Source: Loxodes magnus (taxonomy: Eukaryota > Ciliophora > Karyorelictea > Loxodida > Loxodidae). From it: 64,000 bases of DNA. Where the stretch lies: the NCBI GenBank assembly GCA_946699065.1, contig CAMPDV010000916.1:1-64000 (forward strand), written 5' to 3'. Each line of letters opens with the position of its first letter. The stretch's first letter is position 1. The notes beneath the pieces are model-generated. The model worked only from the letters and a program-made list of their open reading frames with translations, did no database searches and was not told where the DNA came from. The translations under genes were made by a program, and so were the position numbers. Shown piece by piece: positions 1-64,000 of the stretch.

Positions 1-3000
1 AGATTTTGAAATAGAATAGTTAGCTTGTATATGAAATGTAATGAGTTGCTTATTTGGATGATTTGTTGCTAAAGCGTCTAATTTGGGGCAGAAAATGGTT
101 TAATATAGCAAAAGTTGAAAAAGTGTTCATGATAAGCAGATAAAGTGATTTGCTTTTGATAGTTAAAACTTTAAGAACAATGCTGTCAAAGATCTTATCT
201 TTCGATTGATTTGACACCTTGAACTTAAATAGATCTAACAAATTATCATCTTAAAGACTAAATTTTTGCTTCCGTGCTTAAATAGTTAATTTTATTAGTA
301 GCAGTTATATCCTGCATGTTCAATCGCTTAAAAATTTATGTCTTATTTAATTCTAAGGAGAAAATCTAAAATGTGCTAGGCTAATTTAAGATTAATAGTA
401 GATAACTACGATTAGATAAAAGCAGCAATTAATAGATTCTTATTTTCCTTCTGTAATATTTTTTATTTTTTCCAATGTTAGTTCAAATTAATGATTGTGA
501 TTAGTTATTAAGCAGGTTTTATATATAAGTTAATTATCTTTAGAACATATTAATTACAATACTATTTGATGCTCTTAACAACAAGTTATAAATTTTAATT
601 TTCATTGTTTTTAGTTAATGTACAAGTTTAGTTTATTTTAACTTAACATCAAGACAGAATATAACATTATTCCTCTTATACATTGCAATTTAAACATCAC
701 TACCTATACATTACTACTTAGACTATTAGTCTCATTAAACCAATCATCACATATAGCACAAATCCTTACATTTTAAACATTTTTAATCACTAAATTAATT
801 ATAAGAAAATAAATAGCTTTAATTATATCCTTATAATATAGATAATCCATAGACAAGCAATTTATTAAGAGTTTAAATATTATTAAATAGAATGCTTAAT
901 TAAATAATATTTATGACTCTATCATAACGTATTCTATATGCTTTTTATGGATAACTTTAATCTTTTATGATAGTTTTATTAATATTCAATTAATTTAAAA
1001 TTCAATTCACAAATTACAAATTAATATCTTTACAGAGGAAAGCTACTAGCGTTATCTCTGCAAAAAGGTATTTTTTAGTTTCAGTTCTTATTTCTCATTG
1101 AACAATTTCCCTTTTAGATTTTCATGCCTTTTATCTAACTAATTTAATTTCAGAGGTTCAATATTTTACTATTTATCTACTTCTTAAATTTATCTTTATC
1201 ATTCAAATACTCTTTTCTTTTACTCACCCAGCCTTTTTTCTTATTTTGTTATTAAAAATTAGCTTACTGAAATGAGATTTTAACACCCTAGATAGCCTTG
1301 TTAAACTTAAGTAACTTTTAATGTAGTAATTAACTAACCAAGATCGCATAGTTAGAAGATCCTTCAGTTTGCATATTTTCTATCTTTTATTCCATTTCTG
1401 AAAGTAATTTTCTATTTTCATTGATATAATTAGCATTCTTATTACACCTTCTAATTACTAGATATCCAGCAAAAAAATTCTTAGAATAAAATCTATTTAA
1501 TAAATACTATAAAAGGCCTATTTTAGCTTTCTTTAGTATTTGATTTTTAATTAAATTTTAGGAATTTATTCAATAATTGAACGTAAAAGTTTAAAAAATA
1601 AAACAGTATTTTATAATATATAAATACCGCCCAAATTTGTTTGGCTCTATTTAAAAGTTAAATTCTTTATTTATCCGCCTTTTTCTTTATTTCTCAAGTT
1701 TGTTTTGCCTTCATAGGTTATAATTCTTTAAAGTACATCAAGATCTTTCTACTATCTAATCTAATCGACATTATTTAAAACTTTGATCTATTAGCTCTAA
1801 AATATTCTTACAGCCCCAGTTTTGAGTTTATCATGAGAATTTTATCTAAATTCAGCTTTATTTTTTTAATTATCTCCCTTCTAAATATAGATCTGTAAAT
1901 TTTTCATTAGCATTTAAGATCCCTCCCATGTCTTATATGTTGATTGAAGCAAGCAGCTTAAATTTATCTTCCTGCATTAAATTTTGAAAGCAGTATTATA
2001 ATTCTCGATGTTTTTCTTAATATTAATAATAGAATCATTTTTCTACTGAGAAATTGCTTACACCACCAAATTTACTATTTCTTCAATTACTCATTTAACA
2101 GCCTCAAAAAGAGCAATTTTAAGCTAAAAGTATCATTGATACTTAATGCTTTTTTAATTCATTAATATATATAAAAAATGAACTGTAACCTAATTAAGTT
2201 AAGGAATGTTTTCCTTTGAATAGTGCTTCTCTAAATATCTTTTTTAGTTATTCACATGTTTTATTTATCAGCTTTTAACTTTAGTCTTCAGGTTGATTTC
2301 TTAATTATAAATTTACATCCAATAAGTTCAAGATCTCGTAAATTTCTCATCATTCCATTTTTACTTCGCTTTTTAAGATTTATCTTATATTTCCCTTAAA
2401 ACTTAATCTCGTTATGAATCTTGACTCTCATCTTGATATTCTTTGCTTTTCTTAATCTAGATTCTGGTTATACTTATTAGGCCTCTTTATATACTTCTTC
2501 TTTAAGAAACATAGCAGATTCTAGTATTATATATGGCTTAATGTTAAACCTTGTTACAAAACTACTTAGACTCTTAGATATCACCAGCTTAAATTACGTT
2601 CTTATATTATACCTTTCCTATTTAAATTACCAAATATTGTAAGAAGTATTTTAAGAATCCAATAGTAACTTTTGGTGCTAAATATCCTGAGGAATAGTTT
2701 TTCTAAAGTAGGAAGAACTGGTTAATTCTAACCTTTTCTAATTTGACTACATATTCTACTTTCAATAGTTGATGTATCGCTTGCAATTTAGCTAGCAAAT
2801 CTGAGACAAAAGTAGTCAAACGTCTTTAAATGTTGGTTCTGTTAATATTTTCTATATACTGAAACAGTTCTTTAAATAAGCACATTTATTAAATTACCTA
2901 GACTAAATCTTATTAGAACCTCTTAAATAATCTGTCATAATAACTAGTTAGAGATATCTTAGATATTAAAGTATTTCTAAAATAAATAATATCTCTTATG

Positions 3001-6000
3001 AATAATTAAACTTATAATGTATTTTGCTACTTCTCTTTTATTAGATTTAGATTTACTATTACTTAGCTTTCTTCTTTATTGGATCTATATTTTATTTTAC
3101 CCTCCAAATATTTTTTGTTCTAATACTTGAATTGCTTATAATTATCTACCTTATGTATGTTAAATTTCTATATTTAAGGATAATTAAAGTATTTTCTACT
3201 TATTGGATATTAACAGTCTAATCCTCATTATTTATTTTCCTTTTCATTTAATCCTTTTTTAATTTCTTTCATTTAAAAACAATATAATTAATTTATAGTT
3301 TTAGCTTAATTAAGAAGACAAATCTAAGTATCTAGTTTAGTAAGATAGTTAGATATAAAAGGGTAACCATAAGTATAATAAAGAAAAGTGATTTAATAAA
3401 ATATACTATCAATGATAACTTTACTGTAGCATATCAAATGCTAAGCAGTTTAGATCTTTAGTTTATATTTGATAGAAATGAAGCTACCCAATATTTAAAT
3501 ATCAAAATATAATTAAAAATAATAACAAAAAGAGATATAGGAGCATGCATTAGACTATAGAGTCTAACTACAAATCATCCACTCATTAATTAAAACTAAG
3601 AAAAGATCAAGTAGAAAAATTAGATTTAAATACAGAAACTTATTCTTATGGAAGCCTTAAGAATAGAAGGTCTGTTAAGCTAAACAGCACTATAGAAGAA
3701 GTTTCTAAACATATTTCCTAAGCAATTTTCATTCTAATATTCGAAATATAAAGCGGCATTAACTTTATTTCTCTGTAGCTAGCTAGTTAGGAAGTAGAAA
3801 GATTATCTTAATTAGTTACTTATTTTAGTTACTGAACTATCAGTTAGCATATACGTTAGCAGTAATTTAAATTTGCACAAGGATACATAATTAGTCCAGC
3901 ATCTTCTCATAAGCTTTACTTTGAGTCTTTAAGGTTAGTTTTAGTTAGTTACATTTAATATCTGGAAAATGCTTTGGTAATAAAGCAGTTATTATTATAA
4001 TTAAGATAAACTTTACTTTATTCAGCATTAAAGCTGCTTAGTCTAGTCCCTGGTTCCTTAATTTTCTTTTAATATCCCAATCATTTTATCATATTGTTAA
4101 GTTAGATCTTTTCATTAGTAAGTAAACTGGCAGATTTTTTATTAGCAAAAGTCTTAAGATATTAAAGATACCAGAGAATAAATTAGTAATAAGATCAAGC
4201 AGCCTCATAGTCTGTTATAGCTTAAGGCCAAGGATCTTATTAATAGATATAAAGCAGATAGCTCAGAAGGAAGATTTATAAAAGGACTAAAGAGAATAAT
4301 GAAATTATATATTAAAGAAGCATTATTAAATCCATATTCAGCTAAGAATTTATATTAAACATAATAAGAGAGAAAGGCAGATTCATCCTAACATTACAAA
4401 ACTGGACGCTCATTAGAGAAAAATTAACGTTTATATTATTTAAGTTCAGCTACTAAGAGAAAGAATATAGATCAAAATAGTAAATTATAAAGAAGAAAAT
4501 TAGATATTAAAAAGGGGATAGATTTGCGTTAATAACTAAGTATTAGTTTTAGTATTATAATATTGTAAAATTAATACTCTTATAAAAATAGATTTAAGCA
4601 AAGAATGATTTAAAGATATCAATTTAATTTAATGTTTATAAAGTTATTAAATTACTGTTTTGCTAAAAATAATTATTAACATCTAAGAGATTACATTAAG
4701 TCTTAGCTTTAAAATTAATTATGAGTTATAGCAAAAACCTTTTTCAAAACTGTTTATTTTACCAGCTTTCTTATTTCTACTTTTAATTACCATATAATAG
4801 TAGGATCCATGAATAATAGATACCCATTCTCTTCTTTTTTACTTCAAATGATGCTTCATGAATAAATTTTGGTCACTATCTAATTACCAACTGAGTAGGT
4901 TGTTTTTATTGCTACTTCATTTGAATGTATTAGAATTAACTTTCTTCTATAATTATAAATAACCCTATCTTCAATTCTTCATAGTTTAATCTTACTATCT
5001 TATTTAGATTCTTTAGCTAGACAACTTTCAATAGCATTCATTTATTCTTTTATTTCCTTTATAGCGAAGTTATTATATGCAACAATTAGCTTAACCTAAA
5101 TAGGATTTAGAAATATATTCTAATAGTTTTAGCAATTTAATATTGCATCTCTTAAACTTACTCTAAACTGCTGAGATTGTACAATATTAACCTTTGTTCT
5201 TTAAATTTTTTTTCCCCTAATTCTGCTTAATTTAGTTTCTATCAGATTAACTTTTTGGTGCTCATCTTGTTACTTACAACTCCTAGTCTAGATATCTCTT
5301 ATCATGATTGTATCTTTGTCCTATATAATATCTGGAACAGCACTGGAAGTTATTTACCACACTTAATTAACCTAAAGCAATTTTTAAAACTTATTTACGC
5401 ATATCCTATTTCTCCTTTCCTAAAATCTCAATTATAATTTCGAGCCAGAATATACCGCCTGAAGCTTAAATCTAACAGCAACTCAAAAAATGTAATGAAA
5501 GCTAAGGTAAAAATGAAATAATAAGTTTTATTACTTTAAATTTAAGATTGAGATTAGAAGGTAAGTAAAATAGCCATTAATAGTAGATAGGATAAACATA
5601 TGAGTGACTGCTAAGAGAAGATATATATGATTTAGCTTCTTAAATATCTTTATAATATCAACTTTAAATTAAAAATCAAGAGCAACACTATAGAAGAAAA
5701 AGTAGAATCAATAACAGGCTTTTCTTATTATAAGCCTTATAAAGTGTCAAGCAAATATTTTATAATTAAATATAGTTAAATTAAATAGACTTAAACAAGG
5801 CTAAAATAGGAATTATTTTTAATATCATAGCAGATATTAAAAGAAGAGTGCTGATCTAATAAAGGTGATAAGTAAGTTTGAAGCTACTCTGTTTCGATTT
5901 TACTTGAAAGAGAAAAAGAAATTATCTTAACCTAATATAAACTGCATGAAAAGAGAAAGGGTAAGCAAATTGAAGGAAGATTAATGGATAAGCCTTAATC

Positions 6001-9000
6001 CATAGACAAATAAATTAGCAGCTTAAGATTAAAATTAAATTCAAAGAATTTAAGAAAAACTAACAGACCTAAGAGGGTAAGTTTTCTTATTTAGGATTAT
6101 TTTTTAAACCAAACATCTAGAATTATCTTCTGTCTAGATTAGGACTAAGATCAGCTTGTTCAAATTAATAAAATAAAATCATAGAAAATAAATAAGTTCG
6201 CTAGGTGAACACTGAATCAGCTTTGAAAATGTTTTACTATAGAAGTGAAATGAAGAATAAATAATAAATAAATATAATATCTTATATTAGTTAGACTTTA
6301 CTCTATTATTACATAGATACCTAATATTTGTTTTTTGCTAAATATGCTTTTAATATAAAAGCTTTTTGAAAACTTCTATGAATCATTATTAATGTTTTTT
6401 ATACCAACATCATAAATTATATGCTACTTACTTATTCTTCTACTAAAGAATTTGGAGAAAGGATTATTTGCTTGCTATCATGATTATTAAAAAAGCATAC
6501 TTTTATAAATAAAGAAGTTTAAGATTATATGTTACCAATCTAAATAGCCAAGATTTTATGCCTTATTAGTTTTTTCTTTTTAGATATATTAACTTCTTAG
6601 AAAAGGCTTCATATCTCTGGCTTCTGTCTTTTTTATTTGCATTTTTAAAGTTTTAAAGGCAATTTCCTTTTATTTTAGAATTAAAGCTCTCCTTTATAAA
6701 AATCTTGGTTGAATTAAGCAGTATTATTAATTAAGGAAAGGGAATGATGATTAGGTATTAATGAATATAATAATAGGAATATGACTTACTAGAATCTAAA
6801 TAATAATAAGAATATTTATTTAAAATGCTAGTTAAAGATAACTAGATTAATTAAGATTATTAAAGCTTCTAAATAAAATAGTAGAAATATTAATGAGATT
6901 AACTAAAATCATATTCTAATTGTATCATCTTTCTTTAACTTTATTTTAAATCTCTAGTTTTAACTTTTCATTACTAAATAAAACAGGCTGCTTTTTATAT
7001 TTCTGAACCATCTATTTACATTTTATTTACTTTAATATTGTAAATTTACCCACTACTATCCTTTTCATTATGCCTTTTAATTATATTGGTAAATATTATT
7101 AAAGACTTTCACACTAAAACCAGTATCTTTAAGATCTTCTTTTTTGCAAGGATAAAATTTAATTTTTGGCGCTATCTTAGATTTATTTAAAATCTACTTG
7201 GATTTTTTAATGCTTTGGTTTATAAGTTTTACATTTTTCCCCTATAAATGTAAAATACAAAATTTCTTTAGATAGCATTAGATTAATTATCTCATTTTAC
7301 TTTATTTATATCTGCGCTTTTTTTATAATTTTTGCCTTTACTTTCCTGGTTCTTTCAAAAATAACTTTTTCTATATTTTTCCAGTTATAGGAAAGCCTAC
7401 TTTAAGGTTTTGCAATTGAAATTTTGTTTTTCTTTATTTGCTTATAGCATCTTAAAATTTTATTGAACAAATCCAAAAGAATTTTCTTAAGTTTTTTGCT
7501 TTCCTCTAATAAAAATACAAAATGATATAAGAACTATCTTTAACTTATCCCTAATTGCTTAGTCTGGCTTGTTTCTGAATATTGTATGTCTAATATATCT
7601 ATGAAAGTTGATATGGTTTAGACTAAATTGATTTGATTAGTGTTGTGTAAGTTTTGTATTTGTAAATAGTATTTTTGATTAGTGAATTTAAAGTGAAATA
7701 AGTAAGTTTGACTAATGATAATGAATATATTGAATTAGTAGTTACTATAGCATTATTAAGGATTACTAAAGAATTAAAGCTTTTTTAATTAAATAGCCTT
7801 CTACTATTGATTATTATGCTTTAGTTCTAATTTTTTAATAGATCTCTTTAATTAAAGGTTAGCCTCATTATTTATGTTTCTTAATTACATTTAACTATTA
7901 CATTATTAAAGAAACTAACTTTTGCTTCTTAATTTTAATATTATACTGTTGTTAGTTACTAAAAGAGAGATATAGAAACATATGATAATCTTCTGAGTTA
8001 ATTAAAATATTATAAAATAGAGCTTCCTATAAGAGTTTAAAGGAATAGATTTACTAATTTAACTAAATAGATAGCCAACATTGTTTCTTCTTTTATATCT
8101 TTCCAACCTTTTTATTTTACTACCTCTATTCATTATTTCAAGCTTGATAGATCTGAAGTTTTACTTATGAAAGTTTCTGGAATTTAAATTTAAATTTCCA
8201 GTTACTGCCACAAAGAATTTGAATGGTTTGAGATGTTTTGTATGAATCTAAGTTGTAACTTGATTATATTTTGCTCTAATTAATTAGTGGATGCTAAACA
8301 ATATAAATATAAAAGGAGTTAACTTGAGGCTTGCTATTAATAAACTCCTGTTTCTTATAAGTGCAAAGGTTAAAGATTTGAAGTTACTAAGGTTTTACTC
8401 ATTCTTAATTTTGTTCTTTATAAATAAAAATCTAAAAATTTGATATCTTAATCTTTAGCTTCAAGCAATATTTAAAATTCTGTTAATTTTTCTTTTAGAT
8501 TCTTTTCCTCTTAGTGTCTAAAGAGAGCAGGCTAATTAAGCTATTTTCTATTTTCCATATTCTATACATTTTGAAAGCTATAATAAAAATATCAAAACTA
8601 GCTCTAATTGTTTCTATTTGTTCATAAGGGTTCTCTCTATTTAAATATCTTTTATTCCTTTAAATCTGTTTTTTTCTAAATGGCTTTTAACTTATTAATT
8701 GACCTCTCATTATTAAAATAACTTATGAAGTCTTCTGTTATAAGTTACTTCTTCATCATTTTACATATTTCCTTTCTTAATCTTAAGTAAAATCCTTTCT
8801 ATCTTACTAATGCCTTTTATTCTTTAAGATTATTAAGTTTAACAATAAACCTTATTTTTCTACTGAGTCTTTTATATTCTAAGCTATTTTCTCTAAAATG
8901 CTACTAGCAACTCTAATAATATTTCCTTTCTTATTTCTCTAGATTTACTTATTTGTCACCCTGATTTAATAAGCTCTGTCTACTAATAAATGCTTTCTAT

Positions 9001-12000
9001 TATTTATTTTTTGTTAATTTTAGCTTTAAAATTAAGATTAAGCTTCAAGAAATGCCTAAAATATATATAAAACTAAATGAACTAGCCCTCTGATTCAATT
9101 AATTACTTAGCAAAACTAACTTAGCACTCAAATTAAGAACTCAACTAGCGTCTCTCATAAGCCATGCTCTACTATTACCTCAGTACCCTGCATTCCATAT
9201 TATATAGCATTATCTTTAATCATTTTACTTTACTACCATACTTCAAAGGCTGCATTTTAGCAAAGCAGGTTTATTCTGCATTTAGTAAGTAAAAGACATT
9301 TGACATCACTTAGACTGCTTTCTTATAAGGGTTAGTTCCTTTTTTAAAAAGCTTATTATAGCCTAAAAGACAAAAATGATGCTGAATTCTTATATTCGTC
9401 TAAGAAGAAACAGCTTAGACAATATAGCATAAACATAAGTCTTAATAGACAGAAATTTGAAAGGTTAAGCAAGCTTATTTATTAATGGTTAGATTAATAT
9501 ATAGGTAAAAGCATTTAAAAAGAGACTAGTAACAGCATTATATAACGCTTTCATCAATATAAATAAGCATTAAGGTTGCGTACACTATTCAGATTGCTTG
9601 AGCAATTAAAGCTAGATTAAGTAAATTGAAGGGTCAGCTTAAGCTATTATATTAGAAACAAAGCAGCTGATAATTAAGCAAATCTTTAATAATTAGCTTA
9701 AATAATTTTAGCATAGTAATTAAATGCAAAACTAGAGGGAGGGATACAAGCTAGAGTAGCAAGCAGATTAAGAAAAAAACATCTTATATGTAAAGAAGAT
9801 AATTTGAAAGATTGTAGGAGAAAAGGAATAAATAAATAAGAATTTTAATTTTAGCATTCAATAGAAGTTTAGCTAAATAGTACCAAGAACACAAACAAGT
9901 ACTTGATTTTTATATTTAGTTTGAGTAAAAAGATACAGAATTAAATTATAAAATGAAGATATCCTTTTATAAGTTGCTAAATTCAAAAATATCTTTAAAT
10001 GATACATAAATAGTTTTAAGAATGTTGATTCATGATAAAACTTATTTATCTTTTCTTACCTTATCAAATCAACTTAATACAAAAACTTCATTCTTTTGAG
10101 ACTCCCTTTAATACATTTTAACATTTCTGTTTCTAATTTTGTATACAGTTTCCTTTTTCTAAATAGCTTCTCTTTCATCTGCTTTATAAGTAATAGTATA
10201 TTAAATAGCCTCAAATATGCCATAATTCCGTTTGGAAGCTCCTCTTTTATATATTTTTCTTGGAGGGTTTATTACCCAACAATATTTAAAGATATTAATT
10301 AACTTAATATCAAAAAACCAGTTTAGTTTATCTGTTATAACCTTAGCATTAAAAATTTTATTTCATTTCTTAGATACAAATTAGAAAATCAATTTTTTGC
10401 TCTTAGGTAGTAATTTATAGCTTATTTAGCAAAGAATCCTAAAGACTCTTTGTATTTAATTTATTTATTATAGCCAAGCATTAACGACTCTTAATTAAAC
10501 TCTATTGATATATGCCTAATTTTAGAAGTTAAGCTAATTAAACTATTATTTCAGCCATTCTATTTAACTTTTAAAATTAAACTTGTTTATTTTAAACACT
10601 AAGGATAGTAAGCTTTATCTAGTAGCTTTTTCTAATTTTAATTCCCTGCTACTTGATTTAGGATTGATAATAATTCTGCTTATTGTTTTAGAGATTTAAT
10701 AATCTTTAGTTTAATATCTTTAGTAAATTATCTCTTAAGATCTTTCAGGCCAGATTAGATATTTCTTAGTTTATGATTTTGCTTATATGTTATGTTTATT
10801 TAGTTTAAGAGATACCAATCTTAGAGAGTTCTAACTTAGTTCAGGAATAGTATTTAAATCTTTTATTTCTGCATTTTATATTTTCTACACGAGGTATAAT
10901 CTCCAGCTATTGCACAGAAACACAAAGTATTCTGAGATTGCTTGTATTATTGCTAAGTTTAGCTTAGTATAATTTTGTCTTTGTTATTATATAGCTAATT
11001 ATTATTTTTGCTTATAACTTCATGCTATTCAATGTATTAAATGTATTCACTTAGAATTAAGAAAGCTTTTCTTAGTTATAAGCCTCACGTTCTTATTAAT
11101 TTCTAATATTCTCTAATAGCTTTACTAGAGTAAATATTTACTCTTGAGTATTTAGTTGCAAGTCTAAGATAATAGCTGTATTGATTAGCTTAGACTTGTA
11201 GTTTGGCTATTTTAGTAGATGTTGATGATAATCTTATTTAAAACTTGATTACAAGACTCTATTGGCTCTCTTTCTTATTCATATATTGCAGAAGTTTGTT
11301 GCTAGAATAAGCCTTGTTAGTAATGAACTAAAGCTGTATTGTAGCAATAATACCCCTTATGAATTAAGAGTATATTTGAATTATAAGGTAAAGTAGGATA
11401 AGAGTGATTAGATTAATAAGAGTATTTCTAGTAGACTGTTATTTAAACTAGGCTATTATAGTTATTTATCATTTAAATATCTATATCTATTATTCTTCTC
11501 TTTATCTTCTATCTTTAATATTCTCTATCTATAACTATCTATACTCTACTAAACTGTCACTGTTATTAAAAAGCTAAGCTTCTATATATAATTCTATAGT
11601 CTATTGCTGTCTATTAAATATAGCTAGTAAAAAGACCTGTATGTACTAAATAGTAGCTTTCAATTCTAAAAACTAATATAAAAGTATACTTTATTTATAC
11701 CAACAGATCATAAATACAATTAGCCGCTTCTTTTAAAATCCATACCTTAGACTTAAGCTTAGTTTCCTACAAAATACCAATCAACCAAATTTTAAGTTAA
11801 GATATTAATAAAGATTAAAAAAATGACTGTGCTAAGTAATGCTAATCACTAAAATAAACCTAATTGACTTTAATAAAACATAATCATAAGGAGCTAGTAA
11901 CTAAGCAAGAAGAAAATAAGTATTAGTTAATTAAAATCTAAATTATTAGAATGCTCTTATCTAAGGGTTACTAATAATACTATACCATATAATAGCTACT

Positions 12001-12500
12001 TAAGAGTTTATGCTTCATACTTATAGATAGTAGTATAGATCTTAAGAATAAGATTAAGTCATAAGTAATAAGAGTCAGTTTAATAATACAATCAGTAGTT
12101 AATAATCATCATATACAAATTATTATTATTATAATCTAGTATACCTAAATACTTCTATCAATGTAGCTAATAATAAGATATAATCTTAATCATAAGTAAT
12201 CTTACCAACAGAATTAACAGTAATCAACAATACAAATTACTCAAATCATACCAAATTTAATAATACAACATCAAACACTTAATACTACTATTATTATTCC
12301 AACTAACTACTTCTATATTATTTATATTCACTAACTATAATCCATTCTGTCCATCAAAAACTTTATCACTTTTAACCAACTTATGGAATACATCAAACAA
12401 AAACCAAAGTAAATAGAGATAAAGACTAGAAAATCCAGAAAATATCCAAAATACATGTTGTAATAACAAATAATTACTAGAGAAAGAAATAAAGAAATAT
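1..12500. other. Left arm of distinct composition, no gene recognised
   Basis: This stretch differs from the rest of the window: it has fewer long A or T runs, visibly more G and C, and frequent TTAAG, CTTAA, TAG and AGC words. Purine-rich and pyrimidine-rich blocks of several hundred bases alternate (purine-rich near 3,300-4,000, 4,150-4,500 and 5,460-6,250; pyrimidine-rich near 4,720-5,430 and 6,900-7,600). With all three stops read as sense, every frame is open, so openness says nothing. I tried one plus frame in phase with 3,545 and a minus frame from about 3,272 to 1,002. Both give plausible peptides, but hand counts of G at codon positions 1, 2 and 3 were nearly equal, whereas the retrotransposon frame shows a strong excess at position 1. 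It could be coding with unusual codon use, an old repeat, or decayed sequence. I leave it unassigned. Confidence 0.4.
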
Positions 12501-12518
12501 CAATTTAAAATAAATTTA

Positions 12519-12966
12519 ATCTCCGAGACTAACTCAGTGTCACTTTTTCTTGTCACTATCTCACGCAGTCATGATTGAGTAATTTTTACGCCTGCTGTCT
12601 TCTTTAGATGTGGTTATCGTCTTTCAAGCTTCTTCTCCGAATTGAACCCTAATTCTCCGTTACTCGTTACTGCTCTGATAATCTAATATTTTACCATTGA
12701 AATTTGATAGTGTAGAAACTTAATGATCTGTCATACTTCTTAGCATAGTCCTTGTGTATTATAATTCCATTTTTAAGATATCTAATAAACATCTTTTAGT
12801 TATTTGTTCGTTCTAGGGTTACTATAATTACGTATCTAACATACCATCAAATAAACTATCACTGGTTAATGATCTATTCGCAGTTCCACAATTCAATACT
12901 AGCATTTATACAGAATGGCTTAGACTAAGAGATAAGAATCCATCTACATGTAGGATCAACCAGATT
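12519..12966 (-). pseudogene. Decayed 5' fragment of a small-subunit (18S) rRNA gene
   Basis: Read on the minus strand, the fragment starts with the near-universal 18S 5' end (AATCTGGTTGATCCT) and then follows the order of the 18S 5' domain: AAGCCAT, GGAACTGCGAAT, AGTTTATTTGATGGTA, TTTATTAGAT, AAGTTTCT, TCAATGGTA, GAGTAACGGAGAATTAGG, GGTTCAATTC, CCACATCTAA, ACAGCAGGCG and AGTGACAAGAAA. It stops after roughly the first 450 bases. I see no 530-loop (CAGCCGCGG) or later rRNA downstream. Compared with canonical 18S as remembered, most differences turn G or C into A or T, and at least one conserved base is missing (ATTCGGAG for ATTCCGGAG). Truncation, indel and drift to A/T indicate a pseudogene rather than working rDNA. 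It sits at the border between the distinct left arm and the AT-rich right part. Confidence 0.85.
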
Positions 12967-12968
12967 TA

Positions 12969-12992
12969 TTTCCTTCTTTCCTTCTTTCCTTT
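12969..12992. repeat. TTCCTTC-type simple repeat
   Basis: About three imperfect units of a TTCCTTC-like pyrimidine motif lie directly beyond the 5' end of the SSU rRNA fragment. It is a simple repeat with no other visible role. Confidence 0.6.
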
Positions 12993-14825
12993 TGATCTTA
13001 TTTTTCTTTATACTTTTTTCCACTTTTTTATTATAAGTATTTTGACAATCTATTCTCTTTTCTAGCCTTTGACCTCAATGAATTTTAAAGATGATATAAA
13101 AGTTTGATAGACAAAAGCAAGGTAAATGATTTAGAGGTAAAAAATGAAAGTGTTATTAAATAATCTAAGCAATTAAGATCTATTTTATTATTCTTCTTAA
13201 ATAATTAAATTAAATACTTTCATTTTTACAGAATTGCTCAAAACTAAAGACTGTTGACTTAAAATCTTTTAATTTATAGTAAATATTAGATAGAAGTAGA
13301 AAGATAAATATTATAACTTAGTCTCTTATAAAGGCAATAAAGTCCATTAAATATCATTAAGCTTAAAGTTAAAAGGTAATTCTTATTAAAGTTCACAGTA
13401 GAATATTTTATGCTTTTAATTACTATACGATGTATCCCATTAAATAACTTAGTAGAAGAGGTTTTGCTAATAACCACGTACCCTATAAACTTTTAATATA
13501 GCTTGGTTTTATAATTAAAACTAATCAAAGTAACTAAATCTAAACTAATATTTAAGTGCTAAGTAAACTTAGAATTTAATGAAATGCTTTAATTTTTAAC
13601 AATCTTATTATTTTTACTCTTTTTTGGATTAATTTAAAATCTAATTATTTGGATTAAAAAATGTGCATCATTTATATTAATATTGAATATCCAAAAAATC
13701 CATTATTTAGAAACTTTTTTTTAATTAATAAATTTCTTCGATAAGTAATTTAATGGCTTGCTTTATAATAATAAGATTAATATATCAAGTTAGATAACGC
13801 TTTCTTTGAACTATTTTATAAAAGTTTGATTAGCATAATTTAATTGAATAATAGTAAATATAATATGTATTAATATAAATTTCTTATAATCAATATTTAT
13901 AATTTTAAGTTTTTGCTTACTGACTTTTAAACCATTTCTATATATGAAAGGTTTGGTATGATAGTTAATAAAACTTCAAATAAAATTATATTTTAAACTA
14001 GTAGTTGAAATCTATAAAGTGCTGATCTGGTTTTTTTTCACTGTAGTTTCAACTTAAAAATATTAAATAATTTAAAGATTTTATGATTGATACTTATTAA
14101 ATGCTTTAAGGAATTTCTTCAAATAAATTCATATATCTGCCTGTTAAAAATATATTTATTATATATATTAAAAGTATAATAAAAAGAGAGAAATTTGCTA
14201 TTTTAATACGATTTCAAGTTAAAATTGGTTAAATTTGAATTTGGTATAATAAAAAATAGAATAGTTAAGGTTATAAAAAGAGATAGCTTTAAAGTTATTA
14301 TAATTTTAGCAGAATAATTAATTCATTTCAAGGCCTATGCAAGAGAAATAAGACTTAACTGCTTTTGAAACTTCCATAAGATTAAGCAAATTAAATTAAA
14401 ACTCATTCGCGAATGTATAGGAACCGAAATAGCATTAATATTAAAGATTATGAAACAGAACTACTAAAGCAACTCAGAATCGAAAGTGTAATATTCTTTT
14501 ATATAGAATAAAAAGCTACAATAAATATTAAGCATGTGAGAAAACAATATCTTATTACTAATATCAACATTTTTATATAGAGAATAATCAATTTAACCAT
14601 GAAACAATAATAAAAAATTATATTAAAATTTAATGTAAAAATAAAAATTTTCTGACTTTATGACTTTTTTATATAGTTAGCTTGACTATAATAATTTAAA
14701 TAACTTATAATGATTATTTAGATCATATAAAGAATTAAAATTAACTTTAAAAATGCATATAAATTATTTTATAAATTTAATTAGTAATATATTTAATTTA
14801 TATAATAATAATAATAAATAAATTA
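12993..14825. other. AT-rich spacer
   Basis: Long A and T runs and very low GC. I see no RNA gene, no motif of the retrotransposon families, and no repeat shared with other parts of the window. Confidence 0.5.
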
Positions 14826-15480
14826 AGTAAATCTATCTTTATTAGGTTAACAACTTCAGTTTTATTTGTTCTTATAAAATTTTTGCTGTCTCCTTTGAAA
14901 CGATTTATAGATTTTTATTCTTCTTTTCATTAATTCAATCTTCATCTTATTCTGAAGGCTATTCCTTATCTTCTCCTCTTAGTTCTATTTTTCCTGTGGC
15001 TCCTTGTTATATTTTCCTCATTTATATATTGTTCGCTTCCATTATTGATCAATGAATTCCATTCCTTGGTAATTTTTCTTATATAGAATTAACCTTCTTT
15101 AGTGAAATATGATTGATTCAGTTTTCTTCAAAGTTTTTGATTCTATCTTTACTTAATCTTAAACTGTAAATATTACCTTACTAGGTGTCCTTTTCTTTTG
15201 CAGAATCAACATATTAATATTTTTCTCAGTTTACAAGTGTAATTAAGTTTTATTCCTTCTCAATTTCCATAAAATCTTCATTTTTTAGTTTTTCTAGATT
15301 GATAATTGTTAACACAAAGTAAAATAATTGAATCTTTATTCTATTTTTTATAGATGAAAACTTACTTCTAGATTTTCCGATTTGTTACTAAATTCCTTTT
15401 TTAATTAGTTATTTTCCTCTTGGATTTTTACTGGAGTTTATAGTAAGGTCCTAATTTTTGTTTAACCCTGAGATTTTAAA
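14826..15480 (-). pseudogene. LINE ORF1 remnant with CCHC-type zinc knuckle
   Basis: Read on the minus strand with TAA/TAG as Gln and TGA as Trp, this island gives a basic protein with a zinc knuckle at 15,211-15,170, CWFCKRKGHLVRQY. This is the CX2CX4HX4C pattern of nucleic-acid-binding ORF1 and Gag proteins, with the last Cys changed to Tyr (TGT to TAT). The residue between the first two Cys is encoded by TGA. After the knuckle comes a Lys/Arg/Gln-rich tail with Trp and Glu clusters (KITKEWNSLINN, RTKRRRQG), as in the other ORF1 copies here. ORF1 proteins coat the element RNA in the cytoplasm. The missing ligand suggests a dead copy. The N-terminal boundary is uncertain, and no ORF2 follows on this strand. 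Confidence 0.6.
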
Positions 15481-17140
15481 TTTCAGAGTTTTATTTTCCA
15501 AGAAAATTGTTATATTTTTATTCATAATCCATTTTTATATTATTTGTCTAAGACTTTAAAAGGAGTTAAATAAATTTTGAATATTTATTCTATAAGCATA
15601 AATGAAATTTTCTTATATGTAATTATTATAAATTACTAATATTTTTGTATAACTTAAAAAGGATTATGAAGATATATTAATAGGGGGATAATATTTTATT
15701 ATTGATAGTTTAAATTATATTATATAGAAAGTGTTTACTTTAGGAAACTTTTTATTATCATTAAACAGATAGAATGACTCAAAAAGTATGAGGATAAATG
15801 GGTGAAATTTCTTTATGGGATAAAGAAATTGATTAGAATAGAGAAATTGAATAAAGTAAAGTAATAAGCATTTTAAAATTTAAATAAGATGAAAGGATAT
15901 TTTATTTATTATTTTAAATAACTAAGAAAATCTTTTCCAAGATTCAAATCCTCTTCTTTAATTAAAAAAAAGCTTGTCTCTAAAAATTAACTTCAGAAAA
16001 TAGGAATTTTATTCATTAAATATGATTTAAAAGATTGTTAAATAAATTTAAGAGTAAAGTGAAGAAGAAATATAGTTAAAAAATCTGCTTAAAAGGAAGT
16101 CTATACAGCCTCGTATATTTAACGTTAATAATGTCAAAATTTAAGGAGATTATAAGATTTATTTGTTCTTCTTATTTTGGATAAAATCTAAAAATTATAT
16201 TTTTTGGTTTATTTTTCTAACCAAATTAAGATTATATAGTATTAAACACTTAATTTTCATTCTTTTAATAATTATCTATTAAATTAGTTTTTTAACTAAG
16301 AAAGGTATAAAGTACTTTATATAAATAAAATTAAAATAATGGAATTTACTTTTTTTACTTATTAAAATTTTTGCTATTTTATCAATTTTTCAGACAATTT
16401 AATCGAGCGTTAAGAAATTTGACATCAATATTCTTATTGGAAATGATGAAATTATTGGAAAATAATAATTTTTAACTCACATTATTTAATCCAAGATTAC
16501 TTTTAGCGAATAACTTAGATATGAGGTTACAATTTCTAAATTTATTTTGCTAGTATAATTAAATTTTATATTAAATTCCCAGGTTCTTCTAAATTTTAAA
16601 GCAAATTTTTTTTAATTTGTACAAAAATTAAGTATAAAATTTAATAATATAAATAAATTTTTAAAATTTGACTCATTTCAAACTTTGATACATTTGGTAA
16701 AAAATTTTTAATGAGTATAAATCATTTAAATATAAAATATTATAAATGGACTATTAAATTATTTTTTTCTCATTGAAATTTTTTTTAAGAATTGAATCGT
16801 TTTTTGCTTAAAATAGTGTTTTTTGTGATTTTTTTTAGAAATTTAAGTTTTTTTATTATATCAATAATTAAAAATAATGATTACAAGATTAAGGAATATG
16901 TTTGAAACCTCTTTGATTCTCTTTTTTTGAATCCAGTCATCTGGAGGAAGTTTTTTATAATTATCTTTCATCATACTTAATAGAAAGCACTATTGAGCGC
17001 AAATTTTTTCTTAAATATAGTCGTTGAAGTGGTAAATTTTGCTAAATTTCTTCGGAAACCTAAATCTTTTATATTCTTCCAACTTCAAAACATCTTGTAG
17101 ATTCACTTTATATAACAATTCTTATTATATTATTTTTATA
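15481..17140. other. AT-rich spacer
   Basis: Homopolymer-rich sequence. Nothing could be matched to the element families, except that a LINE fragment begins at the right edge. Confidence 0.45.
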
Positions 17141-17290
17141 GGGCCACCCAACATCTTTAGTTGCAATAAAAACAAAAAGGAAAAATATACTAAAAATTCC
17201 GAATGAGAGCGTGGTAGCTAGAATTTCTTAAATGAAATAAACTTAATTGTGACAAGTCAATGTCCTCAAGAGGAAAAATTATCTCAAGCT
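17141..17290 (+). pseudogene. LINE ORF2 C-terminal fragment (GPPN block)
   Basis: The stretch starts with codons for GPPN and aligns with the better preserved copy at 18,657-18,800. Shared blocks are GGGCCACCCAAC versus GGACCACCCAAC, and TTGTGACAAGTCAATG versus TTATGACAAGCCAATG, with similar sequence between. It corresponds to the region after the reverse transcriptase domain of the second LINE family in this window. Only about 150 bases can be aligned, and both ends run into AT-rich DNA. It is a decayed internal scrap, not a working gene. Confidence 0.65.
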
Positions 17291-18375
17291 TTTTAATGTA
17301 ATTTTAATGGAAAAGGAAAGTTAATATAATAAGGTAAAAGTCATAATTTTGATTTAATAATTAAATGATTAAAAATTAAGTATAGATAGGTGTCAAAGTT
17401 TTATCTAATTAATTAAAATCTAATTTGTTTTTACCATATTTCTTATAGGCAATACAAATGTTTAGTAACTTTCCATCTCAATAATATTGGTTAATCTTCT
17501 TTAATCATTTTATCCTCGCTAAATCTCTTAAAAGATTGCTCAAATAACTCTTTCATTTGCTTATCATTTTCTCTAAAATTTAAATTTTTCAGCTATTTTA
17601 TAATAAAAAAATGCATTTATAAATGATATCTTAAACAGAAATTACGTTTTAAACATTAACTAAAAAATTCTAAAAAAGATAATTAAATATTCATATAACT
17701 AAATTATTTTCACTTTAAATCTATACTAAACTTCATAAAAATAACTTAAATATTCAATTTTATTAAAATATTTCAATTAATAGAATTTATAGCTCTATTT
17801 TTATTTTTTTCTAATCTTTTAAAATTTTTCTATAATTAATCCTTTTTTATCTTCTTATCATTTCTCATTAGCATTATGCTATAAAATAGCTTCTTCAAAC
17901 TAAGAAAAAATGAAACTGAATATAAAATAAAAGTAATTTTTAATTGATGATTAAAGATTTCTATCTTAATATATTTTATCAGTTTTTTTATTTTATTCTT
18001 ACTTTATTTACAATATTTTACTGTTATTTCCTTTTTAATGTCTTAAACTACTTTAAAATCGAAGTTAACATTCAACACTAAATTATAGTTAGAATTTCTT
18101 TACAAATGCTAAAAATAATTTACAAAATTGATTAATATAGAAAATTATTTCTTATTATTCTAGATTATTTAATAAGTCAAACTAGAAACAAATTTTTATT
18201 AAAGCTGATAAAATATTTAAAAGCATTTCTATTAAAATTTCTAATTGATGAAATAAGGAAAACAGTATTTTCTTTAAAATTATTAACTTTTTTTAATAAA
18301 AATGAGATGTTAGAATATAAATTGCAGTCTATGAAATTTAAAAATTACTTATGACAAAAAGCGTTGAGATTAAGA
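17291..18375. other. AT-rich spacer
   Basis: No feature recognised. The sequence is dominated by A/T runs. Confidence 0.45.
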
Positions 18376-19403
18376 GGCAAATTAATAAGAAACTGAGGAA
18401 AAACAGTAGACAGATTAATATTCGACCTAAGTAAAGAAGATAATTTTATATTTGAATAATATTGACAGGAATAAAACTAGAATTAAAAACTGAAGACAAA
18501 GAAATATTTATAGACGATGGTAATAACAATTAAAAAAGAAAGAAAAACATTAATCGTGCAATATGAGAATATAGAGTATACGTAGAAGATAGAGAAAGAA
18601 TGAAGCAAATGATAACAACATTATAATATAGAAAAATATGATTTGATGAATGTGTAATAGGACCACCCAACTACCTGAGATACAATAAACATAGAAAAGA
18701 AGAAATATGTTACCTATTTAGAATAAGAACGAGATGTAATGAGAGCTAGGATTACTTAAAAGAAAGACACCTAATTATGACAAGCCAATGGCCTTTCTAT
18801 AATAATGCAAGAGAAAATGAAAGGGATATCATAGAAAACTGCTCAGAATACGAAAAAGGAAGATGAAAAAGTATTTGAAATCTTACAGCAATAGGAGTAA
18901 GTAGACAAGGAATGAAACTATTTGATATAATACGAGGTACGGCCAAATTCGAGAAATTCATTAGAACCTAAGAAGAGTAAAAAAGAGCTAAAGCTGACTT
19001 GATAATAAAAGATTATATCAAAGATATATTAGAAAAAGGCAAAAAAGGATAAATAGAAAAAAAAATTGAATGAAAAAAAGAAATAGAAAATACTATAGAG
19101 CAGGAAAAGGATAATTTTTTGAGTGTATAAAGCTGATCAAGAAGAAAATAATTAAAAATAAAAATTAGTAAGATATGTAAGAAAGAATAAATTAAGCTTG
19201 CAATAAAGATCAATTAAAGCGTAGACAGATAGAAGAAAGAAGAACAAGAGATAATGTAGAGAAAAAAGAGAAAGATATGTAACTAATAAGAGATCAATTT
19301 CTACTACCTGAAGGCTTACTTGAAGAAACGGATACATTTTGAAATGGAAAGAGCTGCGCATAAGCGAGATGCTACGCGCTCTATAATCAAATTTATTTAT
19401 TTA
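18376..19403 (+). pseudogene. 5'-truncated LINE, ORF2 C-terminal domain (second family)
   Basis: One frame (phase of 18,657) reads through about 340 codons with TAA/TAG as Gln and TGA as Trp. Recognisable blocks in order are RAIWEYRVYVEDRERM, KIWFDECVIGPPNYLRYN, YLFRIRTRCNES, ERHLIMTSQW and DIIENCSEYEKGR, then a long charged, probably coiled-coil tail (KIEWKKEIENTIEQEK). The RTRC, H and NC residues look like the C-terminal zinc-binding segment that follows the reverse transcriptase in many LINEs. At least six TGA codons sit where Trp is plausible (for example KIW, GRW, SIW, IEW). The reverse transcriptase and endonuclease are missing upstream, as expected of a 5'-truncated insertion. The frame runs into the short repeat at 19,349-19,402. 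It is likely non-functional but only lightly decayed. Confidence 0.7.
19349..19402 (+). repeat. LINE 3'-end repeat, copy 1
   Basis: The segment begins AGCTGCGCATAAGCGAGA and ends CTCTATAATCAAATTTATT. It recurs at 22,898 and 49,783. Here it lies at the end of a LINE C-terminal frame, which places it at the 3' end of that family. GC-rich arms GAGCTGCGCA and TGCTACGCGCTC could fold back on each other imperfectly, as in LINE 3' stem-loops recognised by the reverse transcriptase (inference). Confidence 0.65.
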
Positions 19404-21975
19404 TTAATAGTTTTTTCCATAAAGATAGTAAAAATTTATATATTTATGGAATTTTTAGAAATTGATGAAATAAAAGGAAAAAAAGAAGTTTCATTAAAAA
19501 AGAATATAAAAATTTTGAAATTCTAAGATGATCTACAGTCAAAATAAATGATTTAAAACTTAGAAATGAGTGACTTAAAAAATACTACAAAAACTTTAAA
19601 TATTTAGAATAAGGAAAATTATTAATAGTAAAAAATGAATGTAAATTTAAAAAATTTAATTTTAAGCAAACGTCCTTTTAATTAATTTAAATTAATAGTT
19701 TTAATCTATAAAAATTAAACAAGATAGTCAAAAATTAATAATGATATTTAGTAAAGGGACTCTATTTATAAAATTTAATTCGATTTCGTTATAGTTATGA
19801 TACACTTAGAAGAAATTTAATATAAATGTGGGTTTTTATTTGCTTTTAGAAGATTGAAACGAGAAATTTTTCGGAATCTTGACAAAACAATAAAATAATC
19901 AAAAAGATATTTAAAAGACAAAAAATTTAATACTTAAGAACAATAAGCATCAGGATAAATAGTTTAGGGTGTTAAACAGTAAGCAATTTAATTAAATAAA
20001 AAGATTCTCTTTAAGATTTGCTTAATACTTTTCTTTTTCTACATTTTTACCTTATTTTATTGATTTAAATTGACTTTCTATTCAATCAAAAATACATAAA
20101 CATTTACTAAATTTTTCTTAAAAAAGGTTTCTCTAGTAAGAAAATACTGGATAATCTACTAATTTTCAAATGTAAAGGAAATTTTTTAAGTTTTCTTATA
20201 AGAAATATGTAAAATAAGGCATCAATTTATATTTATTGAATGCTCGAAAATATTTAAAGTGTAAAAAGAAAAATATTAATTAGTAAAATTAAGTTAAATT
20301 CTTATAGGAATGTTTCTAAATAAAATGTTCATAAAATTGAAAGAATAAATACTGATTAAAAATAAAATATCTATATGAATATGCTTAGATAGCATTACAC
20401 AATTCTTTAAAAAAGTTAGCATAAACAGACCAAAATTATTCATATTATTTGAAATATATATATTTACAAAAGAGGAATACTTAAATAATTTCATTTGTCA
20501 TTATGAATAAACTATGATATTTTGAGCAATTATTATAGAAGATAAATTTGACGCTTAGGAAGTTAAAAAAATTAAATTAATTTTCTTGAAAGTATTTCTT
20601 TAATTATGTATTTATTACACAATTTCTTATAAATAAAAATATTTCATTTTTATTATCATACATAGTAATTATTCCTAATTTAAGATGTACTAAAATAAAA
20701 AAATAAATAATTAGATCTTAATAGAAACCTCTTTGTACAAATTTGGAATAAATAATTAAATGAAAGTATTTAAGGAATAATTATATACTCTATTTAAATT
20801 TTGATATTATTAAAAATATTAGAACTTTCTTTAACAACACATTCAAAGTAAAACTGCTTGTTTGATGATATATTTCAATAAAAAAGAAAATTGCTTTTAG
20901 TTTTTAAAATTATTCGATTTAATAAAAGCTGCTAATCAGAATTATCATTTATAGCTATCAGATTTAAGAATTTATAGTAAGTAAGGATGAAAGCATTTAG
21001 CATGAAAAGTAAAATGAAGAAGAAAAGTAGTAAAAGAAGTCAGATCTTCAGTTTTAAAAGAAAGTATAAACAGCTTTGGATATCAGATTTAAGAAGTTTG
21101 AGTAAATTAGAATAATTTTTTTTATATATTACTAAAAAAATTAAGAGTAATAAGCAATAATTACTATCAAGAAAAAATGTTTAATTTTGAAATATTTAAA
21201 TAATTTTATTCAAATTTTAACAAAATCAAATTACTTACTAAAAAATTATATAAATCTTTTTACGGGAATTTGTTGTAAAAAACGCGATTTAGAATTTTAA
21301 TTAAAAAAGATAAAAAATTTCATAGAATAAAAATTTAGAAAAACTTTTATAAAAGAAAATATTAAGAGATGGTAAAAGAAAATTTCTTTGAATGAAAAAG
21401 TTTATTATTAAATATTTTCGCATTTTTGTACTCCAATAATAAAGTAGATTCACAATAATATTTCAAAAAATACAAAAATTTATATGTGTATTTACAATAA
21501 AAATTAGCCTTATTGATATTTTATAATTTGCTTTGAATTTTTCATTTAGTCTTATCTTATTTTATCTTCCAGCGATTTTAAATTTTATAAGATTATTTCT
21601 AATATTTTTATTTTATATTTTCTTTACTTTAGTTTTTTCAAGAATCTTAAGAGATAAATTTAAAAAATTATTCTAAAATATTTTATTACATTAGCATATC
21701 TAAAAAATATGATTTAATTGGGAAGGGTTATTATTTATTTAGATAATATTTATCTAATAAAAAAAAGCTAACTTACAATGGATGTTCTTTACGAATAAAC
21801 TTAAAGCATAATTAAATCTCTTAAAGCATTAAATTTAAATTAAAGCCAAACTTAAATCCATTATATAACTGGCTTCTTTTGCTTAATCTCGCCTCTAAAA
21901 GGGTAATTATGAATAGTAAAATAATATCGAATAAAACTAAGATTGTTTGTTTATTAAAATTAGAACATTGAAATA
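19404..21975. other. AT-rich spacer
   Basis: The first few hundred bases may be the 3' untranslated part of the LINE to the left. The rest is A/T-rich sequence without recognised features. Confidence 0.4.
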
Positions 21976-22200
21976 ATAAGTTAAGCTTTTTTTTATTTTT
22001 ATATTAACTAAATTATAATTAAAGTATTATATTCTTTTTAATTTAATTAAAATAATAGGATAAATTAAGTTGAGCAATTATCGAGATCTTCACCTCTTCA
22101 TGCTTGACACCCCAACAGCTTTCATTCCATATCGGAAAATAATGAGATGCCGGTACTGTAAGTGACAAGGGCACAAGGTAAGAAGCTGCTTCCTATTTTA
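21976..22200 (-). other. Coding-like fragment with AT tail, pair member 1
   Basis: On the minus strand a higher-GC block reads in one frame with TGA as Trp, including ISLFSDMEWKLLG and CQAWRGEDLDNCST, followed by an AT-rich tail (AATTAAATTAAAAAGAATAT). A related block with a similar tail lies at 23,765-23,990. The shared GED..DN motif in the same relative frame and the matching tails suggest two old copies of one retroelement. The family is not recognised. Confidence 0.4.
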
Positions 22201-22896
22201 ATAAAAATAAAATAAAATAGTGAAAAACTAATGGGAAAATATTTCCGCAATTAAGAAGGTAAACTGTATAGAATAAAATACTCCAGCTAAAAAAGAATCT
22301 CCAAAATATAGCATACAATTAACGAATTTAACAAGAAATTAATGGGAATCAATCTATAAGAAACTCTCAGAAAAAATTAAAAATCCTTAGGACGTATGAT
22401 AAACAAGATCTAAGCAAATATTAAGTTTCTTTTATTTAACATTAAACTTTTGATTTGTGATTAACCAAATAAAGGTGAAATCACATAAATAAATAAATTA
22501 ATTAATAAATTAGAAATTATTTAAAACAATCATACAAAATAGATTAAAAACGGTTAATATTCTTTTACATTAAGGTATTGAAGTCTTTAGATAATAACAT
22601 TAAATTTTCATATTTAAATAGAATTACTTTAAAATAAAAATAAATTTATGCCTTAAAAGTTATTTTAATTAAATAAGATAAATTCTTCCCATAATTTTAA
22701 TATTTAAAAAATTTGTACATGTTAATTGAATCAATAAGAAAGGATTTGTTAAAAAAGAGATTTAGAAAAAGTAAAAAAAATATTTAAGTTGCAAATTTGT
22801 TTTATTAAAACGTTGGAACGAATAAATATTTAAATCATTTGATAGAGAATTAAAAATTCAATATTAATTCTTGTCAGTATGAGACATTTTTTTTAA
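22201..22896. other. AT-rich spacer
   Basis: No feature recognised. Confidence 0.4.
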
Positions 22897-22897
22897 A

Positions 22898-22951
22898 AGC
22901 TGCGCACCAACGAGAGTGCTACGTGCTCTATAATCAAATTTATTTATTTAA
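22898..22951 (+). repeat. LINE 3'-end repeat, copy 2
   Basis: Same sequence as at 19,349: AGCTGCGCACCAACGAGAG, then GCTACGTGCTCTATAATC and the AAATTTATTTATTTA tail. It differs from copy 1 by a few substitutions and one inserted base. The inserted base breaks the protein frame of copy 1, so the conservation may reflect RNA rather than protein. No LINE coding sequence is recognisable just upstream, so this could be a very short 5'-truncated insertion. Confidence 0.65.
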
Positions 22952-23764
22952 TCTTTCTATTGAACTACTATCTTATAATACAAGATAGTATAGTCGTGAT
23001 GTCGGTTGAATTATTTTAGTGTATTTATATTTTTAATTTATTTAAATAATAAAACACAGAGCTATTTTAAATAAAATATGAAAAATGTGTAAATTAAAAA
23101 ATGATTATAAATATAGTATAGAAGTAGAGAATTATAAATATCTTACACCTAAAAAAATTTATAAAAACTGAAATTTGTCTTATAAAAATAATTCGGTTTT
23201 TTAAATATCAAAAGGAAAATAATTAAAAAAGTGTAATTAATATGAGAATAATTACATTTTTAAATTTTCTATAATAAACTTTAATATTCATTAATCAGTT
23301 TTTATTAAATGGATTTGGATTTAAAGCTACTAATCTAAACTATAATCATATAAAAATTATTTTTATTTACTAAAATAAGTTGATTTTATTTATTATAAGA
23401 AATAGAAATAATTTTATAGCTTATAATTTCAATAGAAATTAATAAAAAAGCGAAATTATTAATTTAGAAATATATAGATTAAGCAAGATTTGCTATCAAT
23501 ATTGTTATTAAATTGCTTTCTCTAGAAATTATTTTAATATTTAAAATTTTAATTTAAAATTTAAGATTCTAATTTAGAAAATTTTCAAAAGTGAATTTCA
23601 TTTACCAAAATATTTTATCTTACTTTCTGTATTGAAAGAAAAATAAAAAATATATAAATCTAATGATTTATTAGCTTTGAAAATACTTCTTTTAGATTTC
23701 CTATCAATGTATAGTATTAATTATAATTATATAAAAATTATTATTTAATTTAATGCAGATAGAA
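22952..23764. other. AT-rich spacer
   Basis: No feature recognised. Confidence 0.4.
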
Positions 23765-23990
23765 GGTATATAAAATCTTTTAATTAAAGATTTATATTCT
23801 TTTTAAATTAAATTCAAAAAACTTTTCTTTGCTTAAAACAGAACAGCAAGGAACTGCCCATATCATAATTTACCATACATATGGCAATCACAATCAGATC
23901 TGTTGCAGAATTATCTTAATGATCTTCACCGTCTAATCCCATGAATTGCCAAGCCAAGTGGTACTCTGTAAGATTAATCAATAGCCTTTA
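23765..23990 (-). other. Coding-like fragment with AT tail, pair member 2
   Basis: On the minus strand this higher-GC block contains LTEYHLAWQFMG followed by LDGEDHQDNSATDL, then an AT tail (TTTAAAAAGAATATAAA). The GED..DN..T motif and the tail match the block at 21,976-22,200, in the same orientation 1.8 kb away. I do not recognise the protein. The pair may be the 3' ends of a retroelement or an old local duplication. Confidence 0.4.
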
Positions 23991-24360
23991 AATAACTATA
24001 TTATAAGATATTAAATAAAGATTGAATTAGTTTAATTTTAACTATTTTAGATATAAATAAATAGAATGCTACATTGTAAAGAAATATTCTTAAATAATTA
24101 AGTTAGTAAGATATGTTTGATAATAACTTTTTAACTAGACTAAATTTATTATTTTATACTTAATACATTAAAATACTAGCTTTATTTATTAATAAAAAGC
24201 TTCTTTACTTTTCTTATTTAGTAAATATGATAAAAAAACTAAATATGAAAAGCATTAATTTTTTTTTAATTTTAACCAATAAATTTCTAATATTTTTTTT
24301 GCTTAATTTTAAGAATTTTAAAAAAGTGAAATAAATTTAATATTTATATATCAAAATCAA

Positions 24361-25012
24361 AAAAGAGAAGGACTTTGAAAAGACAACATTTGCTACAATC
24401 AGTAGGCTAAGGAATATCCTAGATTTTCTAGGGCAAGAGAAAAACTGGTTAGAAGTAGGTAAATAATGCGAGATTTCTAAATCTTAAATGAAGCTTTAAA
24501 AATTGACTAAAATTAATTTTACACTTAAAATCTCTGATTTCACTACGAAGCATCAAATGAGCTTTAATTAGCTGATTAAAATGATGCTTGACTTTTAAGA
24601 AGAGGTTAGAATCTAAAAAGAGATAATAAAACGCTTATGGAAAAATCTTAAAATAGCGAAGAAAATTTAATTTAATAACTTTAAAGTTTGCACAACTTAT
24701 AAACTAAAATTGATACTCAATAAGACCTTAACGCCTACTAAAACACATCTCCAAACTAGTTAATTCAAATTTGTACCTACTGGTAGAAACAGGTAAATTA
24801 TGATGTAAATTAGAAAAAACAGAAGAAAATCAGCTAGAATTGCAATTGAAACTCAAAATTCACAAAGAGAAGAAAAGGAAATCAAAAATGAAGATGGGTT
24901 TAGAAAAAGATATTGCCATTATGTATTCGAAGAAATTAACCAAGATAGTTAGAAAAAATGCTATTGCTGTAAGAGTGAAAAATATTTATATAGGTAGTGT
25001 TAAATAATTAAT
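24361..25012 (+). pseudogene. LINE ORF1 remnant with altered zinc knuckle
   Basis: One frame (phase of 24,530) joins the ORF1 signature ISDFTTKHQMSFNQL, a coiled-coil stretch (IKMMLDFQEEVRIQKE) and a zinc knuckle at 24,959-25,000, CYCCKSEKYLYRQC. The knuckle keeps the three Cys but has Tyr where CX2CX4HX4C needs His. The signature aligns with EVSEFNPSDQMSIEQFIK of the better copy at 52.6-53.5 kb and with copies at 41.2 and 44.9 kb. The spacing from signature to knuckle, about 143 codons, is close to the 127 or so of the other copies, so the architecture is intact even though His is lost. ORF1 would bind the element RNA. No ORF2 follows. Confidence 0.7.
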
Positions 25013-25929
25013 AAAATTAAAAACATATTGGCAAGCGAGATACTATTGAAAAAAAATTTGAAGAATATACAGTATTTGTGACAAACCAATTAAAGATGAC
25101 GTCACATTAATTCTTTTAAATTTTTTATAAAATTTTCACTTATCACTTGAAATTTTAATAATTATTTATCATATTATATGTCAAATTATTTGTTTGCAAA
25201 CTTGATATCATATTATTTTATTTCAAATGAAAAATTTTAATGATACAATTGATCTATTTTGCTTTTTTATATTTTAACAAATTTTATTTTGATAATTTTT
25301 ATTCAACTTTATATATAATTACTTCCCCCTTTATTTCTTTTTTATAGACAAATTTTATTTTTAAAAATAAAAAAGAAAAATAATTCATCAAAATTCTCTC
25401 AACATCTATTTATTTTAAGACAGTAATATAATCATAAATAAAAATAATTATGAGTTATTTGATATTTAATTTTAATTTAAATATGCAAGATAATTTAAAC
25501 TAAATTTTTATTTATGCTTAAGCATAGTTTATTAATTAAAAATATTTTATTTATATTTATATTTATCTTTTTTATTAATTATTAAATTGATTTTTGAATT
25601 AGTATTTTACAAATTTGCTTGGTATTTTTTAAATAAATATTATTTAGTCTGATTTATTATTGTTTTAGATACTTAGATTTATTTCTTAAGCTATGAATAA
25701 TTAATTTTTTTAGATGCTTTTAATAAATTTTCTTATTGGTAATTAAAAAAATTTTGAAACTTGCAATTCAATAATATTCCTACATTTATTCTCACTTTTA
25801 TCTTCTCTATTTGCTTTTTATCGTATCAATCTTATTTATACATAGATTTTTTTAATTTATTTGAAAATGATTTGAATTTTAAAATTTTTCTTCAAAGAAT
25901 ATATGAAAGAAAATATTTTTTATTTAATA
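25013..25929. other. AT-rich spacer
   Basis: No feature recognised apart from homopolymer-rich sequence. Confidence 0.4.
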
Positions 25930-26200
25930 AATTTATTGAAGATCGAAACAATTGGATAAAAGAACAACAAAAGAAGAAGCATAAATGAAAAGAATGTATT
26001 GCAACCCAGATGGTTCAATATAAAAATCCAAGATGGAACCAAATCAAGTCTAAGGAAGGAAAACCTGGAGAAACCCGAGTTTCCAAACTCGCTAAAATTG
26101 GGCGACCCCGATTTTTATATTTAACAGTAGGGAGCATGAACTGCTGTCTTTTGACGGGGTTGAAAATCCCTAGAACGGAAAACTCTAATTAATAGAATTA
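25930..26200 (+). pseudogene. 5'-truncated ORF1 element, 3' part only
   Basis: From AAAGAACAACAAAAGAAG onward, this matches the 3' part of the minus-strand ORF1 copy at 52,610-52,840 at high identity. Read in the same frame it gives RMYCNPDGS, GRKTWRNPSFQTRQNW and FIFNSREHELLSF. Both copies end in the same sequence (AACGGAAAACTC) and then turn into unrelated AT-rich DNA, so this is a real 3' terminus and the left boundary is a 5' truncation. One-base differences, for example at the CTGTCTTTTGACGG segment, shift the end of the frame relative to the other copy. The Trp of KTW is TGG here (26,066) and TGA in the copy at 48.7 kb. Confidence 0.75.
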
Positions 26201-27030
26201 TTAAATTTATTAAAGTTAATTTAAATTTTGAAAATTTTGACTTAGATGCTTTTATAGAAGTAAAAGGCTTGAGAAATTTAAAATTTCTTAAAACTTGAAA
26301 TTATTTAATTAATTATGTAGAGCTTTCTGTTTCTAAATATATTTAAAAGTATTAAACACCTATGTTCTAAAAATTTTAGAATAAACTAATTAATAGTAAT
26401 TTTCTTATTGGTATTCTAAAATTTGCTACTAAAACCCTTCAGATATAAATGCAGTCAATTTAATGAATCATGTTTTTTTTAATTGTATATATTAATATGT
26501 AAAATATTTTGAATAAAATGTCTAAATTATCAAATAAATTCATACTTTAAATTTACTTTACTCTAAATTTTATTTAATGATATATTAAGTTTTAGTAGAA
26601 ATAAATAATTTATCTTATAGTTTACAGCTAATTTTAAATGATTGATAGATCTTTTTTTTAAGAAGATTTTATGTTTTTCATACTTTTTAGAGTTTTAAAA
26701 CATAATTTAGCTTTATATTTCAAAATTTTTATTTTTAATAAAACTAATGATTATATATTTTCTCTGATTATATATGCTGCTAAGTTATTTATTTTAGTTA
26801 TAAATTTTTTAATCCATACTAACCCAAAAATGTATTTTTGCAGTTTTTTAAGCTAAATTACTACTAAAAGACTATATAAGTTTAATCGGATTTATATTTA
26901 AACAATTTTCAAAACTTTTTTCCTTTAGGTTTTAAATTTTAGTTCTTAAATAATGCTTAAATTAATTATCTAATTTTATCAAAAATGTGAGCTTATATAA
27001 AATAAATTATAAAAGAGAAAAAATGAGTCT
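26201..27030. other. AT-rich spacer
   Basis: No feature recognised. Confidence 0.4.
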
Positions 27031-27034
27031 ATTT

Positions 27035-27735
27035 ATTTGATAGATAAGTGGATCGGATAAAAACCGTGCCTTCCGCGTCTAATGTATATGATTCTAATTT
27101 TTTTCAACAGAAAATATTAAAAAATGTGCTCCCTGCGTCTAATATATATGACTTGCTATAAATTTGATAGATAAATGCTCTGTAATCTTAATAATTCCAT
27201 CTCCATCTTATGTATATAATTATTTACAAATACGATAGACAAACGGTACTGAAGATTAACGGACCATCAGCGTCTAATATAAATGATCTTCAAAAATATA
27301 CACATCTCTTTATATAAATCGTCATAAAAGTGAATATAACATGCCCGAGATTCAAAAGTTTCTGTAACATAAAAATAGAAGCATTTGAATTATATATCGT
27401 ATCCACTACATCTAGATAATATAAAAATACGGCTTATAAAATAGTTAGGTACTAAGAAAGAATAATAAATTGAAAATATTTACAAAAATCAATATTTTTT
27501 ACAGAAAAGGAGCATAATATAAAAGATGTTATTGAATGAGGGTAATAAATAAAAATTCAATATGAAAAGCAAAGGATAAATGAGGATGAAAAGGTGTCTT
27601 TTCTTTATATGATAGAGAAGTTAATTAATTTAAAGCAAATTAAATATTCATACAGCGTCAATTAATAAAAGTTGTCATAATTTAATAGATATTTGCTAAA
27701 AATATAAAATTGTGACTCCACCTCTAATATATATC
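27035..27735. repeat. Degenerate tandem array, period about 67 bp
   Basis: A unit built from GATAGATAA, about 27 variable bases, then GCGTCTAATATATATGA recurs in one orientation. The GCGTCT anchor (or a mutated form) is seen at 27,075, 27,135, 27,203, 27,270, 27,408, 27,657 and 27,720, with spacings of 60-68 bp or near multiples. The GATAGA half is seen at 27,039, 27,165, 27,234, 27,374, 27,613 and 27,683, usually 36-38 bp before its anchor. The first four units are clear and the rest decayed. No protein frame is kept across units. It could be a minisatellite, or a run of short structured units at the end of a mobile element. Confidence 0.65.
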
Positions 27736-30700
27736 TCAAGACTTAACTGAGAAAGATTAAAAAAAATAAAAAATTTGTTCTTTAATTTATTTTCTTAATT
27801 TTTTATTTGTTTTAGTTAATTTTGGTCCTAATTCAAATTAGAATATACTAAGAAAAATTTCATATTTTTTCCATTTATATGCTTGGCTAATTAAGTAATA
27901 TAAAAATATATTAGTAAATTTAATCAAGAAAGAGTATAATTAAAATAAATTATCCCTTTTATATTAAACATATTTCACTTTATTTCAGTAATGTCATTTT
28001 TATATCTTAATTAATAAAATAAAATAGCATTATGTAATTCTAATTAATAAAATGTCTCTTTTTTTGTAAATTTGCTTTTTTTCAAACTTATCAGAAAGGA
28101 ATAGTGGTTTAATATTTGTAAATTAAAACTTTCATAAAAATTAAATGTGCATACCATACTAGTGTATAAATTTTAGAATTAGCATTACTATTTAGCTTAA
28201 AGTTTATCTACTTCAAATAATCAGAAGTTAAGAGATATAATTTAAATCAAAAAATTTAAATAGTTTTATTAAATTAATTTTAATTATTTACTATTATTCA
28301 CTGCTTAAATAAGCAATAATTTTTCTTGACTAAATAGTTTAATAATGTAGAAAATACTTAAAGTTATAATAAACGAACTAATAAGATAAAAATATAATGC
28401 TGCTACTTATTTATTTTAGTGCATTTTAATAAAAATATTAACATGCTTACATTATATAATTCTAATTTATATGTGCTAATTGATTAAAATTTAGAAAAAG
28501 TTAGCAAGTTATTTATGTAAAATCGAAATTGATGTAATAACAAAAATATACCTTTTGTTATAAATATAGTATGAATAATATAATTAAAAACACCTTTAAA
28601 TTTTATCTCTATGTTTAAAAACTCCAAAATACAAAATTAAAAACTAAAGCTTCATAAAATAAGTTATTAACTTGTGAAAAGAGAGTAAGATAAATTTAAG
28701 AAGTTAGGTGAGTTTTCAAATACTTCTATAAGTGAGTTACTATATCATATTCTTCATCATTCTGCAAGCTAAAAAGAGAGAATAATTACTAAGATAAAGT
28801 AATACTTTGTGATTAAATATAAAAAGCGTGCAGATTGCTTACAAGATATTCAAAATATTAGAAAAGGTGCAAACACTTATTTTATCTAATCTTCCATGAA
28901 TATCATAAATATAATTTTTTGTAATATTATAAAAAGAAACTTTGAGAGAATATTGGCTAAAGACAGATTGAATCGTAGCAATACAAACTTATAAAATGTA
29001 AGAGTTCCTAGCGTTTGTTATTAATTACCTAAGAAAAAACCAAAATATTTTAAATAAAAAATATAAGATAGTATTAAAAAATTTAGAAACTTAAAATGCT
29101 TAAAACTTAATATTAAAGAAAAATTAAGCAATAAATAAATTGACATTAATAAAGAATCAAATCAAGAAGAAAAATAAAAACCTAGGATTATTTTTAAATT
29201 AAAAAGACTAAAATAAAATAATTATATAACTCATATAAGTATTAAAATAACAAGCTTTACATCATCGAATGAGTAAGTTCTAGCTCAATTTTTAAGTTTT
29301 TAACTTATTATCTTTATAATAGAATTTAAGTATATTATTCGTTATGTATGTTAAATTATTTATAAACAATATTACTTAAAAGAACATACTAGCTTTGTGG
29401 TTTATAAAAAGCATTAAAAATTATCAAAATGCTTTTAAGATTTTTATATAGAAATAAATTTATAAAAAACTAGAAATTATTTCAAATTCTTTATAAAAAG
29501 AAAAATTATCGAAAAATATATCTAAAATAATTCCAACTTTTATTTCAAAAGATATTATATAGTAATCGAATAAATTAAAAGTCATTTTCTGTTAATTAAA
29601 AATCATCTTGCTAACTTTAAAATTTGATTTTATATAACTTGCAAAAGCTTGCTTTTACTCCTGATAAATATTTAAAAATTTTTTCTAAGAAATAATAATT
29701 AATATTTACAAGTTTTACTCAACAATTTATTTGTAACAAGATGAACTGATAATATTAAAACAAAGTAGTTAACGTATTTACTTTTATTAACCCTATTTTT
29801 TTTGATGCTGCTGCTAGATTTTATCTAAATCTTTTAATTCTTAAATTATTTTGTATTTTTTAATCCAGATTTAATTTAAAATTACGCACCAACTAAAATT
29901 ATCTTAATTTATTGACAAAAGGATTGATTGAAGGCAATTTTTTTATCATATTTAGCAGTATTTATAATAAAAAATTGTTGATAAGTTTCTCTTATCTAAA
30001 TTAAATTAAATTAAAATATAATATAAATACTTATACTATGAAATAGAGTATTTATACCTTTTTTAAATTTATAATTTCATTAAATTTCTATTTGATATTC
30101 TTGATTTCTCTTATATAAATAGAAATTTATTTATTGTCTAACATATATTTTTTAATCATTAATTAAAAAAACAAATTTTAATTTAAGTTCTGCAAAAATT
30201 TATGAAATAAAAATGAAACTTTGTGATATTTTATTTTTAAAAAGTTAATTATATTATTTATTTAGGTTTTTTATTTTTTCTATCTATTACTAAACTTAAA
30301 TAATATTTTTCTTTTATTTTAAATGTGATTACTTAAAATTTTTTAATCTTAATTAGATAAAAAAGAATAAAAGTTATAGATAAATCAATCTTCTTGGTAT
30401 TAGTTAATTGTTTTTTTTATTTTATTAACAAATCCTTTTGTGTTCATTGAAGCAGAAATTCAATTCAATTTGCTATTATAAATTTACCTTTTAGAGATGT
30501 AATAAAATATAGAAGCACAAGACATCAAGAGATTTAAAATTATTCCAGTTTAGAGATGATCTCAGATATTACCTAAATCTTAAAATTTTTGTATTTATAA
30601 CTTTTAGACTTACTATCAACATATAATCTTTTTGTATCTTTTATTTTATATTTCATAGAGAACTTTTTAGTAAATTATAGAGCTAATATTTTTTGTTAAG

Positions 30701-31437
30701 CAAAATTATTCTATTAAGTCATAATCTCATACTTATTTTTCAAATACACTAATAAATTTCATTGTTTTAGTGTTAACTTTAATATCATTTCTATTCATTA
30801 TGATTTTATATTTTTATAATTTCTTTTTAGTTTTAGAGATGCTTTAAATATAGGCCACACAGAATTTTTTTAATTTTAGAAGATATATTAATATAGTTAT
30901 TATCGATTTAAATACATGTTTTAATTCTTTATACATGCTTTAATGATTTATAATTAAATATATCTTTTATATATACTTTTTATCCCTTATATTTTTTACA
31001 TTTTGGAGTTAGTTTCTTAAATATCACTTATAAGATATTGAGCAAGTCTTTGCGCTAAAGCATATAACTCATGGTTATCTTTTCTTTTGCGATTTTTATC
31101 TAAATTTTTAAATTTTTGATCTCTTAAAATATTCCCATTTTTTTCTTAATTATCACTTTTTTTCTCTTTAAAGCTTAATTATAGCTAAATTTTTATAGTA
31201 TCTTAAAGAATATTATTAAATTATGTTTTAAGATAAACATATCATTTCTTATAGAACTTGCAACTAAATCAGTCTAATAAAAAAGCATCATTATATTGGT
31301 AAATTTGCTTGCTCAACTAGTTATGTAACTGACTTAAAATACTGAGAAGCTTTCTAAATAAAGTTCTTAGATCCTAAGCTTTATAATATCAATTTATTTA
31401 ATTAATTCAAAAATTAAATCTTTTTTTCAAATTCGTT
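27736..31437. other. Long AT-rich spacer
   Basis: About 3.7 kb of very AT-rich sequence. I see no RNA gene, no LINE motif and no clear repeat apart from A/T simple sequence. Confidence 0.4.
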
Positions 31438-31442
31438 AAAAA
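31438..31442 (-). terminator. Pol III T-run after tRNA-Cys
   Basis: The minus strand has five T directly after the last acceptor base of the tRNA, the usual RNA polymerase III termination signal. In DNA this AT-rich such a run is also common by chance. Confidence 0.5.
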
Positions 31443-31513
31443 GGACAAGGTGGGAGTCGAACCCACGACCTCTGGATCTGCAGTCCAATGCTCTACTACT
31501 GAGGTACTTTTCC
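31443..31513 (-). tRNA. tRNA-Cys (anticodon GCA), gene or young pseudogene
   Basis: The minus strand folds as a 71-nt cloverleaf. The acceptor is GGAAAAG with CTTGTCC, and the anticodon loop CTGCAGA carries GCA, which reads cysteine codons. The T arm is perfect (GTGGG, loop TTCGACT, CCCAC) and keeps a good B box. There are weak points: an A/G mismatch at the fourth acceptor pair, a C/C mismatch at the first D-stem pair (CCTC with GAGC), and a T/G pair at the top of the anticodon stem. The D-stem change also damages the A box. A T-run follows at once. The two mismatches suggest a pseudogene or a weakly expressed copy, but the fold and anticodon are clear. It is the only intact-looking RNA gene in the window. 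Confidence 0.75.
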
Positions 31514-32280
31514 CTCAAAATATGATTACAAAAAAGATTTAAATACATTAATTTCTCCTTTTAACAATCTAATAAAAGATAAATTTTGAAAATTAGCATT
31601 TTTAAATTGCAAGATAATACATTTTCTTTGCTTATGCATTTTGTTATATCTCAATTAAAAGCTTTTCAGTTTATTAAAAGATAGAGATAGAGATAAATGT
31701 AGTTATATATTAAATTAAAGTTACTATTTTTTCTCAACAGGTAGTAAAAAGGTAATTGATGAAGAAACCAACTATTAAATAATTTAGATCCACCTGAAAT
31801 CGCTTTAATGTAAAATAACTTTTTAAGATGCAAATCTTAAAAATAATAAATTAAAAAAATGAACATAATTAATACTAAGTCAGAAGCTAGTATTAAAAAG
31901 CATAAAATAGATTTTCTTTATTTTAAAGCTAATTTATTGAATTAAGCAAATTAATTTTATTATATTAAACTTTAAAGTTATTAAATGGATTCTATTCTTC
32001 CAAATTTGATTATAATATTGATTGAGTATAATTAATCATATATTTTAGAATTATTTGTAAATAGAATGCATTTAGTCATATTATTAAAATAAGCAAAATT
32101 AATTACATAAATATAACTTAAAAAAATCTATTAGCTCTTTTTTATTAAATAAACTCAAAACTTTAATTATAGATTTTACTTTTTTAATGATTGTTTAATA
32201 AAGTTTAGTATATTAATAAATATTAAATCAATAAATTAAACATATTATAATCCAAAAAACCTTAAGGAAGAATTTAATTA
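31514..32280. other. AT-rich spacer
   Basis: No feature recognised. Confidence 0.4.
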
Positions 32281-32600
32281 TGTAGCGCTGATTTCAGTGA
32301 AGACAAAAGGTTAAAATAATTGGAACAAAGAGAAAAAAATAGTCAATAATAGTAAGCAAATATTTAGAGAAAATATAATCAGTAAATATTAGCTAGAGTA
32401 CATTCTAGAAAATGAGAGAGAAAGAAATAAAGGAATTGCTTATGTAAATAAAGAAAGTTCAATGAAATTAGATGAAAAATGACAATAAAATTTTCAATAA
32501 ATAAAAAGAATTTTTAAATACAAAGATAAAAGTAAAGTTCATTTCATAATATAATAGAATGTATTTGAAGGAAAGTAGGAATGAGTATAAGCTAAAATCT
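32281..32600 (+). other. Weak coding-like island
   Basis: A purine-rich island reads, with TAA as Gln and TGA as Trp, as a charged peptide (VALISVKTKGQNNWNKEK, then LEYILENERERNKGIAYV) with G favoured at first codon positions. I cannot match it to the LINE blocks seen elsewhere and see no domain. It may be another remnant of a LINE charged tail, or chance. Confidence 0.25.
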
Positions 32601-35574
32601 ATTTTTTATATAATAATTATTTGTTTTAACAAGAAATATCAAGTTTCTAATTTTAGAAGGATTAACATTTTGACTATTTAAAGAAAAGGAAATTCTAAAG
32701 TTGTGGTAAAGTTTTTATTTGTTAAAATTTCAAGAAAGATAAATTATACATGACATAAATCGAAAAAATTCTTTTAAGACACTCATACAATGATCTTCCA
32801 TTCTCATTTACTAACTTTACTTTTTGACGAATTATGCTATAAGAAAAAATAATCTCAAAAAGCTATTTAATTTAATCGCTAAAATTCAGGGAATTTCATC
32901 TGTTTTCGGATCTAAAAAATATAGCAGACACGAGAATTCTTAAATTTTAATCAGTGCTTAGAGTAAATTAATTGATTACACTTCATCATTCTTTAAACAA
33001 TAATATGTCGCGTCTCATATAGAGTCTCTAAAATTTCTTCAAAAAGTATCTGTTAAATAGGTTTCACGTTTAAATTTTTATTAGAATATTACGATCAAGT
33101 TTCTTTCCTTTGAAACTTTCTTCAGTTTGGAATATATTAAGAAATTCATAACTCATCATAAATCGCCAATCTTATCCATTATAAATTTCTTCATCTTGAT
33201 TCCTTAAACTTAAGCAAAATTATAGAATTTTCAAATATTATTAAAAAAATGAATTGCAATTATAAAAATTTACGTAAATTTAACGCTTAAAAGAAAATTT
33301 AAAAACAATAAGTAAATTCAATTCAAGAAAAAATTAATTTTTTTCTTTTGCTCTTGATGTCTATAACAAAATTTATCTTTTCATTTAATTAATATAGCAA
33401 ATGTAGAAATATTAATGATAAATATAAATTTTTTTTAATAATTAATTAAATGAAAACGTAAGGATGTAATTATTTTTCGTAAACAAATGATTAGATTATA
33501 TAATCATTAAATATAAATAAAATTATAGATCTTTTATAATTTTTGATCCTTTAATACTTTAGACTTTACTTTTTTATTAATTTTTTAAACTTTAATTTTA
33601 TAATAAATGGTTTAGATAATATTAAATATTGAAAAAATTAAGTCACTAAGTCAAAAAAATATTGCTATTTTTGATATTTGTTAATGAAAGCTAGGATAGT
33701 TTTTTATTTAGATTTTTTATGCAGATAAAAATGTGTTTGATTGTTTTTTATCATAATTTATATTTAAGATAAAAATTTAAATATTTTATGGTAATTTATT
33801 TTATTTTTCTATTCTTTTTTATATCTTTTAAAGCATCTTATTATTATCTTTCTTACTTACAAAAATTTACTTATTTACTTAATTTTCAAATTTTATTTTT
33901 CAAATAAATCAATAAAAATTTAACAACTTCGTAATTATTAACCTTCTTCTATCTTATAAAGATATATTAATCAATTTTTTAATCATTTTATTAACACTGC
34001 CAAATTCAAATTAAATTTCTTTTTTCTGTACTTATTGTCATGCTTTTGCTAACTTATTAATTATTCAAAAATATATTTTTTAATAGATACTAAATTTACG
34101 AAATTTTATAATACAAAAATAAATCAAATCGCTGTCAAAATTTATAAAATACTGAAATTTAAAATTAAATCTTAGATTTAATTGTTATAGCATTTTAAGG
34201 TATTATTCTTCAAAGAATATAGATTTTTTTCATTTTATTATTATTATATAGAGGAAAAATGAGAAATAAAATAATATCAGTAAAACATAAATTTAAATTG
34301 AATAATTAGATCTAACTGCTATAATATAATTGATATAATATCATTAAAAATTAAATTCTTATGAAAAAGCGTATAAGTTCTTGTGATAATAGCAATTCTT
34401 TTAAAATCCAAAATTTATAAATATTCAAATCTTTAATCAATATAAACTTTAAATTTATGATTAATATAAATTAATAGGAATCTTAAAGTATTTGTGTTAT
34501 AATAGCTTTAAGATTTAAATACTTTTGATAAAAAATGAATAATAGTAAGATAAATAGATTAATACTATTAATTATAAAATTTATAATTTAGTATTAAATA
34601 TGAAAAATATTTTAAACTAATAAGAATTTAAAGTTTGTTTAGTTTTAATAAAGTGAAAAGTAACAAAACAAATAAATTGCTATATTTTGCTCAAAATATT
34701 TTTTGAGTAATTCATTTAAGTTGTATGAAAAACCTAAACCTATTAAATAAAAATAAAGCAGACATTTATAAAAATTAAAAATTAATCATATTATTTTTGA
34801 TTAGCATACAATAATGGTAATAATTGTTTTTCCGCTATAAAAATATATAAAATGATGATTCATTTGAAACTAAATAAATATAAAAAAATTAAAAATTAAA
34901 TATTGATTCTAAAGAAGAAAGTAAAGAAGTATCGGAAAAGAGTTGGAAGATGAAAAGAACTATGATTGAACTTTATGAACATAATTAAAAATGAAGTAAT
35001 AATTCCTATCAGAAACTTCATTTTATTATAATTTTTATTAAAGTGATTTCTTCTTAAAAATAAAAATAATTTGCTCTTCTATAGAAAATACAAAATTAAA
35101 AAGCTTCAATTAAAAGAATGGGATTAAATAAGCTTATTTAAACATTCTTTGATAAAGTAATCTAAGAATCTTTTTGCTTTATGCGAATTTTATTGAATCG
35201 ATAGATATCTATGCTTTAACAGAAAATTTTATATTAGAATAACTTATAAAAAACTTTTAAGCATAATATTCTATTTTATTTTAACGTAAAACAAAGCTAT
35301 GAATAAATATAGAGAACTTTTAACTATAGCAATGAAAAAAATTTGAAATTATTTTATTTTCAATAATATTCAATGCAAGCTTTTTTCTTAAATAAAATAT
35401 AATATTTTTTACTAGTTTTTTTAAACTTTTTTTCATCCAAAATTTATTTTGAATTTTGCTTTCATTAAAATGAATTTTTTTATGTAAAGTTGTAGATTGC
35501 TCTTGGATTGAATTATGTATTTTAAATTATATCATAAAAAAGGGTAAAATTAAATTTATAATCTTAGAGAAGAG
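32601..35574. other. AT-rich spacer
   Basis: No feature recognised. A slightly GC-richer patch near 32,780-33,190 gave no interpretable frame. Confidence 0.4.
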
Positions 35575-36356
35575 CTTCACTGTTAACTTCTATTTGTTTC
35601 CACTCTCTATTAAACAAAAGGATGTCGTAGGGCTTCATTAATCCGCCATCCTTGTCCCTCCAAAATACATTTTTCCTTCTGATTTCTTCTCTGACTGTTA
35701 TTCTATTCGTTAATTCTTGAGTCATAAAATTTGTTCTTTATATTTATCCTGCTCTTGTTGTCAAATGCAGAAATATTCTCCTAATATTTATTTCTTATTG
35801 TTCTTTCAAATTCTATTTTTTCCCAACATTTTTTTTAGCAATGATTCTTTTAACATATTTAGCATCAGATTTTTCTACGATAGAAATTTATCTTATAAGT
35901 ATCTTACTATTAATATTTAGATTTGATTTTCATCGGAAGAATTGACAACAATCTAATGCTTTTTTAATTACTACTTATTATTATTCTTATTTTTCTTACA
36001 GTTCTTTTATTTGCTATTAAAATTAAGAAAATTGGAATTAAAGCATTTAAGGAGATTCATTGAATTATTTGTCAATCTCTTTCATTTTAATTACTATTTA
36101 TGACTGAATCTTATTAAAAGTTTCTTCCATAGATGGAAATTATAGGTCTAGTTATTCAACTAGAATTTTTCAGCATGTTTTCAAGTTTTTCTGTCATTTA
36201 TCTTTGTTATTTTAATTAATTGTTGCACTGATTATGCGTACACTTCTTTATATCATATTTCTTAAGCATATCGAGGTTCCTATTCAGTTAGATTAGATTA
36301 TAATTCTTGTTTTTTTTAACAAATGAGCCAAGAGAGGGTTATTTATTAGGTGCCAT
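35575..36356 (-). pseudogene. LINE ORF1 copy starting MAP.KQ, with zinc knuckle
   Basis: On the minus strand an ATG at 36,356 opens MAPNKQPSLGSFVKKNK, like the start MAPKKQSSKNQQN of the copy at 57,294. The frame continues through Asn/Gln-rich sequence with a coiled-coil stretch (MTEKLENMLKNSS) to a zinc knuckle at 35,864-35,826, CQICQKNHCQKKC, which has one residue fewer than CX2CX4HX4C. TGA codes the residue just before the knuckle. The tail (NKFYDSRINEQNN, KEKCILEGQGWRI) resembles the tail at 48.5-48.8 kb (NLFYDQFYKEE). The shared start and end show this is a separate ORF1 subfamily from the EVSEF type. The frame may be nearly intact. No ORF2 follows. Confidence 0.65.
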
Positions 36357-38091
36357 CTCATTTTTCATAATAAAATAATAAAAAAATTTCTATGCAATCT
36401 GCATATTTTTTTTATCGTCTTAAAGATAATTAAAAATTAAGAATTTAAATAAAGAAACTCTCCAACTAATTTCTAATTATCTTTAAATTAGTTGAAGGAT
36501 TACTAAAACTTTCAGAAATTTTGAAAAAATGAAATTTCAATATTTCAAATATTAGAATAATAATTCCAGTCCTTTGATTATTATAATCTAGTTCTAATCT
36601 AAAAATTCTTTATTTAATTATGAGGAAATGTTTTAGCTTTATTTTTAAATTTCAGAGTAAAAATTATATATTATTTTCCTTTTTTAAACTATGCTTAATC
36701 CTGATTATAATCTCTAGTTTGTTTAGTTGATAGTTTAATATTGCCTTAGTTTTATATTCTCAGTAAATTATAGTAAAGCAACATAAAATTTTTATAATTA
36801 TCTTCTAAAAGTTCTATAAATATAAAAAATTATGATTACAATAAGGTAAAATCTATACATTCCTTTTTTCATCATAAAAAGAAAATCAAAATCAGTTAGC
36901 ATAATAAACTTTCTTAAATTGATAGTTAAAAATCATACTAATATTAATTAATTACTTTGTTTATTAAATAATCTATTTCATTTTCTGGCGCTTTCTATAT
37001 TCTAAAAATAGCTTAAATATTTAAATTAAAAAATAAATGAATCATCTAGAAAATAGCAAAATATTCATTTTATATAAATCATTTATTACTAACTTTAACT
37101 TGTTATTCTTATCAATTTCTAATTAAGATATTATATCACCTGCTAAAATTTGAGAAATTATAATATTGCTTTGATTATCAATCACTAGAAAGAGAAAAAA
37201 ATGAGCAAGTTATAAGGATTTAAGACTAAAAAAAACAAGAAGAATATGATATTGAAACTTATTGAAGATTAAAGACTACTAAAATCTTTTTTACGTGACA
37301 ATCCTAATAATGGTAAAGTTATTTTATTATATTATTATGTGATAATTTTGCTCTACTCAAAAAAAAACTTTTAAGAAAAGAGTAATTTATAAAAATATAT
37401 TAGTAAATATTATCGAGTAAACTTCTTTTTTTAGATTCAATTTAACTTAATTTACAATCGTAAATAATAAAAATCCTTTAAACTCATATATTATTACTTC
37501 ATTATTCTAAATATAATTCTTTTTGAGAAATATAATAAATCGTATCAATAATCTAAATTTCATAAAATATTACTTAATTTAAATAAAAATTTGAAAATAT
37601 ATTATAAGAAAAAATTAAAATTAATTATTTGACCATAAATATGAACTTTGAAGAATATAAGTATATTATAAATATTAACTTTATTTATTATAAGTTAAAT
37701 TAATAATTTCAAATAAAAAAATTAGGCTTGCTTGAACCAAAAATTATGTTGCTTTTTTTTAATTATTTTGTACCCTTTGAATTAAAAAAATCCCATAAAA
37801 GTGACTCTGAAAATTCCTATAATTACGCTTTATTACCTTTATTCTTATTAAGTTAAATATTTTAAAATGATTATTTCTTATGAAATCTAATATAATATTG
37901 TGAAATTAAATTAAAAAATGTACTATTTTTTAATTTTATAATAGTAGATTTTATTTTTATCATAATTTATATCAAAAAAATTAACAACTCTTTTAAGGAA
38001 GATTTAATTATAACGTTAGCAAACATCTTTATATTTATTTATTTTTAACTAAGAAAAATATTGAATCTAAAAGGGTTAATTTTGTATATAT
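36357..38091. other. AT-rich spacer
   Basis: No feature recognised. Confidence 0.4.
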
Positions 38092-38702
38092 GGAAGCTCA
38101 CATTAAATTTGGAAGAATAAACTAAAAAGTTTCTAATCTTCATAAGACAACGAAACGACTTAAAAAGCTTAAAACATAATCTGTGAAGTTTTAAGCAAAT
38201 AATCAAAAAGAAATTTCTACTTCTTAATGGAGAGGCTAAGTAAATATTTTTACATGCTAAGAGAAAACTCTAAATCCTAAGAAAAGTAGTAATATGAACT
38301 TTAATAAAGAAATCAAAAATAAATTCATTAATTCATGGGAAAATTGCGTTTTTAGCAAGCATTCTAATCTAACTCAATAATAGAATAATCTTAGTAATTA
38401 AAAAATAGATAAAATAAACTGTAGTATTTAAGAAATTAAAGGTTGTCCACTCTTATATTTGTAAGGATTTGATTTTTTATCATAAAAGAAATTCTTAATG
38501 GAAAAGCAATTGATCAAGACAGGATAAAAGGTGAGTTTCCGAAATTTGGTGAATACCTATTGATAATTTTTCACTCTTTTCTGAATAATATGCTAAGACT
38601 TGGAAGATTTCCTCAGGAACTAAAGGCATTGGTTATATTTCCCAATAATTAAAAAAGAAAATAAAGATGATTGAAAAAACTGACTACCTATTTTTTTAGT
38701 AA
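38092..38702 (+). pseudogene. LINE ORF2 fragment, linker to start of reverse transcriptase
   Basis: This plus-strand island aligns along its length with the minus-strand LINE at 61,640-61,020. Shared peptide blocks include FGRINQ, MNFN.EIKNKFI, SWENCVF, LSNQKIDKI, IKEI.NGKA, FLNNMLRLGR and KDDWKNW. Several one-base indels force frame changes, and it lacks the endonuclease before it and the catalytic YADD-type motif after it. It is therefore a dead internal fragment. Both Trp of DDWKNW are TGA here (38,672 and 38,681), while the intact element has TGG then TGA, a direct TGG/TGA swap at one homologous codon. Confidence 0.8.
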
Positions 38703-39499
38703 GACAGAAATGATAAAACTGTACATAGTTAAAAATAAAAAGGACCAAGAATACTAAAATTACCGAAAATTCTATACATTTTTTTTATTTATGTTACAGA
38801 TAAATTTAAAAATAAAAATAAATTATGAAAACATAAAAAATTAACAAATTTTTTTAATTATTTTTATAAAATATCTGCCTATGAAAAACCTGCTTCTTTA
38901 TCTAATTACATAAATTTTTAAATATTTAAAAATAAGGAAATCCGTATTGCACTCATTTAATAATTTAAGATTTTCCTAAAAATTTCTTGTAAAACATACT
39001 CAATTTAGAATGATAAAATATAAAATTTTTGATAGTTAATAAAACAAAAAAATTATAACTACTTAATAGTTTTTTATTAATTTAATATTATAAGCTTTAT
39101 TCTATATTTTTTAATTTAATGATTTAAATCCTTCAAAATTGATAGAAAATTTTAATTTTATTTATTTATAAAAAATTACGAATTATATTATTTTAGAAAG
39201 ATTTTTTTGCTAATTATTTAAGATTTTTATTGAAGCTTCTTTAATCGAAATCCAAAATATGATTGAAAGAATCTAACATCGATTTCATTTTGTTAATAGT
39301 TAAATTTTTAGATGTATATGTTTGTTAATTTGTAATTTAATACGATTATAAGAAGAAAAATAAAAGATAATAATAACTTAATAAATTTTCTTTGTTCATT
39401 AATCCAAATTAAATAATAAAACAAGGTATTCGTAATTTTTTGCTTTTAATTAAGTATTATATGTAATAGGAATTCCTATATTATTATTATTAAAAATTG
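38703..39499. other. AT-rich spacer
   Basis: No feature recognised. Confidence 0.4.
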
Positions 39500-39930
39500 T
39501 TTGTGGAATCCGACAGATCACCACTAAATAAATGTTTTAAATTTGGATTGCCTACGTTTTTACGAGTTCTAATACTTATGACTCTTGTCTTTATAGCTCC
39601 TCTTCTATAATCTTAATTTATTTCAGCTGTAATCCCAAGTTCTTCTGACTTAAGGTAATTTTTCAATCTGAAGACTTTTCCATTCTCCTTTTGCCAAATT
39701 TAGTTCTTGCTCTTTCGTATTCACTATTCTGATTGCTTCTTTTATAATTGTGTTTTCACTTTTTTAAATTCTCCACAATTCTTCACCAAAGATAGCTAAT
39801 TATTTCAATAGTAGCACAGTTTCCTTACTATAGTTCATTTTTCTGTTTTCTTAACTAATGTAGTCTGTTCTATCTCCATCTTATTGGAGTTTGCGTTCTA
39901 TTCTTATGACCTACAGACTTTAGAATTTTT
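39500..39930 (-). other. Coding-like fragment, probably ORF1-related
   Basis: A pyrimidine-rich island on the plus strand reads on the minus strand as a charged helical peptide: EELWRIQKSENTIIKEA, NTKEQELNLAKGEWKSLQ, RRTWDYSWNKLRLQKRS. TAA/TAG are taken as Gln, and TGA codes Trp in DYSW. Codons favour G at the first position. Trp spaced among Lys/Glu helices resembles the regions around the knuckle in the ORF1 copies, but I could not align it with one. It may be the N-terminal half of an ORF1 subfamily or part of an ORF2. Confidence 0.4.
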
Positions 39931-40890
39931 ATTATAAAATTTATTTTTAGAATATAATGAAATAATAAATTAGCTTCATAAATAATTATTCAAGCTAGCA
40001 AAATTTTATTTATTTTTTCTATCCTACTTTAAGTTAAAAATGACCTAATTAATATGGCTCTAAGTGTTTTATGCTAATTTTTTTCTAATTTTTACTATTT
40101 ATTTGTCTTTTATCTCTTCTATAAATTTGATATTATGATTGTTAAAATATCCTCTTGTTTTCAAGCTCTAGATACATATATAATGTTTCTTAAAACTTCG
40201 AATCGATTAATTTAAAAATAATCTTAAGATCTAAACATTGACTCAACTTAAACATCCATTAAAAAAATTTAGCAATAAAACCTGAAAAATTTAAAAAGCT
40301 CTAGAATCTTTTTTCTTTTAAAGTTAAATTATTTAGTAAAAATAAAGCTAAATTATATTAAAAGCAAATATATTATTTAAATTGTTTTATTTTTTGCTAG
40401 TTTGTTGCTAGTAAAATAATTTAATAAAATCAATTATCAAAATATTGTATACTTATAGAAACATATTTTCATCTAAAGTGCTTTTAAAATAAAATAGTAT
40501 GAAATAATTAAAAAATTTAGCTTAATAGTTAAAATTTACAAATTTATATGATAGTAATTATTAATAAAGCATTATTAGTTAAAATTATATTCAGTAGGGT
40601 ATAATATAAAATTTTTCCTTTTAAATATACATTTTTCTTAATTGGGGTTTCTTTAATTATTTGTATAAGTTATAACTTTTCAATCACTCAAACTCTTTAG
40701 CATAAAAGTAGGATAATTATTCGAATTAGATTTAAAAATGATTTATCAAATTTAAAGATATAAATTTATATTGGATGACTGAATAATTTAGAGTCTAATT
40801 CATAAACTAGGAAGTTGTAAATATATGAATTCAAAGTAAATCTTCTATTCAATAAATATATAAATTTTTAAAAAATCAAGGAAGTATTCA
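39931..40890. other. AT-rich spacer
   Basis: No feature recognised. Confidence 0.4.
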
Positions 40891-40894
40891 GAGA

Positions 40895-41800
40895 AAGGCT
40901 TCTTTACCATTACTTAAAAGGAAGAGAGGAAGCATGAAGCGTTAACTCTTCTTATCATGTCTACTTTAAAATAATAATCTTCTGAATTAAAAAATTCTAA
41001 CTTTCTAATTAGAATAGTTTCCTTCTAACTAAAAAGTAGATGGATCAAATAATATCCTTGAACCTCATAAAATAGAAAATAATATTAGAAAACTACTCAC
41101 CGAGTAGAAAATCTTACATCGGAGGAAAAGTCTAGGAAATAGGCAAATAATATAATTAATTGAGAAGTTCCAGAGTTCACCACTGATCAGTAGATAAGCT
41201 ATGAAAAAGTAATTAAAGTGATATAAAGCCTTCAGAAAGAGATAAAAAAACTTAAAAAGGAAAAAAATAAACTATTAGAGATTATAAGCAAGCAAGAGGA
41301 AAAGATTCAAGCCTCATGTCTCAAGAAAGAAACTTAAACACCTTCTGGAATATATAGCAGAAATTCTTAAAAAACTACAGTAGCAAATTAATTAATGAGA
41401 CTTGAAGATGATTTAATAAAATAGAAAAAGGATTGGTAAGATAAGATAAGAAAAAATGAATGGATAGTGAAGATTTGCTATTAATAAAATACAAAAACGC
41501 ATATATAGAGAAGATGCAAGGAATTTCTAAATTTTAAATAAGTATTTTTAGAAGAATCTTTGGAAAATAAAAGAAAAAAAAGAGAAAGGAATAACTGGAA
41601 ATAAGAAAAGAGAGAAAAACTATACATGAATGCAATATTAATCATTTGCAAGAAAAATAAGGACTAAAAATTACTCTTGAATTGGAGAATCAAAAAAATA
41701 AGCAAAGTAGAAAAGGAAGATGTAGAAATTTTTTTAATTTATGTAGTAATCTGGAGGTAGACAGGAAAAGGTAGAAAGGCCTTCAAGACACCTAAAATTA
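40895..41800 (+). pseudogene. LINE ORF1 copy with frameshifts
   Basis: Blocks match the 53-kb copy in order: KASLPLLKRKRGS (there QASIPPLPKPKRKGG), EVPEFTTDQQISYEKVIKV at 41,163 (there EVSEFNPSDQMSIEQFIKV), MSQERNLNTFWNI (there MSQERDFNAFWNI), and a zinc knuckle at 41,476-41,517, CYQQNTKTHIQRRC. The second knuckle Cys has become a glutamine-coding TAA while the first Cys, the His and the last Cys remain. The blocks lie in different frames, so at least two indels have occurred and the copy is dead. The Trp of TFWN is TGG (41,346); the 45-kb copy has TGA at the same place. Confidence 0.7.
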
Positions 41801-43149
41801 ATAATTATTGTCAACATAATCTTTATAAAAATCTAAATTATAAAGTAATATAATTTTTCTTAAATTGAATAATTAATAAATAACAAAAAACCTAAATTTG
41901 ACTAGAAAAATCTTTCGATTAATTTATTCAATTAATATCTATTAAATCAAACTAAATCATATTTGATTTAATATTACTTTAAATATTTCTGATAAGCAAA
42001 AATACTATTACAAAATAAAATGTTAGAATAATTAAAAAAATTGTAGTTTATTAAATTTTAATACAAAAATTAATTAATATTAAATTTTTCTAAGTTTTTA
42101 TCATACTAAAAATTTTTTGTGTCGTTTTTAAAAATAAATAATATTTGAAATAGTAAACCTAATAATTGCTAAATGCTATAAAAAAAGAATTAAAAGAAGA
42201 ATCTACAAGAATCAAAAATACATTAATCATATATAGAATACATAAAATTAGATTTTTAATAATTAATATATTTTAGTATGCATGAAAGAGTTTGAAGATT
42301 TAAATAAATTAATGATTATATAATATCTAAAGAATTTAAAAATAAATATTTTTGCATTAATGTATTTTTTACTTAATTTGATTATAGAAAATTTCACTCA
42401 GTAAAATAAAGTCGTCTTTAAAAAAAAGGATATAATAAAATTTTATAACTTTAATTTAATTTAATTTTAGGAAGTAAATAAAAATTGATTGATTTATTAA
42501 GTATATTTGTAACAATTAATTTAGTTCACAAAAGTGTATTTATTATTCTATTTTTTATTTATATTAATGATATTCTATAATATATTACGTTCTATACTTT
42601 CCTTGTAATTTAAATACTAATTTTTATTAAGTGCAAAAAGATATTTTAAAGGGCTTGTGGCAGTAATAGATTTATTACTAATCGTAAAATAATTTTATAA
42701 GCTCATTTATTCTAGATAGTTTAGAAAATTGAAGAGTATTAAAAATCAAAGCTATATAATTATCCTTAGTTATTTTATAAATATATTAATTAAGTAGCTT
42801 AATAATTATAAAGCTTAATTTATTTAATTATTCCTTTTATGCTCTAATACAAAATAATTTACAAATATATAGCTATTTTTAAATATTCGTAAAAGTATTG
42901 AAAAGTTATATATTATGAATTTGAGACTAAATATTTGAGTTAATCTATTTTGTTATAGGGATATACAAATCTAACTAATTCTTAACTTAAAAATCTACAA
43001 TTTTAAATATATAAAAATAGTAAAAAGTGTACATGCTTTAATTATTTTATTATAGTAATAATTAAAAAATTTAAATAAATCAAAATTTATTATTAACCTA
43101 GAAAAATTAGCGAGGATTAATTCTATTTTTATACTTTACAAAAAAAGTA
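41801..43149. other. AT-rich spacer
   Basis: No feature recognised. Confidence 0.4.
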
Positions 43150-43490
43150 AAAATAGAGGAAAAAAAATTTATTTAAAATAGATTTCGAAAGATTGAAAAA
43201 AAAAATTATTCAATTAAAATTCAAAGAAAAAAATGGACATCTAACTTATGAAAAGAAATGCTATCACTGCAACTCATTTAATTATTCATTGTACCGGAGT
43301 TGAAAGAAGTAAAAGGATTAAGACCTATGAAGAACTATATCAAGATTATATTACATTAACTTAATTGATATAGAAGACGTTTACATCTAATTATGCATCC
43401 TTCTTAATGCTGGAAGGAAAACAAGTAAATACCTGTCGAAGATTAGCTTCAATACCAAAAAAGGGGAGAGTAAGAGAGCTTTCAAACATT
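43150..43490 (+). pseudogene. LINE ORF1 3' fragment with ruined zinc knuckle
   Basis: The frame from KKCYHC gives a knuckle at 43,259-43,300, CYHCNSFNYSLYRS, in which His is Tyr and the last Cys is Ser. It is followed by a tail with GRKTSKYLSK, corresponding to GRKTWKNPSS of the 53-kb copy with Trp lost. It is a short decayed remnant of the C-terminal half of ORF1. Confidence 0.55.
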
Positions 43491-44707
43491 ATTTTATTTT
43501 TAGTATCTTATTAACTTATTAATAAGCTAAATGAACAAACTTGCTTAAATTCTACAATAAAAAAGTGATAAAATTATCGAAAAAAATTTTTAACTTTCAA
43601 ATATCATTTTAAATACATTTTTTAAAGTAATCCCACAGATTAAATAATATGAATATCTATTTATTTATTTAACTATTTCTTACATATTTAAATATTTATA
43701 TTCTTTTTAATTATAGTTAAAAATACAATTTTAGATTTACAGTATTTGTCTTTTAATTTTTTCTTTTAAAGCAACAAACAAAAACATTTTTTTAGTTAGT
43801 TTATCTAAAATTTTATAATCTGAAATTAAAAAAATTGATAAATGTATAAAATATAATAATTTATAGTCTATATTAAATTAATTAGATATAAATGATATTT
43901 TAGATATTTTGATCATAAATTAAAATTTTAATCCAATTATACTATTATTATATTCAAAAAGTATATTTAGATTAATTAATAATCAAATATATTTAAGAAG
44001 AGTAATAAATAGCAACTTAAAATGTAATATTTAAATTTACTAGTATCTAGCAATAAAAAATGTAAATTTCAATAATAATAATAATTATAAAGTTAATTTT
44101 TATTTTACTTTCACAAAAACAAGCAAAATCTTTATTTCTATTGATCCAATACATTTAAACAACATTTTTTGTAAGTAGATAGATTAAATAAATTATTATA
44201 GCTTAGATGATTAATCAAGTAAAATATATTCTTAATATTTAAATAATAAGTATAATATAATAAAGAAAATTAATTTTCTTATTATCAAAATAACTATTCT
44301 AAAAGATCTCACTTTAAAGATTTATAAATAATAGGTTAAAAAGAATGATATCAACTAATAACATTTAAGATTGTTTATTTATGTATATTATAAATCAGAT
44401 AAAATTAGATTATATGATGACTTTAATAAATTTACTGGTTTAATTAAATTTACAGATTTAAAAATAATTAATTTTTTGAAAAATATAATAAATAATTACT
44501 AAAGAAAGGTTTAATGCATAAAGCTATATAATTGAAAAGTTAGATTATATTTTAAAATTTTAAATATAAATATAATTATAATCAATTTTAAACTAAAATA
44601 CAAAAAATAATTATAAATAAAGCATCTTTAGCTTTTAGTTTAATTGATTTTTACTAATAGGAACTAAGATTTTTATTAATTAATTGAAAAAAACATAGAT
44701 GAAGATA
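43491..44707. other. AT-rich spacer
   Basis: No feature recognised. Confidence 0.4.
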
Positions 44708-45500
44708 TTCACTAGGGATTTTCTGCAGCTCCGAAAAAAAATTAATCTAGGAAAGCTTGGAATTTTAATAGGGCACTAGAAAGACTATCCACAACATAGA
44801 GAATTATTTTTTAAGAGAGGTTTAGAAAATAGGCTAATAACATCTTCCACTCGGAAATCTTTAATTTCAATACGAATTAGTAGATAAGTTATGGATAACT
44901 TATTTAAGCAGTGCTTAACCTTTAAGAAAAAGTTGAAATTCTGAAGAAAGATAATAAAAAGTTAATGGAATAACTAGAAATAGCAGAAGAGTTAGATCCG
45001 AGAATTATGTTCGAAGAAAGAGATTTAAACGCCTTCTGAAGCATATAAAAGAAAGAGCACAATTAATCATAGAAATAGCTATAAGAACAAATTAACTAAC
45101 AAACAAAAAAGAATGAAATAATAGGAAACTAATAAAAACTGCAACATTAAGGTGATAAAAAAGAGCGAAAAAGCGAATTATAATAAAAGAGGATAAGATC
45201 CAACTTCCAATTACAAAAATAATAAATAAAAAAATGCTATTACTTTAATTCAGTAAAAATTTTATGAAGAAGATGCAGGTAATTTATTAACTTCAAATAA
45301 GATCATTGGAAATAGCACATTTAGAAGCAATAAAAAAGAAAATATAGAATAAATAAAATTAAAAAGAAAAAGAGAAAGACAATACTTTGATAATTTAAGA
45401 CGAATTTACATGAAAAAAGAAGATAAGTATTGGCAGAGAAATGAAAAATTTAAAGAGGTTTATATTTAAGAACTTTCCTATGACTGATAAAGAATGTATA
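44708..45500 (+). pseudogene. LINE ORF1 copy in one frame, zinc knuckle degraded
   Basis: A single frame (phase of 44,854) covers the basic N-terminal part (SAAPKKNQSRKAWNF), the signature EIFNFNTNQQISYGQ, a coiled coil (LNLQEKVEILKKDNKKL), the block FEERDLNAFWSI and a zinc knuckle at 45,235-45,276, CYYFNSVKILWRRC. The distance from signature to knuckle, 127 codons, matches the 53-kb copy. Two knuckle ligands are lost: the second Cys is Phe and His is Ile. Two tryptophans are encoded by TGA: that of NAFW (45,037; TGG in the 53-kb and 41-kb copies) and that of ILWRRC. No frameshift is needed, so the frame is intact while the zinc site is ruined. No in-frame ATG is evident at the expected start. 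Confidence 0.7.
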
Positions 45501-47364
45501 GTTTCATAGTAAATTTTTAAATAATATTATAAATATTTTTTGAATTAAAAAAAATTAAATATTAATATAAATAGAATTTCATTATAAGAATTAAAATTTA
45601 AAATAAAATGAAGAAATAAAAAAAGAAAATTTACATTTATGATTAAAATTACAAAGAAAAAGATTGATTAATACAGTTATATAAGAAAAGTTTAACTTTA
45701 TCAATAATTAAAAAAAATTGACTGAAAAAAACAAAATGAATCTTTTTATATTTTAATTAATTTAAATAAGAATAAAAAAGATTTAAGATAAATTTGAAGC
45801 TTCAGAAAAATGAGACTTAAAAACGAATTACTATAATAACAATAAAAAAATAAAAATAGCAATCTTAAATAATGAAAAATTAGTGATTCTTAAATTTTAA
45901 TTTAAAAAACTATATAATTTTCTATAAAAGTATAAATATTTCTCTAGAAGAAATTTAAATATTTAAATAAATATTTTGAATTTTAAATTAAAAAAAGTTA
46001 AGCATTTAATATATATATTAAATTAAGCAATATAATATAAATAATCTTAATAAGAAATAAAAATTAATTTGAAAAAAATATAACATAATTGATCTTATCT
46101 ATTAGAATTTTACCATATTCATATATTTTTAAAAACCAATTATTTAAAAATTTCAAACTGAGGCTTAATATAGTACAAATCATTTTAAATGTTATCATTA
46201 ATTTTATTCTATATTTTTTAATTAAATAATAATTAATTTAATTCTTCTTTTTATGCTTATTTATTCGTTTTTTTTGTTTAAATTTTATTAAATAAGATAT
46301 TAATCATAATTATGATTTATAACCAATAAGAGCATATACTTTAACAAAATTATTAATTATTTCACTTAAAAGAATATCGATTTTTTTTAATTTAATATTT
46401 TAAAATTTAGAATTTATTATTAATTAGTATTTTGATCTTTTTAAAAATTTCCTTAAATTTTGATACATGATGTCTTTCAACTTATTATATGTAATAATTT
46501 TTTAAATATTGATTATTATTTTATAATCATAATTTTTCGACTTAACATAATCATTCGCGAATTTTAATTTTATCTGAATCTCTCAGAAATACATAATTGT
46601 TTAATTTTTAAATAAAATAGATTTACTTTAATACTTTTTAGTTTTTTTAATTTGAGTCTTTTTTTATTTACTCTTTTTATGATAGTATTTAAATAGATTA
46701 AAACGTTAAAGGTTTATGTAAGTCTCTTTTTTGTTTTATAAATCAGTGTTTTTAAAAAGAAATACTTTTTATTTAATCTAAAATATTTTTATATATAATT
46801 TGTGTTTTTTCATTAACTTAAAATTTCAGATTTTTTTCTTTTTATTTTATAATATAATTAAATAAAATTAATACTTTTTTTTTGGTATTTCCAATCGCGC
46901 TTTAATTTCTGACCAAATTTTGAAATTTTAGTGAGCAAAAAGCATGATTAATTTGTTAAATTTCTATGATTTTTTTATAAATTATTTCAATAATTAATTT
47001 TAAATTTTCGCTTTTAGAACTTTTGAAATTTACTGTTATATCTTTATCTAACTTAAAATTAAAATTTATTCTGTTCATTCTTTATTTCTACGCTAAGTAA
47101 AGAAATATAAATAGATACTAATTAAATCTAATAACTTGTAATTTTTATCCTTTATCATTCAATTTTATTAAATTTTATGCTTCAAGTCTTTAAAATTTTT
47201 TTAAAGCTTTTCTGATAGGAAAATTTCTAAATATTTAAAATATGTAATCAAGCTTAAACTATTTACTATATGATAAATTTAAGCCAAAATATATTATTTT
47301 GAAATAATGTAATAAATGTGTTTAATATATATGTATATATAAATTTAAACTAAAAGTAAAAAAG
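45501..47364. other. AT-rich spacer
   Basis: No feature recognised. Confidence 0.4.
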
Positions 47365-47495
47365 TTCTGTCTCCCATGGGATCTCAACCAGGTACGTGCT
47401 GCCATTTTGATTTCGTGGATGGATATCATGACCAATTTTTTTGTGGATGGTGACCACTTTTCGAGCTCTGGTTTTGTAAAGATTCTTCTTTTAAA
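47365..47495 (-). other. Trp-rich coding fragment
   Basis: This GC-richer island reads on the minus strand as SKSGHHPQKNWSWYPSTK then SKWQHVPGWDPMGDRT. Two of its tryptophans are TGG (NW, KW) and two are TGA (SW, GW), spaced regularly among Pro and basic residues. It loosely resembles the Trp/Pro tail of the ORF1 copies (GRKTWKNPSSQSRQNW). It is probably the C-terminal end of another ORF1 subfamily. Flanks are AT-rich, and a 22-T run lies at 47,537. Confidence 0.45.
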
Positions 47496-47536
47496 AACTT
47501 CTTACTAGTTTATATAAAGACATTTGATTTCCTTTC

Positions 47537-47558
47537 TTTTTTTTTTTTTTTTTTTTTT
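47537..47558. repeat. 22-base poly-T run
   Basis: An uninterrupted run of 22 T, the longest homopolymer noticed in the window. On the minus strand it is poly-A, and it lies upstream (in minus orientation) of the Trp-rich fragment, so it is not that fragment's tail. It could be the A-tail of an unrelated retro-insertion, or simple sequence. Confidence 0.7.
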
Positions 47559-48499
47559 ATAAGTATTCTTTATTCCCTGCAATATTTTAGTAAATGCCAC
47601 TTCGATTTGCAATAAAAGCAATTTTTGACTAAATTTCACTCTTTTCTTTTTGGAAGAATTTTTTCTCTAAAACTACAATTTGTTTTAATATTTCTTAATT
47701 TGGACCTTCTTCATTGTTCATGCGATTTTGTTATAAATTAGGTTATTAATCTTCGATTATCATTCTATTTGATATCTTAAAGCTTTTTTAAGATTATAAG
47801 TGCATTTCTTTTTCACTTACTACTTTTTTTTCTATTAGTTAATTTTTTAATATTATTATTTAGTTTTTTAATCTTCAAATTCATTCATAAAATTTCTAAT
47901 TTTCTCTCCTTATTTGAATAAAAAAATGTGTTTAAATATTCTTTATTCATATATTCAAAAATATAATTACTTTTTGAGATTTTGTTTTACTAAAAAGGTA
48001 AAACTTAAATATATAAAACTATTAGCTTTCATAAAAGTTAAGTTACTTTAATAGCATTTTTGTCATATTCTAACATAAAATAGAATACTAAAGAAATGTA
48101 GAATAAATATATCCATTAAAATAATAAAATTTATATTTTTCTTCTTAAGGATATTCAATTAAAGTGTTGCTATTTAATTTAGAATATTTTATAACTGCTT
48201 TTATTTTATAAAATTAAAGGAAGTTAATCTAAGATGTATTTCTTATTTCTCAGATAAACTTGATTTAAAAAATCTTAAGTGAGTTTCACAGAATACAATC
48301 TAAGAACTTAAAAGTATAACCTAAAATTAAAATTTTATTATCTGAATTCAAGATCTTAGCAAAAAAATCTCTTAATTGATCGGTAATATAGTAAAGCAAC
48401 GATAGAAAGAAAGGGTAACCTTAGCATTAAATTGCAACAAGTAATCCCATTAATTTTGAATCTTAAATTCTAACTTGCAGCAAAGAAGAAAGAGATATA
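47559..48499. other. AT-rich spacer
   Basis: No feature confidently recognised. A slightly GC-richer patch from 48,370 may belong to the fragment that follows. Confidence 0.35.
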
Positions 48500-48835
48500 A
48501 AAGATATTGATACCCCGAGAAAACATAACACATAGAATGAAACTATTTTGCAAGCAAAAGTAAAGAATCGAGAAAGCAAAACAGATAAATTCTATGTAGA
48601 ATCTATTTTATGACTAATTTTATAAAGAAGAAAGCAATTTTAAATCATGAAATTATAATAAAAATGATAGAAGCAAACGAAAAACATGAAAATTTCATAC
48701 TTGGAGATTAGCCGGGTTGGGGAATTGTAATTGCAAAGATGAAGAGCAATGAGAAATTTTAAAATACTTATTGAAAAAAGAAGTTCCAGAAAAACGAAAC
48801 ATATGTAAAGATTTTAAGCTAATTTAAATTTATTA
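48500..48835 (+). pseudogene. LINE ORF1 C-terminal fragment
   Basis: One frame reads MQNLFYDQFYKEESNFK, then SKRKTWKFHTWRLAG, then KDEEQWEILKYLLKKE. The FYD block resembles NKFYDSRIN in the 36-kb copy, and RKTW matches GRKTW of the 26-kb and 53-kb copies. Trp of KTW (48,687) and of EQW is TGA here, while Trp of HTW is TGG. The knuckle region upstream is not recognisable. It is likely a 5'-truncated remnant. Confidence 0.5.
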
Positions 48836-49527
48836 ACTTATTAATGAGCGAAATCACATAGTAATTATTATATTATAAAATTAATTAAATTAAAAAATTA
48901 TTATGTTAAATATTTCGTTTAGTAATTATTTTAAAAATCTTTAGTATATCCTTATCTGAAGGATATTTAAGCATTAATCTATTCTACATTTGTTACATTG
49001 AAAAATATTTTTTAATCTTAAAATTATATAAATTAATTAAATTAATTCTAAGATTTAAAAACTTTCCAATATCTAATAGTCTTTAATTTCTAGATTAATA
49101 AATTAATTATTTTAAATTTATATGAATATAGCAACTTGTAGAATTTTAAAATATCAAAATATTCAAAATACATTATATCTTAGCACATATGAAACTCGAA
49201 ATTTTATTATATTTTATGTAGTTATTATTTCTCCTAAATAATAATTATTTTATTTTTGAAATATAAGAAAAAGACATTTTTTAATTTAAATTTTATTTTT
49301 GTCAGATATCTCTAAATTATTTAAGAAATAATAATTAATTAACCTTTAATGTCTAAATTACTTTTCTATTTTCTTTTATAATTTGAATCAATATTTAATA
49401 TTGCTTGAAGATTTCTATTATCTATATGTTTCTTAGTTAATATTATTTTATTATTTAAGATATTATTTAGAATTTATAAAAGTTGCCAACACTTTAGTTA
49501 TTCGATAAATATTATGGTTGTTTTAAA
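48836..49527. other. AT-rich spacer
   Basis: No feature recognised. Confidence 0.4.
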
Positions 49528-49836
49528 TAGGAATAAAAAAGGGAGAAACAATCTTTCCAATGTGATTAAACTCTGGTATTAGGAAATACTCCATGTGAAG
49601 AACTGAGGAAGACAAGATTGAGACATCAAGTAAAACTATGTTGAACGATGCTAGATATTAAACTTTCTTAGGGCAGAACTCCGACAATATGTCTATTAAT
49701 GAAAAGAATTTTCAAGGGATGCTTACGTTGAGGAAGACAGTAATTTAGAACCTATTTAAAAATTTAAAAAACTTTGTTTAAAGAGCTGCACATCATTATG
49801 TTACTATGCGCTCTATAATCTCAGTTTTATTAGTTG
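49528..49836 (+). pseudogene. 5'-truncated LINE 3' end
   Basis: A frame with TGA as Trp reads GIKKGETIFPMWLNSGIRK, YSMWRTEEDKIETSS, TMLNDARYQTFLGQNS and then runs into the LINE 3' repeat at 49,783 (RAAHHYVTMRSII, compare RAAHKRDATRSII at 19,349). The repeat places this at the 3' end of a LINE. The protein part does not align with the 18.4-kb copy, so it may come from a third family sharing the same 3' end. Confidence 0.5.
49783..49836 (+). repeat. LINE 3'-end repeat, copy 3
   Basis: AGCTGCACATCATTATG, then TGCGCTCTATAATC: the same length as copy 1 up to CTATAATC, but more diverged in the middle and in the tail. Confidence 0.6.
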
Positions 49837-51509
49837 CAATTAAGAAAAATATTCCAAATAAGTATTTTTTATCTTATTGATTATTTAATTTTAAGTATTC
49901 TTTTATTCATCATAAATTTCTTATGATTTGTTGATATTTTTTTAATTAGCAATCTTAACATACAATTTAAAATTTAATGAATAACAACTAGTAATTTTAT
50001 TTTATTTTGACATTCATTCTATCTTGGTAACCATTCATTGCTTTTATTTATTTTTGCCAGAGCATTTTACCAAAAATTTTTCAATAATATCTTAAAATTT
50101 ATTATTTTAATAAATAAAAAAGACTTAAGAGTAGAGTTTTTTACTTGCTTTTATTCAAATTAAAAAGTATTTAATTTTGAATATTTATTTTTAAATTTTT
50201 TTAGATGCGAGCAAAAAAAATCTTTTACATGAACTTTAGATATTTTTTATTATGTTGAGATAAAAAATCTATCAATGCTTAAAATTTTTGCATAAAATTA
50301 CTTATATTTGTTAATAATTTTTTTGTTTTCCCTTAAAAAGCAATCTTATTTTTAAATTTCGTCATTTCAAGCAGATTCTATTTCTATTTTTGAATTTTTA
50401 TAATATAATTAATATTATTCACTTCTTGATTCTAAATTTTTTATTTTTTGTCCAATTTATAATTCATTCTTTTACATACAAATTTTATCATTTATTCTAG
50501 GTACCATTTTTAATTTATATTATAATAATATCTTTAGTGTGTTAAAGTAACGTCACCATTATTACCTTTGTCACAAATTAGTGTTCGTAGAAATCTTTAT
50601 TCATCAATAAGTTTCTAAATAGTTCTCCTTCTGGCTTTTAGGCCGAAAAATAAAATAAAATGAAATGCTTTTCTAAATGAAGTAAAAGAACTCAAGATTA
50701 AAATATAAAAATTAACAGATAATAACAATTCTTTAGAAAAACTAAACACTATTCTTACATAAAATAATTAAAACATTTAAGTCATTAAAAGTCCTTATGA
50801 AGCAATTTTTGAATAGTATAAGACTTATATAAACAAAATTATTAAGAAAATCAAGGAAATAAAAAATAAAATTAGATACTAATGTTAGATCTATAGAGTA
50901 ATAATAATTAAAAATACGGTCTAAACATTTATTAATTTTACTTTTAAAAAATTGTCGCAGCTCTTTTTCTATATGCTAAATTTTTATCACAGAAATTTAA
51001 TAATAGCTAATGAGCTATTTTTTACTTACTTTCAAATTTAATTTATATATTTTCAATATATTTATTCATGCGTTTATTATATCTCCCCTATAATATCTCA
51101 TCTCCCACTTTTTAAAATAATAGAAAAATTTAAAAATCTTAAATTACAAAAAGAATTTAACGAAAGTTATAAAAAATTTCTTTATTGCTAAATAACTTAA
51201 TTAAATAAATTTTGATTATATGTCTATTTTTAGATTTTAAGTATTATATAATTTCCTCTTTCTTTTTTTTCTAAATTTTTACTTATAATAAAATTATTTT
51301 GGAAAATAATTTTTCTTATGTTTTTCACGAAATTTTTTTTAATTTCATTTTTCCAATGGTAAAAGATGTGAAAATAATAATAACCTTAATGAAATAAGGC
51401 CAAAAGCCTAAAAATAAGAAATTAATTTTAGATTAAAGCGAAAAAATATTTTATGAAAGTATAAGGTTATCTAATTTAGTTTAGAGACTAAAATTTCAAA
51501 TTAAAAGAT
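49837..51509. other. AT-rich spacer with one weak island
   Basis: Mostly A/T runs. A patch at about 50,560-50,920 reads as a charged helical peptide (NEVKELKIKIQKLTDNN) resembling ORF1 coiled coils, but I could not align it and do not call it. Confidence 0.35.
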
Positions 51510-51965
51510 CTTTCAGGAAAATAAAATGTTACCTTAAATAGTTCTCTTCCCTTAAGTAGCGAGTTTGGAACTTTTCCAATTTCTTCCAGTTCAATGACAG
51601 TTCTAATTAGTCTAAAAATTATTTTTAAGACCTTCTATTTTATTGACCATACCCTTTCTTTAATGAGGCGGATCCTACACCATTTATTATGAACTTCTTA
51701 ATTCTTATTTCTTCCTCCGTTATTTTTTGCTTTTCGGAGGTATTTCAGTTTAAGTAGTTTAGAGATGTTAGTTTTTTTTTTTTTTGAGGAATGGAGCGAC
51801 TATTTGATTGGTTGATGCCTTTTTGTTCTTTTTCTCCTCATTTAATGCTAATTTAAAAGGTTGGACTTATTAAAGCTAAGACTTGATCTAAAGAAGAGAT
51901 TTTTCTTGTTTTCTCTCACGTTTTGAGAAGACGCCATAAAACCTTCTTGAAGCCACATTTAATAT
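51510..51965 (-). pseudogene. Probable LINE ORF1 remnant
   Basis: On the minus strand the island is purine-rich and gives basic, Asn/Gln-rich peptides in shifting frames (QTEIPPKSKKQRRK near the start, compare IPPLPKPKRKGG in the 53-kb copy). Near its end it shares the sequence TTCCAAACTCGCTA with the 26-kb ORF1 copy. These two anchors in the right order suggest a badly frameshifted ORF1 copy with its middle deleted. No zinc knuckle was found. Confidence 0.4.
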
Positions 51966-52609
51966 TATAATATACTAAAATTTAAATAATAGAAGCAAAT
52001 TAAAAGTATTTACCACTAGAAAATTTACATCAAACAAAAGATTTGAAACTTTAAATTTAATTGATACTTTTAATATATTTTCTATCCTTTATTTAAATCA
52101 ATTAGTTATTTTTGGTTTTTTAAGCTTTATAGCTGTAATTAATCTAATTTTTTTGATTAATAAAAATATAATATTAAATTAATATATTTTTAGAATTAAT
52201 TTATAGGATTTCCAGTAACTATTTAAAATATTATTTCTTAATCTAATGATAATTATAAGTTTTAATATAAAAATTATAAATTTCTAAATATTAAAAAAAA
52301 GGTTTTAGAATGAAAAACTTTAAAAAACTAATTAATTTTTAAATTAGTAAAATAAAAGACAGCAAAATTCTTAAAATTGTCTTATATTAAATAAGAAAAA
52401 TTATGTTAATTATGTTTTTAATTTTTTGTTTATAAAGAAAAGTTTAAAGTTTTAGATAATAGAAATATGAATTTTTATATTAATAATTATTTTTCCTAAT
52501 ATTTCTAATGTGTTTTTTTTGAAAATAATTGAATTACTTTTAAGTTGCTTTTTTATAAGTTTAATTATTTTAATTTTTAATTAAATAATAATAATATTAA
52601 TTTTGAGTT
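51966..52609. other. AT-rich spacer
   Basis: No feature recognised. It includes the A/T tail after the ORF1 element to the right. Confidence 0.4.
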
Positions 52610-53549
52610 TTCCGTTTTAGGGATTTTCAACCCCGTCAGGAGGACAGCGGTTCATGCTCCCTGCTGTTAAATATAAAAGTTGGGGTCGCCCAATTTTAGC
52701 GAGATTGGGAACTCGGATTTTTCCAGGTTTTCCTTCCTTTTACTTGGTATGGTTCCATGTTGATCTTGTATACTGAACCATCCGGGTTACAATACATTCT
52801 TTTCATTTTTGCTTCTTCTTTTTCCTTCTTTTGTTGCTCTTTTATCAAATAGTTTCTTTATTTCTATTAGAATTTCTAACACTTCCAATAAAAATGTCAT
52901 ACGCTTCCACAGCAGAAACATTTCTTTTTTATTTTGAATTATTTTCCTTGATTTGTTTGCTCTTTCTAGACTTCAATTTCCATTTGTATAGCTCCAGTTT
53001 CGCTTTACTCTTTCTTAAAAGTTTACAGTTTCTCTTCTACTTTTCAGAGTCTGTTATCCAGTTCAGTCTGTTTCTAAAGCTAATTTTAGGATTCGTTAGT
53101 CTGACTTTGGGAGATATTCCAAAAAGCGTTAAAATCTCTTTCCTAGGACATAAGTCTTGACTCAATTCCTTCTGCTAGGTCTAGCTTTGCCATCAGCATA
53201 TAATTGTCCTTCTTCAATCTCTTGACCTCTTCCTGGAGGTTCAGTACCACTTTGATAAACTACTCTATGCTCATCTGGTCAGAAGGGTTAAACTCTGATA
53301 CCTCCTGGTGGAGAACAGACTTCATCTATTTCCTCGGTTTCTCGCTTGAGGTTGGAGTTTCCGTGTATATTCTTAATTGGCTTTCGTTCGTTTTGTTAGA
53401 TTCCAAGTTGTTAGTTCAGTGTTGGTTAAGGTTGTGATAGAGAAGATTGTTAAGATTATTAAGACTTGGTTTCTTGCTTCCTCCCTTCCTTTTTGGCTTA
53501 GGAAGAGGAGGTATAGAAGCCTGACTTGAAACTTGAAACTTGAAACCAT
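52610..53549 (-). CDS. LINE ORF1 protein with complete CCHC zinc knuckle
   Basis: This is the best ORF1 copy. One frame covers a basic, Pro-rich N-terminus (IPPLPKPKRKGGSKK), the family signature EVSEFNPSDQMSIEQF, a coiled coil (LNLQEEVKRLKKDN), MSQERDFNAFWNI, a perfect CX2CX4HX4C knuckle (CFCCGSVWHFYWKC) near 52,915-52,880, a Lys/Glu helix (KEQQKKEKEEAKMKR) and a Trp-rich tail (GRKTWKNPSSQSRQNW). TAA/TAG read as Gln and TGA as Trp (QHW, RLW, SVW). It would bind element RNA. The only ATG near the start (53,549-53,547) is out of frame because of a three-unit heptamer repeat; four units would restore the frame. The 3' end coincides with that of the 26-kb copy, and no ORF2 follows. GC is higher than in its neighbours, so it may be the youngest insertion. 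Confidence 0.75.
53526..53546. repeat. Three heptamers at the start of ORF1
   Basis: Three exact copies of GTTTCAA (minus strand) directly follow the candidate ATG of the ORF1 copy. Seven is not a multiple of three, so unit number sets whether the ATG is in frame. With three units it is not. Confidence 0.75.
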
Positions 53550-56500
53550 TTTTTTAAATATTTTTAATTAAATTAAATACTATGTAAATAAAGGTTTTTA
53601 TAATGACTCTAGTAATTTTAAATAGTTACTTCATATCGTATAGGTAGTTAAATTAGATTGATGAAATTGCAAAAATGTATAAAATAATACTAAATAAACA
53701 GTATTCAGTTTTTAAGACTGTAAATTAAACTAATTTCAGACAAAAAATTCAGCTCTTAGTGTGTCAGTATAAAATATGCACTAATTTTTTGGAAATTTCA
53801 AAATTAAAACATTCAGTAATGTAAATTTCAATACTGAGACATTAAGAATTATGGAGCTAGGCAAATATTAAAAAAGTAGCAAGAAATCTTTCAGATTATA
53901 GTAAAAGAAAATGATTAAAATTCTTAAGCAAGATTAAATTTTTCCAATCGGATAGAACTTTTATACTTTATCTAACAATTCAACAGAAATTGCACAATGA
54001 GTATATAGGTTTTGGAAATGTTAAACTCAAGCACTACTAAAAATTCTTAAACGTAAAATTTATTAAATTATGTCAATATTATAAATATCCAATAGGTAGT
54101 AACATGAATCAAAGGAAAACAAAACTTATGTATCGCATTTTATAAGGTCAAACACTGCTAATAATGGAAGAAAAGTTCTTCAATTTATAATTTTTTTATG
54201 TTAAAAATAACTAAATTTTAAATAGATATTGAAAGATTAAAAACTGTTGATGATTAAATAATTTCTAACTTTTAAATTTTTATATATTTCTAATTTTTAT
54301 TTTCAAATAAACTTGTAAGAAATTTAAATAAATCTAACCAAAATTTCTCAAAATTTTTTGAACTTTTAAATGTTTTTTACCCTTTAATCTTAAATTTTTT
54401 ATTTCCCTAATGTAAATTTAATTTTTTTTAATCGCTCAGATTCGTTTATATATAGTTAATTAATAGATTTTTTATTTCAAAATTTTTTCTTCCAAACGAG
54501 CATCTATTTAAATAAAATAAATTTGAACCATTATTTATCTTTATAAAAAATTTAAAGTTGAAATTAATCTCTTTAAAATACTAAAATTACTAATTATATT
54601 TTTATTTTTTTCTTCTTTATGTTTTTTAAATTATTTGTCTAGACATTAATTTTTCATGCTGCTTATAAAAAGATATTAAATTTAGGAAATGTATATAGAT
54701 ATAAATTTAGATGATTTTAAATTAATTTCTTAGCATCTATGTTGCTAAATAATCTTAAAGATATATTAACTTATAAATTAAGAATTATTTTGTATTATTA
54801 AGTCATAAATAATCCTTTATTATTAAATGTTCTAATTCTTAAATACAAATCTTTAGCTTTCTATCTTTATGTTTTTCTACTTATTCAGTATAACCTTTTT
54901 ATTTCAAAAGTATAAGAAATTAACCTTTCCTACAAGAAATATATAGATAAAGCATTTAAAATATAATTTAGATATTTAAAGAACTTATGATTTCAAAGAG
55001 TTTAATAAGAATCTCAATATTTAAATCTTAAAAAAAGCTTCTAAGAATACCTTTAAAGGAATGCTGTAATTCTTAAAGCAAAAGGATTTGCTGATTAAAT
55101 AGAAAGTAATTAAAATGTTTTCCCTTTAATAGCATTCAATAAATACAATAGACATGAAACTATTTCAATCTATAAACTAAGGACATAAATTATAATTTTT
55201 AATATGAACTGAGTCAACGATATATAGAAAACATAATTAAGCTAACTTTGCTTATGCATATAGGAATTTTATAAATTTGAGCACATTTTCTAATATAATA
55301 TTTATTTAGACATTTTAAAGAATTTTAATAACACAAAATAATTAATAGAAAAGAATATAGAAGACTAATTTTATATTAATAAAACTATATCAATCATTAA
55401 TTTACAAAAAAAGATAATTAAAGTAGACAAGTACATAAAATATTCCATCAATAGTTATTTGAAGAAGATCAAAGGTTTTTAAAGACTAGAGTGAAGAAAT
55501 AGATCCTACTAAAAGAAACCAAAAAATAGATTTAATGAACTATTCAAGTCCTTGTCAAGTTGAGAGTAAAAGAAAGTCGTGATTGAAAATGCAGAAACTT
55601 TTAAATTCAACATAATTTGCATGATTATTTATCAATATTTATGCAATTATATCTCAATATTTAAAACATTGAAACTTTTATAGTTTATTATTATTATATA
55701 TTTTTCTATTTTTTTCTTTAAAAGTAATTTGGCAGATTTTCCTTACACTTTTATTTATTTAGAATCTTTAAATTATGAACTACTACTATTATTTATTTTA
55801 ATTTAAGCTTAATTTATTATTTTCAAAGAGTATAGATTTTCAAGTGTGTAGAATGAAAAATAATTATAAGTTTGATTTTCGTAAAATAAACCGTTAATTG
55901 AATTCTTAACGTTTCTAATCCTAAAAAATATTGCAATCCAGAAGGATATTCTGCAGTTCAATGTGATTCAACTTAAAATAGTTTAATTTATAATCGAGAA
56001 AGTATTAATATTCTCAATTATATGAAAACAAATCCCAACTTAAATATAAATTCTTTAATTATCATTTAAATACCATTATAAAATGAAGTAATAGCTAGCA
56101 ATTTAAGTTTAATTAGCTAAGTAAAATATTTAATAGCGAAATTAATTAATTTAAAGTTCTTTAACTATAATAATGATATCAATATAATAGTAATATTCAC
56201 CATCATTATATAATTATATTAGGCAAATTAAAATTATTTAGAGTTAAGATAATTAAGTAAAAATAGTTTATATTAAGCATAGCTAGTAATTTATTTATCA
56301 ACTCTTCTTTTTCAAAATAGATAATTTTTGTATCTATAAGCATTGCCAAATACTCGGAAAGAACAATTTGAGCGATTTTTTGTATTTTAAAGAATTCAAA
56401 AAGAAGTATTAGGTGTGATAAGAATAGAGATAATTAAGAAATATCTTTGAAATTTATTAATTTTTTAGCTGTACTTAAGGTAGCAAATTCGCTAGCAAAT

Positions 56501-57293
56501 CTACTAAAAAATTGAAATTAATAAGTTATTTTATGATCCGCTAAATTAGTTCAATTATTCTCTACATTATGGACTTTTTCTATAGAGATTTTAAAAAACT
56601 GAGAAATATATTTCAAACAAAAGAGGCAATTTGATACTCAACATAATAAAAAAGCAATTGAAATATCAATTAAACAGTAAGATTTTAGTGAAATAATTTC
56701 TTAAAATTATTTAGATACTTTAAATTCCCTAGATAGCGCAATAAAATTATATTTTCTATTTTTAATATAATTATTCTTTTAGTAAGATTTTGATAATTTA
56801 ATTTATACCATTTATAAACTTAAAAATTTTTCTGACTAAAGTTTTATAATTAGGATATTTCAATTAGCTTAAATAAACTTTTTAATAGTTTTAATTAAAG
56901 AAATTTTTTTCTTTTTTAAATAGAAAATAATGCTTAATAGATTAAATATAATAAAGCTTTCTCTTTATTTTATAAAAAGAAATCATGCTTTTAGTTTAAC
57001 CATAAACTATAAATAAATAAATAAATAAATAATTATTTAGATATCTTTATTTTTCATATAGCTTGTAAATAATAATAGTTTTAATTCTTTAAGAAAGAAA
57101 AATTTGTAGTCTGCATAATGTTTGCTATCAGATATAAAGTATATATATAAAATATTTTTATTAGTCTACTGTGTAAACTTTAAATATATTAAAGTAAGAT
57201 TTTCTTTTGTTGTAATCTATCTGCTAATTTATTTCTAGTCTTTTGTAAATTAGTTTTATCAAGAATAATTTATTAACCTATTTATTATAAAAA
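53550..57293. other. Long AT-rich spacer
   Basis: No gene recognised. A patch at 55,430-55,620 is slightly GC-richer without a clear frame. A short (AAAT)n run lies at about 57,011-57,032. A GGTAGCAAATTC-like word near 56,480 was considered as LSU rRNA and rejected. Confidence 0.4.
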
Positions 57294-58075
57294 ATGGCTC
57301 CTAAGAAATAATCCTCTAAAAATTAGCAGAATATAAATTAATAAAATTCTCTCATTGAAACATACTCCCTAGAAACGGAAAGAAAAAAGATGTAAATGTA
57401 GTTACTTGACCGAATTAACGGATTTAATCTTTGACTTTTACTGTGCAATAATTATAGAGTGAAAATCAATAACTAAAAACGGAATTAAAAAACAAACCCT
57501 CAAATTTTCAACTTAGCGTAGAACTGGAAAAAACGGAGTTTAAACTAAAATAAAAAAATAGGCAAATAATTAGTAATAACTTCTTTTCCTTCATAATGAT
57601 CCTATTATTTTGGAATAACAGAATTTCAAATTTTTTTTAATGCAAAAAATGTGGAAAATCAGAATACGATAAAAAAAAACAGCAATTCAAGATGTTTCTA
57701 CTTTATTAAAATAGGACATTATATAAAAACTGCAGACAATTCCAATTTAAATATAAATTAGAAAACTAGAAAATTTTGAAGAAAATGAATAAACTTTACT
57801 GCACTACAAATGCAAAAATATTTAGAAGAAAATTGTAAATAAAAACCAGCTTCTGGAAGACATTGTTAATGCATAGGAGAGAAGAACCAGACTAATATTC
57901 GGCAAAGACTGAGATTGAAACAAGATTCCAATAGTAAAGAAGCGCTAAGTCGCCACCAAAAGGAACGTAATACAAGAAATTAATACTGGTGAAGAAATTC
58001 GAGAATATGGGGATAACTACCAATAATTTTTTAATCAATCGTAATCAGCCTATTGAAGGTAGTTATTACGTTAAT
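57294..58075 (+). pseudogene. LINE ORF1 copy starting MAPKKQ, frameshifted in the zinc knuckle
   Basis: The ATG at 57,294 opens MAPKKQSSKNQQNINQQ and a frame rich in Gln, Asn and Lys with a probable coiled coil (LETERKKMQMQLLDRI), similar in its start to the 36-kb copy. TGA codes one residue (FNLWLLL). The frame reaches a knuckle at 57,693, CFYFIKIGHYIK, where the second Cys is Phe. A missing A in the following A-run puts the last Cys (57,731-57,733) out of frame. Further on, other frames give KERNTRNQYWWR and SRIWG, comparable with KEKCILEGQGWRI of the 36-kb copy. The clean start and a single late slip suggest fairly recent inactivation. Confidence 0.65.
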
Positions 58076-59218
58076 TTACTTATCTTATCTTAACCTATTT
58101 TATTAAAAATAACTGCATTATCAGACACCTAGATTAGATATAAATTAATTTAATGGATCATTTTTTTACTATCACTTCTTTAGTTTTTATCATTGAATAA
58201 AAAAAGAATTGGATAATACAGCAATATAAATAATTTACTTAAAGGGTACTTTATGAAATTTGTAAAAGTTAAAAAATAATGATAAAATTGTTGAAATCAA
58301 GAATTCTTATTGGATAAATATTATAAAATTAATTACTAATTGATTAACCAAAATACTAAACATTTTTTGAGTATAATTTATTTTAATTTCTAAAAAGAAT
58401 TTAGTTTTTAATTGCTCAAAAATTATACGTTTCATAGTTCTAAATCTTGTTCTTAATGAATTAGTTATAAAATAAAAAAATGGAGATTTAAATAGAAGAT
58501 AAATAAAGTTTTTTATTATTTTAATTATATAATACGAATTCTTTTTATATTGCTGATTAAAAGTTTCATGTTCTATAAAAGAGTTTTACTTAGAATTTTT
58601 TATTTAAAAAATAAATATAAATAACTGAAAATTTTACTATAAATTATCAGGAATTTAAAAAACATTAAATGATATACTTTAGGAAACATTTTTAATTTAT
58701 TTATTTTGAAAAGAATTCATTTATTAAACAAAATTTTATCCTTTTCTAATTAAAAATTAAGCATATTATAATAATAAAAACTAATTAGTTTAGAATCTTT
58801 AGTACATCTAGAAAATTTTTCGTTAGAAAAGAAATTAACTTTTCAATTTCTGAGATTAAATTCAATATTCCAATTAAAAAAATAGCACTAAATATTTAAG
58901 AAATATGTTAATTGTTTTATCTTTAAAACTATTTTTTTATATAGTAAAAATTTAATTTATACTTATTAAAACAATTACAACTTCAAATATTATAAGTTAT
59001 TTATTTAACACATAGAGAAACATATTTTTGTGACTTTTTCTGTTTAAAAATTCATTATTCACAAGATAATGAATTCTAATAATTTATCTCATTAAAATTT
59101 AAATTAAATTAAATTTAAACTAAAAGAGTTTTTTGACGTCTTTAATTGCAAGAATTGCTTCTTTCAATTATAGACGTTAGTAAATGTTTTTAAATAGTTT
59201 TTTAATCTTGTTTGCATC
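58076..59218. other. AT-rich spacer, includes LINE 3' flank
   Basis: The right end (about 59,000-59,218) is the sequence downstream of the minus-strand LINE and may hold its 3' untranslated part. Otherwise no feature. Confidence 0.4.
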
Positions 59219-62200
59219 TCATCATTTTTCTTTAATTAGTTCTTCTTTCTATTCATCTTTAGCTTCTTCCTTTTTTGCTTTCTCCATTTCTAGAATCTCA
59301 AGTCTCCTTGTCATTAGCTTCTTATGAAATATTTTGATCTATAAGTCTAAATACTCCAATTTAGACCTTGAAAATGAGTTTAGATATTCTTGATCGTATA
59401 GTATAAGGCGCCTTAAGTCATAATTTCCGATATTTTCCGATAATCAATTCATTATATTAGAATAGTACACACATTTAAAGATATGCTCGAAAGTTTCATA
59501 CTCTCCACACATACAATAGGGATTATCAATGGGGTAATGTCGATCTTAAAGATCCTTACGGAAATTATAAGTTTAGGTTCTAAGTTTATATATACTGATA
59601 ATTTCTCGTCTATACTATTTGTTTAATTTAGTATAAGTAATTTGTGGAAATTGTTAAAGATTACCAAATTATTCAGTATATACTCTAGCTGTTTTCATCC
59701 TCATAAATTTTTTAGTAGCTACTTTGTAGAAATATTGTTGTATTTTTTCTCTTACATGTTTAGTAAAAGTTTTAAGATTGGTATTATTCTATTAATTCTG
59801 CAGATCGATATTATAAAGGTCTGATAATTGCTACACTTAATCGTAGTATTGAAATCCTTTTTTCCATATATTAATGAAAAGAGAGCCTATTGTTGATCTT
59901 GGAAAATCAGTACTTTCTTATTTAATTTTATGGTAGAATCTGAAGAATTTTATAGCCATAATGTGCTTAAAGGGTAATCAATTCAGGTCTATATAACATG
60001 ATTCATTAAATGTTGAAGTTGCTACTTAAAAAGCTTTTCTTGAAATTAATCTCATGCTTGATTCTATTCTGTTCAGAACTCCAGTTACTCCTTTTTGAAT
60101 ACTTCATGGTACTAAGTCTCCTCCATATTCTGCTTTAGGTAATGTAAAAAGTCTACATAAAGTTTTAAAATGTCAAGGAGTTACATTCTTATATCTCATC
60201 AGTTAAAAAACAGCTTTCTTCATTGCAGCTATATACTTGAATGCAGTTTCTTTGCAATGGGGATTTAAGTTCTTCTTCTAATGTAGAATAACTCCTAAAT
60301 ATGTTACTTGTTCTTTTTAAGCAATTGGCTAATTTCCTAATCATAAATTTAAAATTTATTATTTCTGATTCTTCTTTAGAAATTAGATGCATTCAGATTT
60401 GGTAACATTAATCTTTAAATGTGTTCATGCAAAAACTTTATTTGCTTCATTTATTAAATTCTACATCTACTTTGCAGATTTGGAAAGAAGAATAAGATCA
60501 TCTGCCCATCCTCTACAAGCGAAGCTAATACTTGAATCCTGGCATTTAAATCCCAATTAGTTACTTTTACTTTCCAGATATCTAATTACTATGTCATAAT
60601 ACAATAATGCTAAAACTGGTCCATGAGAACTTCCTTACATAACTCCATTGTTGAACTATAAAGTTCTGGTGCTCTTACCATCTATGATAAATGAAGAATT
60701 TAGGTTTTTATAAAACGATTCTAAAGCTATTATTATTCCAAGTGGTAGTTTAACTCTCTTAAGTTAATCAAACAAGAGTCTTCTTTCTATTGAGTCAAAC
60801 ATTTTTTCAACGTCTATCAGTGTTGCTATCAATTTAGTCTTACCTTTAGCACATTTCCGATAGTTATCAATTATTTGTTATATTATTCAAATTTATTAAG
60901 TTGTTTATCTGTTTTTCATAAATCCCATTTATGAAGGGTGAATCAAATTTCTCTAATAAATCAGATTGTATAGTCTTTTTGTTAAAGCTTTATCATATAG
61001 TTTTAGAATAGTATTAATAAGAGAAATAGGTCGTCAGTTTTTCCAATCATCTTTATTTCCTTTTTTAAATATTGGAATTATCACCGATATATTTAATTCC
61101 TAAGGGATTCTTCCAAGTCTTAGCATATTATTCAGAAAAGAATGAAGAATTATTAATAAATATTATCCACCATATTTCAGAAGTTCGCCTTTTATTCCAT
61201 CTGGACCAGCTGCTTTTCCATTCGGAATTTCTTTTATAATTTCTTATATTTCTTTTATGGTAAAAAGATCAAATCCTTACAAATACGAGAGTGGATAATC
61301 TTTAATTTCTTAAATATTATCGTATATTTTATCTATTTTTTAATTACTAAGATTTATTTATTCTTGAGTTAGATTATAATGCTTGTTAAAAACACAATTT
61401 TCCCATGATTCAATGAATTTATTTTTGATTTCTTAATTAAAGTTCATAGTATTTCTCTTCAAAGGATTTAGAATTTTCTTAGCCTGTGAAAAAATTTCCC
61501 TAGAATTTCCATTAAGAAGTAGAAATTTCTTTTTTGCTTTATTTTTTTTAAATTTTCATAGATTATACTTGAAGTCTTTCCAAAGTCGTTTTGCTTCCTC
61601 ATGAAGATTAGTTACTTGCTAGTTTATTCTTCCAAATCTTACGTGAGCTTCCTTATATTCTGAGTTAGTTCTTTTTGCCTCTATATATTTCTTTGTGAGA
61701 GCTCGAGGAAGTTTGTTATAATTTGAATCTGGAATAAAAGAACCTAATGTTTGATCAGCATTGTCTTAAATATTACTTTTGATGCATTCATATTAATCTT
61801 CAAGATTATCTTAATCTATTTAAAAGAATTCTAGATAAGTTTGTAGGAAAGATTCTTAATATTTTTATCTATCTATTGCATCTTATAACCTATTTATTTT
61901 ATATTTTCTCTGAGTTATCTTTTCCCAATATACTATAGAATTATTGATAAAGTCGACAGTGATTGGAATATGATCAGAAAATAAACTATTATTATGAGCA
62001 GTGAAATTTGCAAACTAATTAACGTTCAAATGGTTGTTTATAATGATATAATCATTACAATACGTTTTTCCTGTTCCTTTGTGAATACATGTATTAATGT
62101 TGCTATCATTCACTATCTCAAGATCGTTTTATAGTAAGAATTCTTATAGTCTAATGTTATTATCATAAGCATTTTCAGGATTATCACCGAAGCCTTATAA

Positions 62201-64000
62201 AAGAGCATTGAAATCTCCCATTAGTATATGTGGATTATCATTATATAAATTCAGCAATGTATTTAGTTGTTCATAAGCTAAATCTTTAACATCTTAACTT
62301 TTTCCATTATCAGGCATGTAACAAGACGTGATTAAAATATTATCCAGTTTAATTGTTATGAATCTATTTATTTCTTTTTCAACTTATATATGTATTTCTG
62401 TACTATTAAATTCTTCTCCTACAATTAAGCATACACCTCCTCCTTTTCCTGAGTTCTTAAAATATGTTTTAAATCCATTTATCAATATTGGAGGAAAGTC
62501 ATCTTTTTATCAGGTTTCGTTTATTGATAAAATATCTATACTGTTATCTCTGATAAATTCTTCAATATTCAAGCACTTGCTCGCTATTCCATTAATATTT
62601 ATATGTCCCATCTTTATTTTTTAAATTTATTAGTCCTTTCTAATTTTTTCCGAGCCTGCAGATAGACCACTTTCGTAAATGCAAATGCTTTTCTATCCTT
62701 ATTGGTTAATCTAAATATGTACTAATCTTTTTCCATACTCAGGATGTTAATGAAAATATTGTATCAAAATATATATTACTTACGTCGTATATTTTTTAAG
62801 TAGCTTTCTATCTATATCAATTTTACTTTTCACACTATCACATGTACCTTATTCTAAATCTTAAGTAACTGTGACATATCTACCTTATATATTGTGCATT
62901 TCGTACTATGGACGTCTTCAAGTTTCGGATTTAATAAACTTTTAAAGTTATAGACTAGTCAGATTGAAATAACATATTATTTAATCGCACTCTTTTTTAT
63001 TATTATGTTTACTCATACGTTTTGCTGGCGGAATTGTTTTATCTTCTTCTTCATGTTTCCTTTTAAGAATATTAAGATTAATATTGGAAGATAAGGTTTA
63101 ATTCTGATAAATAGCATCGATCGAATCTGTTTAGTTTTATTAATCTTTTTTTCATCTTTTAGTAGAATAATTAAATATATCTTTTTTCAAATTTTAATTA
63201 AGTTTTTAAAACTCTTCTATTTTTATCTCAAGTGTCTACATATTTTGGGTACTTTAAATGAATTTTAAGTTGAGTTAGTGATATTAATGCTATAGTAAAA
63301 CAAAATCTTCATCTGGCAATTTTATTTGACAGTATTAGTTATTATGTTATGTTATAATAGTATTAGTTTATGCTTCCTATTAATTATTTTAAGTTTACAT
63401 TAACTTGTCTTGCTTGATTATATTTGTTTGAGTAAATTTTTGACACAAAAAAGCTGTTTATTATTTATTTATATTATCTGTTTAGATAATACTATCCTTT
63501 GTTTAAATATTTCCATATAATGTCTAAGTTTATGCATCTACAAATTACTTCTTCTAAAATTACTATTAATTACTGAATTCTTTTGTATGTTAGATTTAAT
63601 TCTAAAATAATTCTTTATACATTTGAATTTCCTTATTTTTTAATAGAATTTAATTTTGAAAAGCTATATTTATTTCATATTTTTATTATCTTTACTTATC
63701 TAATTCGATTTTAAAAGTTAAAATTTCCATTTAAGCTTTCTATTTTTAATCTATAAATTACTTATTTTAGTTTTATAATTTTTAATATTAAGAATATAAC
63801 TCTTGGAGTTAAATTTCGTTTATTATTTTTTATTAGGTAATTTGTTGAAGTAAATATTAGTTCTATTCTAATATAGTCTATTGATATCCTTGTTAAGTTT
63901 TATTTAGAAAGTTATCTATTTCAATTTAAGTAAAATTTTTAATTTTATTAAAGTTTTGGCATAGTGAATTATTTGCTCCTATCATTTAAGCTTAAGTAAA
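59219..64000 (-). CDS. Non-LTR retrotransposon (LINE) polyprotein: endonuclease and reverse transcriptase, runs off right edge
   Basis: With TAA/TAG as Gln and TGA as Trp, one frame runs from the window edge to a TGATGA at 59,224-59,219 without a frameshift. The first part (64,000 to about 62,620) is Gln/Asn-rich with coiled-coil stretches (IKIEEFQKLNQNLKKDI). An endonuclease follows (ATG at 62,611): HININGIASKCLN, INETW, MGDFNAL, SDHIPITVDF. The reverse transcriptase has NGKAAGPDGIKGELL, NWRPISLIN, GFMKNR, LIDVEKMFDSI, VMQGSSHGPVLALLYYD, GWADDLILLS (catalytic Asp pair) and VTYLGVIL. A zinc motif, CMCGEYETFEHIFKC, lies at 59,515-59,471, followed by a charged tail. These enzymes nick DNA and copy element RNA at the break. 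About a dozen in-frame TGA and about half as many TGG were counted from 62,611 on. It looks intact and possibly active. Upstream of 62,611 the start codon is uncertain; in-frame ATGs exist at 63,400 and near the edge. Confidence 0.88.

Follow-up and report, generated by a model that had tools for sequence, protein, structure and literature searches.

A multi-copy LINE frame consistent with the known context-dependent genetic code of Loxodes

According to the Loxodes magnus paper, in the passages cited here, Loxodes uses NCBI translation table 27, in which UAA and UAG specify glutamine and UGA specifies tryptophan or termination depending on the context. Under this table, UGA is described as depleted over the ~20 codons ahead of the stop. 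Two LINE families of 5–6 kb that contain endonuclease (EN) and reverse transcriptase (RT) domains, with ~3,000 copies each, are also described for L. magnus in the cited sections. The sources of the literature comparisons in this study are parts of PMC11441545, PMC4967479, PMC12153298, PMC13092985 and PMC12005148.

We analysed a stretch of DNA of 64,000 nucleotides (the window), at one end of which a sequence-only reading had noticed a LINE frame with all three standard stop codons behaving as sense codons and had guessed a code of the karyorelictean type. As far as it is testable, this guess agrees with the code published for L. magnus. We conclude, with a probability of approximately 0.95, that the segment represents most of a young, multi-copy LINE of the endonuclease type, that its host is probably a karyorelict, most likely L. 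magnus, and that it is written in the context-dependent code of the host, NCBI table 27. This code has already been described for Loxodes, and the observation made on the LINE is real yet explained by the known code; the LINE lives by the code of its host and has nothing special of its own.

The minus-strand frame in the window comprises 1,592 codons, against the more than 1,100 protein-like codons first claimed for it, and it is open only if TAA and TAG are read as Gln and TGA as Trp. It contains 14 TGA codons (12 internal and two adjacent terminal ones), 6 TGG, 97 TAA, 27 TAG, 30 CAA and 6 CAG codons, and the remaining five frames of the same segment contain 19–45 TGA codons. The whole frame consists of 1,971 codons followed by TGA-TGA, with its ATG located ~1.1 kb outside the window. 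Each of the four TGA-containing motifs named in the sequence-only reading was recovered (Table 1), and TGG is used elsewhere in the frame, as had been stated, in VYWEK (codon 692) and GWADD (codon 1165).

Table 1. Positions in the window of the LINE features and in-frame TGA codons (codon and residue numbers refer to P0001 unless indicated)
Feature	Position	Strand	Remarks
LINE frame, window part	59219..64000	-	Codons 380-1973 of 1973; single frame whose start (contig C916 position 65137) lies beyond the window
Endonuclease domain	61961..62599	-	Pfam PF03372 (468-677) and PF14529 (555-680)
Reverse transcriptase domain	60284..61057	-	Pfam PF00078 (982-1239)
LINE 3' untranslated end	59109..59218	-	110 bases with the same sequence at six or more of the 8 loci; runs into TTTAA-type repeat
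Internal TGA, codon 283	63152..63154	-	TTA in decayed copy L076
Internal TGA, codon 361	62918..62920	-	
Internal TGA, codon 497 (NET-TGA)	62510..62512	-	Opposite His in LINE-1
Internal TGA, codon 815	61556..61558	-	TGT in decayed copy L076
Internal TGA, codon 989 (DWKN-TGA-RPISL)	61034..61036	-	Aligned with Trp in R2 (three chains) and with Phe in LINE-1
Internal TGA, codon 1038	60887..60889	-	
Internal TGA, codon 1192	60425..60427	-	
Internal TGA, codon 1220	60341..60343	-	TAA in L007, L008, L075 and L081
Internal TGA, codon 1276	60173..60175	-	
Internal TGA, codon 1299 (LVP-TGA-S)	60104..60106	-	
Internal TGA, codon 1341 (DLN-TGA-LP)	59978..59980	-	
Last internal TGA, codon 1519	59444..59446	-	74 codons ahead of first terminal TGA
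Terminal TGA-TGA, interpreted as stop	59219..59224	-	No later in-frame TGA before element end

In the whole-genome search, 29 LINE matches were scored out of 22,992 first-look candidates, and all 29 cover residues 1–1592 of the query, with 11–13 TGA, 27–30 TAG and 94–97 TAA codons per copy. The length of the frame is identical at all eight loci that were read, and target-site duplications of 15–18 bases were identified at seven of the eight; none was found at the window copy (L001). The combination of EN and RT domains within a single element and target-site duplications at its flanks marks it as a non-LTR retrotransposon. A search of genome contigs for relatives of the LINE confirmed none, and a plasmid search yielded no match. 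An Rfam scan of the window detected a single tRNA and nothing else.

Among the eight copies, the variants located 3' of the first TGA comprise 20 synonymous and 9 non-synonymous changes (neutral ratio, 2.57), and those located 5' of it comprise 10 and 12, respectively; the substitution ratio is biased downwards because the eight copies are the best protein matches. Some LINE copies have decayed by frame shifts. The main aligned stretches of the decayed copies L074–L077 and L081 are 91–97% identical to the query protein, and therefore no TGG/TGA swap test was possible.

Of the 12 internal TGA columns, 11 have TGA at all eight loci. The suggestion that these codons fall where LINEs usually have Trp or another bulky residue holds less well than stated: in a column-by-column alignment with solved LINE proteins, Trp stands opposite the TGA column at codon 989 only (in R2, with three chains displayed), and the residues found over the TGA columns are a mixture of Trp, Phe, His, Arg/Lys, Ile, Leu and similar ones. 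The TGG columns of the LINE are not Trp in LINE-1 either. Such columns do not settle the residue at TGA, and the TGG columns perform no better. The LINE columns alone cannot prove Trp, and the conserved host gene Prp8 was therefore used as the test.

Prp8, identified by the one PROCN match in the genome (holding 5 TGA, 2 TAG and 12 TAA codons), contains 18 internal TGA codons in its aligned part. The alignments were made with X at every stop codon, and TGA and TGG were tallied against the best-matching chain for each piece, the alignment being inspected by eye. Fifteen of the 18 TGA codons are opposite Trp, two are opposite Tyr, one is opposite Ala and none is opposite Cys; in the TGG control, 40 of 44 are opposite Trp. 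The probability of at least 15 Trp among 18 is ~1e-21, assuming a Trp share of 60 in 2266. One more in-frame TGA directly upstream of the aligned part was left out of the tally because the start of the gene is not known. In a scripted check of ~1,200 codons (two of the four pieces), Trp was found opposite 7/7 TGA and 28/29 TGG codons, and Gln was found opposite 24/31 TAA and 6/7 TAG codons (together 30/38), compared with 11/16 CAA and 3/4 CAG codons (together 14/20) in the control. In addition, Pelota contains a single internal TGA, which is aligned with Asn (5lzw) or Phe (3mca), so that 15 of the 19 TGAs pooled from Prp8 and Pelota are opposite Trp. The UGA share of Trp codons is 12/19 in the LINE versus 18/62 in the aligned part of Prp8 (p ~0.01, from two frames only).

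The sequences place UAA and UAG at Gln sites, and UGA both at Trp sites inside genes and at gene ends; no observation made here contradicts the code. The claim that all three stop codons are sense codons is thus correct inside genes, as in Prp8, and needs a refinement, since TGA doubles as the stop at the ends of Prp8, both eRF1 genes and the LINE. The Prp8 frame ends at a TGA (L073:9417) that lies a few codons beyond the last codon aligned to a homologous chain, is directly followed by TAA and is 81 codons away from the last internal TGA. Both eRF1 genes end in DEDFL-TGA and contain no internal TGA. All three host genes whose end could be read, as well as the LINE, terminate in TGA as judged by the position of the C-terminus only, and the TGA-free gap before the stop is 74 codons in the LINE and 81 codons in Prp8, few genes being represented. 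The eRF1 change that was looked for was also found: an alignment with 1dt9 reveals Ser70 to Ala, Glu55 to Ala and Tyr125 to Phe substitutions.

A pattern for tRNA-Trp with a CCA or UCA anticodon matched 133 places, versus 18 in the reversed control. Among the matches listed, 48 places are on contig C67 and 48 are on C148; this array layout was judged from the first 100 places, for Trp and Cys alike. The C67 array consists of tRNA-Trp(CCA) with an A27·C43 mismatch in all 34 copies read (33 are identical, and one has a D-arm difference), and the C148 array has U27·C43 in both of the two copies read. On C110 lies a dispersed tRNA-Trp(CCA) gene in which U27 pairs with A43 and the stem has the normal 5 bp. 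The idea that tRNA-Trp genes have been amplified to adapt to the decoding of UGA was rejected: the same kind of pattern for tRNA-Cys matched 161 places (2 in the control). The tRNA-Trp gene number is therefore ordinary here, and only the arraying differs among the first 100 places listed for each. The pattern for tRNA-Trp with a UCA anticodon, which tRNAs misfitting the pattern would escape, matched 207 places versus 310 in the reversed control, and none of the three places inspected is a tRNA. One tRNA with a UUA anticodon was found (at L085). The UUA/CUA pattern overall was not above the control (41 places versus 78), and this search confirmed no CUA tRNA.

In the mechanism that we propose, tRNA-Trp(CCA) whose anticodon stem is mismatched at its top pair would be the main reader of UGA as Trp inside genes, and eRF1 altered at stop-recognition residues would compete poorly at internal UGA codons. 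Close to the 3' end of the mRNA, termination would prevail, and the same UGA codon would act as a stop. UAA may be decoded by a tRNA like the one with the UUA anticodon found here. The mismatch is preserved despite a base change (A27·C43 versus U27·C43) in the copies read, which would suggest selection on the open pair itself. It is conceivable, albeit rather doubtful, that the three tRNA-Trp(CCA) forms are kept as a division of labour, in which the two mismatched tandem arrays have been selected for the open pair and the 5-bp gene serves UGG only. If this is true, these forms would constitute a within-genome natural control for the effect of stem length on UGA decoding.

If only TAA and TAG were reassigned to Gln, as in Tetrahymena, the TGA codons of the LINE would be nonsense mutations of a dead element, and it is in line with such an explanation that the LINE is a repeat with some frame-shifted copies and that its TGA columns are opposite mixed residues in distant LINEs. 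However, every scored copy spans the frame with its 11–13 TGA codons, all internal TGA columns but one are invariant across the eight loci, and synonymous changes predominate downstream of the first TGA, although in a biased sample of best matches. The TGA codons at conserved Trp sites of Prp8 refute this explanation, which we give practically no chance. The occurrence of TGT at one TGA column in one decayed LINE copy could point to a residue other than Trp (Cys or Sec, for example), but the predominance of Trp and the lack of Cys opposite the Prp8 TGA codons refute this assignment for Prp8 and make it exceedingly improbable as a whole.

That TGA encodes Trp in every context and that another signal, such as UAA, terminates translation would accord with the many internal sites at which TGA is sense and with the TAA directly after the terminal TGA of Prp8. 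However, the frames of Prp8 and both eRF1 genes reach a TGA within a few codons of the ends of the homologous chains, and the final 73–80 codons of the LINE and Prp8 contain no internal TGA. The L. magnus paper, in the part cited, also assigns UGA as a stop from poly-A-tailed transcripts. We consider this explanation very unlikely.

An unusual genetic code was correctly identified in the first, sequence-only reading. Because the code is already in print, the gain consists of its confirmation and a few testable details. For Loxodes, the analysis adds a mobile element that uses throughout a code without any stop-only codon, one essential gene, Prp8, that displays all three reassignments together, and the coexistence of tRNA-Trp genes with 4-bp and 5-bp stems in the same genome. 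The presence of two differently mismatched tRNA-Trp(CCA) arrays alongside a gene with a normal 5-bp stem is possibly new.

Compared with the karyorelict nuclear code (table 27; Loxodes and Parduczia), which in the cited descriptions likewise has UAA and UAG as Gln and gives UGA the meaning of Trp within genes and of a stop at their ends, no difference was found. The LINE in the window likewise shares the 5–6 kb size and the EN and RT domains with the published L. magnus families, as compared by description only. The cited account of Condylostoma magnum similarly reports that all 64 codons are translated with a context-dependent stop, and no tRNA-Trp(UCA) was found there; however, eRF1 of this ciliate is inferred to recognise all three stops, whereas here TGA is the final codon of the LINE and of the three host genes whose end could be read. 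Blastocrithidia, in the passages cited, likewise has a 4-bp-stem tRNA-Trp(CCA) and an eRF1 altered at Ser70. The two systems differ in that Blastocrithidia reads UAR as Glu, stops at UAA and has Gly at position 70, whereas the present genome has Gln for UAR, UGA as the stop and Ala in place of Ser70.

The sequence-only reading held that the LINE on the minus strand at 64,000-59,219 is protein-like only with TAA and TAG as Gln and TGA as Trp, and translation bore this out: the frame is readable only when all three stops are sense codons, and runs for 1,592 codons, including 12 internal TGAs, before ending in TGA-TGA. Endonuclease and reverse transcriptase domains were detected in it by Pfam. 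A whole-genome search (705,730,643 bases) gave 22,992 first-look candidates, and all 29 matches that were scored cover the frame, with 11-13 TGAs each. In the eight loci that we read, the full frame comprises 1,971 codons followed by TGA-TGA. The search located the window at positions 1-64,000 of contig C916. The window copy, whose complete element extends from ~65,137 to ~59,109 on that contig, contains 12 internal TGA, 7 TGG, 124 TAA, 40 TAG, 44 CAA and 9 CAG codons over the full frame. Of the 12 columns with an internal TGA, 11 keep that codon at all eight loci; codon 1220 (counted from 64,000) is TAA in two. Target-site-type duplications of 15-18 bases are present at both sides of seven of the eight; none was found flanking the window copy. 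The ATG lies nine shared bases from the 5' border, after a run of A that varies in length. The frame begins very close to the element's 5' end, which leaves no room for the usual 5' untranslated promoter region.

Among the same eight copies, variant codons after the first TGA are synonymous in 20 cases and non-synonymous in 9 (neutral non-synonymous:synonymous expectation, 2.57; binomial figure, 5e-6); before it the numbers are 10 and 12, respectively. Because these copies had been chosen as the top protein matches, a sample biased towards few amino-acid changes, the counts serve only as supporting evidence that the frame is under selection.

The expectation that TGA would fall where LINEs usually have Trp or another bulky residue was borne out less well than stated by the column-by-column alignment to solved LINE proteins, in which TGA was entered as X. 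Trp is opposite TGA at column 989 alone, in the three R2 chains shown, and this column is opposite Phe in LINE-1; the remaining TGA columns face mixed residues. These relatives are too distant to settle the residue, and on sequence comparison it is Prp8 that decides for Trp. The genome contains one match to the PROCN domain, with five TGAs within it, and the Prp8 locus aligns in one unbroken frame (locus positions 2601-9401). With stops as X, 15 of the 18 aligned TGAs are opposite Trp, two opposite Tyr (8718 and 9120) and one opposite Ala (9174), and the 44 TGGs are opposite Trp (40), Tyr (3) and His (1). These counts come from visual inspection of the alignment to the best-matching chain for each piece (9r8v, 6zym, 6zym and 8xi2) and leave out one in-frame TGA five codons upstream of the aligned region. 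A scripted check of the two middle pieces (~1,200 codons) placed TGA opposite Trp in 7/7 cases and TGG in 28/29; TAA and TAG were opposite Gln in 24/31 and 6/7 cases, CAA and CAG in 11/16 and 3/4, which agrees with the proposed reading of TAA/TAG as Gln. The single internal TGA of Pelota aligns with Asn of 5lzw and with Phe of 3mca, and the two eRF1 genes contain four TGGs each and no internal TGA.

A pattern for tRNA-Trp with a CCA or UCA anticodon matched 133 places, compared with 18 in the control. Among the 100 listed, 48 are on contig C67, 48 on C148 and one on C110; three others are not tRNAs according to ARAGORN. tRNA-Trp(CCA) occurs in three forms, namely two arrays differently mismatched at the outer anticodon-stem pair (34 C67 copies and two C148 copies read) and at least one gene with a 5-bp stem. 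A looser genome-wide pattern for a UCA tRNA matched 207 places versus 310 in the reversed control, and a UUA/CUA pattern matched 41 versus 78. Of the four UUA/CUA places retrieved, L085 proved to be a tRNA bearing the anticodon UUA, presumably Gln-like; the call for L084 has an extended anticodon, and the other two yielded none. The tRNA-like sequences L082 and L083 on C245 carry CTA at the anticodon and received no ARAGORN call; we take them to resemble tRNA-Lys, and they may be pseudogenes. The table also includes two features of the window, of which the frame with a CCHC-type motif is possibly ORF1 of another retroelement.

Locations of tRNA-Trp genes elsewhere in the genome and of two features in the window
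Feature	Location	Strand	Remarks
tRNA-Trp(CCA) tandem array (L045)	C67:482323-491201		A27.C43; arm ATCGA-CTCCAGA-TCGAC
tRNA-Trp(CCA) tandem array (L086)	C148:155464 to at least 168457		U27.C43; arm TTCGA-CTCCAGA-TCGAC
Dispersed tRNA-Trp(CCA) (L080)	C110:470077-470148		U27-A43; full 5-bp stem
Coding-like frame with TGAs	52607-53431	minus	CCHC-type motif CFCCGSVWHFYWKC; no Pfam match
Decayed LINE fragment	38045-38701	plus	47% identical to LINE residues 768-995

TGA also stands at gene ends, where it is read as the stop. Yeast Prp8 chains reach the last queried codon, six codons ahead of the TGA at 9417, and the eRF1 alignment to solved chains stops four codons before the TGA. The last internal TGA precedes the stop by 74 codons in the LINE and 81 in Prp8. 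No in-frame TGA follows the terminal TGA-TGA of the LINE before the element's own end. Both eRF1 genes have a second in-frame TGA three codons past the stop (after position 2763), possibly a backup stop, which the doubled terminal TGA of the LINE resembles.

The codon identities at conserved sites, the stop position and the tRNA and eRF1 sequences are direct observations. By analogy with related organisms in the literature, UGA inside genes would be read by a tRNA with a 4-bp stem, the altered eRF1 would weaken termination, and termination would be favoured close to the poly(A) tail. The L. magnus paper describes a 706-Mbp MAC assembly that uses code table 27; its 3'-UTRs have a median length of 41 bp, UGA and UAA are depleted ahead of the stop, and its LINEs of 5-6 kb include two families, each present in ~3,000 copies. 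Since both code and genome have been described, the sequence-only reading is a correct observation of a known code. The LINE stop lies ~110 bases from the element end, longer than the host median, so that an action of poly(A) proximity on this stop is only possible. Two papers state, citing other work, that 4-bp-stem tRNA-Trp(CCA) occurs in Loxodes; no report of several stem forms there was found in searches of open-licence papers, and we do not claim novelty. The anticipated eRF1 changes were present: relative to 1dt9, both Ser70->Ala and four further substitutions (Glu55->Ala, Ser60->Gln, Thr58->Arg and Tyr125->Phe) were found. In Blastocrithidia, eRF1 is reported to be changed at the same site, Ser70, but to Gly rather than to Ala as here.
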